A stretch of 64,000 nucleotides of DNA, from positions 124,001 to 188,000 of the forward strand of contig CALUOP010000003.1 of NCBI GenBank assembly GCA_944322305.1, written 5' to 3'. Positions 1 to 64,000 of this stretch are shown piece after piece. The notes under the pieces are model-generated. The model was not told the DNA's origin and did not search any database. It worked only from the letters and a program-made list of their open reading frames with translations. The stretch is from an uncultured Coriobacteriaceae bacterium. Its GTDB lineage: Bacteria > Actinomycetota > Coriobacteriia > Coriobacteriales > Coriobacteriaceae. Every line of letters begins with the position of its first letter. Positions within the stretch are counted from its first letter, which is position 1. A program made the translations under genes and the position numbers.

Positions 1-261
1 GAGCGCGAGAACCATCAGAATGGCGGACGCCACCGAGGCGAGCGCCGCGTCAGGGGCAACGGCAGCGCCGACGTTGGCCCAGCCGAGGGCCATCATCTGC
101 AGCGTGCCGCCCAGGATGATGCCGGCTTCCAGATGGCCGGTCACCAGGCCGATAAGCGTGCAGGCGACGAGCGGCTGATGGAACTGCCACTGATCCAGAA
201 TGCCCTCCATACCAGCCAGGAAGGCGACGAACACAACTAGAATGATCTGAATAGGATCCAT
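1..261 (-). CDS. manY: PTS mannose/sorbose-family IIC subunit, N-terminal part (runs off the window)
   Basis: Membrane channel subunit of a mannose-family phosphotransferase system. Only the first 87 residues are present; the frame is open to base 1. The start ATG (259-261) follows a strong GGGAGGGA ribosome site, and the protein opens with a hydrophobic segment and then the residues TLIGLVTGHLEAGIILGGTL, typical of ManY/SorC-family IIC proteins. It begins 14 bases after the IIAB gene, so it belongs to the same operon; a IID gene would be expected next, outside the window. Substrate (mannose, glucose, fructose, sorbose or an amino sugar) cannot be told from this fragment. Confidence 0.9.
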   Translation of the reverse strand, partial: MDPIQIILVVFVAFLAGMEGILDQWQFHQPLVACTLIGLVTGHLEAGIILGGTLQMMALGWANVGAAVAPDAALASVASAILMVLAL

Positions 262-275
262 TATCCCTCCCTACC

Positions 276-1265
276 TTATGCCTGTGCGGCCAATTCGGAC
301 TTGGCCTTATTGATCATGGCGTCGAAACTCTCGGGCGAGTCGGCCGGAACCTTGCGGACGTCGAACTCGATGCCGCGCGCGGCGAGGTCCTCGAGGCACT
401 TCACGTCGGCCTCGTCCATGGCGATGGCGTTGGTCACCACGACCTTGCCCACCGAGTGAGCCATGGAGCCCAGGTTGACGTGCTTGATGTCCACGCCGCC
501 CTCGACGCACTTGAGCAGATCCTGCGGAGTCTCGAACAGCAGCATGGCCTTGGTGGCGCCGAAGCGCGGGTCCTTGGCGACCTCGATCATCTTCTCGATC
601 GGGATAACGTGGGCCTTGACTCCGGGAGGCGCCGCCTGCTGGATCATGGTCTTGCGCAGCTCGTCGTGTGCGACGGCGTCGGAGACCACGATGATGCGGT
701 CGGGGTTGGTCATCTTGGTCCACGTGGTAGCCACCTGCCCGTGCAGCAGGCGCGTGTCGACGCGGCAGAGCACGAACTTGATGTGGCCATCGCCCAGAAC
801 GGTTCCGGGCGGGATGGCCCCCTGCGGAGCCGGCGCAGCCGCGGCGGCCGGTTTGGCCTCCTCGGGTTGCAGGCTCTCGGGCTTCACGCGGACGCCGTTA
901 CGCGCCTCGGTGAAGATGTGCGCGGCGATATCGTGCGCGGTGTTCATGGTGAAGCGAGCAGAGTACGCCTCGATGAGCATCGGAAGGTTCAGACCCGTCA
1001 CGATAGCCCACTTCTCGTGGCTCTCGGCGAGGGCGCTGATCTGGTTGAAGGGCGTGCCTCCCCACAGATCAACGAGGAAGATGACCTCCTCCTGATCCTC
1101 GAAGGTGGCGACAGCCTCCTCGACCTTCTTGCGGAAGTCGTCGGGACCCATGCTCGGCATGAGCGTCACCGCAGCTGTGGCTTCCTGGTCGCCGAAGACC
1201 ATGGATCCGGTCATCTTGATACCGGTGGCCAGGTCGCCATGACTTGCTAGGACGATACCTACCAT
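276..1265 (-). CDS. manX: PTS mannose-family fused IIAB subunit
   Basis: Cytoplasmic phosphoryl carrier: HPr phosphorylates the IIA His, then the IIB His, then the sugar during uptake. IIA is residues 1-125, with the phospho-His in VLASHGD (His9) and LVDLWGGTPFN. An Ala/Pro-rich linker (about 138-155) leads to IIB, whose phospho-His lies in RVDTRLLHGQV (about residue 175). The length of about 329 residues matches E. coli ManX. I chose ATG 1265 because AGGAGG lies 7 bases upstream; a GTG one codon earlier (1268) is possible. First gene of the operon, followed by IIC. Confidence 0.93.
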   Translation of the reverse strand: MVGIVLASHGDLATGIKMTGSMVFGDQEATAAVTLMPSMGPDDFRKKVEEAVATFEDQEEVIFLVDLWGGTPFNQISALAESHEKWAIVTGLNLPMLIEAYSARFTMNTAHDIAAHIFTEARNGVRVKPESLQPEEAKPAAAAAPAPQGAIPPGTVLGDGHIKFVLCRVDTRLLHGQVATTWTKMTNPDRIIVVSDAVAHDELRKTMIQQAAPPGVKAHVIPIEKMIEVAKDPRFGATKAMLLFETPQDLLKCVEGGVDIKHVNLGSMAHSVGKVVVTNAIAMDEADVKCLEDLAARGIEFDVRKVPADSPESFDAMINKAKSELAAQA

Positions 1266-1311
1266 CACATTACCTCCTCTTTTTCTTCAAATTTCCAACA
1301 CAGCCGCATCC

Positions 1312-1340
1312 ATTGTAGGGACGCCCTTGTGGCAAATCAA
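1312..1340 (-). promoter_or_regulatory. Sigma-70-type promoter of the mannose PTS operon
   Basis: On the minus strand there is TTGATT (1335-1340), a 17-base spacer and TACAAT (1312-1317), 47 bases upstream of the manX start. A short dyad, TTTCCG-5-CGGAAA (1372-1388), lies just upstream of the -35 and could be an operator. No sigma-54 (-24/-12) signature was seen, unlike the LevR-controlled homologues of many Firmicutes. Confidence 0.65.
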
Positions 1341-1499
1341 CGTATTTGGAAGATTTCTTTCCGTCTATTCTTTTCCGTTAGGCGGAAAGCGCCACACCCT
1401 AGCATCGCGCTCTGCTTTGCCGGACAACATGGGATGCTGGCGTTTTCCTCGGCAAACAGCCGGGTACGCTCTGCTCCCGAAGCCCTGCGCACACGCAAG

Positions 1500-1570
1500 G
1501 GGCGGGCCCGGATACGCGCGGTTCTCGGTCACCAAAAGGTTACCGAAAACCCGCACATCCGAGCCCGCCC
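1500..1570. repeat. Long imperfect hairpin (about 33-bp stem, 4-base loop)
   Basis: The left arm starting GGGCGGGCCCGGAT and the right arm ending ATCCGAGCCCGCCC pair along about 33 positions with a few mismatches or G-U pairs, closed by an AAAA loop at about 1534. It lies in the 424-base spacer between manX (minus) and asd (minus), upstream of the PTS promoter. It is far longer than an intrinsic terminator and no oligo-T tract follows directly. It may be a non-autonomous palindromic element or a structured RNA. The rest of the spacer (1390-1500 and 1571-1636) shows nothing recognisable. Confidence 0.6.
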
Positions 1571-1636
1571 TGGAAAAAGATGCCGGGGCACGCTGCAGAA
1601 GGACAGGAGAAACGCAGCGGCGCCGTGCGGCAAACG

Positions 1637-1674
1637 GGAAAACATAATAGGACAGGCGCCGCTAAGGCCTGCCC
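1637..1674 (-). terminator. Intrinsic terminator after asd
   Basis: Minus-strand hairpin with arms 1650-1657 and 1667-1674 (GGCAGGC-type stem) followed by a T-rich stretch (1637-1649), 16 bases past the asd stop codon. Confidence 0.55.
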
Positions 1675-1689
1675 GCGGCTTGGCTTTGT

Positions 1690-2727
1690 TTAAGCCTCGC
1701 GCTCGATAAGCGCCTGGGCGATCTGCACGGCGTTGGTGGCCGCGCCCTTGCGGATCTGATCGCCGCAGCACCACAGGCTGATGGCGTTCACGTCGTCGGG
1801 CGCCGAAAGGTCGCGGCGCACGCGACCCACGTACACCAGGTCCTTGTCGGTCGTCTCAAGCGGCATGGGGTAGCGGTCGCTCGCGTCGTCGGCGTCCGGG
1901 TAGTCAACCAGCTTCACGCCGGGCGCCACGGCGAGGATGGCCTTGGCCTCCTCGGGCGAGATGGGCTGCTCGAACTCGAGCGTGATGCTCTCGGAGTGGC
2001 TGCGCGCCACCGGAACGCGCACGCAGGTGCAGTTCACGCGCAGGTCGGGCAGGTGCATGATCTTGCGGCCCTCGTTTTGCATCTTCATCTCCTCGGAGGT
2101 GTAGCCCTCCTCGTTGAAGCCGCCGATCTGCGGGATGAGGTTCATGGCCAGCTGGGCGGCGAAGACCTCCGGGTCGGGGCACGGCGCGCCGTCGGCCAGG
2201 GCGCGCATCTCGCGCTCGAGCGCCCGCATGCCGGGAACGCCCGCGCCCGAAGCCGCCTGGTAGGTGGAGACGATCATGCGCTTGAGGCCGGCCGCCTTGT
2301 GCAGCGGGTAGGCCGCCACGAGGCCGATGATGGTGGCGCAGTTGGGGTTGGCGATGATGCCGCGCCCGGTGGCGGCGATGTCGGCCGCGTTGATCTCGGG
2401 CACCACCAGCGGCACGTCCTCGTCCAGACGGAACGCGTGAGAGTTGTCGATGAACACGGCGCCGGCCGCCTCGATGGCCGGCTGCATGGCGCGCGCCACG
2501 TCGTCCTCAGCCGCGCCGAGCACGATGTCGACGCCGGTGAAGGCCTCGGGCGTGGCCTCGCGGATCACGATGCTCTCGCCCCGGAAGCGCTCGGTCTTGC
2601 CGGCGCTGCGCGCGCTCGCCAGCGGGACGAGCGTTCCCACCGGGAAGTTGCGCTCCTCCAGGCACGTGAGCATCTGCGTGCCGACGGCCCCGGTGACGCC
2701 AAGGATGGCAACGTTGTAGGTCTTCAT
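1690..2727 (-). CDS. asd: Aspartate-semialdehyde dehydrogenase
   Basis: Reduces L-aspartyl-4-phosphate to aspartate semialdehyde with NADPH, the branch point to lysine/diaminopimelate, threonine and methionine. The N-terminal nucleotide-binding loop GVTGAVG is at residues 10-16, the catalytic Cys in NPNCATI is residue 130, and the acid/base His is in VARSHSE (His244). At 345 residues it is full length. ATG 2727 follows GGAAGGGG. The upstream gene on the same strand is aspartokinase, which makes its substrate; a GGCGAGAAG dyad sits between the two. Confidence 0.96.
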   Translation of the reverse strand: MKTYNVAILGVTGAVGTQMLTCLEERNFPVGTLVPLASARSAGKTERFRGESIVIREATPEAFTGVDIVLGAAEDDVARAMQPAIEAAGAVFIDNSHAFRLDEDVPLVVPEINAADIAATGRGIIANPNCATIIGLVAAYPLHKAAGLKRMIVSTYQAASGAGVPGMRALEREMRALADGAPCPDPEVFAAQLAMNLIPQIGGFNEEGYTSEEMKMQNEGRKIMHLPDLRVNCTCVRVPVARSHSESITLEFEQPISPEEAKAILAVAPGVKLVDYPDADDASDRYPMPLETTDKDLVYVGRVRRDLSAPDDVNAISLWCCGDQIRKGAATNAVQIAQALIEREA

Positions 2728-2805
2728 GTGTGCCCCTTCCCATGGGTGCTTGCCTGTGGCAGTGCCTGCCTGTGCCCCAATCTTACCGCACCGAGCGGCG
2801 CGGCC

Positions 2806-2866
2806 GGCGAGAAGCGAACCCGGCCAAAACGCGGCAGCGCGCCCGCCTCGGCCCGCGCTTCTCGCC
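2806..2866 (-). terminator. Dyad of the GGCGAGAAG word just after lysC (putative terminator)
   Basis: GGCGAGAAGCG (2806-2816) and its exact complement (2856-2866) form an 11-bp stem with a 39-base loop, abutting the lysC stop codon. No T tract follows on the minus strand, so rho-independent termination is uncertain. Inverted pairs of an over-represented word at gene ends recall DNA-uptake-sequence dyads in other bacteria. Confidence 0.4.
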
Positions 2867-4227
2867 TAAACGCAGTCTATGTGGCCGTCGCTGTTGAGAA
2901 ATGCCTGGTAGATAACCTTGATGGCCCGCTCGAACTCGTCGGCGCGGACGCCGGCGATGATGTTGATCTCGTCGGATCCCTGGGCGATCATGCGGATGTT
3001 CACGTGCGCGGCGCCGAGCGCGCCGAACAGGTGGCCCGAGATGCCCGGGCGGCTGGCCATGTTGCGGCCGACCGTGGCGACCAGGGCCAGATCCTCGATA
3101 ACCTCGATGTTGTCGGGGTGCAGCTCGTTTTTGATGTCGGCCACGATGGAGTAGAGCACGTCTTTGATGTCCTGCTTCTGGCAGACCACGGCGCACGAGT
3201 CGATGCCCGTGGGGATGTGCTCGATGCTCACGTGGTAGCGCTCGAAGATGGTGAGCACGCGGCGGAGGAACCCGACCTCGGTGGACATGTGGTTCTTCAC
3301 CACGCGGATGCCCACGAAGTCGCGCTTGCCGGTGACGCCGGTGATGATGGGCTCGGGCTCGCCCTCGCGCTCGGCCACCTCGGAGATGACGGTGCCGGGA
3401 TCCTCGGGGCGGTTGGTGTTCTTGATCACGATGGGGATGCCGGCGTCGCGGATGGGGAAGATGGCGTCCTCGTGCAGGACGCTGGCGCCCATGTAGGAGA
3501 GCTCGCGCAGCTCGGTGTAGGTGATGCGGCGGATAACCTCGGCCGTGGGGACGATGCGCGGGTCGACCGCGTAGAAGCCCGAGACGTCCGTCCAGTTCTC
3601 GTAGACGTCGGCCGAGAGGCACTTGGCCAGGATGGAGCCGGAGATGTCGCCGCCGCCGCGGTCGAGCAGCTTGATGCGGCCGTCGCGCGTGGCGCCGTAG
3701 AAGCCGGGCATGACCACGCGGAGCTTCTCGCCCGGGACGCTCTTCTCGGTCAGGACGCGCTTGAGCTGCTGGGCCGTGCGGTCCATGTCGAGCTCGCCGT
3801 CCTGGTGGAAGGCCACCACGTCAGCAGCGTCGACAAAGGTGAAGCCCAGGTACTCGGCCATGAGCTGCGCGGTGAAGTACTCGCCGCGCGAGACGATGTA
3901 CTCCTGGGTGCAGGAGCCGCCCTTGACCTCGCGCACGAAGGCCTGGAACTTCTCGCCCATGGGGTAGTTGAGCTTGAGCTCGGCCGCGATGGAGTAGAAG
4001 CGCTCGCCGATGCTGTCGAGCAAGTCGTCGCAGCTCACGTGGTAGGAAAGGTGCGCGTCGACCAGGTAGAGCAGGTCGGTGACCTTGCTGTCGCGCTTGA
4101 AGCGGCGGCCGGAGGCGCTTACCACCACGAACTGGCGGGCGGGATCGGCGTCGATGATGGCCTTGACCTTGCGGAACTGCTCGGCGTCGGCCACCGAGGA
4201 TCCGCCGAACTTGGTGATCTTAATCAC
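2866..4227 (-). CDS. lysC: Aspartokinase
   Basis: Phosphorylates L-aspartate, the first step of the lysine/threonine/methionine pathway. The amino-acid kinase domain starts with KITKFGGSSVAD and includes the conserved FGGSS loop and RGGGDISGS. Two ACT regulatory domains occupy the last 150 residues, implying feedback inhibition by lysine and/or threonine. I prefer GTG 4227 (453 residues) because GGAGAG lies a few bases upstream and the protein then starts directly with the kinase motif; an in-frame GTG at 4251 has no ribosome site. It is divergent from thrC and upstream of asd. Confidence 0.92.
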   Translation of the reverse strand: MIKITKFGGSSVADAEQFRKVKAIIDADPARQFVVVSASGRRFKRDSKVTDLLYLVDAHLSYHVSCDDLLDSIGERFYSIAAELKLNYPMGEKFQAFVREVKGGSCTQEYIVSRGEYFTAQLMAEYLGFTFVDAADVVAFHQDGELDMDRTAQQLKRVLTEKSVPGEKLRVVMPGFYGATRDGRIKLLDRGGGDISGSILAKCLSADVYENWTDVSGFYAVDPRIVPTAEVIRRITYTELRELSYMGASVLHEDAIFPIRDAGIPIVIKNTNRPEDPGTVISEVAEREGEPEPIITGVTGKRDFVGIRVVKNHMSTEVGFLRRVLTIFERYHVSIEHIPTGIDSCAVVCQKQDIKDVLYSIVADIKNELHPDNIEVIEDLALVATVGRNMASRPGISGHLFGALGAAHVNIRMIAQGSDEINIIAGVRADEFERAIKVIYQAFLNSDGHIDCV

Positions 4228-4549
4228 GGGCTCTCCGATCTTTCCGGACACGGCAACGCGGCGCTGCGGCGGGCTGTCCCGCGCGCACAGGGCACCGCGC
4301 GCGAACTGTATTTATAACATAGCGTGCGAGCTGGGTAAAAACGCGCGGCGCGCAGGGCGCGTATGTTTCCGGCGTGTGTCCGCAGGCGCGCAGGCGGCGG
4401 ACGCGCGCAACCGGGGCCGCCGCGGCGGACAACGCGCCGCAGGCGCCGCCAAACGAGCTGGTATCATGGTGGACACCGCTTGCGCGGGCGCGCCGCCGTT
4501 GCCCGCCCGCCGCGTTGCACGAACCCGAGCGTCCCTGCTAGGAGCCACC
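4228..4549. other. Divergent regulatory spacer between lysC and thrC
   Basis: This 322-base region separates minus-strand lysC from plus-strand thrC. It holds the lysC promoter at 4311-4339. A TATCAT on the plus strand near 4463 could be a -10 for thrC but lacks a good -35. The lysC leader is only about 75 bases, too short for a lysine riboswitch, and no leader peptide was seen. Confidence 0.5.
4311..4339 (-). promoter_or_regulatory. Promoter of lysC(-asd)
   Basis: Minus strand: TTTACC (4334-4339), 17-base spacer, TATAAA (4311-4316). It predicts a transcript starting near 4304 and a leader of about 75 bases. Confidence 0.6.
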
Positions 4550-6094
4550 ATGACCGCTTACCACAGCACCCGCAGCGCACAGCCCACCGTCCCCGCCAAG
4601 GAGGCCATCCGCACCGGCTTGGCCCCCGACGGCGGCCTGTATGTTTCCGATTGGTTAGAGAACCTTGAAGTTGATCTGGGGAATCTGGCGCAGATGAGCT
4701 ACGCCGAAATCGCGCAGCTGGTGCTAGGGGCGCTCCTCCCCGACTTCACGCCCGAGGAGGTGGCCGCCTGCGTTGACCGCGCCTACACGGGCACCTTCGC
4801 CAGCAGCGAGGTCACGCCCGTGGTGCCCGTGGGCGGCAACTGGGTGCTCGAGCTTTTCCACGGCCCCACCTGCGCCTTCAAGGACGTGGCGCTGCAGATG
4901 CTGCCGCAGCTCATGGCCTGCTCGGCCAAGGCGGCGGCGCGCGAGGCCGCCTCTGCGGGCGCTCCGGCGGCCGACAAGATCATGATCGTCACCGCCACCA
5001 GCGGCGACACGGGCAAGGCGGCGCTCGCCGGCTTTGCCGACAAGCCGGACACGGGGATCACCGTGTTCTACCCCGAGGGCAAGGTCTCGGCCGTGCAGCA
5101 GCTGCAGATGACCACGCAGGCCGGCTCCAACGTGGCCGTGTGCGCCGTGCGCGGCAACTTCGACGACGCGCAGAGCGCCGTGAAGCGCGCCTTTGGCGAC
5201 CGCGAGCTGGCCGAGCGCCTGGCCGAGCGCGGTGTGGTGCTCTCGAGCGCCAACTCCATCAACGTGGGGCGCCTGGTGCCCCAGGTGGTGTACTACTTCG
5301 CCGCGTACGCGCAGCTCCTGCGCGCCGGCGCGATCGCCGCGGGCGACCCCGTTGAGTTCTGCGTGCCCACCGGCAACTTCGGCGACGTGCTGGCCGGCTA
5401 CTACGCCAAGCGCATGGGCCTGCCGGTTGCGCGCCTCATCGTGGCGAGCAACCGCAACAACGTCTTGGCCGACTTCCTCACCACCGGCGTCTACGACCGC
5501 AACCGCCCGTTCTTCACCACGATCTCCCCCTCCATGGACATCCTCATCTCCAGCAACCTGGAGCGCATGCTCTACTACGCCGGCGGCAAGGACTGCGAGC
5601 TCATCGCCCGGCTGATGGATGACCTGGCCAAGACAGGCCGCTACGAGGTGCCCGCCAGCCTCAAGGCCGCGCTGGACGAGACCTTTGCCTGCGCGTGGGC
5701 CTCGGACGACGAGCAGCGCGCCGCCATCAAGCGCTGCTGGGACGGGCACGCCTACCTCATGGACCCGCACACCGCCTGCGCCTGGGACGCGCTGGAAAAG
5801 GTGGAGGCACTGCCGGGCGTGGCGCGCGTGGTGCTCTCCACGGCAAGCCCCTACAAGTTCCCCGAAGCCGTGTGCGCCGCGCTGGGCGTTGACGTGCCGG
5901 CCGAGAAGAACGCCGACGGCACGCCGCGCGAGCCCGGCTTCGCCGCCATGGACGCGCTCGAGGCGGCCACCGGCACCCCGGCGCCCGCGCAGCTCCGCGC
6001 GCTGGAGACGGCGCCCGTGCGCTTTGCCGACGTGGTGGACCCCGCGGGCATCGGCGCCTACGTTGAGCGGCAGGCAAGCGAGAAGCTCGGCTAG
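4550..6094 (+). CDS. thrC: Threonine synthase
   Basis: PLP enzyme converting O-phospho-L-homoserine to L-threonine. The N-terminal part (YHSTRS, GLAPDGGLYVSD) and the PLP-lysine motif FHGPTCAFKDVALQ (Lys111) are clear, followed by TATSGDTGKAAL and PTGNFGDVLAGYYAKRMG. The length of 514 residues matches the bacterial type with the long N-terminal domain. ATG 4550 follows AGGAG with a 5-base gap; the open frame extends further upstream but without another ribosome site. thrB lies downstream on the same strand. Confidence 0.96.
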   Translation: MTAYHSTRSAQPTVPAKEAIRTGLAPDGGLYVSDWLENLEVDLGNLAQMSYAEIAQLVLGALLPDFTPEEVAACVDRAYTGTFASSEVTPVVPVGGNWVLELFHGPTCAFKDVALQMLPQLMACSAKAAAREAASAGAPAADKIMIVTATSGDTGKAALAGFADKPDTGITVFYPEGKVSAVQQLQMTTQAGSNVAVCAVRGNFDDAQSAVKRAFGDRELAERLAERGVVLSSANSINVGRLVPQVVYYFAAYAQLLRAGAIAAGDPVEFCVPTGNFGDVLAGYYAKRMGLPVARLIVASNRNNVLADFLTTGVYDRNRPFFTTISPSMDILISSNLERMLYYAGGKDCELIARLMDDLAKTGRYEVPASLKAALDETFACAWASDDEQRAAIKRCWDGHAYLMDPHTACAWDALEKVEALPGVARVVLSTASPYKFPEAVCAALGVDVPAEKNADGTPREPGFAAMDALEAATGTPAPAQLRALETAPVRFADVVDPAGIGAYVERQASEKLG

Positions 6095-6110
6095 CGACGC
6101 GCAGGCGACG

Positions 6111-6160
6111 CCGGCGGTCTGGGAACCGCGCGGCGCGCGTAGCTGTGGTTTTTCTTATCC
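6111..6160 (-). repeat. Copy C of the DKKN-SY repeat element (intergenic)
   Basis: It lies in the thrC-thrB spacer. Read on the minus strand it encodes DKKNHSYARRAVPRPPASPA, matching residues of the in-frame elements at 10232-10288 and 16321-16377. The best conserved DNA is CGTAGCTG followed by TTCTTATCC. It is outside any gene here, so it marks the DNA element independent of protein function. Confidence 0.55.
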
Positions 6161-6286
6161 GCCGGACCAGATGCCCGCGCACCCCGGCCGGCCGCCAAGC
6201 GCCCGCCGGCCCGTGCCGCTTTGAAACGCCCCGCTGTCTGCGCCGCCGCGCGCAGGCGGCTCCCGCAAGAAAGGACCTGATCCCCC

Positions 6287-7213
6287 ATGACCCGCATTAC
6301 GGTTCCCGCGACCTCGGCGAACGTCGGCGTCGGGTACGACTGCCTGGGCTTGGCGCTGACGCTGTACGCCCACTTTACCGTGGAGCGCGCCGACACGCTC
6401 GCCATCACCGGCTGCGACGAGCGCTACGCCGGCCCCGACAACCTGTTCTACGTGAGCATGTGCTACGCGCTGCGCAGCTGGGGCGTAGAGCCCTTCCCCG
6501 TGCGTCTGCACATTGAGACCGACGTGCCCGTGGCGCGCGGCTTAGGCTCGAGCTCCACGCTGGTGGTGGGCGGCATCTACGCCGCCGCCTCGCTAACCGA
6601 CCGCGAGATCACGCGCGAGGAAGCCGTAGCGCTGGCCTGCCGCATGGAGGGCCACCCCGACAACGTGGCGCCGGCCATCTACGGCGGGCTGGTGTGCTCG
6701 TTCACGCCAGCGGGCGTGGCGCCCGAGGGCTGCGACGCCGAGCTGGAGCCCGAGGAGCCGCGCTGCATCTGCTACCCCGTGGATCCCAGCCTGCGCTTCG
6801 TGTGCGTCGTGCCGCCGTACGAGGTCAAGACCACTGAGGCGCGCCGCGTGGTGCCGCGCACCGTGGCGCTGGCCGACGCCGTGTGGCAGATGGGCCGCAT
6901 CGCCGGCGTGACGCGCGCGCTCGAGACGGGCGACGTGGACCTGTTGGCCGCCGCCAACGACGACCGCCTGCACGAGCCGCACCGCCGCGCGCTTATCCCC
7001 GACTACGACGCCGTGCGCGCCTGCGCGCTGGAAGCCGGCGCCGCCACGCTGTGGATCTCGGGCAGCGGCAGCACCATGACGGCCGTGGTGCGCGAGAAGA
7101 ACACCGACTTCTGCCCGATCTCCAAGGGCGTGGCCGATGCGCTGCGCCGCGCGTTCCCCGGCTTCGACGTGCGCATCCTTGCGTGCAACACCACCGGCGC
7201 GCGCGTTGAGTAG
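6287..7213 (+). CDS. thrB: Homoserine kinase
   Basis: GHMP-family kinase making O-phosphohomoserine, the substrate of thrC just upstream. The N-terminus has VPATSANVGVGYDCLGLAL and the ATP loop PVARGLGSSSTLVVGG is at residues 82-97; the C-terminal ISGSGSTMTAV is also typical. At 308 residues it is full length. ATG 6287 follows AAAGGA. The 192-base gap from thrC contains a repeat element but no terminator, so co-transcription is possible. Homoserine dehydrogenase, needed to link asd to thrB, is not in the window. Confidence 0.95.
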   Translation: MTRITVPATSANVGVGYDCLGLALTLYAHFTVERADTLAITGCDERYAGPDNLFYVSMCYALRSWGVEPFPVRLHIETDVPVARGLGSSSTLVVGGIYAAASLTDREITREEAVALACRMEGHPDNVAPAIYGGLVCSFTPAGVAPEGCDAELEPEEPRCICYPVDPSLRFVCVVPPYEVKTTEARRVVPRTVALADAVWQMGRIAGVTRALETGDVDLLAAANDDRLHEPHRRALIPDYDAVRACALEAGAATLWISGSGSTMTAVVREKNTDFCPISKGVADALRRAFPGFDVRILACNTTGARVE

Positions 7214-7283
7214 GTGCGGCGGGACGTGCGGCTGCGCGCGCCCACGTACGGCTGGGCGCGTCCCCGCACGTGGCCGCGCCCGC

Positions 7284-7356
7284 AGATCCAAGCAGGTTTT
7301 GCACGGAACGGCCTGTAAAAACGTCCCGTTCCGTGCAAAATCTGCTTGGATCTTTT
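7284..7356 (+). repeat. Perfect-like 28-bp stem hairpin after thrB (large terminator or palindromic element)
   Basis: Arms 7284-7311 and 7326-7353 (starting AGATCCAAGCAG) pair over 28 bp with a single G-U position around a 14-base loop, followed by TTTT (7353-7356). It would terminate thrC-thrB transcripts, though the stem is about three times the usual length. It sits 70 bases past the thrB stop and 70 bases before the next gene. Confidence 0.65.
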
Positions 7357-7425
7357 GGCCGGGTTGCCGCCAAGCCGTAAACCAACCGCGCTCCCGCTCT
7401 GCACATCGTTTCGTAAGGAGAGGTT

Positions 7426-8421
7426 ATGGCCGCATCTGACGCAACAGCGCGCCCGGTGATTCTCATCCCGCCGACGCACGTGCCCGCCGACGAGGACATC
7501 CGCCTGGCGCAAAACTATGCCGACGCCGTGATCCGCGCGGGCGGCGCGCCGGTGATCCTGCCGCTTTCGACTGACGCGAGCGTGTACGAGACGCTCTTCG
7601 CCCTGACAGACGGCGTGCTGCTGACCGGCGGCCACGACGTGGACCCCGCGCGGTACGCGGGTCGCGACCAAGACGCAAACGACAGCAGGGTCGCGAGTAC
7701 AGCGGGCGAGAAGCACAGGGCAGCCAGCAACGGCGCCGCCCTGGGCGAGAAGGGCGCCGGCGCCCCGTCCCGCCAGGCAGCCCCGAGCGAGAGCGCCCAG
7801 CGCCTAGGTGCCTCCGGCGACATCACGCCCCTGCGCGACGAGGTTGAGTGCGCGCTGCTCGCCTACGCCTTTGCGCACAACCTGCCCGTGTACGGCATCT
7901 GCCGCGGCATCCAGATCCTGAACGTGTGCCTGGGCGGCACGCTCTGGGAGGACCTGCCCACGCGCTACGAGCCCGTGTGGCCCGCCTGGGCGCAGGAAGC
8001 GCCTGCCGGCAAGGACGCCGCCAGCGCTGACAACGGCAGCGCAGCCGAGCCCTGCGCGCTTCTCGCCCACAACCTGCACAAGGAAAACGGCGACTACGAC
8101 GGCGACTCCTACGCGCACGACGCGCTCCTGGCGCCGGGCTCGCGCACCGCCGAGCTCTTTGGCTGCACGCGCATGCCCGTGAACAGCCTGCACCACCAGG
8201 CGCTGCGCACCGTGGCGCCCGAGCTTGCCGTAACCGCCGTGGCCCCCGACGGCGTGATCGAGGCCGTGGAGCACCGCGACCGCCCCAACGTCATGGCCGT
8301 GCAATGGCATCCCGAGTACTTTGCCTGCACGGACGAGAAGGACGATGGCCGCATGAGCAGGTTCTTCTCGGCACTGGTTGCCGACGCCCGCGCGGCGCGT
8401 GCCCTCAGGCAACGCGCCTGA
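7426..8421 (+). CDS. Gamma-glutamyl-gamma-aminobutyrate hydrolase-like (peptidase C26) protein
   Basis: Class I glutamine amidotransferase-fold hydrolase of the PuuD/C26 family. It shows the catalytic Cys in VYGICRGIQILN (Cys159) and the His-Glu pair in AVQWHPEYF. Residues 80-130 form an Ala/Gly/Ser-rich insertion absent from typical family members and containing the GGCGAGAAG word twice (7703, 7744, reading GEK). The polyamine pathway role of E. coli PuuD is not supported by neighbours, so the substrate is open. ATG 7426 follows AAGGAGAGG. Confidence 0.85.
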   Translation: MAASDATARPVILIPPTHVPADEDIRLAQNYADAVIRAGGAPVILPLSTDASVYETLFALTDGVLLTGGHDVDPARYAGRDQDANDSRVASTAGEKHRAASNGAALGEKGAGAPSRQAAPSESAQRLGASGDITPLRDEVECALLAYAFAHNLPVYGICRGIQILNVCLGGTLWEDLPTRYEPVWPAWAQEAPAGKDAASADNGSAAEPCALLAHNLHKENGDYDGDSYAHDALLAPGSRTAELFGCTRMPVNSLHHQALRTVAPELAVTAVAPDGVIEAVEHRDRPNVMAVQWHPEYFACTDEKDDGRMSRFFSALVADARAARALRQRA

Positions 8422-8513
8422 CAGCGGCCCTCGGCGGACTTTGAAGCGCCCCCAGCGCCGCCGGGCCGGGCCGGTTCTTCAGCCGCGCCGCAGCGCTGGG
8501 CGCGCCTGCACCG

Positions 8514-9260
8514 CTACAGCAGCACGCCCAGCGCGATAAGCACCGCGCACAGCGCGAACGCCGCGGCGTCGCAGGCGCGGAAGGGGTACCGCTTGTACGA
8601 GCTCGCACGCGTGCGCAGGTAAAAGCCGCGCTGCTCGGCCGCCAGCGCCGTGGAGTCGGTCTTGGCCACCGACGTCACCAGCAGCGGGATGCACACCGGC
8701 AGCATGAGCGAGAGCTTCTTGAACGGATTCTTGGTGTCGAACTCCACCCCGCGCGCCGTCTGCGCCTCCATGATGGCGTTCATCTCTTGGCTGAACACCG
8801 GCACGAAGCGCAGCGCCGTGGTGAACGTGAACGCGTACTTGTACGGGATATGTAGCTTCTCCACGCAGGCGTTTGCCAGGTCGTTGAGCTTGGTCACCGT
8901 GAGCATGAGGATGAGCGGCAGCGCCACACCCAAAAGCCTCAGGCACGCCTTGCCGCCGGTGTAGAGCCCCTCGTCGGTCACAAAGCCCGCCACCGGCGCG
9001 CCGCCGCGCACGAACACCACCTGCAGCAGCAGCATGATAAGCGCCACCGGCACCAGCACCTTGAGGAGCCCCGCCAGCTGGCGGATCACGCCGGCGTACA
9101 GGCCGAGCGCCAGGGTAAAGACCAGAAGCCCCACCAGCGCGGCGTAGCTTGAGGCCAAGAAGGTCGCGGCGATAATAGCCGCCGCCAGGGCCAGCTTGGT
9201 CACAGGGTTGAGCCGGTGCAGCAGCGTGTTGCCCGGCACGTAGTCGATCACGTTAAGCAT
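8514..9260 (-). CDS. ecfT: Energy-coupling factor transporter transmembrane subunit EcfT
   Basis: Membrane scaffold of an ECF vitamin/nutrient importer, linking the ATPases to exchangeable S subunits. The 248-residue protein begins MLNVIDYVPGNTLLHRLNPV and has about five hydrophobic segments. The conserved coupling region with MEAQTARGVEFD and KRYPFRACDA near the C-terminus matches EcfT. ATG 9260 overlaps the end of the ATPase gene by 8 bases, implying translational coupling. Confidence 0.9.
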   Translation of the reverse strand: MLNVIDYVPGNTLLHRLNPVTKLALAAAIIAATFLASSYAALVGLLVFTLALGLYAGVIRQLAGLLKVLVPVALIMLLLQVVFVRGGAPVAGFVTDEGLYTGGKACLRLLGVALPLILMLTVTKLNDLANACVEKLHIPYKYAFTFTTALRFVPVFSQEMNAIMEAQTARGVEFDTKNPFKKLSLMLPVCIPLLVTSVAKTDSTALAAEQRGFYLRTRASSYKRYPFRACDAAAFALCAVLIALGVLL

Positions 9261-11226
9261 CGGCGTCCTCCTGGGCGTGTTTCTCAACAGCAGGGCCCGC
9301 GGTGCCCGCAGGCGCGGCGGCAAGCGAAGCCGCGGCAGACGCGCCGCCGGCGTCGGGGCCGGCGGCGGAACCGGCACCGCCGGCAGCCGGCCCGCCCGCG
9401 CGCTCCGCGGCCAGGCGCCTCACCGTCTCAACCAGCTCGGCCACCTCGCTTATGTTCGCAAACGCAGGCGAGACCCCCTGCGCCAGGCGCGCAGACAGCG
9501 CCGCCACCTGCGGCGGGGCCACGTAGGCGCGCTCCATGAGCGCCGCGTTGGCAAAGACCTCGTCCAGCGTCCCGCACCCGATGATCCGTCCGTCGGCCAT
9601 CACCGCCGCGCGGTCGGCGAAGTCCGACACGACCTCCATGTCGTGGCACACCATCACCACAGCCGAGCCGGCGTCGGCCATCTCGCGCACCGTCTGCATC
9701 ACCGTCATGCACTCGCGGTAATCCAGGCCGCTCGTAGGCTCGTCCAACACGATGACCTGCGGCTTCAACACCACCACACTGGCCAGCGCCACCATCTGCC
9801 GCTGCCCGCGCGAAAGCGAGAACGGCGAGGCGTCCTCGGGTAGCCCGAACCGCCCGATCACTGCGCGGGCGCGCTCGTGCGCCTCCACCACGTTCACGCC
9901 CTGCAGCTCGAGGCCGAAGGCGACCTCTTCCAGCACGGTGTTCTTGCACAGCTGCCGGTCGGGGTTCTGGAAAAGCGTGGCGGCGTAGCGGGCGATAACC
10001 GACACCGGCGTGGTGCGCGTGTCGTGCCCTGCAACGGTTACGTGGCCCTCCGTAGGCTGCAGCAAGCCGTTCAGCAGCTTGGTGGCCGTGGTCTTGCCCG
10101 CGCCGTTCTGACCGATCAGCGCAAAGACCTCGCCGGGGTACACCGCCAGGTTGAGGTCGGTCACCGCCGCGCCGCCCGCCGGGTAGGCAAAGCCCACGTG
10201 CTCAAAGGCAACCGCGGGCGCGGGGGCGCCAGAGGCCGCTGGGGAAACGGGGGCCGGGCGGGCGCCGTAGCTGGTGTTCTTCTTATCCGTCGCACCGACG
10301 CCGCCGGACGCGCCGACAACGCCGGCCACCAGCTCGTACGCCTCGTCCACGGTAAGGCACGGCTGGCCGGCCGGGGCAAGCCCCGCGGCGGCCAGGCTGT
10401 TGGAGATGCGCGCGGTGCGGGGGCTGTCCACGCCGATGGCGCGCAGCTCGCCGCTGTGGGCGAAAACCTCGCGCGGGGTGCCGTCGAGCGTGAGGCGCCC
10501 CTCGTTAAGCACGAGGATGCGGTCGCAGTACTCCGAGAGCAGGGCCACCTTCTGCTCGATCACCACCACGGTGATGCCCTCGTCGCGGTTGAGCGCGCGC
10601 AGGATCTCGAAGACCGTCTCGGAGGAAACCGGGTCGAGCGCGGCGGTTGGCTCGTCGAGCACCAGCACGCGCGGGGCCAGGGCGAGAATCGCGGCGATGG
10701 CGACCTTCTGCTTTTGGCCGCCCGAAAGCGTAGCGATCTCGCGCTGGCGCAGGTCGGCGATGCCCACGGCGTCGAGCGCGGCGGTGATGAACTTCTCGAT
10801 GTGCTGATGAGGCACGCCGAAGTTCTCCAGGCCGAAGAGCATCTCGTCCTCAACCACCGACGCCACCATCTGCGCGTCGATGTCCTGCAGGACGCTGCCC
10901 ACGATGCGCGAGATGTCGGTGAGGGTGACGTCGCAGGTGTCGCGGCCCTCTACCAGCGTGGCGCCGTAGAGCTCACCGGTGTAGTGGTGCGGGATGGCGC
11001 CCGACATGAGGGATGCCAGCGTTGACTTGCCGGCGCCCGAGGGGCCGATCACGCCCACGAACTCACCTGGCGCGATGGCGAGCGAGATGTCGTCCACGGC
11101 GCGGCGGGCGCCGCGACCGTACGAGAACGACACGTGGTCGAGCTGGATGATGGGCTGCGCCGGCGCCGCGGGATCCGGGGAACCGGGGCGCGGTGCGGTG
11201 ACAGATGAGGCGGACGGGGACTGCAT
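9253..11226 (-). CDS. ecfA: Fused ECF transporter ATPase (EcfA1-EcfA2 in one chain)
   Basis: Two ABC ATPase domains in a 657-residue chain energise ECF uptake. Domain 1: Walker A GPSGAGKST (61-69), signature LSGGQKQ (about 167), Walker B LVLDEPT. Domain 2: Walker A GQNGAGKTT (372-380), signature LSRGQRQ (about 471), VIVLDEPTSGLD. The linker (about 275-340) carries the repeat-encoded peptide DKKNTSYG (314-321), and an Ala/Gly-rich tail follows residue 600. ecfT overlaps downstream; no S-subunit gene is directly attached, but a TrpP-like one lies 960 bases upstream and queT near 58 kb. The module is probably shared (group II ECF). Confidence 0.92.
   Translation of the reverse strand: MQSPSASSVTAPRPGSPDPAAPAQPIIQLDHVSFSYGRGARRAVDDISLAIAPGEFVGVIGPSGAGKSTLASLMSGAIPHHYTGELYGATLVEGRDTCDVTLTDISRIVGSVLQDIDAQMVASVVEDEMLFGLENFGVPHQHIEKFITAALDAVGIADLRQREIATLSGGQKQKVAIAAILALAPRVLVLDEPTAALDPVSSETVFEILRALNRDEGITVVVIEQKVALLSEYCDRILVLNEGRLTLDGTPREVFAHSGELRAIGVDSPRTARISNSLAAAGLAPAGQPCLTVDEAYELVAGVVGASGGVGATDKKNTSYGARPAPVSPAASGAPAPAVAFEHVGFAYPAGGAAVTDLNLAVYPGEVFALIGQNGAGKTTATKLLNGLLQPTEGHVTVAGHDTRTTPVSVIARYAATLFQNPDRQLCKNTVLEEVAFGLELQGVNVVEAHERARAVIGRFGLPEDASPFSLSRGQRQMVALASVVVLKPQVIVLDEPTSGLDYRECMTVMQTVREMADAGSAVVMVCHDMEVVSDFADRAAVMADGRIIGCGTLDEVFANAALMERAYVAPPQVAALSARLAQGVSPAFANISEVAELVETVRRLAAERAGGPAAGGAGSAAGPDAGGASAAASLAAAPAGTAGPAVEKHAQEDADA
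10232..10288 (-). repeat. Copy A of the DKKN-SY repeat element, in frame within ecfA
   Basis: 57-bp segment about 82% identical (47 of 57 by eye) to 16321-16377 in murT-gatD and related to 6111-6160. It encodes DKKNTSYGARPAPVSPAAS in the linker between the two ATPase domains. Confidence 0.65.
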
Positions 11227-11387
11227 GGACAGGCCTTTCTGGGAACGGATACATGCAAGCCGGGCGCTTGCGGCGGCCGGCGGCGAACACGCAGTAGCAG
11301 CATAGTACCAGCGTGCGTCGCGGCGGATGCGCGAACGCGGTAACTAAACCAAGCCGAAACGCGTGGGCGGGGGGGGCGAGGGGACGT

Positions 11388-11832
11388 GACAGAGCGGGAC
11401 GCGCGGGCGAACGCGATAGGACGGGCGGGCGTTGGGCACGCGGGCGAAATCGCCACTCATACGAAGGCCGCGGGCCAAAATGCAACCCATACGACGCGTG
11501 CGGGCGAAATCCTCACTCATACGACGCCCGTGGGCGAGAATCGCATTCGTACGAGCCGGCATACCGAGCAACAGCGTTCAAACAGGTTAAAACATATCTC
11601 GGTGCGTCATATCGCCCCAACGGACATATCTCAGTGCGTTGCACAGGACGCGTCGACGCAGGCCTGCGTTCGTATGAACGAGATTCTCGCTCACACCGTT
11701 CGTATGAACGCTGTTCTCGCCCACAAGCCTCGTATCAACGTCGCTTTCGCCCATGAAGCTCGTATGAGCGCGGATTTCGCCCACGCAGCTCGTATAGGTG
11801 CGGATTTCGCCCGCTCGAACAGGGTCCCTGTG
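11388..11832. repeat. 30-bp degenerate repeat array, locus 1 (forward arm, centre, reversed arm)
   Basis: Between ecfA and the TrpP-like gene. About four forward units with a period of 30 (11442-11561) carry GGGCGAAAT/GGGCGAGAAT plus CACTCATACGA. A centre of about 110 bases (11562-11670) holds ACATATCTC twice. About five reversed units (11671-11820) then carry TCGTATGA plus TTTCGCCCA. The same unit and layout recur at 53330-54023. Because 30 is a multiple of three, frames stay open through the array on both strands, but none has a ribosome site. Leftmost bases 11227-11387 show only the ecfA upstream region. Confidence 0.75.
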
Positions 11833-11902
11833 CGACATAAGCTCGTGTCCGTGCGAGATGCCAAAGCGCGCGGCCGCGGGTGGGTGGCATCTTGCCGGGG
11901 GG

Positions 11903-12056
11903 GGGCATCACTCCGCCCGCTAGCGAGATATGCACGCTGAGGGCATCACTTCGCCTGCCAAGCAAAAAAATGCACGCCGGAGTATTTCTCCGCCTGCCGA
12001 GCACTGCTTTGCACGCCGGGGCCGTCACGCCGCCCGCCAGGCGACACCTCTTCCGC
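11903..12056. repeat. 38-bp tandem repeat, about 3.5 copies
   Basis: Units begin at 11903, 11941, 11979 and 12018 (periods 38, 38, 39). Each has GGGCATCAC-like sequence, CCGCCTGCC and a TGCACGCCG end, with the middle degenerate. Located between the 30-bp array and the terminator of the downstream gene. No coding function seen. Confidence 0.6.
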
Positions 12057-12102
12057 CGGGCGGCACCTCTTCCGCTTGTCCGCAGCCCCTTGTGCCGCCC
12101 GG

Positions 12103-12150
12103 AAAAGCGCCGGCGGAGAGGCCCTTGCCTACTGGGATCTCTCCGCCGGC
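12103..12150 (-). terminator. Intrinsic terminator after the TrpP-like gene
   Basis: Perfect 12-bp inverted repeat GCCGGCGGAGAG / CTCTCCGCCGGC (12109-12120, 12139-12150) followed on the minus strand by GCTTTTCC; 38 bases past the stop codon. Confidence 0.7.
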
Positions 12151-12187
12151 TGCGATCGCGAAGGCACGCCCGCGGCGTCATCCCGCA

Positions 12188-12757
12188 CTAGTCGTTGAGC
12201 TTGAGCGCGGCGCGGACGGGCAGGTACAGCGCGGCCACGAGCACGCCGTTGAAGACGGCGGTGAGCGCCACCACGGGCAGCATGGCCGCGGCGATGGCCA
12301 TGTCGAACTGCATGAGGGCCATGCGGATGAGCATGAAGATGAAGCCCGAGACGAAGGTGGTCACGAAAGTGCCCACGGCGGGGATGAACTTCTTGGCGCT
12401 CGTCTTCATGCCGGCGTTCACGATGGCGGCCATGAGCACGGCAGCCACGCCCTCGGCCACGAAGTCGGCGCCGGGCAGGCTCGTGGTGAGCTGGATCACC
12501 GCAGCAGAAACCAGGCCGATGACAAGCGCCTGCAGAAGGGTCGGGCGCACCACGAGGATGGTGAGGCAGAAGGCCGAGATGATGAACTCGGGGTTGATCA
12601 TGCCGCCGGACGCGGCGCCGATGGCCTTGCCCACGAACATGTTGAGGATGAAGCCGGCGGCGAGAAGCACGGCGAGCAGCACGAGCGCCTTGACGTCGAG
12701 CTTGCCGCGGTCGATGGTGTTGACGGTGCGGGCGGTCTGAGTGGTGTTGGCAGCCAT
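12188..12757 (-). CDS. trpP: ECF-type substrate-specific membrane subunit, TrpP-like tryptophan transporter
   Basis: Small integral membrane protein (189 residues, about five or six hydrophobic segments) resembling ECF S components of the TrpP/tryptophan-associated type: LLAAGFILNMFVGKAIG, NPEFIISAFCLTILVVR and QLTTSLPGADF. It would bind substrate and dock onto the shared EcfA/EcfT module encoded just downstream on the same strand. The substrate call rests mainly on regulation: 257 bases upstream lies a leader peptide with three consecutive Trp codons followed by an intrinsic terminator. ATG 12757 follows AAAGGAACC. Another aromatic-related substrate is possible. Confidence 0.8.
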   Translation of the reverse strand: MAANTTQTARTVNTIDRGKLDVKALVLLAVLLAAGFILNMFVGKAIGAASGGMINPEFIISAFCLTILVVRPTLLQALVIGLVSAAVIQLTTSLPGADFVAEGVAAVLMAAIVNAGMKTSAKKFIPAVGTFVTTFVSGFIFMLIRMALMQFDMAIAAAMLPVVALTAVFNGVLVAALYLPVRAALKLND

Positions 12758-12950
12758 GGTTGGTTCCTTTCAGTGAGGCCGGCGCGCTTTGCGCCAAGCA
12801 GGTAAGGGAGTGACGTGGGGAACAGATCGGAAGGCGCGAGGCGGCTTGCCTAGCTGCCGGCGGCGCTTCCAGAAGGCGCGCGGCCCTCGTCTGATCGCGT
12901 CGGTTTTAGGGGAACCAAAGGCTTTGCGCGCGCCGCCGTACTGCGGCTCG

Positions 12951-12980
12951 AAAACAAAAAGCCCCCGGTCTCCCGGGAGC
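12951..12980 (-). terminator. Attenuator terminator in the trpP leader
   Basis: Minus-strand hairpin GCTCCCGG-GAGA-CCGGGGGC (12961-12980) followed by TTTTTGTTTT (12951-12960). It lies 34 bases past the leader peptide stop and 193 bases before the trpP start, the classic place for transcription attenuation. The 193-base stretch to trpP shows no gene. Confidence 0.8.
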
Positions 12981-13013
12981 CTCGTTGCTGCGCGTAAGGT
13001 TAAGCGCGAAGAC

Positions 13014-13100
13014 TCACCGACGACCGATCGGACGAGAACCACGCCACCACCAGTTGTTGTCGTTCACGCGAGAAGATGCGCAGGCGTAAAGACGGATCAT
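13014..13100 (-). CDS. Tryptophan leader peptide (28 residues, WWW) of a transcription attenuator
   Basis: ATG 13100 follows AAAGGAGCCACCG. The 28-residue peptide has three Trp codons in a row (13044-13052, residues 17-19) after VNDNN and ends at TGA 13014. Ribosomes would stall at the Trp codons when charged tRNA-Trp is scarce, favouring an antiterminator and read-through into trpP; with ample tryptophan the terminator at 12951-12980 forms. Position, ribosome site, Trp run and terminator agree; I did not model the competing structures. No clear -10/-35 was found upstream. Confidence 0.85.
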   Translation of the reverse strand: MIRLYACASSRVNDNNWWWRGSRPIGRR

Positions 13101-13247
13101 CGGTGGCTCCTTTCGTGGTCTCGTGCGGCGGTTCGTCCGCGTTTTGTTTGCTTGGCAAGCACTCTAGCACGTCGAGCCGCGCGCCAGGGCGATAAGCGCG
13201 CCAGCGATACCAAACGGAAACAAATCCCCGGCAAGCGGCAGACGCGC

Positions 13248-14309
13248 TTATCGCACGCGAACATAGCCGGTCGACCTGCCCGACCCCACTTTCTCAATCG
13301 CGCCCTCGTCGAGCAGGGCACGCAACGCGCGCTTCACCGTGACCTCGCTGACGTCGGGGCACTCCTCCAAGATCACCTGCTTGGTGACCTTGCCAAGGTG
13401 GCGCTCGAACACCGCGCGCACTCGGTCCGTCTTGCTCGCATGTCCGCCGCGCGCGCCGCCACCGGCGTCGTTGACGCGCAACTCGAGCTCGCGATAGGCT
13501 CCCAGCACGACGCCGAGCATGTAGCGCATAAAGGGGGCTTCGTTGTTCCGGCCTTCCGCCCATCCTGCTGAGCTTGCCGCAAGCGCATCGTAATACTGGT
13601 CCTTGCTGCGCTCTATGCAGCGCTCGATGCTGACGTACTTGCCCACATGGTATCCGGAGCGCTCCATCAACAGCACCGTAAGAAGGCGGCTCATGCGCCC
13701 GTTGCCGACGTTGAACGGATGGATGGACACGAAATCGAACGCGAAGCGCGCCGCAAGAAGCAAGGGATCGCACACAGCGGCGTGGTAAGCCTCGTTGTAG
13801 GTGGCGCACAGCTGCTCAACCGCCTGCGGAGTCAACACAGCGGGCGTTGGCGTAAAGCGGACAACCGTCTTGCCCGCTGGGTCGCGCGACACGATCTGGT
13901 TGTCAGAATCTTTCCAACGCCCGCCGAAGGAAACCGCCGTGTGCCCCATCATATCCCGGTGCAGCTGCAGAATCACACCAGGCGTTATGGGAATGTCGTC
14001 ATGCTGCCGATGGATAAGCGCAAGAACGTCGCGGTAGCCTAAGATCTCCTCCTCAGCTCTGTTTTGCGGCTGCGCCGTTTTGGACACCAGTGCATGCAGG
14101 CGCTTCTCGGTGGTGACAATCCCCTCTATGCGATTTGAGGCCCCCGTGCTCTGAACCTGGGCAGAAAAGCGCAATGCGCTAAGGATCTCGGGCGTCACCG
14201 CATCCCACAGAGCCTGCTTTCCCTTGTACTCGCGAATCGCCAGCAGGAGATTGGTAACGGGCGTGGCCTCAAGCTCGGGCGGAACGACGGTGTAGTCGAA
14301 CGTCCTCAT
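13248..14309 (-). CDS. Fic-domain protein with N-terminal inhibitory helix and C-terminal winged helix
   Basis: Fic proteins usually transfer AMP from ATP to protein hydroxyls. The 353-residue chain has a Fic_N-like region with the auto-inhibitory motif SNRIEG (58-63, form [S/T]xxxE[G/N]), then the Fic core. The active-site motif is HPFNVGNGRMSR (197-208): the usual acidic residue after HPFx, which binds Mg, is Val. The last 70 residues (TKQVILEECPDVSEVTVKRALRAL) look like a DNA-binding winged helix. ATG 14309 follows GAAAGGGA. Repeats upstream suggest autoregulation. No toxin/antitoxin partner gene is adjacent. Confidence 0.88.
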   Translation of the reverse strand: MRTFDYTVVPPELEATPVTNLLLAIREYKGKQALWDAVTPEILSALRFSAQVQSTGASNRIEGIVTTEKRLHALVSKTAQPQNRAEEEILGYRDVLALIHRQHDDIPITPGVILQLHRDMMGHTAVSFGGRWKDSDNQIVSRDPAGKTVVRFTPTPAVLTPQAVEQLCATYNEAYHAAVCDPLLLAARFAFDFVSIHPFNVGNGRMSRLLTVLLMERSGYHVGKYVSIERCIERSKDQYYDALAASSAGWAEGRNNEAPFMRYMLGVVLGAYRELELRVNDAGGGARGGHASKTDRVRAVFERHLGKVTKQVILEECPDVSEVTVKRALRALLDEGAIEKVGSGRSTGYVRVR

Positions 14310-14318
14310 AGGATCCCT

Positions 14319-14367
14319 TTCGGTATCACAAACCTTTGTTCGGTATCATTTTATCTCATATGATACC
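14319..14367 (-). promoter_or_regulatory. Probable operator of the fic gene
   Basis: TTCGGTATCA occurs at 14319-14328 and again at 14339-14348, exactly 20 bases apart (two helical turns). The second forms an inverted repeat with ATGATACC (14360-14367): GGTATCAT-10-ATGATACC. A TAAAAT (-10 like) lies between on the minus strand. Placement over the promoter and the protein's own winged helix suggest autorepression. Confidence 0.55.
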
Positions 14368-14425
14368 AATAACGGTTTGCAACACGCATTTTGCACACCA
14401 GAACCCGTGCGTCGCGGCAAGGCGT

Positions 14426-14586
14426 CGGTTACGCATTTGTTGCGGTTATGCGTTTGTTGCGGTTACGCATCTCTTCTCGCGAGCGTTTTGCATAATGCGC
14501 TTTTCTCGCACGCCGTCTACCTGCACAAACAGAAAAAGTTTCGGTTACGCCGCATAAACGTGCGAGAAAAGCTATGCGTAACCGAA
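14426..14586. repeat. Degenerate repeat array, family A locus 1
   Basis: CGGTTACGCAT-like units at about 14426, 14442 and 14459, then GCTTTTCTCGCACG, and in reverse CGTGCGAGAAAAGC (a perfect 14-bp inverted repeat, 14500-14513 with 14559-14572) and ATGCGTAACCG. The same sub-words occur in tandem at 17751-17977. It sits upstream of fic and downstream of murT-gatD (both minus). Confidence 0.6.
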
Positions 14587-14599
14587 AAACTCTCAACGA

Positions 14600-14730
14600 C
14601 AGCACTGGACAGCCACGCAGCAGCGGCGCCGGATGGCGACGGCACTGGACAACCGCGCAACGCAGCGCCGGACAGCGGCGGCGCCGGATAGCGTCAGCAC
14701 TGGACGGCCGTGCGGCACGCCTGCCGCGGC
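14600..14730. repeat. Degenerate direct repeats with CACTGGAC
   Basis: CACTGGAC recurs at about 14602, 14643 and 14698, each followed by a GCCG/ACCG-rich stretch and GCGCCGGA. Spacing is about 41 and 55 bases. It completes the 462-base spacer between fic and murT-gatD; no gene was recognised. Confidence 0.4.
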
Positions 14731-14771
14731 GCGAGACTCCGACGCGCGCGGCCGCCCGACGCGCGGCGCGC

Positions 14772-17273
14772 CTACCGCGGCAGCTTCTTCTCAAACGCCT
14801 CGCGCGCGCCGCGCTCCTCGGCGTCGTCAAGCTCGGCCAGCGGAGCCGTTACCCCGCGGCGGCGCAAAGCCCGCGCGATGAGCCAGTCGGCCAGCTGCGG
14901 GTTCTTGGAGAGCACCGGCCCGTGGAAGTACGTGCCCACCACGCCGTCGTGCACCAAGCCCTCGAAGCCGTCCTCGCCGTTGTTGCCGGTGCCGGGCACC
15001 ACGCTCATGCCCAGCGGCTGCTCGTCAGCGTCCAAGTACGTGCGGCCACCGTGGTTCTCGAAACCCAGAATGGGGTCGGCCACGATCTCTGAGCGCACGC
15101 TCACGTTGCCGATCAGGCGGTCCTTGGGCCCGCCGGCTCGCGCGGTCTCGATCCCCACCGCGGCGATGCCCTCGATCTTGTCGTCCCCCAGGTAGTAATG
15201 GCGACCCAGCAGCTGATAGCCGCCGCAGATGGCCAGCAGCACGCCGCCGGCGTTGATGTAGGCGCGCAGCTCCTCGGCGTTCTTGAGCAGCTCACCCTGC
15301 ACGGCCAGCTGGTCGCGGTCGGCGCCGCCGCCGATCATGGCGATGTCGGTGCCGGCAAGGTCAGCCCGCTCGCCGCGGTTGAGCGACGTGACCTCCACCG
15401 GGATGCCGCGCCACAGACAGCGCTTGTAGAGCATCTGCACGTTGCCCGTGTCGCCGTAGAGGTTCATCTCCTCGGGGTACAGGTGGCAGATGCGCAAGGG
15501 GCGCGTGGCCAGCGCCTCGAACCCGGGTGCCACCTCGCCGGGCGAGAAGAGCGCCCACGGCTCCCGCTCGTCCGCGCTGCGCGCTGCGCCCGTGCGGTCG
15601 GGCACGGGCGACCCAGCCGCAACAGCGTCCCCGTCGGCGGCCGCGGGGCTGCCGGATCCCGCGGCCGCCTGCGCCGCCTCGCGCGCCTTGTCCTTCTCGG
15701 CCGCGGCGTCGGCGGCGGCGATGGCCTCCTCGGCTGTCATGGCCGCGGCGTCACCCTCGTCGAGCTTCTCCAGCTCGTCGCAGAGGGCGGGCATGGCGGT
15801 GTAGTTGCCCACCACGTAGAGCATCTCGTCGGCAGGCAGGGTGCAGGCGGCAAGCGCCTCGGACACCGTGAGGGCGATCGTGCTTTTCACGCCCGCGTAC
15901 TTGAGGCGCACCTGCAGGTCGTTGGCGCGCGTGCCGCCGGCGAACACCTGAAGCCCGGGGATGCCGGCCAGGCACTCGAAGTCGGCGTCCCACAGCCAGG
16001 AGATGTCGTGGCCGTCGGCGTCGTTGTCGTTGATGTAGAAGGCGCAGGCGCGGCCGGCGGAGTTCTTCACCAGCTGCAGCATGCGGTCGAAGCCCACCGG
16101 GTTCTTGGCCAGGTTGGCGAGCACCGGGCGGCCGCCGACCGTGAAGGTTTGCATGCGGCCGCGCGCCGGCTTGTACGCCGCGAGCACGCGGGGAAACTCG
16201 GCCTCCGGCGCGCCCATGAGGCGGGCGGCCGTGAACGCCGCGGTGATGTTGTAGACCATGTAAAGGCCGCGGTAGGCGGTGTGCACCGGTAGCGGTTGGG
16301 CCGCGGGTGCCGGAGCGACGGAGGCCGCCGGGGAAGCGGAGGCCTGGTGGGAGCCGTAACTGTTGTCCTTCTTCTCCCCCGCCGCAGGCTCTGTCGCCAC
16401 TGCAGGCTCAGCCCCCGCCACGGGATCTGTCGCCACTGCAGGCTCGGCCGTTGCTGCGGGACCCTGCTCGATGCGGAAGGTATAGCCGCGGTCGCTGAGG
16501 GAGATGCCGCGCACGGCCACGGAAAGCGCCGGGCGCTCCCAACCGCACGCAGGGCAGCGATACTTGCCCAGCTGGCCGTACTGCACGTAGGCGTAGTCGA
16601 GCGGGGCGTTGCACACCGCGCAGAAGCGGCTGTCGGAGACCTTGTCGGACTCGGTGCCGGTGGGCTCGTCCAAGCCGAACGCGATGGTGGGGTTGGAAAC
16701 GCGACGCGCGATGGAGGCGCACAGCGGGTCGTCGGCGTTGAAGATGAGGGTGGTCTCGGGCGAGAGCTCGAGCGCGCGGGCGATGACGTCCTGAGTGTGG
16801 TCGATCTCGCCGTAGCGGTCGAGCTGGTCGCGGAAGAGGTTGAGCAGCACCAGGTAGCGCGGGCGCAGCTTGGGCAGGACGCGCACGGTGTAGAGCTCGT
16901 CGCACTCGAAGCAGCCGATGGCCTCGCCGGCGGCGCGCTGGGCGCGCGTGAGGGTGCGGCGGCCCTCCATGGCGGCGGCGGTGATGCCGCCCTCCATGTT
17001 GTTGCCGGCGCGGTTGGTGACGACGGGGCGCCCGGAGGCGGCTAGGCAGTCGGCCAGCAGGTTGGTGGTGGTGGTTTTGCCGTTGGTGCCCGTCACCACG
17101 ATGCTGCCGCCCTGCGCGAACAGGCTCGCAAACGACGCGAGCAGGTTGGGGTTGACGCGCAGCGCCACGGCGCCGGGGATGTTGCCGCCGCTGCGATGCA
17201 GCAGCGTGCGCGAGGCCCAGCGGGCGGCCTCTCCGGCAGTGATGGCGATCGTGCTCCTGAGGCTCATGCCCAT
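14772..17273 (-). CDS. murT-gatD: Fused lipid II isoglutaminyl synthase (MurT-GatD)
   Basis: Amidates the D-Glu of lipid II to D-isoGln for peptidoglycan cross-linking. The MurT half: P-loop TGTNGKTTT (61-69), a zinc ribbon with CAVC (218-221) and CPAC (240-243), and the Mur ligase C-terminal motif DGHDISWLWDADFE (about 420-433). After an Ala-rich linker (about 510-585) the GatD half has catalytic Cys683 in LLAICGGYQLLG and His784 in TYFHGP. In most bacteria these are two adjacent genes; here they form one 833-residue chain. Residues 272-328 are an Ala/Pro insert carrying the repeat peptide EKKDNSYG. ATG 17273 follows AGGAGGTCCCC. Confidence 0.92.
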   Translation of the reverse strand: MGMSLRSTIAITAGEAARWASRTLLHRSGGNIPGAVALRVNPNLLASFASLFAQGGSIVVTGTNGKTTTTNLLADCLAASGRPVVTNRAGNNMEGGITAAAMEGRRTLTRAQRAAGEAIGCFECDELYTVRVLPKLRPRYLVLLNLFRDQLDRYGEIDHTQDVIARALELSPETTLIFNADDPLCASIARRVSNPTIAFGLDEPTGTESDKVSDSRFCAVCNAPLDYAYVQYGQLGKYRCPACGWERPALSVAVRGISLSDRGYTFRIEQGPAATAEPAVATDPVAGAEPAVATEPAAGEKKDNSYGSHQASASPAASVAPAPAAQPLPVHTAYRGLYMVYNITAAFTAARLMGAPEAEFPRVLAAYKPARGRMQTFTVGGRPVLANLAKNPVGFDRMLQLVKNSAGRACAFYINDNDADGHDISWLWDADFECLAGIPGLQVFAGGTRANDLQVRLKYAGVKSTIALTVSEALAACTLPADEMLYVVGNYTAMPALCDELEKLDEGDAAAMTAEEAIAAADAAAEKDKAREAAQAAAGSGSPAAADGDAVAAGSPVPDRTGAARSADEREPWALFSPGEVAPGFEALATRPLRICHLYPEEMNLYGDTGNVQMLYKRCLWRGIPVEVTSLNRGERADLAGTDIAMIGGGADRDQLAVQGELLKNAEELRAYINAGGVLLAICGGYQLLGRHYYLGDDKIEGIAAVGIETARAGGPKDRLIGNVSVRSEIVADPILGFENHGGRTYLDADEQPLGMSVVPGTGNNGEDGFEGLVHDGVVGTYFHGPVLSKNPQLADWLIARALRRRGVTAPLAELDDAEERGAREAFEKKLPR
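16321..16377 (-). repeat. Copy B of the DKKN-SY repeat element, in frame within murT-gatD
   Basis: 57 bp, about 82% identical to 10232-10288 in ecfA. It encodes EKKDNSYGSHQASASPAAS inside an Ala/Pro-rich insertion of the MurT domain, in the same reading frame relative to the repeat as in ecfA. Confidence 0.65.
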
Positions 17274-17478
17274 GGGGACCTCCTGGCGTTGGGTACGGGG
17301 CTTGCGGCAGCGCGGCGAGCGAGTGCGCTGCGCGGATGCCGCACGGCGGGCGGGGCCCGCTATGAAAAGTGCGCGAACGTTGGGGCAGATGCTCCGTGCG
17401 CGGGGTATACTAGCCGCGAACGCAAGTTAGCAGAGAGCCCTCCCGTTCATTGGTTGGCTGTTTTGGGCCGCGCCCAAA

Positions 17479-17508
17479 GAAAGCCGCCCGTTGCAGCGGG
17501 CGGCTTTC
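17479..17508. terminator. Bidirectional intrinsic terminator
   Basis: Perfect 12-bp stem GAAAGCCGCCCG / CGGGCGGCTTTC around TTGCAG. On the plus strand CTCCTTTT follows, on the minus strand TTTGGG. On the minus strand it ends the small peptide gene 27 bases past its stop. A plus-strand transcript reaching it could start at a TATACT (17406-17411), whose -35 is weak. Confidence 0.75.
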
Positions 17509-17534
17509 TCCTTTTATGGACGTGACCCACCGCG

Positions 17535-17612
17535 CTACCGGATTACGATGAACACAACGATCGAAACGACCAGAAGCGCCGCCGTAAGCAGCAGAACAAT
17601 GAGCTTGTCCAT
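17535..17612 (-). CDS. 25-residue single-pass membrane peptide, type I toxin-like
   Basis: Begins MDKLIVLLLTAALLVVS and continues as one hydrophobic helix ending IVIR. The ribosome site AAGGGAGG lies 8 bases before ATG 17612. Upstream is an extended -10 promoter. The leader contains CGGCCCTCCC, which can pair with the GGGAGGCCG that includes the ribosome site. Downstream is a bidirectional terminator. Size, charge pattern (acid at the N-end, Arg at the C-end) and layout resemble Fst/TxpA-type toxins whose antisense RNA converges on a shared terminator. A KdpF-like accessory peptide is unlikely, since no kdp genes are nearby. Family not identified by search. Confidence 0.6.
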   Translation of the reverse strand: MDKLIVLLLTAALLVVSIVVFIVIR

Positions 17613-17681
17613 GTTAGCGGCCTCCCTTCATTCCCACGCGAGGTGGTGTAATCCGGGAGGGCCGACCGCGCTCACACGCCC

Positions 17682-17709
17682 ATTCTAGCATGGTGGTGTT
17701 GCGTCAAAA
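17682..17709 (-). promoter_or_regulatory. Promoter of the 25-residue peptide gene
   Basis: Minus strand: extended -10 TGCTAGAAT (TAGAAT at 17682-17687), with TTTTGA 16 bases upstream (17704-17709) or TTGACG at 14. It predicts a leader of about 63 bases. Confidence 0.6.
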
Positions 17710-17750
17710 TTTCCTCCACGGCGGCGATGCGGCGCCGTGCGTGGCGCGAC

Positions 17751-17977
17751 GGTTGCGCATGCGTCGGTTGCGCATGCCTTCGGCGGACCGAAATGCATAC
17801 GGCCCGTTTTTCGCACCTCACTGAGCTGCCGTTTTGCTAAAAGCGTCGGTTATGCTGCATAAAATCGCGAGAAAAGCCGTGCGTAACCGCAACGCGCGGG
17901 GTCAAGGGCGATAAAAGCTATGCACAACCGCGACGAGCGAGGGGACGTGGCGAGAAAAGCAGCGCGTAACCGCAACA
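17751..17977. repeat. Degenerate repeat array, family A locus 2
   Basis: GCGAGAAAAGC (or GCGATAAAAGC) starts at 17867, 17908 and 17950 (period 41-42), each followed by a TGCGTAACCGCAAC-like core. Inverted relatives (CGGTTGCGCATGC, CGGTTATGC) lie at 17750-17860. It fills most of the spacer between the small peptide gene and xfp. The remaining bases to 18125 show nothing recognisable. Confidence 0.65.
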
Positions 17978-18125
17978 TGGAAGGGACGCGGGCGGAAAAG
18001 CACGCGGCCTGCGCCGGGGCAGACGCCCCCCAGCGCAGACCGCGGGGCACGGACCGCGAAGCACAAGCCGCGAAGCACAGGCGCAGGGGCACGGGCCGCA
18101 CGGGGTACCCGCCCCGCATCGCCCG

Positions 18126-20705
18126 TTACTCGTTGTCGCCGGCGGTCATCTGCGCGGCGGAAAGCGCAACGCCACCCCCGCCGGACGCGGCCGCCTTAGC
18201 TGCGGCGTCGGGCCACACCCAGTCGGTGAACGCGGGGTGGTCGTACCCCTCGTCAACGGCAAAGCGGAAGGCCTCCTCGCGGAATCGCTCCCACGCCGCG
18301 ATCTGCACGGCATGCGCGCCCTCCGTCCGCGCGCCTGCAACGCCCGTCTGCGCCACGCCGTCTACCAGGCGCAACGCGTCGGCCGCCAGCGCCCAGCGGT
18401 CCATGTTGTTTTGCCGCAGCATGTCGAACGGCGTGGTGGTGGAGCCCTTCTCCTCGTAGCCGTGCACGCACCACGCGTCGTGGCCGGGGCGCGCCCACAC
18501 CAGACGGCGGATCGTGCCGGCATAGGCGTGGAAGCAAAACAGCACCGGCCGGGACCCGTCGCCGAAGAGCTCCCGGAAGCGCTCGTCCGAAAGGGCTTGG
18601 TCGTTCTCGCACGCGTTTTGAATCTTGAGCAGGTCAACCACGTTCACGAACCACACGCGCACGCCCAGCCCGCGCAGCAGGTCAACGGCCGCCAGCGCCT
18701 CGCCGGTCGGCACGTCGCCGCAGGCAGCAACCACGATGTCGGCATCGCCGGGCCCGCTCGCGGTGCTCGCCCAGGGCCATGCGGCCGCACCCTCCCCGAG
18801 CTCGGCGCGCGCCTCGTCCAGCGTCTGGAACGTGGGCGCGGGCTGCTTGCCGCAGAAGATGGCGTTCACGCAGTTGGTCGAGGCGTACGCGCGCTCGGCC
18901 ACAGCCAGCGCCATGTTGGCGTCTGCCGGGTAGTAGGCGTTCACCACGTGCGTGTCGTTGGCCTTGTTGAGCAGCACGTCCACAAAGCCCGGGTCCTGGT
19001 GGCTGAAGCCGTTGTGGTCCTGGCGCCACACGTGGCTGGAGAGCAGGATGTTGAGACCCGCAATCGGCGCGCGCCACGGGATGCCGCGCACGCAGGCCTC
19101 GAGCCATTTGCAGTGCTGGTTCACCATGGAGTCCACCACGTGCACGAAGCTCTCGTAGCTCGACCACACGCCGTGGCGGCCCGTGAGCACGTAGCCCTCC
19201 AAGAAGCCCTCGCACTGGTGCTCGGAAAGCTGCTCGATCACCTTGCCTGACGGGGCGAGAAGCTCGTCGTTGGCGGCGTCGGCGTAAAAGCCCGCGTCCC
19301 ACTGCTTGCGCGTGACCCGGTAGGCGTCCTGCAGCCGGTTGGACGCCGTCTCGTCCGGCCCGAAGATGCGGAAGTTCTCGGGGTTGGCCTCGAGCACGTC
19401 GGCCGTGTAGGCGCCGAAGATGCGCGCTGCCTCGGTGGCGCCCCAGCCGCGGCCGCGCTCGGCCACCGGAACCTCGCGGGCATGCGGGTCGGGCAGCTCC
19501 AGCGGCTCGCGCACCGCCCCGCCGTTGGCGTTGGGGTTCGCGCCCAGGCGCAGGTCCCCGCGCGGCATGAAGGCCGTCACCTCGGGCCGCACGGCGCCGT
19601 CGGACGAGAAGAGCTCGTCGGGCCGGTAGCTCTCAAGCCAGCCGCGCAGCACCGCGAAGTGCTCGGGCGTGTCGCGCGCGCTCGCCAGCGGCACCTGGTG
19701 GGCGCGCCAGCTGCCCTCCGCCTTCTTGCCGTCGATCTCCTTGGGGCACGTCCAGCCCTTGGGCGTGCGGAACACGATGAGCGGGTACGCAGGGCGCGTC
19801 ACGCTCTCCCCCGCCGCCGTCTGCGCGGCGGCCCGCTCCTTGATGGTGCAGATCTCGCCGAAAACCTCCTCCATGAGCGCGGCGAAGCGCGCGTGGACAG
19901 AAGCGTGCGGCTCGTCGTCAAAGCCGGCCACGAACACGTGCGGCTCGTACCCCATGCCGCGGAAGAACTGCTCCAGCTCCTCGTCGGAGATGCGCGCCAA
20001 GATGGTGGGATTAGCGATCTTGTAGCCGTTCAGGTGCAGGATCGGCAGCACGACGCCGTCGGTGGCCGGGTTTATCAGCTTGTTCGACTGCCAGCTCGTG
20101 GCCAGCGCGCCGGTCTCGGCCTCGCCGTCGCCCACCACGGCCACGGCCAGAAGGCTCGGGTTGTCCATGACCGCGCCGTACGCGTGGGACAGCACGTAGC
20201 CCAGCTCGCCGCCCTCGTGGATGGACCCGGGGGTCTCCGGCGCAAAGTGGCTCGGGATGCCGCCGGGGTAGGAGAACTGCCGGAAGAACCGCTGCAGACC
20301 GGCCTCGTCGTCGGTGATCTTGGGGTAACGCTCACGGTAGGTGCCGTCGAGAAGCGCCTGCGCGGTGCCGGCAGGCCCGCCGTGGCCGGGGCCCATCAGG
20401 AAGATGGCGTTCTGGCCGTGGTCGGCGATCAGGCGGTTCACGTGGGCGAACAGGAAGTTCAGCCCCGGCGTGGTCCCCCAGTGGCCCACCAGCCGGTGCT
20501 TCACGTCCGCGCGGTCAAACGCGCGCGTCTCGCCGGTCTTCTCGTCTGTCCAGTCGGCGCGCATGAGCGGGTTGCTGCGCAGGTAGATCTGGCCGACGGC
20601 CAGGTAGTTGGCGCACCGCCAATAGCGGTCGACACCTGCAAGCTTCTCGTCCGAAACGGGGGCGGCGTCGCGCCTCCACGGCGTACCGATAACCGGGTGG
20701 GACAT
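18126..20705 (-). CDS. xfp: Phosphoketolase (xylulose-5-P/fructose-6-P)
   Basis: TPP-dependent enzyme splitting xylulose 5-P and/or fructose 6-P into acetyl-P and a shorter sugar phosphate; acetyl-P gives ATP through acetate kinase. The 859-residue chain has the family hallmarks [36 protein letters not shown], the TPP loop [18 protein letters not shown] and [12 protein letters not shown]. It is slightly longer than the usual 790-830 residues. ATG 20705 follows AGAGAGGAG; an open extension upstream lacks a ribosome site. Confidence 0.96.
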
Positions 20706-20862
20706 GGGGTGCTCCTCTCTGTGCTCGTCGGCGGAGCGCCCGGCACGCAGCCGAGCGCCAAACAGGTATCGTTCAAGGGTACGGAAGGAAACGCCGCCGT
20801 CGCGGTTTGGTAACAAACCCGATACAAACCGGGGCAGCGCCATGGGAAATCTGCCCGCAGCG

Positions 20863-21879
20863 CTACCCCAGCTTGCGCACGCTGTCCTTCTCCACCAGCT
20901 TGGGAGCGAGAACCTCGTCGGTCACCGGGGCGTCGGCGTTTGCCAGGCGGCGCAGCATGAGCGCCAGCGCGTGCTGCGCAAGCTCGGCGGCGTCCTGCTC
21001 GATGGCGGTGAGCGCCGGCTCGAACAGCGCGTCGGCCGAGCTGTTGTCGTAGCTCACCAGCGAATAGTCGGTCGGCACGCGCTTGCCCGCCTCGTACAGG
21101 CGCTTGAGGGTGCCGAGCGCGATGCTGTCGCTTGTGGCGAACACGGCCGTGGCGTTGCTCTCGAGCAGGCGCCCCGCGGCCTCGTAGGCGCTGCCGATGT
21201 GGTAGCTGCTCTGCACAACCTCGGGCGACAGCGGCTCCACGCCCTCCTCGGCCAGCGCGCGGCAAAAGCCCCGCACGCGGTCGCGGCCCGAGTTGGAGCC
21301 CCGCACGTTGGCCACGCACAGGATGCGCTGGTGCCCGTGCTCGAGCAGGCAGCGCGCGGCCAGGTAGCCGCCCAGCTCGCTGTCAAAGCGCACGCGGTCG
21401 CACTTCAGCCGGTCGAGGTAGCGGTCCACCATCACGTAGGGAACCGGCAGCTGACGCAGCTCCTCGGCTAAAAGGTCGGCGCCGGAAACCTCGCTGCTGG
21501 CCACGACAAACAGCCCGTCGACCCCGCGGTTGGCGAGCTGGCGCATGAGCACCACGTCGTTCTCGACCTGCTCGTCCGACACGGTGATGAACAGCGCGTA
21601 CCCCTCCGCGCGGCAGTGGCGCTCAAGCTGGCAGGCGATGGCCGAGAAGTACCGGCTCTCGATGTTGGGCACCACGAGCCCCAGCGTGCGTGAGCGCTGC
21701 GTCACGAGGCTCCGCGCGATCTGGTTGGGCACGTAGCGCTTCTCGCGGGCGATGGCGCGGATGCGCTCGCGCGTGGAGGTGGCCACGCGGCAGGGGCGGT
21801 CGTTCAGCACCAGCGAAACGGTGGCGATGGACACCCCGGCCTCGCGGGCGATCTCCTTCAGCGTTACCTTTGCCGCCAT
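20863..21879 (-). CDS. LacI-family transcriptional regulator
   Basis: 338 residues. The N-terminal LacI helix-turn-helix reads [22 protein letters not shown], followed by the hinge [15 protein letters not shown] and a periplasmic-binding-like sensor domain. ATG 21879 is chosen because GGAGG is 6 bases upstream and the HTH then starts at residue 5. It follows rbsK on the same strand (296-base gap) and a nucleoside hydrolase, so it probably senses ribose or a nucleoside and controls this salvage cluster; the divergent side has no gene. Confidence 0.9.
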
Positions 21880-22175
21880 AACCCCTCCGCGCTCGACTGC
21901 CTTCCGCTTACCCGCACGCACCCACCCATGGTACGACGAGCTCCGTCGTTTGCGGAAAACGTTCCCGCCAAACGGCGGCGCCGGCCCTGTTTTCGGACGG
22001 ACCTCATACAGCGGTTGAACGCTGGGCGAGAAGCACGCAGGGCGGGCGCGACGCGGATCCGACGCGGCTCCGACGCACGACGACGCACAACGGTGTCCGA
22101 GCCTTCGCGTGTGCCCGGTCGTCCGGGCTGAGGGGTTCCGCCTGGTCCGGCCGGCGCTCGCCGCCGCAGTAGATC

Positions 22176-23090
22176 CTACGAGGCGAGAAACGCCGCCACC
22201 TCGTCGGCGGTGGGAACGGACTGCTGCGCGCCCAGCTTGGTGGTGGCGAGCGCCGCAGCGGCCGACGCGTAGCGCGCCGCCTCCTCAACGGCGGCGCCGG
22301 CGGCGAGCCGGGCGGCCAGCGCGCCGATGAAGGTATCCCCCGCCGCCGTGGTGTCGGCCACCTCCACGCGGTACGCGGGAACCTCGGTCACCGCGCCGTC
22401 GTGCAGAATCACCGACCCGCGCGCACCCAGCGTGACAACCACCGGGTCAACGCGGCGCTCGGCAAACCACGCGGCGGCGCGCGCGATGCTCTCCTCGTCC
22501 TCGGGCAGCGTGCCGGTGATGATCTGGGTCTCGGTCTCGTTCAGGCACAGCAGGTCGACCGCCGGCCACACGGCGCCGGGCACGGGCACGGCGGGCGCAG
22601 GGTTGAACACGGTGTAGAGCCCGCGGCTGTGCGCCTCGGCGAGCGCGGCGAAGGTGGTTGCGTGGTCGCATTCGAGCTGGGTCACGAACAGGTCGCCGGG
22701 CTGGGCCAAGCGGTCGAGCTCCGCGCGCACCTCAGGCAGGCGCAGCACGTGGTTCGCCCCCGGGTCGAGGATGATGCGGTTCTCGCCCTGGGTGCGGACG
22801 ATCATAGCGATGCCCGTGGGCACGTGCGCGGGCCGCGCGATGCCGCTGGCGTCGGCACCCGCCGCGGCAAGGCCCGCGACAAGCTCGTCGCCGAAGGAGT
22901 CCTGGCCGACGGCACCCACCATGGCGGTGTCGGCGCCCAGCTTGGCGGCCGCCACCGCCTGGTTGGCGCCCTTGCCGCCGGGGTTGGTGAAAAAGCCGCG
23001 CCCGGTGAGGGTCTCCCCGCCCACCGGCATGCGGTCGGCCTCAATGGTAAGGTCCATGTTCAGACTGCCGAACACGATCACGCGCGCCAT
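22176..23090 (-). CDS. rbsK: Ribokinase
   Basis: PfkB-family kinase making ribose 5-phosphate from ribose and ATP. Signatures: GSLNMDL at the N-terminus, [15 protein letters not shown] (about 40-54), and the catalytic [13 protein letters not shown] near residue 250. 304 residues is standard. ATG 23090 follows GGGAGCGCGGAG. The nucleoside hydrolase gene lies directly upstream on the same strand and would supply free ribose. No ribose transporter is adjacent. Confidence 0.94.
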
Positions 23091-23238
23091 CTCCGCGCTC
23101 CCTTCTCGCACATATCGTCCGCCCGCGCCGCAAGGGACGCAGGCGCCTTGTCCGCACACCCGTGCGCCGGCGCGCGCCACCCGCCGCCTGGGCGAGAAGC
23201 ACCCGCCGCGCCGCCGTCGACCCGCCGCAGCCGGCACG

Positions 23239-24189
23239 CTAGCTCGCCGCGCGGAGCAGCGCCTCCACGCGCTCGCTGAACATCCGCTCGAAGCGCGGGG
23301 CGTCAACCTCGATCGCCGCGTTCACGAACGGCCCCGCGAGCAGGCGCGCGTTGTCGCCGATGGTGCGGCCGCGCAGGGCACCCTCGGTGTCCACGCGCAC
23401 CGGCACCGCCGTGGTGCGCACGAGCGTGGGGTCTATGGCCGCGGCCACCGCCAGCGGGTCGTGCTGCACACAGCCGCCGCGCTCGCGGGCCGCCGCCTCG
23501 TGCAGCATGTAGTACTCGGTGACGTTTGCCAAGGCGCGGGCGGCGTCGGTGCCGAAGGCGCGCCAGCGGTCCATGTCGCCGCGCGGCAAGAACGTGCGCA
23601 GCGTCACGTCAAGCCCGATCATCGTGATGTTGGCGCCCGAGGAGAACACCACGTTGGCGGCCTCGGGGTCGTTGGCGATATTGGCCTCGGCACACGGGCT
23701 CACGTTGCCGCCCACGGTGAGCGCGCCGCCCATGAGCACGATGCGCCCGATCTTCCGGGCAAGGGAGGGGTCCTTCTCCAGCGCGGCGGCGATGGTGGTG
23801 AGCGGGCCGGTGGGCACCAGCGTCAGCTCGGAGCCGTAGCGCTCGGCCGCTTGGATGATGAAGTCGACCGCTGAGGATTCCTCAGGGGCGCGCGGCGCGT
23901 CGGGGATCTCCACCTCGCCCAAGCCGTTCGCGCCGTGGATGTCCTTGACCTCGAGCGTGGCCTCGTAGCGCTCGCTTGCCGTGCGCGGGCGGTCGCAGCC
24001 CAGGTACACGGGCACGTCGGTGCGGCCGAGCATGGCCATGACCGCCAGGCTGTTGCGAGCCGAGAGGTCGCGCGCCACGTTGCCGAACACGGCCGTGACG
24101 CCGATAAGCTCAACCTCGGGGCTCGCCAGCGCAAGCGTGAGCGCTAGCGAGTCGTCGACGCCGGTGTCCAGGTCGAGGATCATCTTCAT
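23239..24189 (-). CDS. Nucleoside hydrolase (IunH family)
   Basis: Hydrolyses the N-glycosidic bond of ribonucleosides to base and ribose. The calcium-binding N-terminus [15 protein letters not shown], the segment [20 protein letters not shown], and a C-terminal [12 protein letters not shown] are all typical. 316 residues. I chose ATG 24189 because GGAGG lies 8 bases upstream; the earlier in-frame ATG 24204 has none. First gene of a probable salvage operon with rbsK and the LacI regulator. Specificity (purine or pyrimidine) not decided. Confidence 0.93.
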
Positions 24190-24282
24190 GGCAGGTTCCT
24201 CCATCTTACGGGCTTGCAGGCAGGCGGCGGCGCAAGCGCAGCTTAAGGCAGCGCGCGGCGCCGCCGCAAACGTATGCCGTAA

Positions 24283-25419
24283 CTATACCGCACCGCCCCG
24301 CCAACCCGGCCCCGCCGCGCGCGGGATGCCGTAAGCCGCAAGCACGCCCGCCACGTACCCGGGCTCGGCCAGCCGTGCGGGCGAGAGGCGCATCACCGCC
24401 GAAGCCCGCAGCGCCGAGCACGCAGGCGCGGCGAAAGCAGCCGCGGAGCCCGCCGGCGCGCCGTCGGCACCGCCCGCAAGCGCCGCGGCCACCACACGCC
24501 CCGGCAGCCGCCACAGCAGGGCCGCCCACACCGCGCGGCGGGGCGCAGCCGGGTCCGCCACCGCACGCCCGAGCTCCGTCGGCACAAGGAACCCCGCGCT
24601 TAAAACAGCCGCCCTCAAAAGCGACTCTGCCGGGCTCCGGACGCGGGCGTCAGCCAGGCGCACCACCTCGCGCGCCCGCCTGACGCCGTGGCGGCCGCGG
24701 CCCTTCTCGGCCACGTACGCCGCAAGCTGGGGCCGTCCCACCCGCCCGGTGCGCAGGGCCGAGTCTGCCAGCGCCAGGCCGTTGGCAAACGACGCGTCAA
24801 GCAAGCACTCCAACACGGTCTGCGCAAGCGAGGTCACCGCGACGCCGGCGGCCTCGGCGCGCTCGACCTCCGCGAGGCCGTGGCGCGCCAGCACGTCCGA
24901 GGCCGACACGCGCGCCCGCGTGCGCACGGGCGCGCAGATGTGCACCGGGGCGAGAAGCGCCCGCGGCACCGCGAGCCCGTGCGCCGTTGCTGCGGAGTAC
25001 GCGCAGTACACCCACGCGGGGTGCGCCGCCCCGAGCGCCCGCAGCACGTGCAAGGCGCGCTCCCGCGGGCCCAGCGCCTCCCACCGCTCCGCCCGGGCGT
25101 ACGTGCGCGGGTAGGGGCACACCACATACCCCGCCCGCGCACGGCGCCGAAACGCCATGTTCTCCGCATCCGTGCGCGCGCAGACGCAGCGCCCGGCGCG
25201 CTCGGCCTCTGCGAGGCGCTCCTCAACCGAGCGCTCCCGCACCGTGCCCCGCCGCTCCGGGCCGCTCGCCCCGGGCAGGCCGCCCGGGCCTGGCGCGCCA
25301 CGCGGGGCGGGCGCTTCGCACGGGCCGCGCACCTCGCCTGTCCGCCACACCTCCTGCGCGCTTCTCGTCCTGACCGATCCGCGCGCTTTGCCAACCGCAC
25401 ACGCCGCTGCCCCTGCCAT
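24283..25419 (-). CDS. Conserved unknown, AbiEi/DUF559-type nuclease-like protein (degenerate C-terminus)
   Basis: 378 residues, Arg/Ala-rich. The middle part (AWVYCAYSAATAHGL, VTSLAQTVLECL, ALADSALR) resembles proteins annotated as AbiEi-type antitoxin-like or DUF559 in Actinobacteria. The expected C-terminal endonuclease-like motifs are not recognisable. The first 85 residues are low complexity, yet ATG 25419 has a strong AAGGAGG, so the long form may be real. No AbiEii-like toxin partner is adjacent. Function not assigned. Confidence 0.55.
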   Translation of the reverse strand: MAGAAACAVGKARGSVRTRSAQEVWRTGEVRGPCEAPAPRGAPGPGGLPGASGPERRGTVRERSVEERLAEAERAGRCVCARTDAENMAFRRRARAGYVVCPYPRTYARAERWEALGPRERALHVLRALGAAHPAWVYCAYSAATAHGLAVPRALLAPVHICAPVRTRARVSASDVLARHGLAEVERAEAAGVAVTSLAQTVLECLLDASFANGLALADSALRTGRVGRPQLAAYVAEKGRGRHGVRRAREVVRLADARVRSPAESLLRAAVLSAGFLVPTELGRAVADPAAPRRAVWAALLWRLPGRVVAAALAGGADGAPAGSAAAFAAPACSALRASAVMRLSPARLAEPGYVAGVLAAYGIPRAAGPGWRGGAV

Positions 25420-25659
25420 AGCCGCCTCCTTGCGAGCCGATGCCGCCGTGGGGCCACCCTAGCAGGGCAATCCAACCGTTTTCCTGCGCGTTCTTGGCGC
25501 GATCTTGCTTTTGCGAGGTCGCCGCCGCCCGGCCTCCCTGCAATCTCCACGCGGTTTCGGCAAGCGGCGCGCGGCAGCGGTAAACGGCGGAGCCCAACGC
25601 GCCGGCCGACCATGAAGAAGGGTGCGTGGGGCAAGGCGCGCCGCACGCTCTGCCACACG

Positions 25660-25721
25660 TACCCGTCCCCCGTGGCAGGGTATACCCGTCCCCCATGGCA
25701 CATGCCCCCCGCGGCACCTGG
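25660..25721. repeat. Short tandem repeat (TACCCGTCCCCC units)
   Basis: TACCCGTCCCCCGTGGCA (25661-) and TACCCGTCCCCCATGGCA (25683-) are about 22 bases apart, followed by a third decayed unit (TGCCCCCCGCGGCA). It lies just downstream of the PTS IIB gene in a 312-base spacer that has no other recognisable feature. Confidence 0.55.
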
Positions 25722-25731
25722 CAGCAGGCGC

Positions 25732-26034
25732 CTACAGCCCCAGCAGCTCCTTGGCCTGGGCGAGCACCGCCTTGCCGTCCATGCGTCCGTACGTGCGCAT
25801 GTCGATCACCGCAAAGGGCACGTCGCCGCACTGCTTGCGTACGCGGTCGGCCAGGTAAGACACCTGCGGGCCGATAAGCACCACGTCGGCGCCGGGACCC
25901 ACCTTGCGCGCCTCGCCCACCGAGTACGCGTTGATGCGGCAGTCAAAGCCCTCTTCCTCGGCCGCCGCGCGCATCTTGCGCACCAAGACGCTCGTGCTCA
26001 TACCGCCCGCGCACATCAGCACGATGTTGACCAT
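25732..26034 (-). CDS. PTS lactose/cellobiose-family IIB subunit (orphan)
   Basis: 100-residue cytosolic phosphocarrier. MVNIVLMCAGGMSTSVLVRKM carries the phosphorylated Cys in the CAGGMST loop, and GADVVLIGPQVSYL is also typical of ChbB/CelA-like IIB. ATG 26034 follows AGGAG at 8 bases; an upstream in-frame extension has no ribosome site. No IIA, IIC or glycosidase gene of this family is adjacent, so it may pair with components elsewhere or serve as a regulatory carrier. Confidence 0.88.
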   Translation of the reverse strand: MVNIVLMCAGGMSTSVLVRKMRAAAEEEGFDCRINAYSVGEARKVGPGADVVLIGPQVSYLADRVRKQCGDVPFAVIDMRTYGRMDGKAVLAQAKELLGL

Positions 26035-26258
26035 CTTGCCCGCTCCTTCTTCTCCGCGCGCCTCGGCGCGCCTTCGTCTACCTGCCAGATATACCTCGCC
26101 AGTTATAACCCCAAAAGAGGGCGATGCGCGGCAGCTGCGCGTGGCGCGGCGGCCTCCGCCGTATCGTGTCCGCACGGCTGGGTATGATGTGAAAATCAGC
26201 CACCTACTGCCGCGCCGCGTTCGTCGCCACGCTGCGGCTCGGATGCAAGGAGAGCCTC

Positions 26259-27575
26259 ATGGCCAGCACCACCCCGGCGGGCAAGCACGCCAAGCCAACG
26301 TCCGAACGTCCCGAGTCCAAGAAAATCCCGCTGCTCATGCGCCTGTACGGCATCTACTGCCTCGTTGGCTGCGCGGTGCTTCTCGTCCTCATGGCTTACG
26401 GGGCGAGCACCCTCATCACCTTTGGCAAGGACCTCTACGCCGGCGCGTACAACGTCACGCTCACCTTGGTGCTTTCGGTGATCGAGCTGGTGTACACGTT
26501 CGTCTACGGCGTCGCCTACGGCATCTTCGGCGTCACGCTCATACGCAACCGCCGCCGCCACGCCGCGCAGATGGCCTACGGCCTCATCGCCGGCAACATC
26601 CTCGGGCTTTTGCTCGACATCATGCTCCGCGGCATCAACGAGAACCTCGTGGCCAGCCTGATACAGCTGGTGGTGCTCATCACCATCTCGGTCACCGTTG
26701 ACCCCACCCTGGTGCAAGAGCGCCGCTTCCGCCGCAAGATGCGCCAGCTCGAGACTTACGAGGAGGCCGAGGCCGGGTTGCTCGGCCGCGCCAAGGGCGA
26801 CCGCGGCTTTATCGAGCTGGACTTCTTCAACCTGTTCTGGGTCTTCGTGGTGTGCAGCTTCCTCGGCCTGGTCATAGAGACCATCTTCCACTTCGTGGTG
26901 GTGGACCCCGGCCAGTACCAGGACCGCGCGGGCGTGCTCTTCGGGCCCTTCTCGCCCATCTACGGCTTCGGCGCGGTGCTCATGACCATCGCGCTCAACC
27001 GCTTTTACAAAGCCAACCCGCTGATCATCTTCGCGGTCTCGGCCGTTATCGGCGGGGCGTTCGAGTTCTTCGTGAGCTGGTTCATGCAGACCGCATTCGG
27101 CGCCGTGGCGTGGAACTACACCGGCATGACCATCTTCGGCTTCCCCGACCCGGTGGCGGCCCTGCTCCAAGGGCGCACCAGCACGCCCTTCATGATGATG
27201 TGGGGCGCGCTGGGCTTCGTGTGGATCAAGTTCTGCCTGCCGGCGCTACTCAAGCTCATCAACCTCATCCCCTGGAAGCTGCGCTACGCGGTTACCGCCG
27301 TGTGCGCCGCGCTCATGATCGTCAACGGCGTCATGACGCTCCAAGCCCTCGAGTGCTGGTACGAACGGCTTTCGGGCATCCAGCCGAGCTCGCCTGTCGA
27401 GGAGTTCTACGCCCGCAGCTTCGACAACGACTACATGCAGAACCGCTTCCAGAGCATGAGCATCAAGCCCAAGGAGACCGCGCGCGTGCCCAAGGCAACC
27501 GGCGCCGCCGCCACGGCCGAGGCCTCGGTCGAGAAGGACGCCGACACGGACGCCGCGCTGGCCGACGTGGCGTAG
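26259..27575 (+). CDS. Integral membrane protein, putative ABC transporter permease (CmpB/type IV family)
   Basis: 438 residues. Residues 25-140 hold about four hydrophobic helices. Residues 185-360 match the family described as putative ABC transporter permease (pfam06541-like), with FWVFVVCSFLGLVIETIFHF, VLFGPFSPIYGFGAVLMTI and GGAFEFFVSWFMQ. The C-terminal 40 residues are charged and Ala-rich. No ATPase partner is adjacent, so transport remains a family-name inference. ATG 26259 follows AAGGAGAG. Confidence 0.75.
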   Translation: MASTTPAGKHAKPTSERPESKKIPLLMRLYGIYCLVGCAVLLVLMAYGASTLITFGKDLYAGAYNVTLTLVLSVIELVYTFVYGVAYGIFGVTLIRNRRRHAAQMAYGLIAGNILGLLLDIMLRGINENLVASLIQLVVLITISVTVDPTLVQERRFRRKMRQLETYEEAEAGLLGRAKGDRGFIELDFFNLFWVFVVCSFLGLVIETIFHFVVVDPGQYQDRAGVLFGPFSPIYGFGAVLMTIALNRFYKANPLIIFAVSAVIGGAFEFFVSWFMQTAFGAVAWNYTGMTIFGFPDPVAALLQGRTSTPFMMMWGALGFVWIKFCLPALLKLINLIPWKLRYAVTAVCAALMIVNGVMTLQALECWYERLSGIQPSSPVEEFYARSFDNDYMQNRFQSMSIKPKETARVPKATGAAATAEASVEKDADTDAALADVA

Positions 27576-27585
27576 CGGTCCCGGC

Positions 27586-27690
27586 GGGCGAGAATCGCGC
27601 TGCCGGGGACGGGGTCGCACGCGCGCGCCGGCCACCAAGGCCGCCGCGCCCCGGCGCGCCCACACGGCGCGACGCCCGCGCTTCTCGCCC
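27586..27690 (+). terminator. GGGCGAGAA dyad after the CmpB-like gene
   Basis: GGGCGAGAA (27586-27594) and TTCTCGCCC (27682-27690) form a 9-bp inverted pair around a very GC-rich loop, 11 bases past the stop codon. A second example, besides 2806-2866, of the over-represented word as an inverted pair at a gene end. No T tract. Confidence 0.35.
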
Positions 27691-27853
27691 AACCCCGCCG
27701 CGCCGCCGCGCGACCATGCGTGATGCGCCACGCCACGCGTGCCCGATATGCCAATGCGCTACCAATGCCCCGCATTTCTCGCCTGCCAGCGTTTCCGCAC
27801 GTTACCATAGGTGTCAGCACCCAAAAAAGCACGCACGTGAAGGGCGGGACAGC

Positions 27854-30061
27854 ATGATCGACGATTACCGCAAGGCACGAAAGCTTGGGCAGAAGCAAGT
27901 TCAGCGCGACGTCACGCAGGGCCGCTATCCCTACCCGCCCGCTCTGGACGACATTCTCAAAAGCAGCGGTTTCGCCGGTGAGATCCCCGTGGGAACCGTC
28001 GAGATCGACATGGCGCTTATCGCCGGCACCAAAACGCGCGGCCGCCAAAACATGTTCTCGAGCCAGTTCATGCCGCTGGCCGAGGTAGGGTCGGAGTTCT
28101 CGAGCAAGTGGAGCGACCTCATAGACTCCCAGCGCGCCGAGGGTCTACGCGACCCCATCGTGGTCTACGAGTTCATGCAGCATTTCTACGTGCAGGAGGG
28201 CAACAAGCGCGTCTCGGTCATGCGCTATCTCGGCATGCCCACCATCCCCGCCAAGATCACCCGCGTGATGCCCCTGCCCACGGATAGCAAGGCCGTGCGC
28301 GTCTACCAGGAGTTCGCGCGGTTTTACCAGGTGGCGCCCATCTACGGCATCACGTTTGCCGAGGAGGGCTCCTACCTCAAGCTGGCGACGCTGTTCGGCC
28401 AGAACCTTGAGAACCCCTGGCCCGAGGACACCGTGCGCGACCTACGCATCGCCTTCGACGCCTTCGCCGAGGCCTTCCGCGCCCACGGCGGCGACGAGAT
28501 CTCCATGGAGATAGGCGACGCTTTCCTCACCTACCTCAAGATCTACGAGCCGGAAAACGTCCTCACCGCCAAGCCCTCCGATGTGGCCAAGATGGTCGAC
28601 CACATTTGGGGCGAGTTCGTGGTGGGCCAGGGCGAGGGCTCCATCGCCTTCCTTGAGGCCCCCAGCCCCACCAAGCCCAAGATCCTGCCCGAGCTCAAGA
28701 GCCTGTATAAAACCGCGATGAGGGCCGAGCCGTTCCGCGTGGCCTTCATCTACGAGTCCAACCCGCTCATGTCAGGCTGGACGGCCCTGCACGACGACGG
28801 GCGCCAAAAGCTCGACCAGCGGCTCGGCGCCACCGTGACCACCGTTGCCTACCCCGACTGCAAGACCGACGACGAGTTCGACTGGGCAGTTGAGGAGTGC
28901 GTCAAGTTCGGCGCCAACCTTATCGTCACCATCAGCCCCACCCAGATGGATCAGGCCCTGCGCGCGGCGATCCTGCACCCTGAGCTCACGGTCATCAACT
29001 GCTCGGTGAGCTTGTCGCACAACGCCGTGCGCACGTTCGGCGGCAGACTGTACGAGGCGAAGTTTTTGCTCGGCATGCTCGCCGCCGCCATGTCCGAGAA
29101 CCACCGCGTGGGCTACGTGGCCGAGGACCCGGTGTTCGGCACGGTGTCCGAGGTCAACGCCTTCGCCATCGGCGCCGCCATGGTCGACCCCTACGTCACC
29201 GTGTACCTCAAGTGGCTCTCGGCTAAAGACTACGACTGGCGCCGCGAGCTGCGCGAGGCCGACGTGCGCGTCATCTCGGCACGCGACTACCCCGATCCCG
29301 TTCACCCCGACTACGCCTGGGGCCTGTACCGCGTGGAAAAGGACGGCACCACTACGCACCTGGCCGAACCTGTGTGGAAGTGGGGACGCTACTACGAGCT
29401 GATCGTGCGCTCCATCCGCAACGACGCGTGGCGCGAGGAGGGCGACGAGCGGCGCGGGCAGGCGCTCAACTACTGGTGGGGCATGTCGGCCGGCATCCTC
29501 GACGTGCGGATCAGCGACGAGGTGCCGCACGGGTCGCGCACGCTTGTCGAGCTGATGCGGCAGTCGGTACTGTCCGGGCGGGCACACCCCTTTGCGGGCA
29601 AGCTCGTGAGCCAGCGGGGAACGGTGCACCCCGAGGGCGGCGAGCGCCTCACCAGCGAGGAGATCGTGCAGATGCGCTGGCTCAACGAGAACGTGAAAGG
29701 GCGCATCCCCAAGCAGCGCGAGCTTTCGGCCGACAGCTTGGAGCGCGTGGACGTGAGCGGCCTCATCCCGCTGGCGCCCGAGGTGCGAGCCGCCCTGAGC
29801 GAAGCCAAGAGCACCGGATCGGCAGCGCTGCTGGCGGCCGAGCAAGTGGCCGAAACCCTGCCTGAGGAGGAAGACCCGCCGGTTGAGGTGCTTGAGGACA
29901 AGGCTGCGGCCGACGATGAGCACGCACGGGAAGAGGCCTCGGCCTTGGCGCAGGTTGAAGCGTCGGAGCCGGACGACCCCGAGGTGCCGTGCTGCGATGA
30001 CGACGAAGAGGACGACGCCGATACGGACGACAAGCGCGCACAAACGGAGGCGGATATGTAA
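27854..30061 (+). CDS. ParB-like domain fused to a BMP/PnrA-type ligand-binding domain (cytosolic)
   Basis: 735 residues. There is no signal peptide or lipobox, so it should stay in the cytoplasm. Residues about 65-130 (SQFMPLAEVG, DPIVVYEFMQHFYVQEGNKR) resemble a ParB/sulfiredoxin-type N domain. Residues about 294-560 (FRVAFIYESNPLMSGWT, YEAKFLLGMLAAAMSENHRVGYV) match the BMP family of nucleoside-binding lipoproteins (PnrA/Med). The last 45 residues are highly acidic. ATG 27854 follows AGGGCGGG. The stop overlaps the next start (TAATG), so it is translationally coupled to a phosphoesterase. It may be a nucleoside or nucleotide sensor rather than a transporter part. Confidence 0.8.
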   Translation: MIDDYRKARKLGQKQVQRDVTQGRYPYPPALDDILKSSGFAGEIPVGTVEIDMALIAGTKTRGRQNMFSSQFMPLAEVGSEFSSKWSDLIDSQRAEGLRDPIVVYEFMQHFYVQEGNKRVSVMRYLGMPTIPAKITRVMPLPTDSKAVRVYQEFARFYQVAPIYGITFAEEGSYLKLATLFGQNLENPWPEDTVRDLRIAFDAFAEAFRAHGGDEISMEIGDAFLTYLKIYEPENVLTAKPSDVAKMVDHIWGEFVVGQGEGSIAFLEAPSPTKPKILPELKSLYKTAMRAEPFRVAFIYESNPLMSGWTALHDDGRQKLDQRLGATVTTVAYPDCKTDDEFDWAVEECVKFGANLIVTISPTQMDQALRAAILHPELTVINCSVSLSHNAVRTFGGRLYEAKFLLGMLAAAMSENHRVGYVAEDPVFGTVSEVNAFAIGAAMVDPYVTVYLKWLSAKDYDWRRELREADVRVISARDYPDPVHPDYAWGLYRVEKDGTTTHLAEPVWKWGRYYELIVRSIRNDAWREEGDERRGQALNYWWGMSAGILDVRISDEVPHGSRTLVELMRQSVLSGRAHPFAGKLVSQRGTVHPEGGERLTSEEIVQMRWLNENVKGRIPKQRELSADSLERVDVSGLIPLAPEVRAALSEAKSTGSAALLAAEQVAETLPEEEDPPVEVLEDKAAADDEHAREEASALAQVEASEPDDPEVPCCDDDEEDDADTDDKRAQTEADM

Positions 30062-30708
30062 TGAAGATCCTGGCTATTGCCGACGTTGAGGAGAAGTGGC
30101 TCTTCGACCACTACGACCGCGACCGCATGCGCGACGTCGACCTGATCATCTCGTGCGGGGACCTGGACGCGCGCTACCTCGAGCACATCGTGACGCTCGC
30201 CAACGTGCCGCTGCTCTACGTGCCCGGCAACCACGACACCGCCTACGCCCAGCACGCACCTGAAGGGTGCATCAACATCGACGGCAAGCTGCGCGCCTTC
30301 CAGGGCATGCGCATCATGGGGCTGGGCGGGTCGCTGCGCTACAACGACCGGATGTACGGCTTCACCGAAAACGAGATGTTCCGCCGCGCCGCGCGCCTGG
30401 GGCTTTGGGCGCACGCCGCCGGCGGGATCGACCTGCTGGTGACGCACGCGCCCGCACGCGGCTACGGCGACCTGGACGACCTGCCGCACCGCGGGTACGA
30501 GTGCTTCAACACCCTGCTCGACCAGCTCAAACCCACCTACATGCTGCACGGGCACATCCACATGCAGTACGGCCGCATCAAGCGCGAGCGCATCCACGCA
30601 AGCGGCACGCACATCATCAACGCATGCGGCTGGCAGATGCTCGAGATCCCCGACGAAGAGCTCCCCGTGCGCGCCAAGCGCGCGTTCTTCCCCGTGGAAG
30701 AGGTGTAA
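30061..30708 (+). CDS. Calcineurin-like metallophosphoesterase
   Basis: 215 residues. Metal-binding motifs are ADVEE near the N-terminus, ISCGDLDARY, VPGNHDTAY, VTHAPARGYGD and LHGHIHMQYG. It overlaps the BMP-like gene by one base, so the two proteins probably act together; a nucleotide substrate would fit the partner, but this is inference. The N-terminal motif D-x-E replaces the more usual D-x-H. Confidence 0.85.
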   Translation: MKILAIADVEEKWLFDHYDRDRMRDVDLIISCGDLDARYLEHIVTLANVPLLYVPGNHDTAYAQHAPEGCINIDGKLRAFQGMRIMGLGGSLRYNDRMYGFTENEMFRRAARLGLWAHAAGGIDLLVTHAPARGYGDLDDLPHRGYECFNTLLDQLKPTYMLHGHIHMQYGRIKRERIHASGTHIINACGWQMLEIPDEELPVRAKRAFFPVEEV

Positions 30709-30756
30709 ACAGGGCGCGCGTTAGGCGCAGGCGCGCGGCAGGCGCGCGGCGCCACC

Positions 30757-31092
30757 GGTTGGTCGCGAATCTGTTATGCAAGCGCCGATTGGTCGTGATC
30801 TTGTCACCCACGGCCCTGGCTGCCCCTTCAGTTGCTCGCGCGTCCGACATCTATGCTTCAGTTGTCCGCCTTTATCGCATCTAAGACCTTGGCCGAGCCC
30901 ACAGTTGCCCGCGCAAACAGCATCTAAGCTCCGGTTGGCCGCGCATGTCGCATCCAAGGCTTCGGTTACACGCCCTTTCGACACGCAAAAAGCGGTTAGT
31001 CACTTTCATCGCAGCTAAATCCCGGATTTCCAGGAGATACGTGCGGTTAGAGCGACCAACCGTACGGAAGATGTCGGAAGCGCGACCAACCG
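30757..31092. repeat. Repeat element of family B, copy 1 (left of DUF1810)
   Basis: Array of GGTTGGTCGC-like words that switch to the complement (GCGACCAACCG) after a centre near 31015-31040 (CCCGGATTTCC, ATACGTGCG). The segment 30960-31002 (TTACACGCCCTTTCGACAC then AAAAGCGGTTAGTCAC) is closely matched at 31864-31906. It fills the spacer between the phosphoesterase and DUF1810 genes. Confidence 0.65.
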
Positions 31093-31097
31093 AACGC

Positions 31098-31559
31098 TTA
31101 GGCAACACCATCGCGACCAAGCATGCGCAGCGTAAGCCGGTCGGGCTCGCCGTCGTACCAGGCATCGAGCAGCGCCTGGAAAAGCACGCGATCATCCCCC
31201 GGCCCGGCTGCCTCGCGGAACAGCGTGAGGCACGAGCGTAGCTTGACCGCGTCGATATCGCCCATGACCTCCACCGGGTCGGCAGCACCCAGGGCGAGCG
31301 CCGCCTGCGTGATCTCGCGCAGGCGTCCGCCCAGCACCGGATCGGCCAGGTACGCACGCGCCTCGCCAATGCCAGCGATAGCGTAATGCTGCGCCATCCA
31401 GCTCCGGCCTAGGCCGCGTAGCTGGGGAAACACATACCAGATCCAATGGCTTTGCTTGCGGCCGGCACGCATCTCGGCAAGCGCGCGGTCGTAACCTGCC
31501 TCCTGCGCCTTCCGAAACCGCTTCAAATCGTATGCAGCCGCACCCGCGTTGCCACCCAT
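31098..31559 (-). CDS. DUF1810 family protein
   Basis: 153 residues of the small cytosolic DUF1810 family, recognised by YDLKRFRKAQE, SHWIWYVFPQLRGLG, HYAIAGIGEARAYL and LFREAAGPGDDRVLFQALLD. The biochemical role is not established. ATG 31559 follows GGGGAGGTGCGCC; upstream extension is unsupported. Related repeat elements lie on both sides (30757-31092 and 31830-32010), which suggests the gene moved with them or sits in a repeat-rich insertion site. Confidence 0.85.
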   Translation of the reverse strand: MGGNAGAAAYDLKRFRKAQEAGYDRALAEMRAGRKQSHWIWYVFPQLRGLGRSWMAQHYAIAGIGEARAYLADPVLGGRLREITQAALALGAADPVEVMGDIDAVKLRSCLTLFREAAGPGDDRVLFQALLDAWYDGEPDRLTLRMLGRDGVA

Positions 31560-31644
31560 GGCGCACCTCCCCACATCCATCTGGCCCCATGATAGCAGCG
31601 CCTCGCCCGCCCCTCTCACCGAAGCCGTTAGCGGGCGCCAGTCC

Positions 31645-31708
31645 AAGTTTAAGATGCATTGCAAACTTAGAGGGCAACTGGACGAAGTTTAAGATGCAGC
31701 TTAAACTT
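31645..31708 (-). promoter_or_regulatory. Two palindromic sites upstream of DUF1810
   Basis: AAGTTTAAG-6-CTTAAACTT (31685-31708, perfect 9-bp arms) and AAGTTT-12-AAACTT (31645-31668) start exactly 40 bases apart and share AAGTTTAAGATGCA. They lie 86-149 bases upstream of the DUF1810 start, in the spacer before copy 2 of the repeat. Tandem palindromes at this spacing look like repressor sites. Confidence 0.5.
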
Positions 31709-31829
31709 TTCGACTTGTTTTGGCATATCGACGCAACATGACCTAAAACGCAAGCGTTCGCGGCCTTATCGCTCAAAACCTTTCTCGCGTCGTAACCACG
31801 CTGCCGCTCAATTAGACACATGCTGCCCA

Positions 31830-32010
31830 AACCGCGGTTGCCCGCCCTTCTCGCATGCAAGGACTCAGTTACACGCTCTTTCGACACAAGAAAAGCGGTT
31901 GGCCGCTCAGACCGCACGCAATTCCTGAAATTCCGGAAGTTACGTGCGATAAGAGCGACCAACCGCATCGGACACGTCAAAACAACGACCAACCGAGCGC
32001 CTGGGCGACA
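31830..32010. repeat. Repeat element of family B, copy 2 (right of DUF1810)
   Basis: Same order of words as copy 1: TTACACGCTCTTTCGACAC (31868-31886), AAAAGCGGTTGGCCGC, centre with ATTCCGGAAGTTACGTGCG (31930-31948), then GCGACCAACCGC and ACGACCAACCGAGCG. Between livF and DUF1810. A more diverged relative lies at 49561-49745. Confidence 0.65.
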
Positions 32011-32093
32011 AGATCGCGGGCAACCGACTCGCAGCGCAACGCGCCGCGCCTGCCAACCGCAGCCGGCTCGCAGCGCCGCGCGCGCCGCGGGCG

Positions 32094-32804
32094 TCACCCG
32101 CCCAGGTACGCCTTGCGCACGCGGTCGTCGGCCAAAAGCTCGCGCGCCGGGCCCTCCATAGAGATCTTGCCCGTCTCGAGCACATACGCGCGGTCAGCGA
32201 TGGAAAGCGCCATCTGCGCGTTCTGCTCTACCAGCAAGATCGTGGTGCCCTGCCCGTGCAGCGCCTGGATGATGTCGAAGATCTCCTGCACCAAGATAGG
32301 CGCCAGACCCATGGACGGCTCGTCCAGCATCAGCAGGCGCGGCTTGCTCATGAGCGCGCGCCCCATGGCGAGCATCTGCTGCTCGCCGCCGGAAAGCGTT
32401 CCGGCCAGCTGGTTGCGGCGCTCCTTCAGGCGCGGGAAGTGCTCGAAGACGAACTCGATGGTCTCGCCCGCCTCGGCGTCATCGCGCGTGAAGGCGCCCA
32501 TCTCGAGGTTGTCCTGCACGCTCATGCCGGTGAACACGCGACGCCCCTCGGGGCAAAGCGCAATGCCGTGCCCCACGATCTTGTGGGCCGGAATCCCCAG
32601 CAGGCTCTTGCCCTCAAAGGTAACCTGGCTGTAGGCAGTGGGCTTGAGCAGGCCCGCGATGGTGTTCAGCGTGGTGGTCTTGCCCGCGCCATTGGCGCCG
32701 ATGAGGGTAACGATCTCGCCCTCCTCGACGTCGAAGGAGATGCCCTTCACCGCACGGATCGCGCCGTAGGACACGTTCAGGTTCTCGATGTGCAGCAGGC
32801 TCAT
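32094..32804 (-). CDS. livF: Branched-chain amino acid ABC transporter ATPase LivF
   Basis: 236 residues, second ATPase of a Liv-type importer. Walker A GANGAGKTT, the LivF-type LCPEGRRVFTGMSVQDNL, signature LSGGEQQ, Walker B LLMLDEPSMGLAP and H-loop region VEQNA. The start overlaps livG by 4 bases (ATGA). Last gene of the livJHMGF operon on this strand; no terminator stem was identified before the repeat element. Confidence 0.95.
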   Translation of the reverse strand: MSLLHIENLNVSYGAIRAVKGISFDVEEGEIVTLIGANGAGKTTTLNTIAGLLKPTAYSQVTFEGKSLLGIPAHKIVGHGIALCPEGRRVFTGMSVQDNLEMGAFTRDDAEAGETIEFVFEHFPRLKERRNQLAGTLSGGEQQMLAMGRALMSKPRLLMLDEPSMGLAPILVQEIFDIIQALHGQGTTILLVEQNAQMALSIADRAYVLETGKISMEGPARELLADDRVRKAYLGG

Positions 32805-33694
32805 GCGGCCTCACCGCCCTTCTCGCCCTGATGGGCTCCGGCGCCCAGGTACGCTTCGATAACCTGCGGGTTCTGCTGGATCTCCTCGGGCGTGCCCTTG
32901 GCGATGATCTTGCCGAAGTTCAGCACGCAGATGCCTTCGCAGATGTTCATGACCAGGTTCATGTCGTGCTCGATGAGCATGATGGCGATGTTGAACATGT
33001 TGCGGATCTTGACGATGTTCTCCATCAGCTCGGCGGTCTCGGACGGGTTCATGCCCGCCGCCGGCTCGTCCAGAAGCAGCAGCTTGGGACCGGTTGCCAG
33101 CGCGCGCACGATCTCGAGCCTGCGCTGCGCGCCGTACGGCAGCGAGCCGGCCGTCCAGTCGGCGTACTTGGCCATGTCGAAGATGTCCAGGTACCACAGC
33201 GCCTTCTCGTGGAAGTCGCGCTCGGCCTTCCAGAAGCGCGGCAGGCGCAGGATGTCCGACACCATGCCGCTCTTGACCTGGTTGTGCAGGCCAATGCGCA
33301 CGTTCTCCTCGACGGTGAGCGTGTCGAACAGGCGGATGTTCTGGAAGGTACGCGCCACGCCCAGCTGGTTCACGCGCGCCGGGCTCATGCCGGCGGTGTC
33401 CTGGCCGTCCACCATGATGGTGCCGCGCGTGGGCTGGTACACCTTGGTGAGCAGGTTGAAGACCGTGGTCTTGCCGGCTCCGTTGGGGCCGATAAGGCCG
33501 CAGATCTCGGTCTTGCCCACGGTGATGTTGAAGTCGTCCACGGCCTTGAGGCCGCCGAAGTCGATGCCCAGGTGCAGGCATTCAAGCGCCGGCGCCTGGC
33601 CCAGATCGCGCTCGGGCATGATGGAGTGGCTCGGCACGGGAACCATCTTGGTGGTCTCGCGGCGCGCCTTGCCGAAATCGGTGAGCTTACTCAT
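32801..33694 (-). CDS. livG: Branched-chain amino acid ABC transporter ATPase LivG
   Basis: 297 residues. Walker A GPNGAGKTT, the LivG-type VARTFQNIRLFDTLTVEENV, a signature region LPYGAQRRLEIVRAL and Walker B LLLLDEPAAGMNP. ATG 33694 sits in the last codons of livM (8-base overlap), with GGGAGGCGAGG upstream. The first 40 residues are longer than in E. coli LivG. Cytosolic, paired with LivF on the LivHM channel. Confidence 0.95.
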   Translation of the reverse strand: MSKLTDFGKARRETTKMVPVPSHSIMPERDLGQAPALECLHLGIDFGGLKAVDDFNITVGKTEICGLIGPNGAGKTTVFNLLTKVYQPTRGTIMVDGQDTAGMSPARVNQLGVARTFQNIRLFDTLTVEENVRIGLHNQVKSGMVSDILRLPRFWKAERDFHEKALWYLDIFDMAKYADWTAGSLPYGAQRRLEIVRALATGPKLLLLDEPAAGMNPSETAELMENIVKIRNMFNIAIMLIEHDMNLVMNICEGICVLNFGKIIAKGTPEEIQQNPQVIEAYLGAGAHQGEKGGEAA

Positions 33695-34784
33695 GGCCCT
33701 CGCCTCCCTCGGCGGCGGCAGGAGCCTGCTCGGCCGCATCGCGCTTGAGAATGCGCACGCGCACCATGTCAACCAGGCGCTGGTAGGTCTTCAGGTTGGG
33801 CACCACCATAACCAGGATGAGCACCACGGCGTAGATGAGCATGCGGTAGTCGTTGATGGCGCGCAGCAGCTCGGGCAGCACCGTGAGGAAGGCGGCGGCG
33901 ATGATGGAGCCGCGGATGTTGCCCATGCCGCCCAGCACCACGTACACCAGGATGAGGATCGAGGTGTTGAAGTCGAACTGCGACGGAATGATGGTTGAGT
34001 AGTTCATAGCGTAGAGCACGCCCGCAGCGCCCGCCAGCGCCGATGCCACGGCAAAGGCCATGAGGCGGTACTTGGTGACGTTGATGCCCACGCTCTCGGC
34101 AGCGATGCGGTTGTCGCGCACGGCCATGATGGCGCGGCCGGAACGGCTGTGCATGAGGTTCAGGACCACGGCGACCGTGATGAGGACGAGAACCACGCCG
34201 CCCACGAAGGTGGAGATCTTATCGATGCCCACGGCGCCCTGCGGGCCGTTGACGATGATGGTGCCCTGCTCCATGCCCAGCGAGCTGGAGTTCTGCATGG
34301 AGAAGTGCAGACCCGCGTTGTCCACGCCGATATAGAAGTTGTTGAGCAGGTTCTTGATGATCTCGCCGAAGGCAAGGGTCACGATGGCCAAATAGTCGCC
34401 GCGCAGGCGCATGACCGGGATGCCCACCAGAAGGCCGACAATGCCCGCCACGAGCGCGCCCGCCACCGCGGATACCACGAACAGCACGAGCTCCGCCTCG
34501 ACGCCGGCGCGCGCAAGGCACGCCGCCACGATGACGCCCGTGAACGCGCCCACGCTCATGAAGCCGGCGTGGCCCAGGCTGAGCTCGCCGGAGATGCCCA
34601 CCACCAGGTTGAGCGACACCGCCAGGCACACGTACGCGCAGATGGGCACGAGCTGGCCCTGCAGCGAGTTGGAGATGAGGTCGGCGCCCATGAGCACCTG
34701 AACCACGATGAACGCGATGATGATCAGCGCGTAGGTCGAAAGCGTCGACCGCAGCGTCTTGCTGAGTTTCTTCATGCTTCTCAC
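33687..34784 (-). CDS. livM: Branched-chain amino acid ABC transporter permease LivM
   Basis: 365-residue membrane protein with about 9-10 hydrophobic segments. Family signatures are GELSLGHAGFMSVGA, PVMRLRGDYLAIVTLAFGEI and a C-terminal GGMGNIRGSIIAAAFL. The start is GTG 34784, right after the livH stop, or ATG 34775 three codons later with GGTGAG upstream; both are plausible. Forms the channel with LivH. Confidence 0.94.
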   Translation of the reverse strand: MRSMKKLSKTLRSTLSTYALIIIAFIVVQVLMGADLISNSLQGQLVPICAYVCLAVSLNLVVGISGELSLGHAGFMSVGAFTGVIVAACLARAGVEAELVLFVVSAVAGALVAGIVGLLVGIPVMRLRGDYLAIVTLAFGEIIKNLLNNFYIGVDNAGLHFSMQNSSSLGMEQGTIIVNGPQGAVGIDKISTFVGGVVLVLITVAVVLNLMHSRSGRAIMAVRDNRIAAESVGINVTKYRLMAFAVASALAGAAGVLYAMNYSTIIPSQFDFNTSILILVYVVLGGMGNIRGSIIAAAFLTVLPELLRAINDYRMLIYAVVLILVMVVPNLKTYQRLVDMVRVRILKRDAAEQAPAAAEGGEGHE

Positions 34785-35666
34785 CTACACCTTCTCGCTG
34801 ACGTTCTTGCCGAGAAGACCGGCCGGCTTGATAAGCAGCATCACGATAAGCACCGCGAACACCACGGCATCCGCCAGCTGCGTGCCGATGTAGGCACGCG
34901 CGAAGATCTCGATGATGCCCAGGAGCACGCCGCCCAGCGCCGCGCCCGGAATGGAGCCGATGCCGCCGAGCACCGCCGCCGTGAAGGCCTTGATGCCGGG
35001 CATGGAGCCCGTGGTGGGCATGAGCGTGGGGTACGCCGAGCACAAAAGCACACCCGCGATGGCGGCCAGGCCTGAGCCGATGGCGAACACCATGGAGATG
35101 GTGGAGTTCACGTTGATACCCATGAGGGTGGCGGCACCGCGGTCCTCGGAGCAGGCGCGCATGGCCTTACCCATCTTGGTCTTGGTGGTGAAGAGCGTGA
35201 GCGCCGCCATGATGACCACGCAGGCCACGATGGTGAGCACCGTGGTCGCGCTGATCACCAGCTGGCCATCAAAGAGGCGCAGGGCCGGCAGACTGATGAT
35301 GGACGAGAACGACTTAGGATCGGAGCCCATGATGAGCAGCGCGGCGTTCTGCAGAAAGTAGCTCACGCCGATGGCGGTGATGAGCACGTTGAGCGACGGC
35401 GCGTCGCGCAGCGGCTTGTACGCCAGGCGCTCCACCACGATGCCCAGCACCGTGCAGCCGACGACGGACAGGATCACGCCCGCGATGGCCGGCAACCCCA
35501 GGTAGCTGATGGCGCAGAAGCAGATGTAGGCGCCCACCATGATGACGTCGCCGTGTGCGAAGTTCAGCATCTTGGCGATGCCGTACACCATGGTGTAACC
35601 CAGCGCGATGATGGCGTAAACGCTGCCCAGGCTCATGCCGTTGATGAGGTTCGTCAGGATCTCCAT
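34785..35666 (-). CDS. livH: Branched-chain amino acid ABC transporter permease LivH
   Basis: 293 residues, about eight hydrophobic helices. The N-terminus LINGMSLGSVYAIIALGYTM and LNFAHGDVIMVGAY are diagnostic for LivH, as is GGIGSIPGAALGGVLLGI. ATG 35666 follows AGGAGGGGGC. Preceded by a hairpin separating it from livJ. Confidence 0.95.
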   Translation of the reverse strand: MEILTNLINGMSLGSVYAIIALGYTMVYGIAKMLNFAHGDVIMVGAYICFCAISYLGLPAIAGVILSVVGCTVLGIVVERLAYKPLRDAPSLNVLITAIGVSYFLQNAALLIMGSDPKSFSSIISLPALRLFDGQLVISATTVLTIVACVVIMAALTLFTTKTKMGKAMRACSEDRGAATLMGINVNSTISMVFAIGSGLAAIAGVLLCSAYPTLMPTTGSMPGIKAFTAAVLGGIGSIPGAALGGVLLGIIEIFARAYIGTQLADAVVFAVLIVMLLIKPAGLLGKNVSEKV

Positions 35667-35679
35667 GCCCCCTCCTTTC

Positions 35680-35719
35680 AAGAAAGGCGGAGACCACCTC
35701 GCGGAAGGTGATCTCCGCC
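35680..35719 (-). terminator. Attenuating hairpin between livJ and livH
   Basis: Minus strand: GGCGGAGA / TCTCCGCC with nested CACCT / AGGTG, followed by TTTCTT. Located 32 bases past the livJ stop and just before the livH ribosome site, it probably lets some transcripts end after livJ so that the binding protein is made in excess. Confidence 0.7.
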
Positions 35720-35750
35720 CGCACGTATCGTCGGAAGCGGTCGCGTCCCC

Positions 35751-37010
35751 TTACAGGGCGACGTACTCGCCGTTCTGGATAACCATGCCCATGGGCTGCT
35801 TGGAAACCTCGCCGGTGTCCGCCCACGTGGCGGCCTCGCCGGCCGTGGTGAGGCCACTGTAAGAGAAGTCGGCGGAGGTGAAGGTCTCGACCAGGCCGTC
35901 GCAGATCTCCGAGGCGTCCATGTCGGGCGTGAGGCCCGCGGTCTCGATAGCCTGCTTGATAGCGTAGACGCAGTCGTACGCATCGGCGGCGAACTGGTTG
36001 GGGGTCTCGCCGAACTGCTCCTCGTACTTGGAGACGAAGCTCTGGGTGGCCTCGTCAGTGGCGTTGGCCACGAACGGGGTCAGCAGCATGCAGCCCTCGG
36101 CGAGCTGGGTGTCGAAGCCCTCGACGGTCAGCAGGCCGTCCATGCCGTCGACGCCGAACCACTTGGGCGCATAGCCCATCTGGTTGGCCTGGGTGAGGAT
36201 GAGCGAGATGGGCGTGTAGTAGATGGGCAGGAAGACCAGGTCGGCGCCGGCGTTCTTGGCGTCGTTCAGCTGGACGGAGAAGTCCGTGGCGGAGTCGTTG
36301 GTGAAGGAGCTCTCGGCCACAACCTCCAGGCCCAGGGAATCGGCCTCGTCCTTGAACTTGTTGTAGATGCCCGTGGAGTAGGCGTCGGAGTTGTTGTAGA
36401 TGATGGCGATCTTGGTGCCCAGCTGCTGCTCGGAGATGTACTGAGCCGACGCGGTGCCCTGGTTGGGGTCGGTGAAGCACATCTGGAAGACGTTCTCCTT
36501 GCGGGCAACCGAGATGTTGCCGTCAGCGTCGGGCTGGCCGCCGATGACGTCGGTCGAGGAGGCCGACGGGGTCAGCTGGAAGAGGTTGTCGGAGTTGGTC
36601 TCATTGGAGACGGCAACGCAGGGGGCGGTAGTGGTGGTGCCCACGAGGATCTGCATGCCCCAGTCCTTGAGGTTGTTGTAGGCGTTCACCGAGCGCTCGG
36701 CATCGTTCTCGTCGTCCTGGAAGTTCAGCTCGAACTGGACGTCGCCGCCCTCCTCGTTGATCTCGTCGACGGCGATCTGCGCGGCGTTCTGGCACGCCTT
36801 GCCGTAAATGGCGGCGTCACCGGTCAAAGGTCCGATGCCGCCGATCATGAACGCGGAGCCGGAGGCCGCGCTGGCGCCTGCGCTGCCCGCGCTGGCGTTG
36901 TCGTCGCTGCTGCAGCCGGCGAGCACGGCGCTCATACCGCCGAGCACGCCTGCGGCGCTGGCACCCTTGATAAAGTTGCGGCGGGAAAACGCGCTGTTCT
37001 GGATATCCAT
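35751..37010 (-). CDS. livJ: Branched-chain amino acid ABC transporter substrate-binding lipoprotein
   Basis: 419 residues, extracytoplasmic. The N-terminus has twin arginines (SRRNFIKG, residues 9-16) before a hydrophobic stretch and the lipobox LAGC (Cys33), so it is a Tat-type lipoprotein. The mature part has Leu/Ile/Val-binding features: GPLTGDAAIYGKA, LVGTTTTAPC, KIAIIYNNSDAYSTG. ATG 37010 follows AGAGGATCC. First gene of livJHMGF. Upstream, a dyad ACCAG-TTG-CTGGT (37067-37079) could be an operator. The exact amino acid is not deducible. Confidence 0.93.
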   Translation of the reverse strand: MDIQNSAFSRRNFIKGASAAGVLGGMSAVLAGCSSDDNASAGSAGASAASGSAFMIGGIGPLTGDAAIYGKACQNAAQIAVDEINEEGGDVQFELNFQDDENDAERSVNAYNNLKDWGMQILVGTTTTAPCVAVSNETNSDNLFQLTPSASSTDVIGGQPDADGNISVARKENVFQMCFTDPNQGTASAQYISEQQLGTKIAIIYNNSDAYSTGIYNKFKDEADSLGLEVVAESSFTNDSATDFSVQLNDAKNAGADLVFLPIYYTPISLILTQANQMGYAPKWFGVDGMDGLLTVEGFDTQLAEGCMLLTPFVANATDEATQSFVSKYEEQFGETPNQFAADAYDCVYAIKQAIETAGLTPDMDASEICDGLVETFTSADFSYSGLTTAGEAATWADTGEVSKQPMGMVIQNGEYVAL

Positions 37011-37217
37011 ACCGGATCCTCTCCCTAATGGTTCTCTGCGCGCGAACACACCTCGCGCGTGCATTAACCAGTTGCTGGTAATGTTCATGAGAATAACACG
37101 GCTATACAGCATTTGCAGCGTTTGCCCAGATAAGGCGCTTTGAGAAACCGCTTTGTAAACGATCTGAAACATTGCGCCGGTCGCCCCAAAGGGCCGCAGC
37201 CGTCTCGTCCAGCCGTA

Positions 37218-37292
37218 CCGCCGCCTCCACATGAGAAGACCGCAGCTCAGAGAGCCGCGGTCTTCTCGGCATATGTATATAGGTTGGCCCTC
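37218..37292. repeat. 75-bp direct repeat with terminator-like stem, copy 1 (left end of alpha-glucoside cassette)
   Basis: Identical to 42062-42135 except for one extra G. It contains GAGAAGACCGC / GCGGTCTTCTC, an 11-bp stem, then CATATGTATATAGGTTGGCC. It begins 25 bases past the GH4 stop codon, where it could terminate the minus-strand cassette. The rest of the 307-base livJ-GH4 spacer is the livJ promoter region. Confidence 0.9.
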
Positions 37293-37317
37293 ATGACGCG
37301 ATGCGTCCTGCGCTCGT

Positions 37318-38643
37318 TTACTTGAGCTCCGGCCACCAGTCTTTGTTGGCCTCCATCAGCTCGTCCAGCACAGCCTTGCCCACCGCATACGACGGGATGG
37401 TGCGGTTCAGCAGCACAGCCTGGATTGCTTTCTGGTACGAACCCTCCAGCGCAGCCTCCACGGCAAGCTTCTCGTAGGCTTTCTGGCCCTCCATGAGGCC
37501 CTTGTGGAACTGCGGAATGTAGCCAACCGCAACCGGCTCGATGCCCGCAGCGTCAACGTATACCGGAACCTCCACCACCGCATCGTGGTTGAAGTTGCCG
37601 ATAGCGCCTTTGTTCATCACGTTCACCACGAAACGCTCGTGGGTGTTGTTGATGATGGCGTTGGCGATGTCCACGATGTAGTTGCCGTGCACGCCGGAAT
37701 GGATGGAGCTGTCGGCCGTTGTGCCAGCCGCCAGGCAACGCTCGCACTCGTCGAAGACCCGCTTCTCGCGCACATCCAAAACATAACTGCCGCGGGTATA
37801 GTTGGGATCCATGCCCTCTACGATCTCCTTGTTGAAATAGTAGTAGGCGATGTAGCACAGCGGCAGGTATTCGGGGTAGGCGCGGAAACCCTCGAGCACG
37901 TGGTCGTACATCTCGGCCCAATAGGTGTCCCCGTTTGCGGCGTTCTCGGCGTTAACCATGTGCAGGCTCTCGTCAGCCAAGATCTTCTCGCGCAAAGCCG
38001 GCATAAGATCGCGGCCAGAGCGATCGTAGATGCCCGTGAACCAGCCGAAGTGGTTCAGGCCAAAATACTTGAAGTTCAGCTCCTCAAGCGGAATGTCCAT
38101 GAACTCAGCCACCGTCTCCTCTTGGGAGATGGGCATGTCGCAAATGCACAGAGCCTTGGCGTTCGGGTAGGTGCGATAGATAGCCTCCGAGATCATGGCC
38201 TCGGGGTTGGAGTAGTTGAGGATCCAAGCGTCCGGGCAGATCTCCTGAGCCTTGCCAACGATCTCGAGGATGGCCGGTATGCAGCGCAGCGCAAAGGACA
38301 TGCCGCCCAAACCGCAGGTCTCCTGGCCAAGAACTCCGTGCTTGAGGCAGATCTTCTCGTCGGTCTCACGCTGCTTGTTGAGACCTGGACGAATCTGCAC
38401 AAACAGGAAATCAGCCCCGGTGAAAGCCTCCTCGATGTCGGTGGTGTAACCAACCTTCACGTCGGAGAAGTTCTCAGCGGCGTAAAGCTTGCAGTAGGCA
38501 CCGGTACGCTCGGCGCGCTGGGCGTCGATGTCGTACAGCGAGACCTCCTCAAGCCCCAGGTCGTCCTTGCGGTGGAGCAGCACATCAACAATCGCGGGGG
38601 TATACGAGGAGCCGGATCCCACGATAACGAATTTCTTTCCCAT
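37318..38643 (-). CDS. GH4 glycosidase, probable 6-phospho-alpha-glucosidase
   Basis: NAD- and Mn-dependent family 4 glycosidase acting on phosphorylated disaccharides from the PTS. N-terminal NAD loop VIVGSGSSYTPAIVDVL, metal/active-site motif CDMP (168-171) and NHFGWF (197-202). In family 4, CDMP is reported for 6-phospho-alpha-glucosidases (GlvA/MalH), whereas 6-phospho-beta-glucosidases have CNVP; I rely on memory for this rule. 441 residues. ATG 38643 follows AAAGGG. Last gene of the minus-strand cassette after ydjC and the PTS gene. Confidence 0.88.
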   Translation of the reverse strand: MGKKFVIVGSGSSYTPAIVDVLLHRKDDLGLEEVSLYDIDAQRAERTGAYCKLYAAENFSDVKVGYTTDIEEAFTGADFLFVQIRPGLNKQRETDEKICLKHGVLGQETCGLGGMSFALRCIPAILEIVGKAQEICPDAWILNYSNPEAMISEAIYRTYPNAKALCICDMPISQEETVAEFMDIPLEELNFKYFGLNHFGWFTGIYDRSGRDLMPALREKILADESLHMVNAENAANGDTYWAEMYDHVLEGFRAYPEYLPLCYIAYYYFNKEIVEGMDPNYTRGSYVLDVREKRVFDECERCLAAGTTADSSIHSGVHGNYIVDIANAIINNTHERFVVNVMNKGAIGNFNHDAVVEVPVYVDAAGIEPVAVGYIPQFHKGLMEGQKAYEKLAVEAALEGSYQKAIQAVLLNRTIPSYAVGKAVLDELMEANKDWWPELK

Positions 38644-38684
38644 GTCTGACCCTTTCACTAACGTCGTGCTAACCAAGTTCGCGG

Positions 38685-38722
38685 GGCGGCGGCGCCAGAA
38701 TGCCGTGACAGGCGCCGCCGCA
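38685..38722 (-). terminator. Intercistronic hairpin between PTS IICB and GH4
   Basis: GGCGGCGCC / GGCGCCGCC stem (about 11 bp) with a 14-base loop and no T run. More likely an mRNA-stabilising or partial attenuating structure than a full terminator. Confidence 0.5.
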
Positions 38723-38732
38723 AGAGGGGAAG

Positions 38733-40154
38733 TTAAACCAGCTTGCTGAACTCTTCCTCCACCTGACCGACCTCGCGGCCGATGATGATCTGGATGCTCG
38801 TGGGCGAGGGGCACACCACGCCCATGACGCCGGTCTGCTTGATTTTCTCGATGTCAACCTTGTCGGCGTCGTGCACCTCGACGCGCAGGCGCGTCATGCA
38901 GCGGCCCTCGGTCTCGATGTTCTCGGCACCGCCCAGGCACTGCAGGAGCTTCTTTGCCAGGTAGGCGTAGTTCTTGGTGTTGAGGGTGGCATTGAGCTCG
39001 GCGTCAGTCACGTCCTCGGAAACCTCAACATCATCCTCGCGACCAGGGGTCTTGAGGTTGAAGCGTTTGATGAGGAAGGTGAACGTGAAGTAATACAGCG
39101 CGAAGAACACGATACCGATGGGAATGATGAGGATCACGTTGCTGCCGAGGTTCCAGTTCATCACCAGGTCGATGATGTTGCCGCCCGAGACGAAGCCGAT
39201 GCGGACACCGAGCAGGTAGCACGTCACGCCAGCCAGGCCGGTGAGCACCGCGTGGGCAACGTAGAGCTGCGGAGCCACGAACATGAACGAGAACTCAAGC
39301 GGTTCGGTGATGCCGGTGATGAACGAGGTGGCTGCGCTGGAACCCATGAGGCCGCCCACCTTGCTCTTGTTCTTCTTCTTGGCGGTGCGGTAGATCGCCA
39401 GAGCGGCACCCGGCAAGCCGAACATCATCATGACGAAGAACATAGACAGGAACACGCCGGCGGTGGGGTCACCCGAGATGAAGCGCGTCATCTCGCCGGT
39501 TACGACCTCGCCCGATGCCATCGTATAGCTGCCAAGGCCATAGTAGATATAGGAGTTGAGCACATGATGCAGACCCACGGGGATAAGCAGGCGGTTCAGG
39601 AAGCCGAAGACAAAGACGCCGAGCGCGCCGGCCCCGCCGATCCACATGGCAAAGGTGTCGAGACCGTTCTGGCACACAGGCCACACATAGCTCAAAACCC
39701 AGCCAAAGAACACCGTGACGATAGGCGCCAGCGTGATGCAGAACTTCTCGCCCGTGAAGAAGTCGAACATCTTGGGCGTCTTCCACTTGCTCGCATGGTT
39801 GTGAATCCACGCCGTGACGCAGCCCACGATGATGCCGCCGAAGATGCCCATGTTGATGTCGGGGTTGAGCGTCTCGAAGACGTTGCGCAGCACCAGCACC
39901 GACACGATGCTCGCCACGATGGGTGAGATCTTGTCGCGCGACTTAACGTAGGCAACCACCGCGCCGAAGCCGAACAAGATGTCCAGGTTGTTGAACACCA
40001 CCCAGCCGGCATTCTCGATCAGCGGGATGCCCAGCAGGTCGGCAGCACCGACGCGTGCCATGATACCGGCGATGGGCATCGCGGTGATGGGCACGAGCAT
40101 GGCACGTCCCAGCTTGGAGAGCGTCTTGAGCGCCCGGTTGAGAAACTCTTTCAT
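38733..40154 (-). CDS. PTS glucose-family IICB subunit, alpha-glucoside (MalB/GlvC-like)
   Basis: 473 residues: IIC membrane domain (1-340, about ten helices; NPDINMGIFGGIIVG, GLHHVLNSYIYYG, GITEPLEFSFMFVAP), then IIB with the phospho-Cys in GRCMTRLRVEV (Cys419). There is no IIA domain, so a IIA encoded elsewhere must supply phosphate. The neighbouring CDMP-type GH4 enzyme argues for maltose or another alpha-glucoside. ATG 40154 follows AGGAGAACT. 18 bases after the ydjC stop. Confidence 0.92.
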   Translation of the reverse strand: MKEFLNRALKTLSKLGRAMLVPITAMPIAGIMARVGAADLLGIPLIENAGWVVFNNLDILFGFGAVVAYVKSRDKISPIVASIVSVLVLRNVFETLNPDINMGIFGGIIVGCVTAWIHNHASKWKTPKMFDFFTGEKFCITLAPIVTVFFGWVLSYVWPVCQNGLDTFAMWIGGAGALGVFVFGFLNRLLIPVGLHHVLNSYIYYGLGSYTMASGEVVTGEMTRFISGDPTAGVFLSMFFVMMMFGLPGAALAIYRTAKKKNKSKVGGLMGSSAATSFITGITEPLEFSFMFVAPQLYVAHAVLTGLAGVTCYLLGVRIGFVSGGNIIDLVMNWNLGSNVILIIPIGIVFFALYYFTFTFLIKRFNLKTPGREDDVEVSEDVTDAELNATLNTKNYAYLAKKLLQCLGGAENIETEGRCMTRLRVEVHDADKVDIEKIKQTGVMGVVCPSPTSIQIIIGREVGQVEEEFSKLV

Positions 40155-40172
40155 AGTTCTCCTCCCTACGAG

Positions 40173-40967
40173 TTATGAAAGGGCCGTAAACGAAGCCAGG
40201 GTTACGTCCCCCAGCGATTCCACTGCAGCGCGCGCCTCGGGAGCCTGCAGGAGCTCGGCCTCAGCAGTGCGGGGCGTGTTGAACGACGAGCCGGTGAGCA
40301 CGGCGTAGTCAACGTAGGCGGGATGTGCCATAACCTCCACGCAGTCGTGCGTGCGGAAGGCCTCGGAGAGCAGGCGCGTGGTGCCGGCAAGCATGCCCGC
40401 GCGATATGCCTCAAGCGGCATGGAAAAGTCAACGCCTGCCGGGCCGATGGGGTCGATCAGGCAACCGGGGTGCGGCCGGTCACCTAAGTCGTGCTCGGGG
40501 CGAACAGGCGCGGAGTTGCGCACCGGCAGGTGATACTTCTCAGCGAAGTCGAGGAAAATGTCGGTGAGGCCCTTGTAGGTGTGGATGTGGTGATGCGAGT
40601 CCAGATGGGTGGGACGAATGCCGGCAGCGAGCACCTTGTCGATCTGAGCCTGCCACTCAGCGCGAACCTCGTCGCGCGAGACCTGCGTCTCGGGATCCTC
40701 GTAAAAGCCCAGGCGCGGGAACTCCCCGCGCTCGTTGACGAGCGTGGTGTGCCCCTGTAACAGCGGATGGCCGCAGGTGAGCGTGAGATGCACGCCGATG
40801 CCGAGCGTGGGCGTCTCACGCGCGAGCTCAACAGCGTGATCGAAGCCAGGCATAGCCGGCATAATCGTGGTCGACGTCAGGACGCCGCGACGATGGCTGT
40901 CCACGATAGCCCAGTTCACACCGCGCGAATACCCGAAATCGTCCGCGTTGATGATGAGCGTCTTCAT
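40173..40967 (-). CDS. YdjC/ChbG family carbohydrate deacetylase
   Basis: 264 residues. Motifs of the family: LIINADDFGYSRGVNWAI (metal-binding Asp pair), GVHLTLTCGHPLL (metal His) and THLDSHHHIHTY. In E. coli ChbG removes an acetyl group from chitobiose derivatives. Here it is the first gene of an operon with a PTS and a GH4 enzyme, so the cassette may handle an acetylated or amino sugar disaccharide. ATG 40967 follows GGGGAGGAC. Confidence 0.9.
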   Translation of the reverse strand: MKTLIINADDFGYSRGVNWAIVDSHRRGVLTSTTIMPAMPGFDHAVELARETPTLGIGVHLTLTCGHPLLQGHTTLVNERGEFPRLGFYEDPETQVSRDEVRAEWQAQIDKVLAAGIRPTHLDSHHHIHTYKGLTDIFLDFAEKYHLPVRNSAPVRPEHDLGDRPHPGCLIDPIGPAGVDFSMPLEAYRAGMLAGTTRLLSEAFRTHDCVEVMAHPAYVDYAVLTGSSFNTPRTAEAELLQAPEARAAVESLGDVTLASFTALS

Positions 40968-41229
40968 GTCCTCCCCTTTCCGTAACTGAAGCCGCGAATT
41001 CGTTGCCTTTATGCTACGGAGCAAAGGGAGCAAGGCCTGTGAGCAGGCGTTACTTAGGAGCGGCGTTCATTGGAGCGAACCGCGAAACTAATCGGATAAA
41101 CGGTAGGCAGCCATCGGTATGCGGATAGAACCTACCGGTAAGCGGCCTAAACCGACCGTCAGCATAGTTGTACGTATAAGTTTTGGTATGGTAAGGTGCC
41201 AGAAGCCGCCGAGAAAAGAGGAACTGCGC

Positions 41230-41958
41230 ATGATCGACCGTGACCAGCTTAAGGTGCTGTACGCATCAAGGCGCCTGTCTGACGCCGAGAAAAACATCCT
41301 CGAGTTTGTGGCCAACGACGTTGACGGAGCGGCCAAGCTCGGCACCAAGGGAATAGCGCGGGCGTGCTACGCCTCGTCGGCCACGGTAACGCGCCTGGCC
41401 AAGAAACTCGGTTATGCAAGCTCGCGCGAGATGCTGTTCGACCTGCAGCGACGCGCAAACGCCCCGGCCGGGGTCATCTCAACCGACGAGCGTACCTACT
41501 TGCGCTACGACGCACACGACCTCGCAGCGCTTCACCACGCGCTCGCCTCCAAGGGAACGATCGGTCTTTCGGGTCAGGGTTACTCCGGGTTAATCGCCCA
41601 ATACATGGAGCGCAAACTCATCGCATTCGGTTGCACGGTCATCCAGCAGCGCGACTTGGAGGCTGAAACCATCATCCGCAACTTCATGCAGCAGCTTGAT
41701 GCGTTTATCTTCGTGTCAAAGTCGGGCGGCACGCAAATCATTTTAGACACGGCACGACGCTGTCGTAAGGCAAGCGTGCCGGTGATCTCGTTTACCGGCA
41801 ACGTCAAAAGCGAGCTTGCCGAGCTTTCTGACGCCCACTTCATCATTCAGGACGACTACCCCTTTGATATTGAGAACGTTCAGCCGAACTTCTTTTTCGG
41901 CTACTGTCTGCTCGCATTTGAGGAAATTCTCAGGAGCTATGCGGCAGGACTGAAATAA
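41230..41958 (+). CDS. RpiR-family (HTH + SIS) regulator of the cassette
   Basis: 242 residues. The N-terminal RpiR helix-turn-helix region includes SDAEKNILEFV and IARACYASSATVTRLAKKLGY, and the C-terminal SIS domain (about 95-230) would bind a phosphosugar. It is divergent from the ydjC-PTS-GH4 operon, the usual position of the local regulator. ATG 41230 follows AGAGGA; an in-frame extension upstream lacks a ribosome site. The 262-base divergent spacer has CGGTAGG-24-CCTACCG (about 41100-41137), a possible operator. Confidence 0.9.
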   Translation: MIDRDQLKVLYASRRLSDAEKNILEFVANDVDGAAKLGTKGIARACYASSATVTRLAKKLGYASSREMLFDLQRRANAPAGVISTDERTYLRYDAHDLAALHHALASKGTIGLSGQGYSGLIAQYMERKLIAFGCTVIQQRDLEAETIIRNFMQQLDAFIFVSKSGGTQIILDTARRCRKASVPVISFTGNVKSELAELSDAHFIIQDDYPFDIENVQPNFFFGYCLLAFEEILRSYAAGLK

Positions 41959-42061
41959 GCCGCCTCAACCAAGTCGGAACCTGTTTTGCAGGGTGGTTCC
42001 CAGCACTCCGCTAGCCCGCCCCCATCGCTCCCGATGCGCTGCACGGGCCAGATGAATACAC

Positions 42062-42135
42062 CCGCCGCCTCCACATGAGAAGACCGCAGCTCAGAGAGCC
42101 GCGGTCTTCTCGCATATGTATATAGGTTGGCCCTC
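42062..42135. repeat. 74-bp direct repeat with terminator-like stem, copy 2 (right end of cassette)
   Basis: Matches 37218-37292 with one base missing. It lies 103 bases past the rpiR stop and 28 bases past the ldh stop (opposite strand), so it could terminate both. Flanking bases differ abruptly from those of copy 1. Confidence 0.9.
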
Positions 42136-42163
42136 GGCAACGGCAAGCGCCGCAGCGTCTTGC

Positions 42164-43120
42164 CTACCGGCTGAAGTCGAGCTGGGCGATGACGTCCTTC
42201 AGAGCCTCGGAGCTGCGCATGAGCTCGGCGCGCTCGTCCTCGTCCATGGGGATGGGCACGCGACACACCACGCCATCGCGGCCCACGACCGTGGGCATGG
42301 AGATGCACACGTCGTCGATGCCGTACTCGCCCACCATCAGGCTGGAGATAGGCATGACCGTGCGCTCGTCGCGCATGATGGCGGCGCACAGACGGCGCAC
42401 CGACATGGCGATGCCGTAGTACGTGGCGTGCTTGCGGTCGATGATCTCGTACGCGCTGTTCTTGACTTCCTCGGCAATGCGGCGCTCGGTGGCCTCGTGG
42501 TCGAAGTGGCCGAGCATCTCGCAGAAGGCGGGAAGCGGCACGCCGGACACGTTGGCGCTCGACCACACGGCGAGCTCGGAGTCGCCATGCTCGCCCACAA
42601 CCCAAGCATGCACGTCGCGTGCGTCAACGCCCAGGTGCTGGCCGAGCATGTACTTGAGGCGCGCGGAGTCGAGCACGGTGCCCGACCCGATGACGCGCGA
42701 CTCAGGTAGCCCGGAAAGCTTGAGTGCGGTGTAGGTGAGCACGTCCACCGGGTTGGACACGATGAGCAAAATGCCGCCGAAGCCGGAGTCCCTGATCTGC
42801 GGGATAATGGTCTTGAAGATGGCCACGTTCTTGTTCACAAGGTCCAGGCGGGTCTCGCCAGGCTTCTGAGCCGCGCCGGCGGTTACCACGATAATGGCCG
42901 CGTCGGCCGCGTCGGCGTAGGTGCCGGCGTACACGCGGCACGGCGCCGGGGCAAACGGCACGCCGTGGCCGATGTCGAGCGCCTCGCCCTCGGCACGCGC
43001 CTGGTCTACGTCTATCAGCACGATCTCGGAGAAAATGCCGCTCTGCATCAGCGCGAACGCAGACGACGAGCCCACGAACCCGCAGCCAACAACGGCCACC
43101 TTGCGATTGTTTACGGTCAT
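42164..43120 (-). CDS. ldh: L-lactate dehydrogenase
   Basis: 318 residues, cytosolic NADH-dependent reduction of pyruvate to L-lactate. Dinucleotide loop VAVVGCGFVGSSSAFAL, substrate/loop Arg in KPGETRLDLV, NPVDVLTY, and catalytic His in VVGEHGDSELAVWS. Start ATG 43120 with GGGAG 10 bases upstream. A TATAAG about 40 bases further upstream could be the -10. Transcribed divergently from galM. Allosteric status unknown. Confidence 0.95.
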   Translation of the reverse strand: MTVNNRKVAVVGCGFVGSSSAFALMQSGIFSEIVLIDVDQARAEGEALDIGHGVPFAPAPCRVYAGTYADAADAAIIVVTAGAAQKPGETRLDLVNKNVAIFKTIIPQIRDSGFGGILLIVSNPVDVLTYTALKLSGLPESRVIGSGTVLDSARLKYMLGQHLGVDARDVHAWVVGEHGDSELAVWSSANVSGVPLPAFCEMLGHFDHEATERRIAEEVKNSAYEIIDRKHATYYGIAMSVRRLCAAIMRDERTVMPISSLMVGEYGIDDVCISMPTVVGRDGVVCRVPIPMDEDERAELMRSSEALKDVIAQLDFSR

Positions 43121-43322
43121 AGGTGCCACGCTCCCTTTCCGTTGCGATAATTGACACTCGTCCAACCTTATATCCCATATCGCATGGTGCTATACCGAAA
43201 CGCCGTTAAGCTGGCAGTTATGCACAGCAGACACGGTGCGGCACAAAGGCGCGTGCTACAGTGGGGCCGTGAGCTTTGCACCTAGAACCCACCACCCGGC
43301 AACCCGCAACCAAGGAGACGCA

Positions 43323-44381
43323 ATGGTCAGCGCAATACCTTTCGGCACCATGCCAGACGGGCGCACCTTCACCCTGTACGAGATAAGCGACAACACCCCC
43401 GGCGGCATCACCGCGCGCGTCACAGACCTCGGCGCAACCATCGTCGGCATCGACGCGCCGGACCGCTCCGGCCAGATGGCCGACGTGGTGCTCGGCTTTG
43501 ACGACGGCGCGCGCTACCTTGCCAACAACGCCGCGTACTTCGGCGCCACCGTGGGCCCCAGCGCCAACCGCACCGAGGGCGGGCGCGTGCCCGTGGGCGA
43601 TACCGTGTACCAGCTGCTGCAAAACGAGGGCGCAAACAACCTCCACACCGACCCCGACCACGGCCTGCACGCCCAGCTGTGGACGGCGCTGCCCGACGAG
43701 CGCGGCGTGACCATGGCCTGCGCCGTGCCGGACGGCGCCTACGGCCTGCCGGGCAACCGCGTCTTCATGGTGCGCTACGAGGTGCACGGCGCAACGCTGC
43801 GCGCGAGCTACCGCGTCACCAGCGACGCCGAAACCTTTGTGAACCTCACGAACCACGCCTACTTCAACCTGGCCGGCGAGGGCGCAGGCTCGGTGCTCGA
43901 CCACGAGCTGACCCTGCGCGCGCAAACCTACACGCCGCAGGACAGCGCGCACATCCCCACCGGCGAGATCGCCCCGGTGGCAGGCACCCCCTTTGACTTC
44001 ACTGCGGCAAAGCCCCTCGGCGCCGACATTGACGCCGACAACGAGCAGATCCGCTTCGGGTCCGGCTACGACCACAACTTCTGCATCGACGGGTTCGACC
44101 CGGAGGCGACCGAGCCGCGCGTGGCGGCGCGCCTGCGCGACCCCGCAAGCGGCCGCACCCTCGAGCTCGCCACCACCCTGCCCGGCTTGCAGGTGTACAC
44201 CGGCAACTTCGTGGGCGAGAAAAACGCCAAGGGCGGCCACAGCTACCACGGGCGCGAGAGCGTTGCCTTAGAGCCGCAGTTCTACCCCTCGAACCTGCTG
44301 CGGCCCGGCTTCCCGCAGGCCCTCTTCGGTCCGCAGCGCCCGTACCGCGCAGTGAACGAGTATCGCTTCTCGGCTGAGTAG
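43323..44381 (+). CDS. galM: Aldose 1-epimerase (galactose mutarotase)
   Basis: Interconverts alpha and beta anomers of aldoses. Motifs: YFGATVGPSANRT, the catalytic His in NLTNHAYFNLAG, GYDHNFCID and the catalytic Glu region SVALEPQFYP. 352 residues, standard. ATG 43323 follows AAGGAGACGC. No gal genes are adjacent. It converges on hyaC; the 87-base spacer has GGGCGAG and CCTTCTCGCC, which may pair as a shared terminator. Confidence 0.94.
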   Translation: MVSAIPFGTMPDGRTFTLYEISDNTPGGITARVTDLGATIVGIDAPDRSGQMADVVLGFDDGARYLANNAAYFGATVGPSANRTEGGRVPVGDTVYQLLQNEGANNLHTDPDHGLHAQLWTALPDERGVTMACAVPDGAYGLPGNRVFMVRYEVHGATLRASYRVTSDAETFVNLTNHAYFNLAGEGAGSVLDHELTLRAQTYTPQDSAHIPTGEIAPVAGTPFDFTAAKPLGADIDADNEQIRFGSGYDHNFCIDGFDPEATEPRVAARLRDPASGRTLELATTLPGLQVYTGNFVGEKNAKGGHSYHGRESVALEPQFYPSNLLRPGFPQALFGPQRPYRAVNEYRFSAE

Positions 44382-44468
44382 CCGACCCCGCCGCATGCAA
44401 AAGGGCGAGCCGGCGTTTCTCGCGCGCAGCCCGCCCTTCTCGCCTTGCAGCTACCTCACACTGCGCTG

Positions 44469-45245
44469 CTACTCTTTGCCGTGCTTCTCCCGGGCAGCCA
44501 CCGCCGCCGCGTCGGCAGCCGCGCGCACCGGGTCCTTGAAGGTCTCGCCGTAGTCGGGCTCCTTGCCCATGCCGTCGAAACCGGTGATGTTCATCGTGTC
44601 GGGGTCGTACACCAGGCCGGGCGTCTCCTTCCAGAAGAAGATCAGCGTGGCCGGGCTCGCGCCCTCAACCAGCGACAGGTAGATGTGGATGCACATGAAG
44701 ATGATGAACACCCACATGCAGAGGTAGTGGATCACGCGCATGTTCATGGGGCCGCCCACCAGCTCGAGCCCCCAGGTGAACACCGGCCAGTTCATCGTGG
44801 GTCCCCACAGACAAAAGCCCGTGTATGCCGTGAAGAAGATCAGCGGCGCGATGAGCAGGTACACGATCTTCTGCGGCACGCCGAGCTTGGCGGCGATGGG
44901 ATGCTCGCGGCGCAGGAACAGGTAGTAGCTGATCCACGCCCACAGCTGGTGCTTGTTGTCTTTCTGCGGCAGCCAGGTCTTGTAGTCGCGCACGAGACGG
45001 CGCGTGCCGCCCGCCGGCGCCGACTTGAACACGAACGCGAAGACGATGCGCACGATGCAGTTGATCACCAGCACGAAGGCGAAGAACATGTGCAGCCCGC
45101 GCGCGATCCCCATGACGCCCGGGATCAGCGGATAGTGAATCTGCAGGCCGGAAACGATGAGGACGATCATCGCGATGAGGTTCACCCAGTGCGTCGCCAC
45201 CATGGGCAGCGGGTGCGCCTCACGGTAATGGGCCAGGTGCGCCAT
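44469..45245 (-). CDS. hyaC: NiFe hydrogenase b-type cytochrome subunit
   Basis: 258 residues with four main membrane helices and haem-ligand-type His residues (MVATHWVN, GLHMFFAF, RVIHYLCMW, MCIHIYLSL). It anchors the HyaAB dimer and passes electrons from H2 to the quinone pool or another acceptor. Start ATG 45245 directly follows the hyaB stop. The C-terminal 30 residues are charged and Ala-rich. Confidence 0.94.
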   Translation of the reverse strand: MAHLAHYREAHPLPMVATHWVNLIAMIVLIVSGLQIHYPLIPGVMGIARGLHMFFAFVLVINCIVRIVFAFVFKSAPAGGTRRLVRDYKTWLPQKDNKHQLWAWISYYLFLRREHPIAAKLGVPQKIVYLLIAPLIFFTAYTGFCLWGPTMNWPVFTWGLELVGGPMNMRVIHYLCMWVFIIFMCIHIYLSLVEGASPATLIFFWKETPGLVYDPDTMNITGFDGMGKEPDYGETFKDPVRAAADAAAVAAREKHGKE

Positions 45246-46910
45246 CTACCTCACCCCCCAGGGAGTCGTGAGCGTGTTGAAGCTGCGGCCGGTCTTGGGC
45301 TCGGACAGGTGGCAGGCGCACGCCGTGCACGGGTCGAAGCTGTGCACGATGCGCACCGCGTCCACCGGCTTCTCCAGGTCGACCACCGGCGTGCCCACCA
45401 ACGCCTCCTCAAGCGGGCCGGGCGTGCCCTCGGCGTCGCGCGGCGAGAGGTTCCAGGTAGACGGGATGATGATCTGGTAGTCGTCCACCTTGCCGCCGTT
45501 CACGCGCTCGTAGTGCAGCAGCGCGCCGCGCGGAGCCTCCCACAGGCCCAGGCCGGCGCCCGCGCTCTGCTCGGCCGGCTGGTAGTAGGCCGCCTCGCCG
45601 GCGTCCATCAGGGCGATAAGCTCGTTGGACATGTCCTCCATGATGCTCGCCACGTAGGACGCCTCGAGCACGCGCGTGGCGATGCGGCCGAGCACGCTGT
45701 TGAGCTTGGCGACCGGCAGGTTGAGCGTGGCGAGCAGGTTGTCGACCGCCTGCTGGATGGGATCGACGCCGCGGATGTAGGCCGCCAGCACGCGCGCCAC
45801 GCCGCCGGCCTCGTAGGTCTCGCCGTCGTAGCGCGGGGCCTTGCTCCAGGTGTACTTGCGCGCGTAGTCCTTGCCGTAGTCGGGCCAGATGGGCTGGGTG
45901 ACGCCGTCGGTGGGGTTGCGCGCCGGGCCGTTCTCGTAGAAGGCGCGCGTCACGTCCTCGGTGATGAGGTCGGGGTTCACGTTCGCCAGCGTCATCGAGC
46001 CGTCGGCGCCCAGCTTGGTCATGCCCGAGGGCAGGTAGCGGTTGGACATCTCGCGGTCCGCGCGGTCCAGCACGCCAAAGGCCACGTAGCGGCCGGGGCC
46101 CGCGCCCAGATCGGCCAGGTTGGGATAGCGCTCGGCGATCATGAGCATGTCGGGGACCATCGTGCCGTCGATCCAGGCGCGCAGGTCGCGCACGCGGTAC
46201 ACGACCTCGTCGAGCTTGTCGATCGTGGGCATGAACGAGGTGCCGCCCGGGATGGAGGTCATGATGTGCGGCATCTTGCCGCCGAGCATGGCGCAGATCT
46301 GCGAGGCCTTGGCCTGGTTCTCAAGCCCCTCGAAGTAGTGCGCCACGCCCACCAGGTCCTCGGCGGGGGTGAGCTTGTAAGAGGAGCTGCCGTCGGCATC
46401 CTTGCAGTCGTACCAGTTGCCCGAGAAGATCGAGAGCTGGCCGTTCTCGGCAAACGCCGTGATGCGCGCGTGCACGTCCTTGAAGTCGGTGGCGCGGGTG
46501 CCGTACTGCTGGCACACCTCGTAGGCCTCCATGGGGTCGGCCGCGAGCGCGTTCATGGGGTTGATGTAGTCCAAGCCGTTGAGGTTGTAGAACCACAGGA
46601 TCGTGGAGTGCAGGATCTGCCCGCCCTCGGCGAGGTTGCGCACCAGCCGGGCGCCCTCGGGGATCTGGATCCCCAGCGCCTCCTCGGCCGCCATGGCCGA
46701 GGCGTGCGCATGGCTCACCGGGCACACGCCGCAGATGCGCTGGGCGATAAGCGCCGCGTCGTAGGGCGTGCGGCCCTTGAGCGCGTTCTCCATGCCGCGG
46801 AACAGCCCGCCCGAAGCCCACGCCTCGGTAACCTGGCCGTCCTCGACCTCCATCTCAATGCCCAGATGCCCCTCGATGCGGGTGATCGGGTCTACGGTGG
46901 AACGCGCCAT
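45246..46910 (-). CDS. hyaB: NiFe hydrogenase large subunit
   Basis: 554 residues, carries the Ni-Fe(CN)2CO site. N-terminal ligands RICGVC (Cys60, Cys63) and C-terminal DPCTACACH (Cys528, Cys531) are intact, followed by a 20-residue tail that a HyaD-type protease would remove after His534. Group 1-type uptake hydrogenase by subunit set. ATG 46910 overlaps the hyaA stop by one base. Maturation genes are not in the window. Confidence 0.96.
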   Translation of the reverse strand: MARSTVDPITRIEGHLGIEMEVEDGQVTEAWASGGLFRGMENALKGRTPYDAALIAQRICGVCPVSHAHASAMAAEEALGIQIPEGARLVRNLAEGGQILHSTILWFYNLNGLDYINPMNALAADPMEAYEVCQQYGTRATDFKDVHARITAFAENGQLSIFSGNWYDCKDADGSSSYKLTPAEDLVGVAHYFEGLENQAKASQICAMLGGKMPHIMTSIPGGTSFMPTIDKLDEVVYRVRDLRAWIDGTMVPDMLMIAERYPNLADLGAGPGRYVAFGVLDRADREMSNRYLPSGMTKLGADGSMTLANVNPDLITEDVTRAFYENGPARNPTDGVTQPIWPDYGKDYARKYTWSKAPRYDGETYEAGGVARVLAAYIRGVDPIQQAVDNLLATLNLPVAKLNSVLGRIATRVLEASYVASIMEDMSNELIALMDAGEAAYYQPAEQSAGAGLGLWEAPRGALLHYERVNGGKVDDYQIIIPSTWNLSPRDAEGTPGPLEEALVGTPVVDLEKPVDAVRIVHSFDPCTACACHLSEPKTGRSFNTLTTPWGVR

Positions 46911-48313
46911 TACTCATCGCCTCCCTCGGCATGCGTGTCGTTGTTGGAATCGGCGGCCTGCGGGGCCTCCTTGGCCGCGGCCTTGCGAGCGGCGGCGTCG
47001 CGCTTGCGGTGCAGACCGGTGTTCTTGGGCTCCAGGCCCATCTCGTCCAGATCGTCGTAGAGCCTCTGGGCGCGCGCACCGGCCTCGTGGGCCTCGGGTC
47101 CGCCGTGCTTCTCGTCCCAGCGGCGCTCAGGCTCGAAGTCGGCGCCGCCGTCCATGCGGCCGGCGAGCTTCATGCCGGCGCAGTGCACGCCCAAGACCGC
47201 CACCACCAGCACCGTGAGGCCAACGGCCACCGTGGTGGGCTGGAAGGTGATCGGGCCCACCGCGAAGTCGCGGTGGCGCTCCAGGAAGGGGGTGTTCTCG
47301 TCCACCCAGTTGGCCTGGGGGTTCATCGGGTTGATCGTGGCGCAGCCGGCGCACGGCGCACCCGCCTCCACGCACCAGGACAGCGAGCGGTTCCAGCGCG
47401 TCACCGCGCACGGGGCGTAGGTCTGCGGGCCCTTGCAGCCCAGCGGGTAGAGGCAGTAGCCCTTGGCCTCCTCCTCGCTGCCGAACTGGTACACGAACTC
47501 GCCGTTCTCAAAGTGGCCGCGGCGCGGGCAGTTGTCGTGGATGGTCTGGCTGAAAAGCGCCGCCGGCTCGTTCTTGTCGTTGAGCTCGGGAAGGTGGCCG
47601 GTGAGCACGTACTCCAAGATGACGGAGGTGAGCCACTCGGGGTTGGCCGGGCAACACGGGATGTTCACCACCGGCACGTCCACGTTGTGCTCGGAGAGGA
47701 ACTTCTGCACGCCCATGGCGTCGGCGTCGTCGGGGCGCACGGCCATCCAGCCGCCGTCGCACGCGCACGAGCCCAGGGCGATAACCGCCTCCGCGTTCTT
47801 CACGGTCTCGAGCAGCACGTCGGTGCCCTTCTCGTCCGCAACGCGCAGGATGTTGCCGTCATAGGCGGTGACCACGGCGCCCTCGTACACCACGAGGTAG
47901 CTGCCGGCCTCGATGGTCTCGCGGCGCGCCTCCTCAAGCGAGTGGCCGGCAGCGGCCGAGAGCGTCTCGGAGTAGTTGAGCGCGATGGTCTCGAGCACGA
48001 GCTGCGGGATGTCGGGCGTCGTGCCCTGGGTGAGCGCCTCGGTGCAGCCGGTGCACGAGCTGCCCTCAAGCCAGATCACCGGCAGCAGCTTGCCGCCCTC
48101 GGCGCCGATCTCCAGCGCCTCGGCCACCTGCGGAGCCGCTAGCTGGGAAAGCCCCATCATGCCGGCAAGGCAGCCGCAGTACTTCAGGAAGTCGCGGCGG
48201 GTAAAGCCGTTGAGCTCGAGCTTCTGCGCGAGCTTGGAGGTTGCACGCGTCTCGGGCTGGGCCGATGCGGATGAAACGGACGCGCGGCGCCCGCTCGTAT
48301 CCAGCAATGCCAT
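46910..48313 (-). CDS. hyaA: NiFe hydrogenase small subunit
   Basis: 467 residues. Tat signal with GFTRRDFLKYCG (Arg39-Arg40) exports the folded AB dimer. Fe-S ligands include EGSSCTGCTE (Cys87, Cys90), GSCACDGGW, PCCPANPEW and PLGCKGP. A C-terminal helix (TTVAVGLTVLVVAVLGVH) anchors it in the membrane, and an unusual charged tail of about 90 residues follows. ATG 48313 follows GGGGAGG; the earlier open frame has no ribosome site. First gene of hyaABC. Confidence 0.95.
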   Translation of the reverse strand: MALLDTSGRRASVSSASAQPETRATSKLAQKLELNGFTRRDFLKYCGCLAGMMGLSQLAAPQVAEALEIGAEGGKLLPVIWLEGSSCTGCTEALTQGTTPDIPQLVLETIALNYSETLSAAAGHSLEEARRETIEAGSYLVVYEGAVVTAYDGNILRVADEKGTDVLLETVKNAEAVIALGSCACDGGWMAVRPDDADAMGVQKFLSEHNVDVPVVNIPCCPANPEWLTSVILEYVLTGHLPELNDKNEPAALFSQTIHDNCPRRGHFENGEFVYQFGSEEEAKGYCLYPLGCKGPQTYAPCAVTRWNRSLSWCVEAGAPCAGCATINPMNPQANWVDENTPFLERHRDFAVGPITFQPTTVAVGLTVLVVAVLGVHCAGMKLAGRMDGGADFEPERRWDEKHGGPEAHEAGARAQRLYDDLDEMGLEPKNTGLHRKRDAAARKAAAKEAPQAADSNNDTHAEGGDE

Positions 48314-48382
48314 AGAACACCTCCCCTTTCTCAAAGGAGCCTGCAAGAAATTCTCAGCGCTTCTGCGCATGTCGCTTTACCC

Positions 48383-48400
48383 ATTATGACGCATTGCGTC
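48383..48400 (-). promoter_or_regulatory. hya promoter -10 with adjoining palindrome
   Basis: Minus strand CATAAT (48383-48388) is directly preceded by the 13-bp palindrome GACGCAATGCGTC (48388-48400), i.e. in the -10/-35 spacer, where a bound repressor would block polymerase. No good -35 is visible. The rest of the 411-base spacer (48401-48660) shows no gene or repeat. Confidence 0.45.
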
Positions 48401-48663
48401 CAGAAAAAAGTTCACGGGTTGACCGCAACTGAACAGAATTTGGCGTTTTGGTTCGGTTTTTGGTCATCTGTGATCGCAAAGGGTCGGAATGTTGGGGTGC
48501 CGATCCCCGTGCGGTGCGGGACGAAGCAAAGAGACGCCGCCCCTCCCGGCCCTGCGGCGCGCAGGTTGGAGGCGCTGATCTGCCGCCCCTACTCGCTGAC
48601 CCCCCACACGACGCGCAGGGCGAAAACTGCGGGCGCGCGATGGCGCGGAGCGCGCCGAAACGC

Positions 48664-48699
48664 AAAAAACCCGCCCGCCGCGGGAATGCGGCGGGCGGG
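48664..48699 (-). terminator. Intrinsic terminator after rubrerythrin
   Basis: Perfect 12-bp stem CCCGCCCGCCGC / GCGGCGGGCGGG with a 6-base loop followed by TTTTTT on the minus strand. Confidence 0.9.
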
Positions 48700-48724
48700 C
48701 TCGTCCAGACTAGCCTGCGAGGCG

Positions 48725-49264
48725 TTAGTAGTTAACGGACTGCTCCTCGAAGTAAGCCTGCGGATGAGCGCAAACGGGGCAGATCTGCGGAGCGGTGGGG
48801 CCAACGTGCAGGTGGCCGCAGTTCAGGCACTTCCAAACCTTCACGCCCTCGCGAGTGAAGACCTCGCCCTTCTCGACGCGCTCGGCGAGCTTGAGGTAAC
48901 GCTCCTCGTGCGCCTTCTCCACAGCGCCGACGCCGCGCATCTTAGCGGCGATCTCCTTGAAGCCCTCCTCCTCGGCGGTGTCCGCGAACTCGGCGTACAT
49001 GGTGGTCCACTCGTAGTTCTCGCCCGCCGCAGCGTCCTTGAGGTTGGTGAGGGTGTCCGGCACTTCGCCGCCGTGCAGGTACTTGAACCACAGCTTGGCG
49101 TGCTCGGACTCGTTCAGCGCCGTCTCCATGAAGATGTTCTGGATCTGAACGTAGCCCTCCTTCTTGGCCTTGGAGGCGTAGTAACGATACTTGGTGTGGG
49201 CCTGGGACTCGCCGGCAAACGCAGCCTCGAGGTTCTTCTTAGTCTGGGAGTTCTCGAAATCCAT
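48725..49264 (-). CDS. rbr: Rubrerythrin
   Basis: Peroxide-reducing di-iron protein of anaerobes. The four-helix domain carries the Glu/His ligands in [32 protein letters not shown] and VEKAHEERY. The C-terminal rubredoxin site is [10 protein letters not shown] and [11 protein letters not shown] (two CxxC pairs). 179 residues, full length. ATG 49264 follows GGAGGG. Monocistronic, with its own terminator. A TATAAC on the minus strand at about 49330 may be the -10. Confidence 0.96.
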
Positions 49265-49428
49265 TGGTATCCCTCCATGTTGCGCTCTATGCGCCGCTGC
49301 GGCTTAGCGACGCGGTCTTTCTGGGTTATACCCCATGGCCGGCGATTCTATGGCGAGACTTCCGAAGAAAGTTTCCGCAGGTACCGAGGTGTAACGTGTG
49401 CAAGCGTAAGCAGATTTGACGGCAGGCT

Positions 49429-49565
49429 TCAGTTTGTCGCTGTTTCGGCACCTAATCGCCAGCCGGCCGCTCAGTTGGCCGCCGTTTCGGCACCCAATCG
49501 CCAGCTGGCTGCTCAGTTGGCCGCCGTTTCGGCACCCAATCGCCAGCTGCTCGCTGTTTCGACCG
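49429..49565. repeat. 42-bp tandem repeat (about 3 copies)
   Basis: GTTTCGGCACC starts at 49442, 49484 and 49526 (period 42). A shorter unit with GTTTCG follows at 49556. Each unit contains CAATCGCCAGC and CTCAGTTGGCCGCC, which can fold back on one another. It lies between rbr and mutY. Confidence 0.7.
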
Positions 49566-49745
49566 CCAAGGATTCAGTTGGTCGCGTTTGCAACATCCTC
49601 GGAACGGTTGGTCGCTCTGCCGACGTGCAACCCCCGGTTTTCCGGAAGATAGGCAACGTTTCCGCGGCTAACGCGCGCTGAGCTGTCATAACAGCGTTTA
49701 ACCAGCGCCTTAGATGCGATAAAAGCGCCCAACCTGGCGAGATGC
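49561..49745. repeat. Diverged relative of repeat family B
   Basis: Contains TCAGTTGGTCGCG, CGGTTGGTCGC, a centre with GGTTTTCCGGAAGATA (compare 31015-31040 and 31930-31948), and then decayed complements ending GCGATAAAAGCGCCCAACC. With the 42-bp tandem it fills most of the 590-base rbr-mutY spacer. Confidence 0.5.
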
Positions 49746-49854
49746 CTGGTGCCACGCAAGACCGCAGGCACCACGCCCGTGCGTGCCCCGGGCCACTGCA
49801 ATGAGCACCGGTAAAATCTGCGCCCATTGCGCCACGCCCGCGCGTCCCGAGCCG

Positions 49855-50943
49855 CTACGCGATGCGCCACCGTCCGTCTTCTCGGAGGCAGAAGCCCTCG
49901 GTAGCCAGCTTGACGAGAAGCTCGTCTACCAGCGCGAACTCCACGGGCGGACGACCGGCGTCCTGCTCGACGGCGCTCAGACGCGCAGCCAGCTCGGCAG
50001 CCGTGGAACCTTCGGCGCCGTCCTCGCGGTCGGCAAGCAGCAGGCGCACCAGCTCGGCGCGCTTTTGTCGCACGCTGCCTTCAAACGCGCTTTGGCGCGT
50101 GTGGGCGGCCGAGCGGCGCGACGGGTTGGGCAGGGTCTGTTTGAGGTACGCGCCGTAGTCGAGCAGCGCATAGTACCAGGCGCGCGGCGTGTCGTCGGCA
50201 TCCTGCGGGGTGGCAAACGGCGGCAGCGGCGCCTTGCGCGAACGCCGGCTCGCACGGCCTGCGGACCCGGCGCCACCTTCCGCGGCCATGACGCCGCCCG
50301 CCGCAGCCGCAACATCGCCCGCCGCGTCAGGAGCCGCCACATCCCCGCAGCTTCCTGCCGGGGCGTCCGGGCAGTTGGTGGCAATCAGCGGAACGAGCTC
50401 GCGGTCGGGCACGCCCACCGCGTCGGGGAAGAACGCGTGAAGAAACACCGAGCGCACGTTAGTCTCCAGGTACACGCCCGGCAGATTGAAGGCAAAGGAG
50501 CGGATGCCCTGCGCGGTAGCCGGCCCGATGCCCGGCAGCGCCACGAGCTCCTCGGTCTTTTGCGGGAACACGCCCCCGTGCTCGGCCACGATCTTCTCGG
50601 CCGCGCTTTTAAGCGCTAGGGCCCGGCGGTTGTAGCCCATGCCCTGCCAGGCAGCCAGCACCTCGGCCACCGGGGCGGCGGCCAGCGCCTCTACGGAGGG
50701 GAAGCGCTCAAGCCAGGTGCCCCAACGCTGCTCCACGCGGGCAACCTGGGTTTGCTGCAGCATGACCTCCGACAGCCAGATCTCGTACGGGTCGCACGTG
50801 TTGCGCCACGGCAGATCGCGATACAGGCGGACGCCCTCCGCGCGCACCAACGTGCGGAAGGCGTCCGAAGCAGCCGGCACAACGGGCGCGGCGCCCGTTG
50901 TGCCGGTTGCGGCTGTTGCTTGTGCGTGCTTGCGTGCGGACAC
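49855..50943 (-). CDS. MutY-like HhH-GPD adenine DNA glycosylase without Fe-S cluster
   Basis: 362 residues. MutY/EndoIII fold: WLSEVMLQQTQV (Glu59, corresponding to the MutY general acid), helix-hairpin-helix LPGIGPATAQGIRSFAF (136-152). The usual catalytic Asp position reads LETNVRSV (Glu160). No C-x6-C-x2-C-x5-C iron-sulfur motif is seen; instead NPSRRSAAHTRQSAFEGS is followed by a winged-helix-like tail. An Ala/Gly-rich insertion spans about 192-245. GTG 50943 is the apparent start, with only a weak GGAG upstream. Repairs A opposite 8-oxoG if the family assignment holds. Confidence 0.82.
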   Translation of the reverse strand: MSARKHAQATAATGTTGAAPVVPAASDAFRTLVRAEGVRLYRDLPWRNTCDPYEIWLSEVMLQQTQVARVEQRWGTWLERFPSVEALAAAPVAEVLAAWQGMGYNRRALALKSAAEKIVAEHGGVFPQKTEELVALPGIGPATAQGIRSFAFNLPGVYLETNVRSVFLHAFFPDAVGVPDRELVPLIATNCPDAPAGSCGDVAAPDAAGDVAAAAGGVMAAEGGAGSAGRASRRSRKAPLPPFATPQDADDTPRAWYYALLDYGAYLKQTLPNPSRRSAAHTRQSAFEGSVRQKRAELVRLLLADREDGAEGSTAAELAARLSAVEQDAGRPPVEFALVDELLVKLATEGFCLREDGRWRIA

Positions 50944-50965
50944 GTTGCGTTAAACTCCGCGCGCC

Positions 50966-51448
50966 CTACTCCGCCATGCGGACGGGAGCCCCCGCGTAGA
51001 TGGGGAACGCGTCGGGGTCGGTGAACTTGGGGTCAACGCGCGGGCGCTTCGTGCCTTTCACGACCTCCTCCAGCGTAACGGAGCTCAGGTAGTCGCTCAC
51101 CAGCGACTGCACGCCGACCCACACCGGGTGGAACTGGCAGAAGCAGGAGCGGCTGCACTCGGCACCGTCGGCGCAGCAGTCGTTCATCACAAAGGGGCCC
51201 TGCACAGCCTCAACCACCTGTTTAAGCGTGACCTTGGAGGGGTCGACCTTGAGGCGCATGCCGCCGTGCACGCCGCGAAGGCTCTCGATGATGCCCGCGT
51301 GCACGAGGCTGTGCTGAATGGAGCGCGCAAACGAGTACGGAACGTCGTTCTGCTCGGCAGCAACGCGCACCGAGAGCAGGGCGCCTTCGTTCTCGATCAG
51401 CATGGCCAGCATGCGAAGCGCATAGTCGGTTTTACGTGTGATGTCCAC
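50966..51448 (-). CDS. Rrf2-family transcriptional regulator with Cys cluster
   Basis: 160 residues. N-terminal winged helix (ITRKTDYALRMLAML, VRVAAEQNDVPYSFARSIQHSL, GIIESLRGVHGG) followed by five Cys in CCADGAECSRSCFC, typical for an Fe-S sensor of the IscR/NsrR/RsrR group. GTG 51448 follows GGGAG; the frame extends upstream without a start signal. It could sense redox, NO or cluster status. Palindromes in its leader suggest autoregulation. mutY follows 22 bases downstream and may be co-transcribed. Confidence 0.9.
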   Translation of the reverse strand: MDITRKTDYALRMLAMLIENEGALLSVRVAAEQNDVPYSFARSIQHSLVHAGIIESLRGVHGGMRLKVDPSKVTLKQVVEAVQGPFVMNDCCADGAECSRSCFCQFHPVWVGVQSLVSDYLSSVTLEEVVKGTKRPRVDPKFTDPDAFPIYAGAPVRMAE

Positions 51449-51498
51449 CTGTTCACTCCCGTTGAGACGTGGTAGAAATTGCATGAAGGTACAGTGGA

Positions 51499-51585
51499 GT
51501 ATCATGATACGCTGCATAAATGCATTTCCTGCGAAAAAGACGACTGTCCACAAAGTCATGATACCTGTGGCCTATCTCCATTCAA
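51499..51585 (-). promoter_or_regulatory. Promoter and palindromic operator of the Rrf2 gene
   Basis: Minus strand: TTGAAT (51580-51585), 16-base spacer, TATCAT (51558-51563). The -10 overlaps GGTATCATGA, a half copy of the perfect palindrome GTATCATGATAC at 51499-51510 in the leader. A second palindrome, TGCATAAATGCA, is at 51513-51524. This looks like an autoregulatory Rrf2 operator. The promoter overlaps the 3' end of the upstream HAD gene. Confidence 0.65.
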
Positions 51586-52243
51586 GTTGCGGCCAGCCCT
51601 GTTTGCGCGCCATACGCCTCAAGGTGGCGTCCGCGTCGACGGCAAACGCGTGCTGCGCGGCCTTGAGCATCGGTCGGTCGGAGTGGTGGTCGCCGTAAGC
51701 GTACGCCAGCTCCCAGCCGCCCGGGCCGAAGCGCTCGTCGGCGAACCGGCGAATGCCCTCGGCCTTTGCCGGCCCCTCGGTCACCGCGCCACTGACGCGC
51801 CCGGTGTAGCGGCCGTGCTCGTCAAGCGCCATATGCGTGGCCACGTAGCCGTCCATCCCCAGGTAGGCGCAGGCTGGACGGATCACGCACGAGAAGCTCG
51901 CCGACACGATAAGCAAAAAGCAGCCCTCCGCGCGCCGGCGCTCAATCTCGGCGCGGGCGTCCCTGCGCACGCGCGGCACCAGGATCTCGCGGTGGAAGTC
52001 CGCCATGATCACCTCGACCTCGGCGGGCGTGTAGTTGCGCAGCCGCGTGAACACCAGCTCGCGCGCCTGCGCTTGGTTATGCGGTAGCCGCAGCTTGTAG
52101 CGCGCGCCCCATCCCGCAAGCTTGAGCGCGGCGCGGTACGGCAACAGCCGACGGCGGCACAGGTACAAGCCGATAAGCGCGCCGGATTGGCCGTTGATGA
52201 TGGTGTCGTCGTAATCGAAGGCGGCGATACGCACGGGCTGCAT
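51572..52243 (-). CDS. HAD-superfamily hydrolase (HAD-IB, SerB-like)
   Basis: 223 residues. Motif I AFDYDDTI (Asp10, Asp12), motif II LLIVSASFS, motif III Lys in GPAKAEGIRRF and motif IV YGDHHSDRPML. The HAD-IB subfamily contains phosphoserine phosphatase and lipid-phosphate or nucleotide phosphatases; the substrate is not clear. ATG 52243 follows GAGAGGAG. Its 3' end overlaps the Rrf2 gene promoter. Confidence 0.87.
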   Translation of the reverse strand: MQPVRIAAFDYDDTIINGQSGALIGLYLCRRRLLPYRAALKLAGWGARYKLRLPHNQAQARELVFTRLRNYTPAEVEVIMADFHREILVPRVRRDARAEIERRRAEGCFLLIVSASFSCVIRPACAYLGMDGYVATHMALDEHGRYTGRVSGAVTEGPAKAEGIRRFADERFGPGGWELAYAYGDHHSDRPMLKAAQHAFAVDADATLRRMARKQGWPQLEWR

Positions 52244-52436
52244 GTTCGCGCTCCTCTCGTGGGTGCGTCTATTGTACGCGAGAAATGCAGGCGCCGGTAC
52301 GCACGTTGCGCACGCGGCATGTTGCTGAGGCGGTGATCACGAGCCGAGAGGCCCCGCTTCGCATCCGCCGTGGGGGGGGTGGGCGCGCGGACGGGTGGCG
52401 GACGCGTGCCGTTTGTGGCGCGGACGGGCGGCGGAC

Positions 52437-52727
52437 GCGAGGGGCGGCATCACCAAGGCCGGCAACTCCGCCTCGAGGCGGGCGCTGGTCGAGGCGGCGT
52501 GGCACTTCCAGGCCTGCTCGCCGAAGCCGAAGGGGGCGCCGAGGGGCTCCTCCGTGCCGCCCGCGGTCAAGCGCCGGTGCGACGAGGCGACCGCCCGGCT
52601 CTGCCGCAGGCACGAGGCGCTGCGCGCCGCCGGCAAGAGGCCGTGCGTGGCCAACGTGGCGGTGGCGCGCGAGCTCGCGTGCTGGGTCTGGGAGATAGGG
52701 TGCCGGGCCGAGGGCACGGTCTCGTGA
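52437..52727 (+). pseudogene. IS110-family transposase, C-terminal remnant
   Basis: About 96 residues from RGGITKAGNSASRRALVEAA to ELACWVWEIG match the C-terminal helix-hairpin-helix part (transposase_20-like) of IS110/IS116 transposases. The N-terminal DEDD catalytic domain is absent: upstream sequence (52380-52436) is GC-rich with short GGCGGACG repeats and no ribosome site. About 270 bases of non-coding sequence (52728-52997) follow and may be the old element end. Confidence 0.75.
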
Positions 52728-52997
52728 CCGCCCGCCGATAGCCTTCCCGCCGGGAGGGCCCGCGCCTCGACGCATCGCCGGAACCGGCTCACGAGCCTTT
52801 TATATGGGCAGCCCGAGGGCCGCGCCCGAGAAGCAAGACTCCAGGGTTTTCGACCGACGGCCCCGGACGGAGAGTCGAAATGCGGTAGCGCGCGGCGACA
52901 TACCCCGCATGCCGCGCCACAGAGCCCGCGGACATTAGCTTGCCAGGCGAGCGACGACCAACGAGCATCCGCGCGGGCCCGACCGGCTGGAATAAGA

Positions 52998-53027
52998 GCA
53001 GGTCCGGAACGGCATTTCCGAACCTGC
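52998..53027. repeat. Short hairpin downstream of the IS110 remnant
   Basis: GCAGGTCCGGAA and TTTCCGAACCTGC form a 12-bp stem with one mismatch and a small loop. No T tract. Possibly a remnant of the element end. Confidence 0.45.
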
Positions 53028-53061
53028 CGCGTCATGCCGCTTGACAATGGCTTTCTCATAT

Positions 53062-53091
53062 TAAAGAAAAGCCCCCGCAGCTGCGAGGGCT
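53062..53091 (-). terminator. Terminator after tRNA-Asp
   Basis: Minus strand: AGCCCTCGCA-GC-TGCGGGGGCT stem (53070-53091, one G-U) followed by TTTTCTTT, 11 bases past the tRNA. Confidence 0.9.
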
Positions 53092-53102
53092 CTCAATTCA
53101 AG

Positions 53103-53179
<77 letters not shown>

Positions 53180-53198
53180 TTGCGTTTCCGCGTGGACT

Positions 53199-53228
53199 AT
53201 TATACGCAGAAGATTCTCCGGCACGCAA
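53199..53228 (-). promoter_or_regulatory. Promoter of tRNA-Asp
   Basis: Minus strand: TTGCGT (53223-53228), 18-base spacer, consensus TATAAT (53199-53204), 19 bases before the tRNA 5' end. Confidence 0.85.
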
Positions 53229-53329
53229 GAACTTTTTTCGGCAAATTTGAAACGGGTTAGAAACAGGGAAAGTCGTGCAGAAACGGTGAAGACCGCGCAA
53301 TTCTCGCCCGACATCTCGCAGCAAACGGG

Positions 53330-54023
53330 CCCGTGGGCGAGAACGGCCCCCGTACGAAAACCGTGGGCAAAGACGGTGCTCACACGAAAGCCGCGGGCGA
53401 AAATACCACCCATACGAAAGCCCGTGAGCAAGAACGTCACTCATACGAAGCCTGTGGGCGAAAATGTCAGCCACACGAAGCCTGTGGACGAAAATTGCAC
53501 TGATACGAACGTATCGGGCGAAAACTACACTGATACGAGAACGTTGGGCGATAAGCACACTCGTACGAGTGCGGTTCTCGCCCATCGGCTCGAGTCCACG
53601 CCCAACCGACGCAAACGCCACGCATTTTGCAAGGTTTTCATGACGAAAAGAGACATTGAACCGAGCGCATCGCGGTCCGAACGCCCTCGAGAAAGTCAAC
53701 CACGTCGTATGGGTTCGATTTTTGCGCACAGGCATCGTATGAGTGGCCTTTTCGCGCACAAGCTTCGTATAAGTGTGGTTCTCGCCCAAATACGTCGTAT
53801 GAGCTTGGTATTCGCCCGCGTGTACAAGCTCGCCTTTCGCCCGCGCAGATCGTTGGAGCTTGGCGTTCAACCGCGCAGGTCGTTGGAGCTTGGCGTTCAA
53901 CCGCGCAGGTCGTTGGAGCTTGGCGTTCGCCCGTGTCAGTCGCACAAGCACGCTTTTGCCAGCGTGGACCGTATACGTTCGCATTTTCGCGCGCGGATCG
54001 CACGAGCCCGCTTTTCGCCCGCG
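53330..54023. repeat. 30-bp degenerate repeat array, locus 2 (about 8 forward and 11 reversed units)
   Basis: About eight forward units (53331-53570; GGGCGAAAAT plus CACTCATACGAA with GCCTG at the join, period 30-31), a centre of about 140 bases (53583-53720), then about eleven reversed units (53721-54023; TTTTCGCCCGC plus CGTATGAG). Three reversed units near 53840-53930 are nearly identical (TCGTTGGAGCTTGGCGTTCA). The same unit and arm order occur at 11388-11832. Open frames run through on both strands because the period is a multiple of three. It fills the tRNA-phosphoesterase spacer. Confidence 0.8.
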
Positions 54024-54072
54024 TGAGCCGGGGGCACATCACGCCCCGCCCCGCCTACGGCCGCCGCCGTCC

Positions 54073-54654
54073 CTACTCCAAGTCGACGATCTCGGCAGAG
54101 TACACGCGCCCCGCCTTCACGTACAGCCGCGCGATGGTGGGAACGCGCCGGCCGCGCGGCAGCGACGCCGAGCCCGGGTTCACCACCAAGCACGGCCCCA
54201 CCTGCTCGATAACCGCGCGGTGGGTGTGGCCGCACACCGCCACGTCGGACTCGCCCAGCGGCAACTCCTCGCGGTAATGCGCCACCGAGAAGCGCAGCCC
54301 CTCGTACGTGAAGCGGTTGACCCGCGGCAGCTCGGGCTCGTAGTTGTAAAAGCCGTCGTTGTTGCCCAGCACCGCGCGGATCTCGGGGTGCGCGGCGCAC
54401 AAGAAGCCCCAGTCGCTCTCAGAGGTGATGTCGCCGGCGTGGATCACCAGGTCGGCATCCTTGATAGCGCGCACCAGCTCGGACGAAAGCCGGCCGTGCG
54501 TGTCGGAAACCACATCCACGCGCTTGGCGTCGCGGGGAATCTCCTCCCCGGCGGATACTCGTGAAACCACGTGCTCCTCCTCATTCCCTGGTGTCACGCC
54601 CTCCGACACAGCTCCCGGGAACCAGCGCCGTAGGATGTTGGTCAACCTGCCCAT
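54073..54654 (-). CDS. YfcE-type metallophosphoesterase
   Basis: 193 residues. Metal motifs VDVVSDTHGRL, VIHAGDITSE, VLGNNDGF and VCGHTHRAV define the YfcE/MJ0936 phosphodiesterase family. The first 45 residues are an extra N-terminal stretch compared with E. coli YfcE. ATG 54654 is 10 bases past the response regulator stop, so it is probably translated from the same mRNA. Cellular substrate not known. Confidence 0.88.
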   Translation of the reverse strand: MGRLTNILRRWFPGAVSEGVTPGNEEEHVVSRVSAGEEIPRDAKRVDVVSDTHGRLSSELVRAIKDADLVIHAGDITSESDWGFLCAAHPEIRAVLGNNDGFYNYEPELPRVNRFTYEGLRFSVAHYREELPLGESDVAVCGHTHRAVIEQVGPCLVVNPGSASLPRGRRVPTIARLYVKAGRVYSAEIVDLE

Positions 54655-54664
54655 CGCGCGCAAC

Positions 54665-55381
54665 CTACAGCCCCAAAGCCTTCTTCAGCGGCACCACGCG
54701 GCGGCGCGAAACCGGCACGCGGTCCTCCAGGCCCTTCACGCCCAGCTGCATGGCGCCCGTGGAAACGGTCTCCACGTCCTCCACGCAGTCGAGGTTCACG
54801 ATGTAGCGGCGATGCACGCGGAAGAAGCCGTAGTCGCTCAGCTTGACCTCGAACTGCGCGAGCGAGGTCGTGGAGAGGTAGCGGTCGTCCTCCGTGTACA
54901 GGCAGGAGTAATCGTCCTTGGCCATGATGTAGCGGATCTGGTCAACCGGGATCAGCACCTTGCGGCCGCCCTTCTCAACCGGAATGCGCTCCACCACGTT
55001 CTTGTGCTCGGCCGCCGGCTTCACACGCGCGATGACCTTGGCCAGCGCCTGCTGCAGGCGCTCGGTCTCCACCGGCTTCATGAGGTAGTCAACGGCGTCG
55101 ACCTCGAAGGCCTCCACGGCGTGCTCGCTGTACGCGGTCACGAACACGATCGCCGGCGGGTTCTTGAGCTTGTGCAGGGCCTCGGCCAGCTGCAAGCCCG
55201 AGACGCCGGGCATGGAGATGTCGAGAAACACCACGTCAACGCGGCTCTCCATGAGCTTCTCAATGGCCGAGCGCACGCTTGAAGACTCGATGATGGGATC
55301 GACCTGCCCGGTTTCCTCGAGCAGATAGCGCAGTTCCGAGCGGGCGGGGGCCTCGTCGTCAACGATCATGGCACGCAGCAT
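54665..55381 (-). CDS. LytR/AgrA-type response regulator (LytTR DNA-binding domain)
   Basis: 238 residues. Receiver domain with acidic pocket IVDDE, phospho-Asp54 in VFLDISMPG and Lys in YLMKPVE. Residues 135-235 are a LytTR domain (IRYIMAKDDYSCLYT, FFRVHRRYIVNLD). Encoded 36 bases after the sensor kinase. LytSR-type systems often control cell-wall, pyruvate or peptide-related genes; targets here are unknown. Confidence 0.93.
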   Translation of the reverse strand: MLRAMIVDDEAPARSELRYLLEETGQVDPIIESSSVRSAIEKLMESRVDVVFLDISMPGVSGLQLAEALHKLKNPPAIVFVTAYSEHAVEAFEVDAVDYLMKPVETERLQQALAKVIARVKPAAEHKNVVERIPVEKGGRKVLIPVDQIRYIMAKDDYSCLYTEDDRYLSTTSLAQFEVKLSDYGFFRVHRRYIVNLDCVEDVETVSTGAMQLGVKGLEDRVPVSRRRVVPLKKALGL

Positions 55382-55417
55382 GCAGACGATTCCTTCCGTG
55401 AGAGTAGCGTTCCTATT

Positions 55418-56772
<1,355 letters not shown>

Positions 56773-56776
<4 letters not shown>

Positions 56777-58191
56777 GCATCCTCTCCTTGGGAGGTCGGG
56801 CGCGCTTCGGCGGGGGCGTGGGCAGGGGCGGGCGCCGCGGCCCCCGCGTCGGCGGGCTCGGGCGCCGGGATGGGCGCTGCGTTCGCCGTGTCGGCGGGTT
56901 CGGGCGCCGCGTCGGCGCGCTTGTCGGCCGCCGCAGCATGGCCCCCGGCCGCCGGGGCGCTAGCGGCGGGCGCGCCTGCCGCGTCCTTCTCGGCCGCGCC
57001 GCCTGTTGAGCCGCGCTCGAGCAGCGCGGCGAGCTCCGCGTCACACCACAGCCCGGCCATGATGGCGGGCCAGAAGTTTTGGAAGCGCACGTACTTATCG
57101 CAGTTTGCCGCCGCATACCGGCGCGCGCTGGCCCGGCCGCGGGTAAGAACGCGCAGGTAGGCCCCGTGCTCGCGGGTGCACAGCGCGCGGGCCAGGCAGG
57201 TCTTCACCACCTTGCTCTCAAGGTTCTCCGAGATCCACGGCCCGGGGTACGGCATGAGCGAGTCCGCCGTGACCTGGTGCAGGTCGATCTGCGCGTTGGC
57301 GTACAGCAGCTTGGCGCGCTCGTAGGTCCAGCGGTACACGTTCTGCAAGAAGCGCGGGGCCTTCTCGGTTTGCTTGGGCGGCAGGTGGCGCACCACCCAC
57401 TTGTTGTCGAACCACACGTCCAGGCCGTTCATGCGTATGTTGAACAGGTAGTCCAGGTCCTCGCCGCGCGTGATGTACGGGTCGAAGGCCACCCGCGTGA
57501 AGGCGCGCGCGTGGAGTGCCAGGCAGCCGCCGCACACGTAGTTCGAGCGCGAGATGCGCGTGGTGGCCAGCGCGCGGCGCATCCAGCGGTTGAACTGGTC
57601 GCGCTTGGTCCACCAGCGGTCGCACCACTTGGAGCGCGAGGTGTCGGCAAACGGCGAGCCGGCGCGGTCGTAAAAGTAGCCGCTCTTGGCCAGGATGGGC
57701 AGCCCCTGGCGCGTGAGCTGGTTGAGGCCGTGGAGCGCCTCGTCCATGAAGTTCTCGGTCAGCACGACCTCGTCGTCGTCGAGAAAGACCACGACGTCGT
57801 GGCCAAGAACTGCCGCGGCTGCCAGCCCCATGTTGCGGATGGCGCCGTAACCGCGCAGCGACACCGGCTCGTCGCGCACCTCCGGCGCGATGTGCGCGAT
57901 GCGCTCCTGCACGTGCGTGGCCTCGTCGTTGGTGACCACCGTGACCGGCAGCATGGGATGGGCCGCGCAAATGCTTGCAACCTGGGCGCGCACGCGGTCG
58001 GTTGCCGCCGGCGGGCACACCACGAGCACGATGACGCGCCCGACCCCGCGCACCTTCTCAAGCGAGCCCAAGCAGGTGTCGAGCTCGGGGGCAAGGGCGG
58101 CGGGGTCGGTGGTGTGGTCGTAATGGCCGGGCGCAAAGGCGTCGGCGTCCTGGCCGGCCCAGTAAGACGGAATGACGATCGCAGGATTCAT
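56773..58191 (-). CDS. Glycosyltransferase family 2-like protein
   Basis: 472 residues. GT-A fold: N-terminal AIVIPSYWAG, RGYGAIRNMGLAAAAVLGHDVVVFLDDDEVV (DxD-type metal site) and YITRGEDLDYLFNIRMNGLDVWFDNKW. No membrane helix is evident. Residues from about 390 to the end are an Ala/Pro/Glu-rich low-complexity tail. It overlaps the sensor kinase by 4 bases, an unusual pairing that may link signalling to surface glycan or teichoic acid synthesis; this is inference. Confidence 0.83.
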
Positions 58192-58239
58192 GCGCGCTCC
58201 TCGACCTCCGGAGCACGATCAGCGCCCGCAGAGGCAGCG

Positions 58240-58815
58240 TTAGCGGTCGCGCGCGTCCAGGCACGCCTCCTTGCCAAGCGGCGTGGCAGCGAGCGAGCGC
58301 GACAGCGGGTATCCCAACACATACATAATAACCGCCTCGCCGAATCCCGTGGTCACAAGTCCAAACAGATACATGAGCCCCCACGACCCCTCGAGCGAGA
58401 TGGAGGTGAAGGGAATGGTGTAAAACCCGATGCCCATGAGCATGAGCGGCAGGTACGCCGGGACGATAAGCGCGTTGGCGATCACCGGGCCGGCCAGCGC
58501 CAGAAGCGGGCGGCGGCGCATCTTCCAGGTGAAAAGCGCACCCAGAAACGTGGCGAGCGAGCCAAAGGCCACGTCGAGAAGCCCGAGGGTGCCCGTGCCG
58601 GAAAGCACGATGTTCACCGCGTTGGCGATGGCGCACCCCAGCGTGAGGCCGGGCACGGCGGCCGGCGTGAACAGCGCCAGCGCGCACAGGGCCTCCGAGA
58701 TGCGGAACTGCACCGGACCCCAGGCCAGGTTGCCCAAAAAGAGCATGACCACCAGCGTGCACACGGCGTACACGGCGGCGATAAGCGCCACGCGGGCAAG
58801 GTGGTTAGACTGCAT
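58240..58815 (-). CDS. queT: QueT-family queuosine-precursor transporter (ECF S component)
   Basis: 191 residues, about five or six hydrophobic helices. The diagnostic QueT segment is WGPVQFRISEALCALALFTPAAVPGLTLGCAIAN. It would bind a queuine/preQ0/preQ1-type precursor and use the shared EcfA/EcfT module. ATG 58815 follows AGGAGAAC. No preQ1 riboswitch was recognised in the short leader. No queuosine genes are nearby. Confidence 0.9.
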   Translation of the reverse strand: MQSNHLARVALIAAVYAVCTLVVMLFLGNLAWGPVQFRISEALCALALFTPAAVPGLTLGCAIANAVNIVLSGTGTLGLLDVAFGSLATFLGALFTWKMRRRPLLALAGPVIANALIVPAYLPLMLMGIGFYTIPFTSISLEGSWGLMYLFGLVTTGFGEAVIMYVLGYPLSRSLAATPLGKEACLDARDR

Positions 58816-58902
58816 GATGTTCTCCTCGTCTCGAGAGCTTTGCTGATCTGCCAGCATGAGCTTCTCCAGACAAGGACGCGCAGACGCGGGCGAGAAGGGC
58901 CC

Positions 58903-60153
58903 TTAGGCGCGGGCGCGCAGGCTGGAGAGCTTTACTAGCATGACGAGGCCTATAACCAGGAGAATCCCGATGGAAAGCACTCCTAAAGAAGGATTCCCTG
59001 TCAGCGCCGTCACCACAGATACTAGCAGAGTTCCCATGACGCTTGCGTAGCGACCGAAGATATCGAAAAAGCCGTAGTACTCGTTAGCGCGCTCTTTGGG
59101 GATGAGCCTGCCGAAGAAGCTGCGCGAAAGCGCCTGGATGCCGCCCTGGAACAGGCCCACCGCGATGGCGAGGATCCAGAACTCGGTGGCCGTTTGCAAG
59201 AAGAACGCCGCGAAGAGCACGATGCACACGTAGGCCACCACGGCCACGATGATCATGCGCAGGGTGCCGAAGCGGCCGGCGAGGCGCCCGTAGGCGATGG
59301 CCGAGGGGAACGCCACGAACTGCGTGACGAGCAAAGCCAGGATGAGCTGCGTGGAGTCGATGCCCAGCGCGGTGCCGTAGGTGGTGGACATGGAGATGAC
59401 GGTGTGCACGCCGTCGATGTAGAAGAAGAACGCGAGCATGTACAGGAGCAGCTGGCGATCGTGCGCGATGCGGCCGAGCGTGGCGCCGAGGCCGCGGATG
59501 GTTTTGACGACCTCCGAGCCGAGGGTCTCGCCCGGGGCGAGCTCTTTGAAGAAGCGCTGGCGGTAGGTGCGCAGCAGCGGGATGGTGAAGGCGAGCCACC
59601 ACACGCCGGTGATGACGAAGGACAGGCGCGTGGCGAGCAGCATGTCGAGCCCGAGAAGCGAGGGACCGAGCATGATGAGCGCGATGCACACCAGGAAGGG
59701 GACGCACGAGCCGATGTAGCCCCAGGCGTAGCCCGAGCTGGAGACGTTGTCCATGCGCTCGTCGGTGGTGACGTCGGGGAGCATGGCGTCGTAGAAAGTC
59801 ATGGAGCTGTTGAGGCCGATGGTGCACAGCACGTAGACCACGAGGAAGGGCATGGCGCCCATGGGGATGGCCTGCGCCAGGCACAGCACGAGGCCGGTGA
59901 GGAAGAAGCCCAGGAAGAACTTGATCTTGTGGCCGGCGAAGTCGGCCAGCGAGCCCAAGACGGGCATGAGCAGCGCCACCACCAGCGAGGCCACCGTTTG
60001 CGCGTTGGCCCACGCCGTGACGAGCTCGGCCGATGAGGCGCCGGTGTTGATGGCGTTGAAGTAGATGGGCACCACGGAGGTGTTGAGCAGCACCAGAGCC
60101 GAGTTGCCGATGTCGTACATAACCCAGTTGCGCTCGAGCGCGGTGTATTTCAT
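58903..60153 (-). CDS. UMF1-family MFS transporter
   Basis: 416 residues, about 11-12 helices. N-terminus MKYTALERNWVMYDIGNSAL and GSLADFAGHKIKFF are typical of the UMF1/Atg22-like MFS family, as is LFQGGIQALSRSFFGRLIPKERANEYYGFFDIFGR. Substrate unknown; some relatives are linked to amino acid efflux. ATG 60153 follows GAGGACC. Confidence 0.87.
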   Translation of the reverse strand: MKYTALERNWVMYDIGNSALVLLNTSVVPIYFNAINTGASSAELVTAWANAQTVASLVVALLMPVLGSLADFAGHKIKFFLGFFLTGLVLCLAQAIPMGAMPFLVVYVLCTIGLNSSMTFYDAMLPDVTTDERMDNVSSSGYAWGYIGSCVPFLVCIALIMLGPSLLGLDMLLATRLSFVITGVWWLAFTIPLLRTYRQRFFKELAPGETLGSEVVKTIRGLGATLGRIAHDRQLLLYMLAFFFYIDGVHTVISMSTTYGTALGIDSTQLILALLVTQFVAFPSAIAYGRLAGRFGTLRMIIVAVVAYVCIVLFAAFFLQTATEFWILAIAVGLFQGGIQALSRSFFGRLIPKERANEYYGFFDIFGRYASVMGTLLVSVVTALTGNPSLGVLSIGILLVIGLVMLVKLSSLRARA

Positions 60154-60350
60154 GGCAGGTCCTCATGTACGCGGATAGGCGTTCGGTATCTATGGTACGG
60201 CAACGGGGGCGGGTCCGGGCGTCAGCTTTCGGTAAGCCGGTGGGCCGGCGCGGGGTTGGGGCGCGGGACGTGAGGCGTGGGGCGGGCTGGCGCGGGCATA
60301 GGGCGCAGCGTAGGCCAACCGCGCTGTGCGCGAGCTCGACGGGGGTTCGC

Positions 60351-60393
60351 TGGCGCAAAACATAGCTTTTTGGGGCGGGGTCGTTTTGCGCCA
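60351..60393. repeat. Inverted repeat upstream of the PLC-like gene
   Basis: GGCGCAAAAC and GTTTTGCGCC are 10-bp arms with a 23-base gap containing CTTTTTGG. On the plus strand AATAAT follows at about 60406, which could be a -10, so the dyad may be an operator. The rest of the 296-base spacer shows nothing else. Confidence 0.45.
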
Positions 60394-60449
60394 TGCGCGC
60401 GGGGAATAATGCAGGACAAACACCGATCCCGCCCGCGAAAGGAGCGCTT

Positions 60450-61397
60450 ATGCCAGCGCTTATCACCCACCACCTGTTCGGCGAAGAAGCCGCCGGACGC
60501 ATCCCGCACGAGATCACGTCCGACGCGCTGACCTACACGGCGTTTATCCTGGGCAACCAGGGCCCCGACCCGCTGTTCTTCCGGTTCCGCGGCCTGGGCG
60601 CACCTGCCGCCCATGAGCTGGGGCAGCGCATGCACGCAAGCCGCGTGTCGGCGGCGTTCACGGCGCTGCGCGACGGCGTGAGCCGCCTGCCCGAGGCCGA
60701 CGCCGAAATCGGCCGGGCGTTTGCGTTGGGGCTTCTCGCCCACTACGCGCTCGACCGCACCGCGCACCCCTTTGTGTACCAGCAGCAATGGGGCATCATG
60801 GACGCGGATCCCTCGCTTGCCGGCTGCGGCGGCGAGGTGCACGCCGTGATCGAGACCGACATAGACGTGTACATGCTGCAGCTCAAGCGCAACGGCGCCA
60901 CTGCGGCCGACTGCCCGCCCGCCGCCGAGATCGTCACCGGCGAGCGCATCAACCGCGTGGCTGGCGCCCTTTTGAGCTACGTGGCCTCGTTTACCTACGG
61001 ACTCGAGCTGAGCGGGCGCGAGTACGGCGGCGCTGTGGCCGACATGCAGCTGGTGTACCGGATGATCGAGCCTGCCGGTTCGCCCGTTAACACGGGGCTT
61101 GCCGGTGCCGAGTGCGTGCTGCGCGGCGGGCGCTCCATGCTCCGCGCGCTGGCGCACCCCGTTACCACCGAGGCGCCCGCCGGTGCCGCAAACCTTGCGC
61201 GCAAGCCGTGGCGCAACCCGTTTACGCAGGTGGAGCACACCGACGACTTTGCGCAGACCTTTGGGCGCGCGCTCGACTACTACGAGCGGGCCGCCATGCG
61301 CTTCGTTACCGGCGAGGACATGGCCCAGGTAACCGGCCACGTGAACTATTCGGGCCGCATCCTCGGCGAAGACGAGGAGTGCACCGAAACGGACTAA
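60450..61397 (+). CDS. Zinc-dependent phospholipase C-like protein
   Basis: 315 residues resembling the zinc-dependent phospholipase C/S1-P1 nuclease fold family found in gut Firmicutes and Coriobacteria: ITHHLFGEEA, FILGNQGPDPLFF, LGLLAHYALDRTAHPFVYQQQ and HAVIETDIDVYML. No signal peptide, so it is probably cytosolic. Activity on phospholipids is not shown by the sequence. ATG 60450 follows GAAAGGAG. Followed by a strong hairpin. Confidence 0.8.
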   Translation: MPALITHHLFGEEAAGRIPHEITSDALTYTAFILGNQGPDPLFFRFRGLGAPAAHELGQRMHASRVSAAFTALRDGVSRLPEADAEIGRAFALGLLAHYALDRTAHPFVYQQQWGIMDADPSLAGCGGEVHAVIETDIDVYMLQLKRNGATAADCPPAAEIVTGERINRVAGALLSYVASFTYGLELSGREYGGAVADMQLVYRMIEPAGSPVNTGLAGAECVLRGGRSMLRALAHPVTTEAPAGAANLARKPWRNPFTQVEHTDDFAQTFGRALDYYERAAMRFVTGEDMAQVTGHVNYSGRILGEDEECTETD

Positions 61398-61403
61398 CCC
61401 CGC

Positions 61404-61703
61404 ATGCGCCAAATTAGGCCGTTCCTAATTTGGCGCATTTCGTAAGACGGGACGGACTTGGGGCAATTGTGACGGGCTGGTATGTCCCATTTCGAAAATG
61501 GATGTTGTTTTAAGGGGGCGCTTCAAGTAGAAGCGCCCCTTTGCGTGAGAAAAGCCCAGGTAGTTAGCGCGGCGTCTCTCCGGTCTACTCGGCGACCCCG
61601 CGCAAAACAACATCCATTTTGCGGCGACCAACAAAAGGCTGGCCCGCTGCACGGTTTTGTCTTACATAATGCGCCAATTTAGGCCTGGCCTAAATCGGCG
61701 CAT
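61404..61703. repeat. Nested inverted-repeat element between convergent genes
   Basis: Hairpin 1 (61404-61438): ATGCGCCAAATTAGG / CCTAATTTGGCGCAT, 15-bp perfect stem. Hairpin 3 (61669-61703): ATGCGCCAATTTAGG-type arms, overlapping the esterase stop codon. Between them are GTAAGAC (61442) / GTCTTAC (61659), AAAATGGATGTTGTTTT (61495-61511) with its perfect complement at 61604-61620, and hairpin 2, AAGGGGCGCTT / AAGCGCCCCTT (about 61514-61541), a likely terminator. The outer ends pair as 25-bp imperfect terminal repeats. It may be a MITE-like element or a bidirectional terminator complex. Confidence 0.65.
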
Positions 61704-62551
61704 TCGGCGAGCCACTCCAGCGCAAGGTTGAACCACCGCGCCACGTGGGGCTGGTTGTACTCGGGCGTCTTGGCAACCTGCGCGTTGGCGAGCGAAAGCC
61801 CGTGATGCCCCTGGTGGAAGATGTGGCACTCGTGGTCCACCCCGTTGGCCAGCAGAGCCTCGGCGTAGGCCAGCGCGTTGCGCGCCGGCACGGTGCCGTC
61901 GGTCGCCGTGGCCCAGATGAACGTGCGCGGCGTCCCCGCGTCAACAAGGGTGTGCGTCGCGGCCCACGAGGGGTTGTCGGTCAAGCGCGCGGCGTACGCC
62001 TCGTCGCCGGGCCAGCCCGCCGCCAGGTCGATCACCGGGTAGCACAGGATCTGCGCCGAAACGGCGATCTGGTCTGGCGTGAACCCGAGCTTCTCGGCAA
62101 ACCACGGCTGGCGAGAAAGCCCGCTGTAAAGCGCGCAAAGGTGCCCGCCGGCCGAGCAGCCGAGCAGCGTGATGCGCTCGGGGTCAACGTGCCAGGCCTC
62201 GGCGTTTGCGCGCACATGCACCACGGCGCGGGCAAGGTCGTAGGCCGGATACGGCAGAAGGCATGCGGCCTCCTCCGGGTCGTACACCGTGTAGTCAACG
62301 ATAAACGCCTGGTAACCCCACTCAAGGAAGGCCAGCGCCACCGGCTCGGCCTCGCGCCACGAGGTCATGTGGTAGCCGCCGCCCGGGCAGATAACCACCG
62401 CGGGGCGCACGCGCACGCCCTCCGGCGCGTCGGCGCTGTCCTGGCAGTACGCGCGCATAAACGGCGCGCCGCTGTAGGGCGCGTCGTCCGAACCTGAGCA
62501 GGCACCGCGCCCGTACCCGGGATGTGGCAGCTCGATCTTCTCAAACAGCAT
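61679..62551 (-). CDS. Alpha/beta-hydrolase (esterase/acetyl-esterase type)
   Basis: 290 residues. Oxyanion-hole motif ICPGGGYHMTSWREAEPVAL, nucleophile Ser in LLGCSAGGHL, Asp in ATATDGTVP and His in HQGHHGLSL make a complete triad. Relatives include acetylxylan and other carbohydrate esterases. No signal peptide. ATG 62551 lies in an AAAGGAG context. The last codons overlap the palindromic element. Confidence 0.88.
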   Translation of the reverse strand: MLFEKIELPHPGYGRGACSGSDDAPYSGAPFMRAYCQDSADAPEGVRVRPAVVICPGGGYHMTSWREAEPVALAFLEWGYQAFIVDYTVYDPEEAACLLPYPAYDLARAVVHVRANAEAWHVDPERITLLGCSAGGHLCALYSGLSRQPWFAEKLGFTPDQIAVSAQILCYPVIDLAAGWPGDEAYAARLTDNPSWAATHTLVDAGTPRTFIWATATDGTVPARNALAYAEALLANGVDHECHIFHQGHHGLSLANAQVAKTPEYNQPHVARWFNLALEWLAECADLGQA

Positions 62552-62765
62552 GGCAGCTCTCCTTTGCTTGGGGGTATCCGCTTGCCTATGCCATTATCCT
62601 ACGCGCTTAGAGCGCCCCGCCGCATGCCGATCTTGCTTGTCTCGCCCTCGCCGCGCGGCCGGGCGCGCCGGCGCTGCGCCTGCGACGAGCAAGCCCGCTC
62701 AACCAGCAGCCCCGCTCCCCTGCCGCGCAAACGACAGGGCCGGGCGCCCTCCGCCACCCCCGCAA

Positions 62766-62805
62766 CACAAAAGGGCCCGGATCCCCGTGGGAGGGATCCG
62801 GGCCC
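62766..62805 (-). terminator. Terminator after pyruvate:ferredoxin oxidoreductase
   Basis: Perfect 12-bp stem GGGCCCGGATCC / GGATCCGGGCCC (62773-62784, 62794-62805) with TTTTGTGTT following on the minus strand, 45 bases past the stop codon. The remaining 62552-62765 spacer shows nothing recognisable. Confidence 0.85.
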
Positions 62806-62850
62806 CGAAGCTCAACGCTTAGGCAAGCGCGGGCACGTTAGCGCACAGGC

Positions 62851-64000
62851 TTACACCTCGGCGTAAACGTCCTTGAGCTTGAGCAGGTGCTGGTAGCGCG
62901 CCATAGCAGCGGCCTCGTTGGCCTGGAACAGCGCGTCGACCTGCTCCTGCGGCAGCACGCGGGACAGCGAAGCGTAACGGGCCTCGTTCATCAGGAACTC
63001 CTGATAACCGCCCTTCGGCTCCTTGGAGTCGAGCGTGAACTTCTTGCCGACCTCGGCAGCCGGGTTGAAGCGGAAGAGGTTCCAGTAACCGCAGTCCACG
63101 GCCTTCTTCATCTCGGCCTGGCAGTTCTGCATGCCGCCCTTCTTGATGGAGTGCATCTCGCAGGGAGCGTAGCCGATGATGATGGACGGGCCGTCGTAAG
63201 CCTCGGCCTCCTGGATGGCCTTGAGGGTCTGAGCCGGGTTAGCGCCCATGGCGACCTGCGCCACGTACACGTAGCCGTAGCTCATAGCGATCTCGGCGAG
63301 GGACTTCTTCTTGGTGTCCTTGCCAGCAGCGGCGAACTGGGCCACCTGGCCGAGGTTCGAGGCCTTGGAGGCCTGGCCGCCGGTGTTGGAGTACACCTCG
63401 GTGTCGAAGACGAAGACGTTGACGTCGTGGTTGGAAGCCAGGACGTGGTCCAGGCCGCCGAAGCCGATGTCGTACGCCCAGCCGTCGCCGCCGAAGATCC
63501 AGAAGGACTTCTTGGTGAGGAAGGCCTTGTCGGCCAGGATGGCCTTGGCGGCGTCGCAGCCGCAGGCCTCGAGGGCCTCGACGTAGGCGGCAGCGGCGGT
63601 CTTGGAGGCCTCGGCGTCCTTGCGGGCGTCGAGCCAAGCCTGGCCAGCGGTCTTCACGGCCTCGGAGGTGTCGTCAGCGGCGATGAGCGCCTCGGTCTCG
63701 GCAACCAGCTTGTTCTGGACGGCCTCGTAACCGAGGGCCATGCCCAGACCGTGCTCGGCGTTGTCCTCGAAGAGGCTGTTGTTCCACGCCGGGCCGTGAC
63801 CCTCGGCGTTGACCGTGTAGGGCGAACGGGCGGCCGGGTTGCCCCAGATGGAGGAGCAGCCGGTGGCGTTGGAGATGAACATGCGGTCGCCGCAGACCTG
63901 CGTCACGAGACGCGCGTAAGCGGTCTCGGCGCAGCCGGCGCAGGAGCCGGAGAACTCAAGCAGCGGCTTCTTGAACTGGCTGCCCTTGACGTTGTTGGTC
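62851..64000 (-). CDS. nifJ: Pyruvate:ferredoxin (flavodoxin) oxidoreductase, C-terminal part
   Basis: Oxidative decarboxylation of pyruvate to acetyl-CoA with reduced ferredoxin, which can supply electrons in fermentation. About the last 383 residues of a chain usually near 1180; the 5' part is beyond base 64000. Seen here: PLLEFSGSCAGCAETAYARL (Fe-S ligand region of the TPP domain), GDRMFISNATGCSSIWG, the TPP site FGGDGWAYDIGFGGLDHVL and TEVYSNTGGQASKAS. The frame stays open to the window edge. Confidence 0.96.
   Translation of the reverse strand, partial: TNNVKGSQFKKPLLEFSGSCAGCAETAYARLVTQVCGDRMFISNATGCSSIWGNPAARSPYTVNAEGHGPAWNNSLFEDNAEHGLGMALGYEAVQNKLVAETEALIAADDTSEAVKTAGQAWLDARKDAEASKTAAAAYVEALEACGCDAAKAILADKAFLTKKSFWIFGGDGWAYDIGFGGLDHVLASNHDVNVFVFDTEVYSNTGGQASKASNLGQVAQFAAAGKDTKKKSLAEIAMSYGYVYVAQVAMGANPAQTLKAIQEAEAYDGPSIIIGYAPCEMHSIKKGGMQNCQAEMKKAVDCGYWNLFRFNPAAEVGKKFTLDSKEPKGGYQEFLMNEARYASLSRVLPQEQVDALFQANEAAAMARYQHLLKLKDVYAEV

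What the first reader, a model, noticed from the sequence alone, without database searches (positions are those of the whole stretch)
11388..11832. 30-bp repeat array with forward and reversed arms, shared with a second locus at 53330-54023
Two distant spacers carry the same 30-bp degenerate unit (GGGCGAAAAT and CACTCATACGAA words) arranged as forward copies, a non-repeat centre, then reversed copies. The arms could fold into one very long stem or form many binding sites two to three helical turns apart. Unit sequences vary while the period stays at 30, suggesting selection on spacing or phase. No cas genes, no spacers and no known repeat class fit.
Basis: seen in the sequence. Interest (0 to 1): 0.75.

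Follow-up and report, generated by a model that had tools for sequence, protein, structure and literature searches.

The report
Phased DNA repeat arrays with partner gene
About twenty intergenic spots in this gut-type Coriobacteriaceae genome carry mirror-image arrays of a 30-bp DNA word, and the arrays appear to belong to one nuclease-like gene that sits between two of them; in sister species the gene and the word have changed together, which suggests a previously undescribed protein-and-repeat partnership.

Summary
The unit occurs at 19 intergenic loci in this genome (119 pattern matches, 0 for a reversed control) and 18 in a sister species. Complete loci are forward units, centre, reverse units; 234 of 262 spacings are exactly 30 bp.

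It is not a stem: variable positions of the arms do not covary. Conservation is confined to two blocks, and the distance between arms changes in ~10.5-bp steps, as expected of protein sites kept on one helical face.

The other two species of the genus have the same architecture with different units (types B, C). In all four species one orthologous gene, with a weak restriction-endonuclease-fold match, lies between two arrays of that genome's type. Between two close species this gene was replaced (4-fold-site identity 0.36, neighbours 0.93-0.96) and arrays at the same sites changed type. Two paralogs are bracketed by arrays of their own.

I conclude that this is a cognate protein-array system, resembling RAYT/REPIN in logic but with unrelated parts. 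Binding, and what the arrays do, are inferred. Novelty rests on limited searches.

The parts
11439..11558 (+). Locus 1 forward arm: four 30-bp units (YGYGGGCGARAAnnnCRYTCRTACGAnnnn) at 11439, 11469, 11499, 11529
11559..11665 (.). Locus 1 centre, 107 bp; distance between the block-2 centres of the innermost units 123 bp (on the common grid)
11592..11639 (+). Two direct copies of the centre motif (ACATATCTCGGTGCGT, ACATATCTCAGTGCGT), 32 bp apart; shared with other class-1 centres
11666..11815 (-). Locus 1 reverse arm: five units at 11666, 11696, 11726, 11756, 11786
53332..53572 (+). Locus 2 forward arm: eight units (53332, 53362, 53392, 53423, 53453, 53483, 53513, 53543)
53543..53586 (.). Locus 2 palindromic innermost unit (block1-block2-block1', + unit at 53543 and - unit at 53557 overlapping); one such unit on one side of 26 loci
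53587..53700 (.). Locus 2 centre, 114 bp; arm distance 144 bp
53701..53820 (-). Locus 2 reverse arm: four well-matching units (53701, 53731, 53761, 53791)
53816..54023 (-). Locus 2 outer reverse arm: decayed units and a recent 98% triplication (53841-53928)

Best explanation
Each locus is a phased array of protein-binding sites: two sets of 30-bp bipartite sites (block 1 YGGGCGARAA, block 2 the near-palindrome TCRTACGA) that face each other across a centre and stay on the same helical face. The sites are most likely recognised by the product of one single-copy gene of a large Coriobacteriaceae paralog family with a restriction-endonuclease-like C-terminal region, the gene that lies between two of the arrays in all four species of the genus. 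Together they form a two-part system: one bracketed gene plus about 5-17 gene-less arrays in intergenic spacers. The gene product keeps up, and probably spreads or converts, arrays of its own type. When the gene cassette was replaced by a divergent allele in one species, arrays at existing sites changed to the new type. Shown: architecture, phasing, lineage-specific types, bracketing, type match, gene replacement, type change at fixed sites. Inferred: binding by this protein, any nuclease activity, the way arrays are copied, and any benefit to the host.
For: Genome-wide family: 19 loci in G000, 18 in G001. Position-specific conservation with linkers at base composition over 364 units; no arm covariation. 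Spacing exactly 30 in 234 of 262 steps for type A and 95 of 100 for type B. Arm distances by type: A 112-114, 121-125, 133-136, 143-144, 166-167; B 39-40, 59, 104, 114, 123-125; C 15, 25, 35, 89, 120; R(10.5 bp) 0.80, 0.90, 0.96. Type B: 55 matches in G003 and 15 in G002; type C: 57 in G002, with only weak scattered matches elsewhere. One orthologous gene bracketed by two arrays of the resident type in G000, G001, G003 and G002, with different neighbours in the two clades. G002 vs G003: this gene 55% aa and 0.36 4-fold identity, nagB 0.93, rpsI 0.96. Same intergenic site, type B in G003 and C (or intermediate) in G002: L119/L209, L161/L210, L156/L211, flanks 91-95% identical. Paralogs in L181 and L177 are bracketed by arrays of other types, and a gene-less type D array lies in L073.
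Against: No binding data. The partner has no Pfam match above cut-off (only PF18741 at E 0.008 and 0.19) and no match in the PDB. Most paralogs examined have no arrays around them. G002 keeps five type-B arrays although its bracketed gene is linked to type C; I read them as relics. Locus L211 is intermediate between B and C, which suits gradual change as well as replacement. The phasing test is weaker when lengths are grouped so that related loci count once (p 0.033 A, 0.11 B, 0.011 C). Only four species carry the system, and the proteomes could not be compared exhaustively, so another array-restricted gene cannot be excluded.
Confidence: 0.62

Rival explanations
1. The arrays are binding sites of a host regulator or nucleoid protein encoded elsewhere, and the bracketed gene is one of its targets (autoregulated or silenced), not the source of specificity.
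For: Phased, cooperative-looking sites in intergenic regions; many kinds of housekeeping neighbours; no binding data for the bracketed protein.
Against: Arrays lie in every gene orientation and between operon genes (purF|purM, hemC|hemD, ftsY|ffh), with no common function. The same gene is bracketed in four species at two chromosomal locations, its replacement coincides with the change of unit type, and two paralogs have arrays of their own.
Confidence: 0.22
2. REP/REPIN elements moved by the Y1_Tnp (RAYT-like) transposase of the genome.
For: One PF01797 gene in each of G000 and G001, none in G002 and G003. The logic of one gene plus dispersed repeats is the same.
Against: G002 and G003 have arrays without the gene; 55 of 67 family genomes have the gene, nearly all without these arrays; no units near the transposase gene; units are not hairpins.
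Confidence: 0.04
3. A long RNA or DNA stem formed by the two arms is the functional form.
For: Arms are 70-77% complementary.
Against: No covariation at variable positions (p 0.41); palindrome linkers not self-complementary (p 0.39); phase-locked centre lengths are not needed for a stem; no Rfam match.
Confidence: 0.04
4. Neutral tandem repeats that spread by duplication and drift.
For: Local recent duplications exist (53841-53928; three near-identical units at G000 C2:51401-51483); neighbouring units are slightly more alike (0.415 vs 0.373).
Against: Conservation differs sharply between positions over 364 units, spacing is exact, arm distances are phased, and the same change of unit occurs at several loci of one genome.
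Confidence: 0.04

Closest known systems
RAYT / REPIN (REP) systems (PMC2817692, PMC3686654, PMC3733652)
   Same: One gene per repeat class flanked by its repeats, many gene-less intergenic copies, repeat class tied to the cognate gene, lineage-specific classes.
   Different: Units are not 20-40-bp palindromic hairpins with a GTAG/CGTC tag; about 20 long phased arrays rather than hundreds of single REPs; the bracketed gene is not a Y1 (HUH) transposase.
BrickBuilt MITE of Porphyromonas gingivalis (PMC4596501)
   Same: Intergenic element with a short tandem unit, 19 copies in one genome.
   Different: 23-bp unit between leader and tail subunits with short terminal inverted repeats; no mirrored arms, no phased centre, no partner gene described in its abstract.
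STAR elements of staphylococci (PMC3532100)
   Same: Interspersed intergenic direct repeats, locus-stable, species-specific locations.
   Different: No mirrored architecture, no palindromic core, no cognate gene described in its abstract.
Transposon ends with multiple transposase sites (Tn7, Mu) and iteron centromeres (R1 parC, F sopC) - from general knowledge
   Same: Arrays of oriented protein sites in a phased nucleoprotein complex; inverted between ends in transposons.
   Different: No defined termini seen here (outer units fade away), no genes inside, about 20 copies on one chromosome, unrelated partner protein.

Membership tests
REP/REPIN with RAYT | 20-40-bp palindromic hairpin unit with GTAG/CGTC tag | tested here: not met
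   Unit is a non-hairpin bipartite site; only one palindromic unit per locus, with linkers that are not self-complementary. No GTAG or CGTC tag in the consensus.
REP/REPIN with RAYT | Cognate Y1_Tnp gene in the array-bearing genome, flanked by the repeats | tested here: not met
   Absent in G002 and G003, which have arrays; no units near the gene in G000 and G001.
CRISPR array | Near-identical repeats with unique spacers of regular length, cas genes | tested here: not met
   Repeat and linker together are 30 bp, linkers 3 and 6 bp, arms mirrored; the Pfam-scanned neighbours of the arrays include no Cas protein.
MITE / IS-derived element | Defined terminal inverted repeats and target-site duplication | tested here: not met
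   Outer units fade gradually; at the locus-2 site G001 has 36 bp where G000 has 764 bp, with no obvious duplication, only a shared TCTCGCCCG word at the left edge.
Known structured RNA | Rfam family match | tested here: not met
   Only tRNA-Asp in the window.
Restriction-endonuclease-like (PF18741 / DUF559) proteins, for the partner | Family match above curated cut-off | tested here: not met
   PF18741 at E 0.008 and 0.19, below cut-off; paralogs PF18741 0.001-0.005 and DUF559 0.009.
Restriction-endonuclease-like (PF18741 / DUF559) proteins, for the partner | Nuclease fold and active site | tested here: inconclusive
   Invariant PDL..EYDS...H...DSxRR in all four orthologs; no fold prediction was run because the tool admits only proteins from other sources.

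The most novel reading that the evidence does not exclude
A new class of bacterial selfish or domesticated element: a restriction-endonuclease-like protein family in which members own a private, helically phased iteron array, bracket their gene with it, seed it into intergenic sites, and overwrite older arrays after a change of specificity. Several such pairs coexist in one genome (types A and D in G000; B, C and E in G002).
Probability: 0.4. Interest if true: 0.92.

Novelty: categorically new. Interest (0 to 1): 0.82.

Why it matters
It would be a protein-repeat partnership built from parts not seen in REP/RAYT, CRISPR or transposons, with a natural record of specificity switching: closely related species with almost identical surroundings but different site sequences and a replaced partner gene. 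That makes co-evolution of a DNA-binding protein with dispersed sites directly testable, and explains a class of intergenic repeats in gut Coriobacteriaceae. The literature checks were limited to open-access text, so earlier descriptions in closed journals cannot be excluded.

Tried and rejected
Long stem or hairpin (no covariation). RAYT/REPIN as owner of the arrays: the presence pattern in G000/G001 looked perfect at first but fails on the family-wide count and on G002/G003. Segmental duplication (19 loci with diverged units). Phage or plasmid origin: no matches (one weak Collinsella record for the protein). I first set the bracketed gene aside because paralogs are common in the family; its bracketing in G003 and G002 reversed that. 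A first view that G002 and G003 lack arrays was wrong: they carry other unit types. Inversion: the hypC|hypF array (L063 vs L057) is flipped between species while its flanks are syntenic; the other clearly orthologous pairs with a definable orientation are not flipped, so a programmed switch is not supported. Paper searches found no description of such arrays. The whole genome was not available as a file and I did not tile it; structure prediction of the partner was not attempted because its rule excludes these proteins.

Full report
OBSERVATION. Both arrays are present. The window is G000:C3:124001-188000 of a 2.35-Mb, 15-contig genome; a sister genome with the same unit (G001) is a MAG labelled uncultured Coriobacteriaceae bacterium. 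The pattern GGGCGAAAATNNNACTCATACGA (3 mismatches) matches 54 + and 65 - places in the own genome and no place for the reversed control. A sequence-only profile (R1) gives 189 unit matches in G000, 88 in G001. They cluster into 19 loci in G000 and 18 in G001.

ANATOMY. All complete loci are built as forward units, centre, reverse units. The unit has block 1 (nt 3-12, YGGGCGARAA), a 3-nt linker, block 2 (nt 16-26, containing the near-palindrome TCRTACGA) and a 6-nt linker; the linkers are at base composition over 364 units. In 26 loci one innermost unit, on one side only, is a palindrome block1-block2-block1'. Spacing is exactly 30 bp in 234 of 262 measured steps, and a further 11 are 31. Units fade with distance from the centre (mean score 33 at rank 0, below 0 at rank 4). 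Centres carry motifs shared between loci, for example two copies of an ATRnCCnTATGCGT-like element 32-33 bp apart. Loci lie in intergenic spacers beside housekeeping genes in all orientations, some inside operons.

STEM OR SITE? If the arms paired as a stem, variable positions should covary. They do not: 0.345 identity between rank-paired arms of one locus and 0.341 between loci, permutation p 0.41. Palindrome linkers are not self-complementary either (p 0.39). The distance between the block-2 centres of the two innermost units clusters at 112-114, 121-125, 133-136, 143-144 and 166-167 bp, best period 10.5 bp, R 0.80, no simulation of 2000 as high. Related loci are not independent; with one value per cluster the p-values are 0.033 (A), 0.11 (B), 0.011 (C). 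Position-specific conservation, exact spacing and helical phase together point to protein binding sites.

SISTER SPECIES. R1 finds nothing in G002 and one weak match in G003. That match led to a G003 array of identical architecture but another unit, TGCGCAAAAAnnnnnnCGATACGG (type B; arm distance 124 as in type A). A type-B profile finds 55 matches in G003 and 15 in G002, little elsewhere in 67 family genomes. A third type in G002, YGGCGARAAnnnnnTCGATCCTA (type C), has 57 matches there and only weak scattered ones elsewhere. Type B spacing is 30 in 95 of 100 steps; B and C arm distances are phased as well.

PARTNER GENE. In G000 and G001 one gene (P0001/P0002) lies between two type-A arrays. 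Its ortholog in G003 lies between two type-B arrays and in G002 between two type-C arrays. The neighbours are nagB and rpsI in G002/G003 and other genes in G000/G001, so the bracket holds at two chromosomal places. G002 and G003 neighbours are almost identical (nagB 4-fold-site identity 0.93, rpsI 0.96) while the bracketed gene is at 55% amino-acid and 0.36 4-fold identity, that is, an allelic replacement. At three further intergenic sites with 91-95% identical flanks G003 has type B and G002 has type C or, at L211, units intermediate between B and C with a centre resembling the type-B one. At other sites both species keep type B (L154/L165, L157/L166, L160/L167). The simplest order is that type B is ancestral and G002 received a new cassette, after which arrays at existing sites changed type.

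GENERALITY. The protein belongs to a family with several paralogs per genome across the bacterial family. Of 18 paralog loci examined, two are bracketed by strong arrays of other units: L181 in G000 (type D, spacing 30/32 and 52 bp, plus a gene-less type D array in L073) and L177 in G002 (type E, about 31-bp multiples); L171 from another genus has repeated GTACATTG words on one side. The other loci have no strong flanking arrays. The protein has only sub-threshold matches to restriction-endonuclease-like families (PF18741, DUF559) and invariant PDL...EYDS...H...DSxRR residues; no PDB match.

GAIN AND LOSS. The locus-1 site has no array in G002 and G003 (127 bp against 1031 bp), and G001 has a single solitary unit nearby. 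The locus-2 site in G001 is 36 bp against 764 bp, without obvious target duplication but with a TCTCGCCCG word in both species. At purF|purM G000 and G001 have arrays while G002 and the four other genera checked do not. At hypC|hypF the whole array is inverted between G000 and G001 with syntenic flanks.

INTERPRETATION. The best reading is a two-part system: a DNA-binding, nuclease-like protein and its own phased arrays, one pair around its gene and the rest dispersed. It works like RAYT/REPIN in logic (PMC3686654: REP classes defined by proximity to the RAYT gene, abundance depending on the cognate gene) but fails the defining features of that family. Whether the arrays are mobile, regulatory or architectural is open; the fast change of type at fixed sites favours active copying or conversion. 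Binding itself has not been shown.

Noticed in passing
window 11903-12040: A second short intergenic repeat family beside locus 1 (copies 39 bp apart, words CTGCCGAGCA and TTTGCACGCCGG); it shares the word CTGCCGAG with the type D units of L181.
   Followed up: no
L063 6338-6970 vs L057 6189-6579 (hypC|hypF): Array inverted in place between two species while the flanking genes are syntenic.
   Followed up: partly
L116 1075-1869, L117 1462-2205: Single Y1_Tnp (RAYT-like) gene beside gpmI in G000 and G001, absent from G002 and G003; no arrays near it.
   Followed up: yes
L177 1440-2021 and 3305-4158: Paralog gene in G002 bracketed by repeats CTCCCAAGCCGGGACGTTGTGC in both orientations (type E), about 31-bp multiples.
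   Followed up: partly
L171 3615-4000: Inverted GTACATTG-word repeats downstream of a paralog in another genus.
   Followed up: no
L101 1183-1212: One solitary unit between two similar neighbouring genes (probably a duplicated pair) at the G001 counterpart of the locus-1 site.
   Followed up: no
window 49429-49549: 42-bp tandem repeat, 2.9 copies at 92% match, inside an open reading frame.
   Followed up: no
L104 480-600, L107, L109: Other Coriobacteriaceae carry unrelated intergenic inverted repeats at the same sites (GAGAGAT words in G002, CTTCTTATGCA words in G064, GGGGACGTTCTTTAA words in G004).
   Followed up: no
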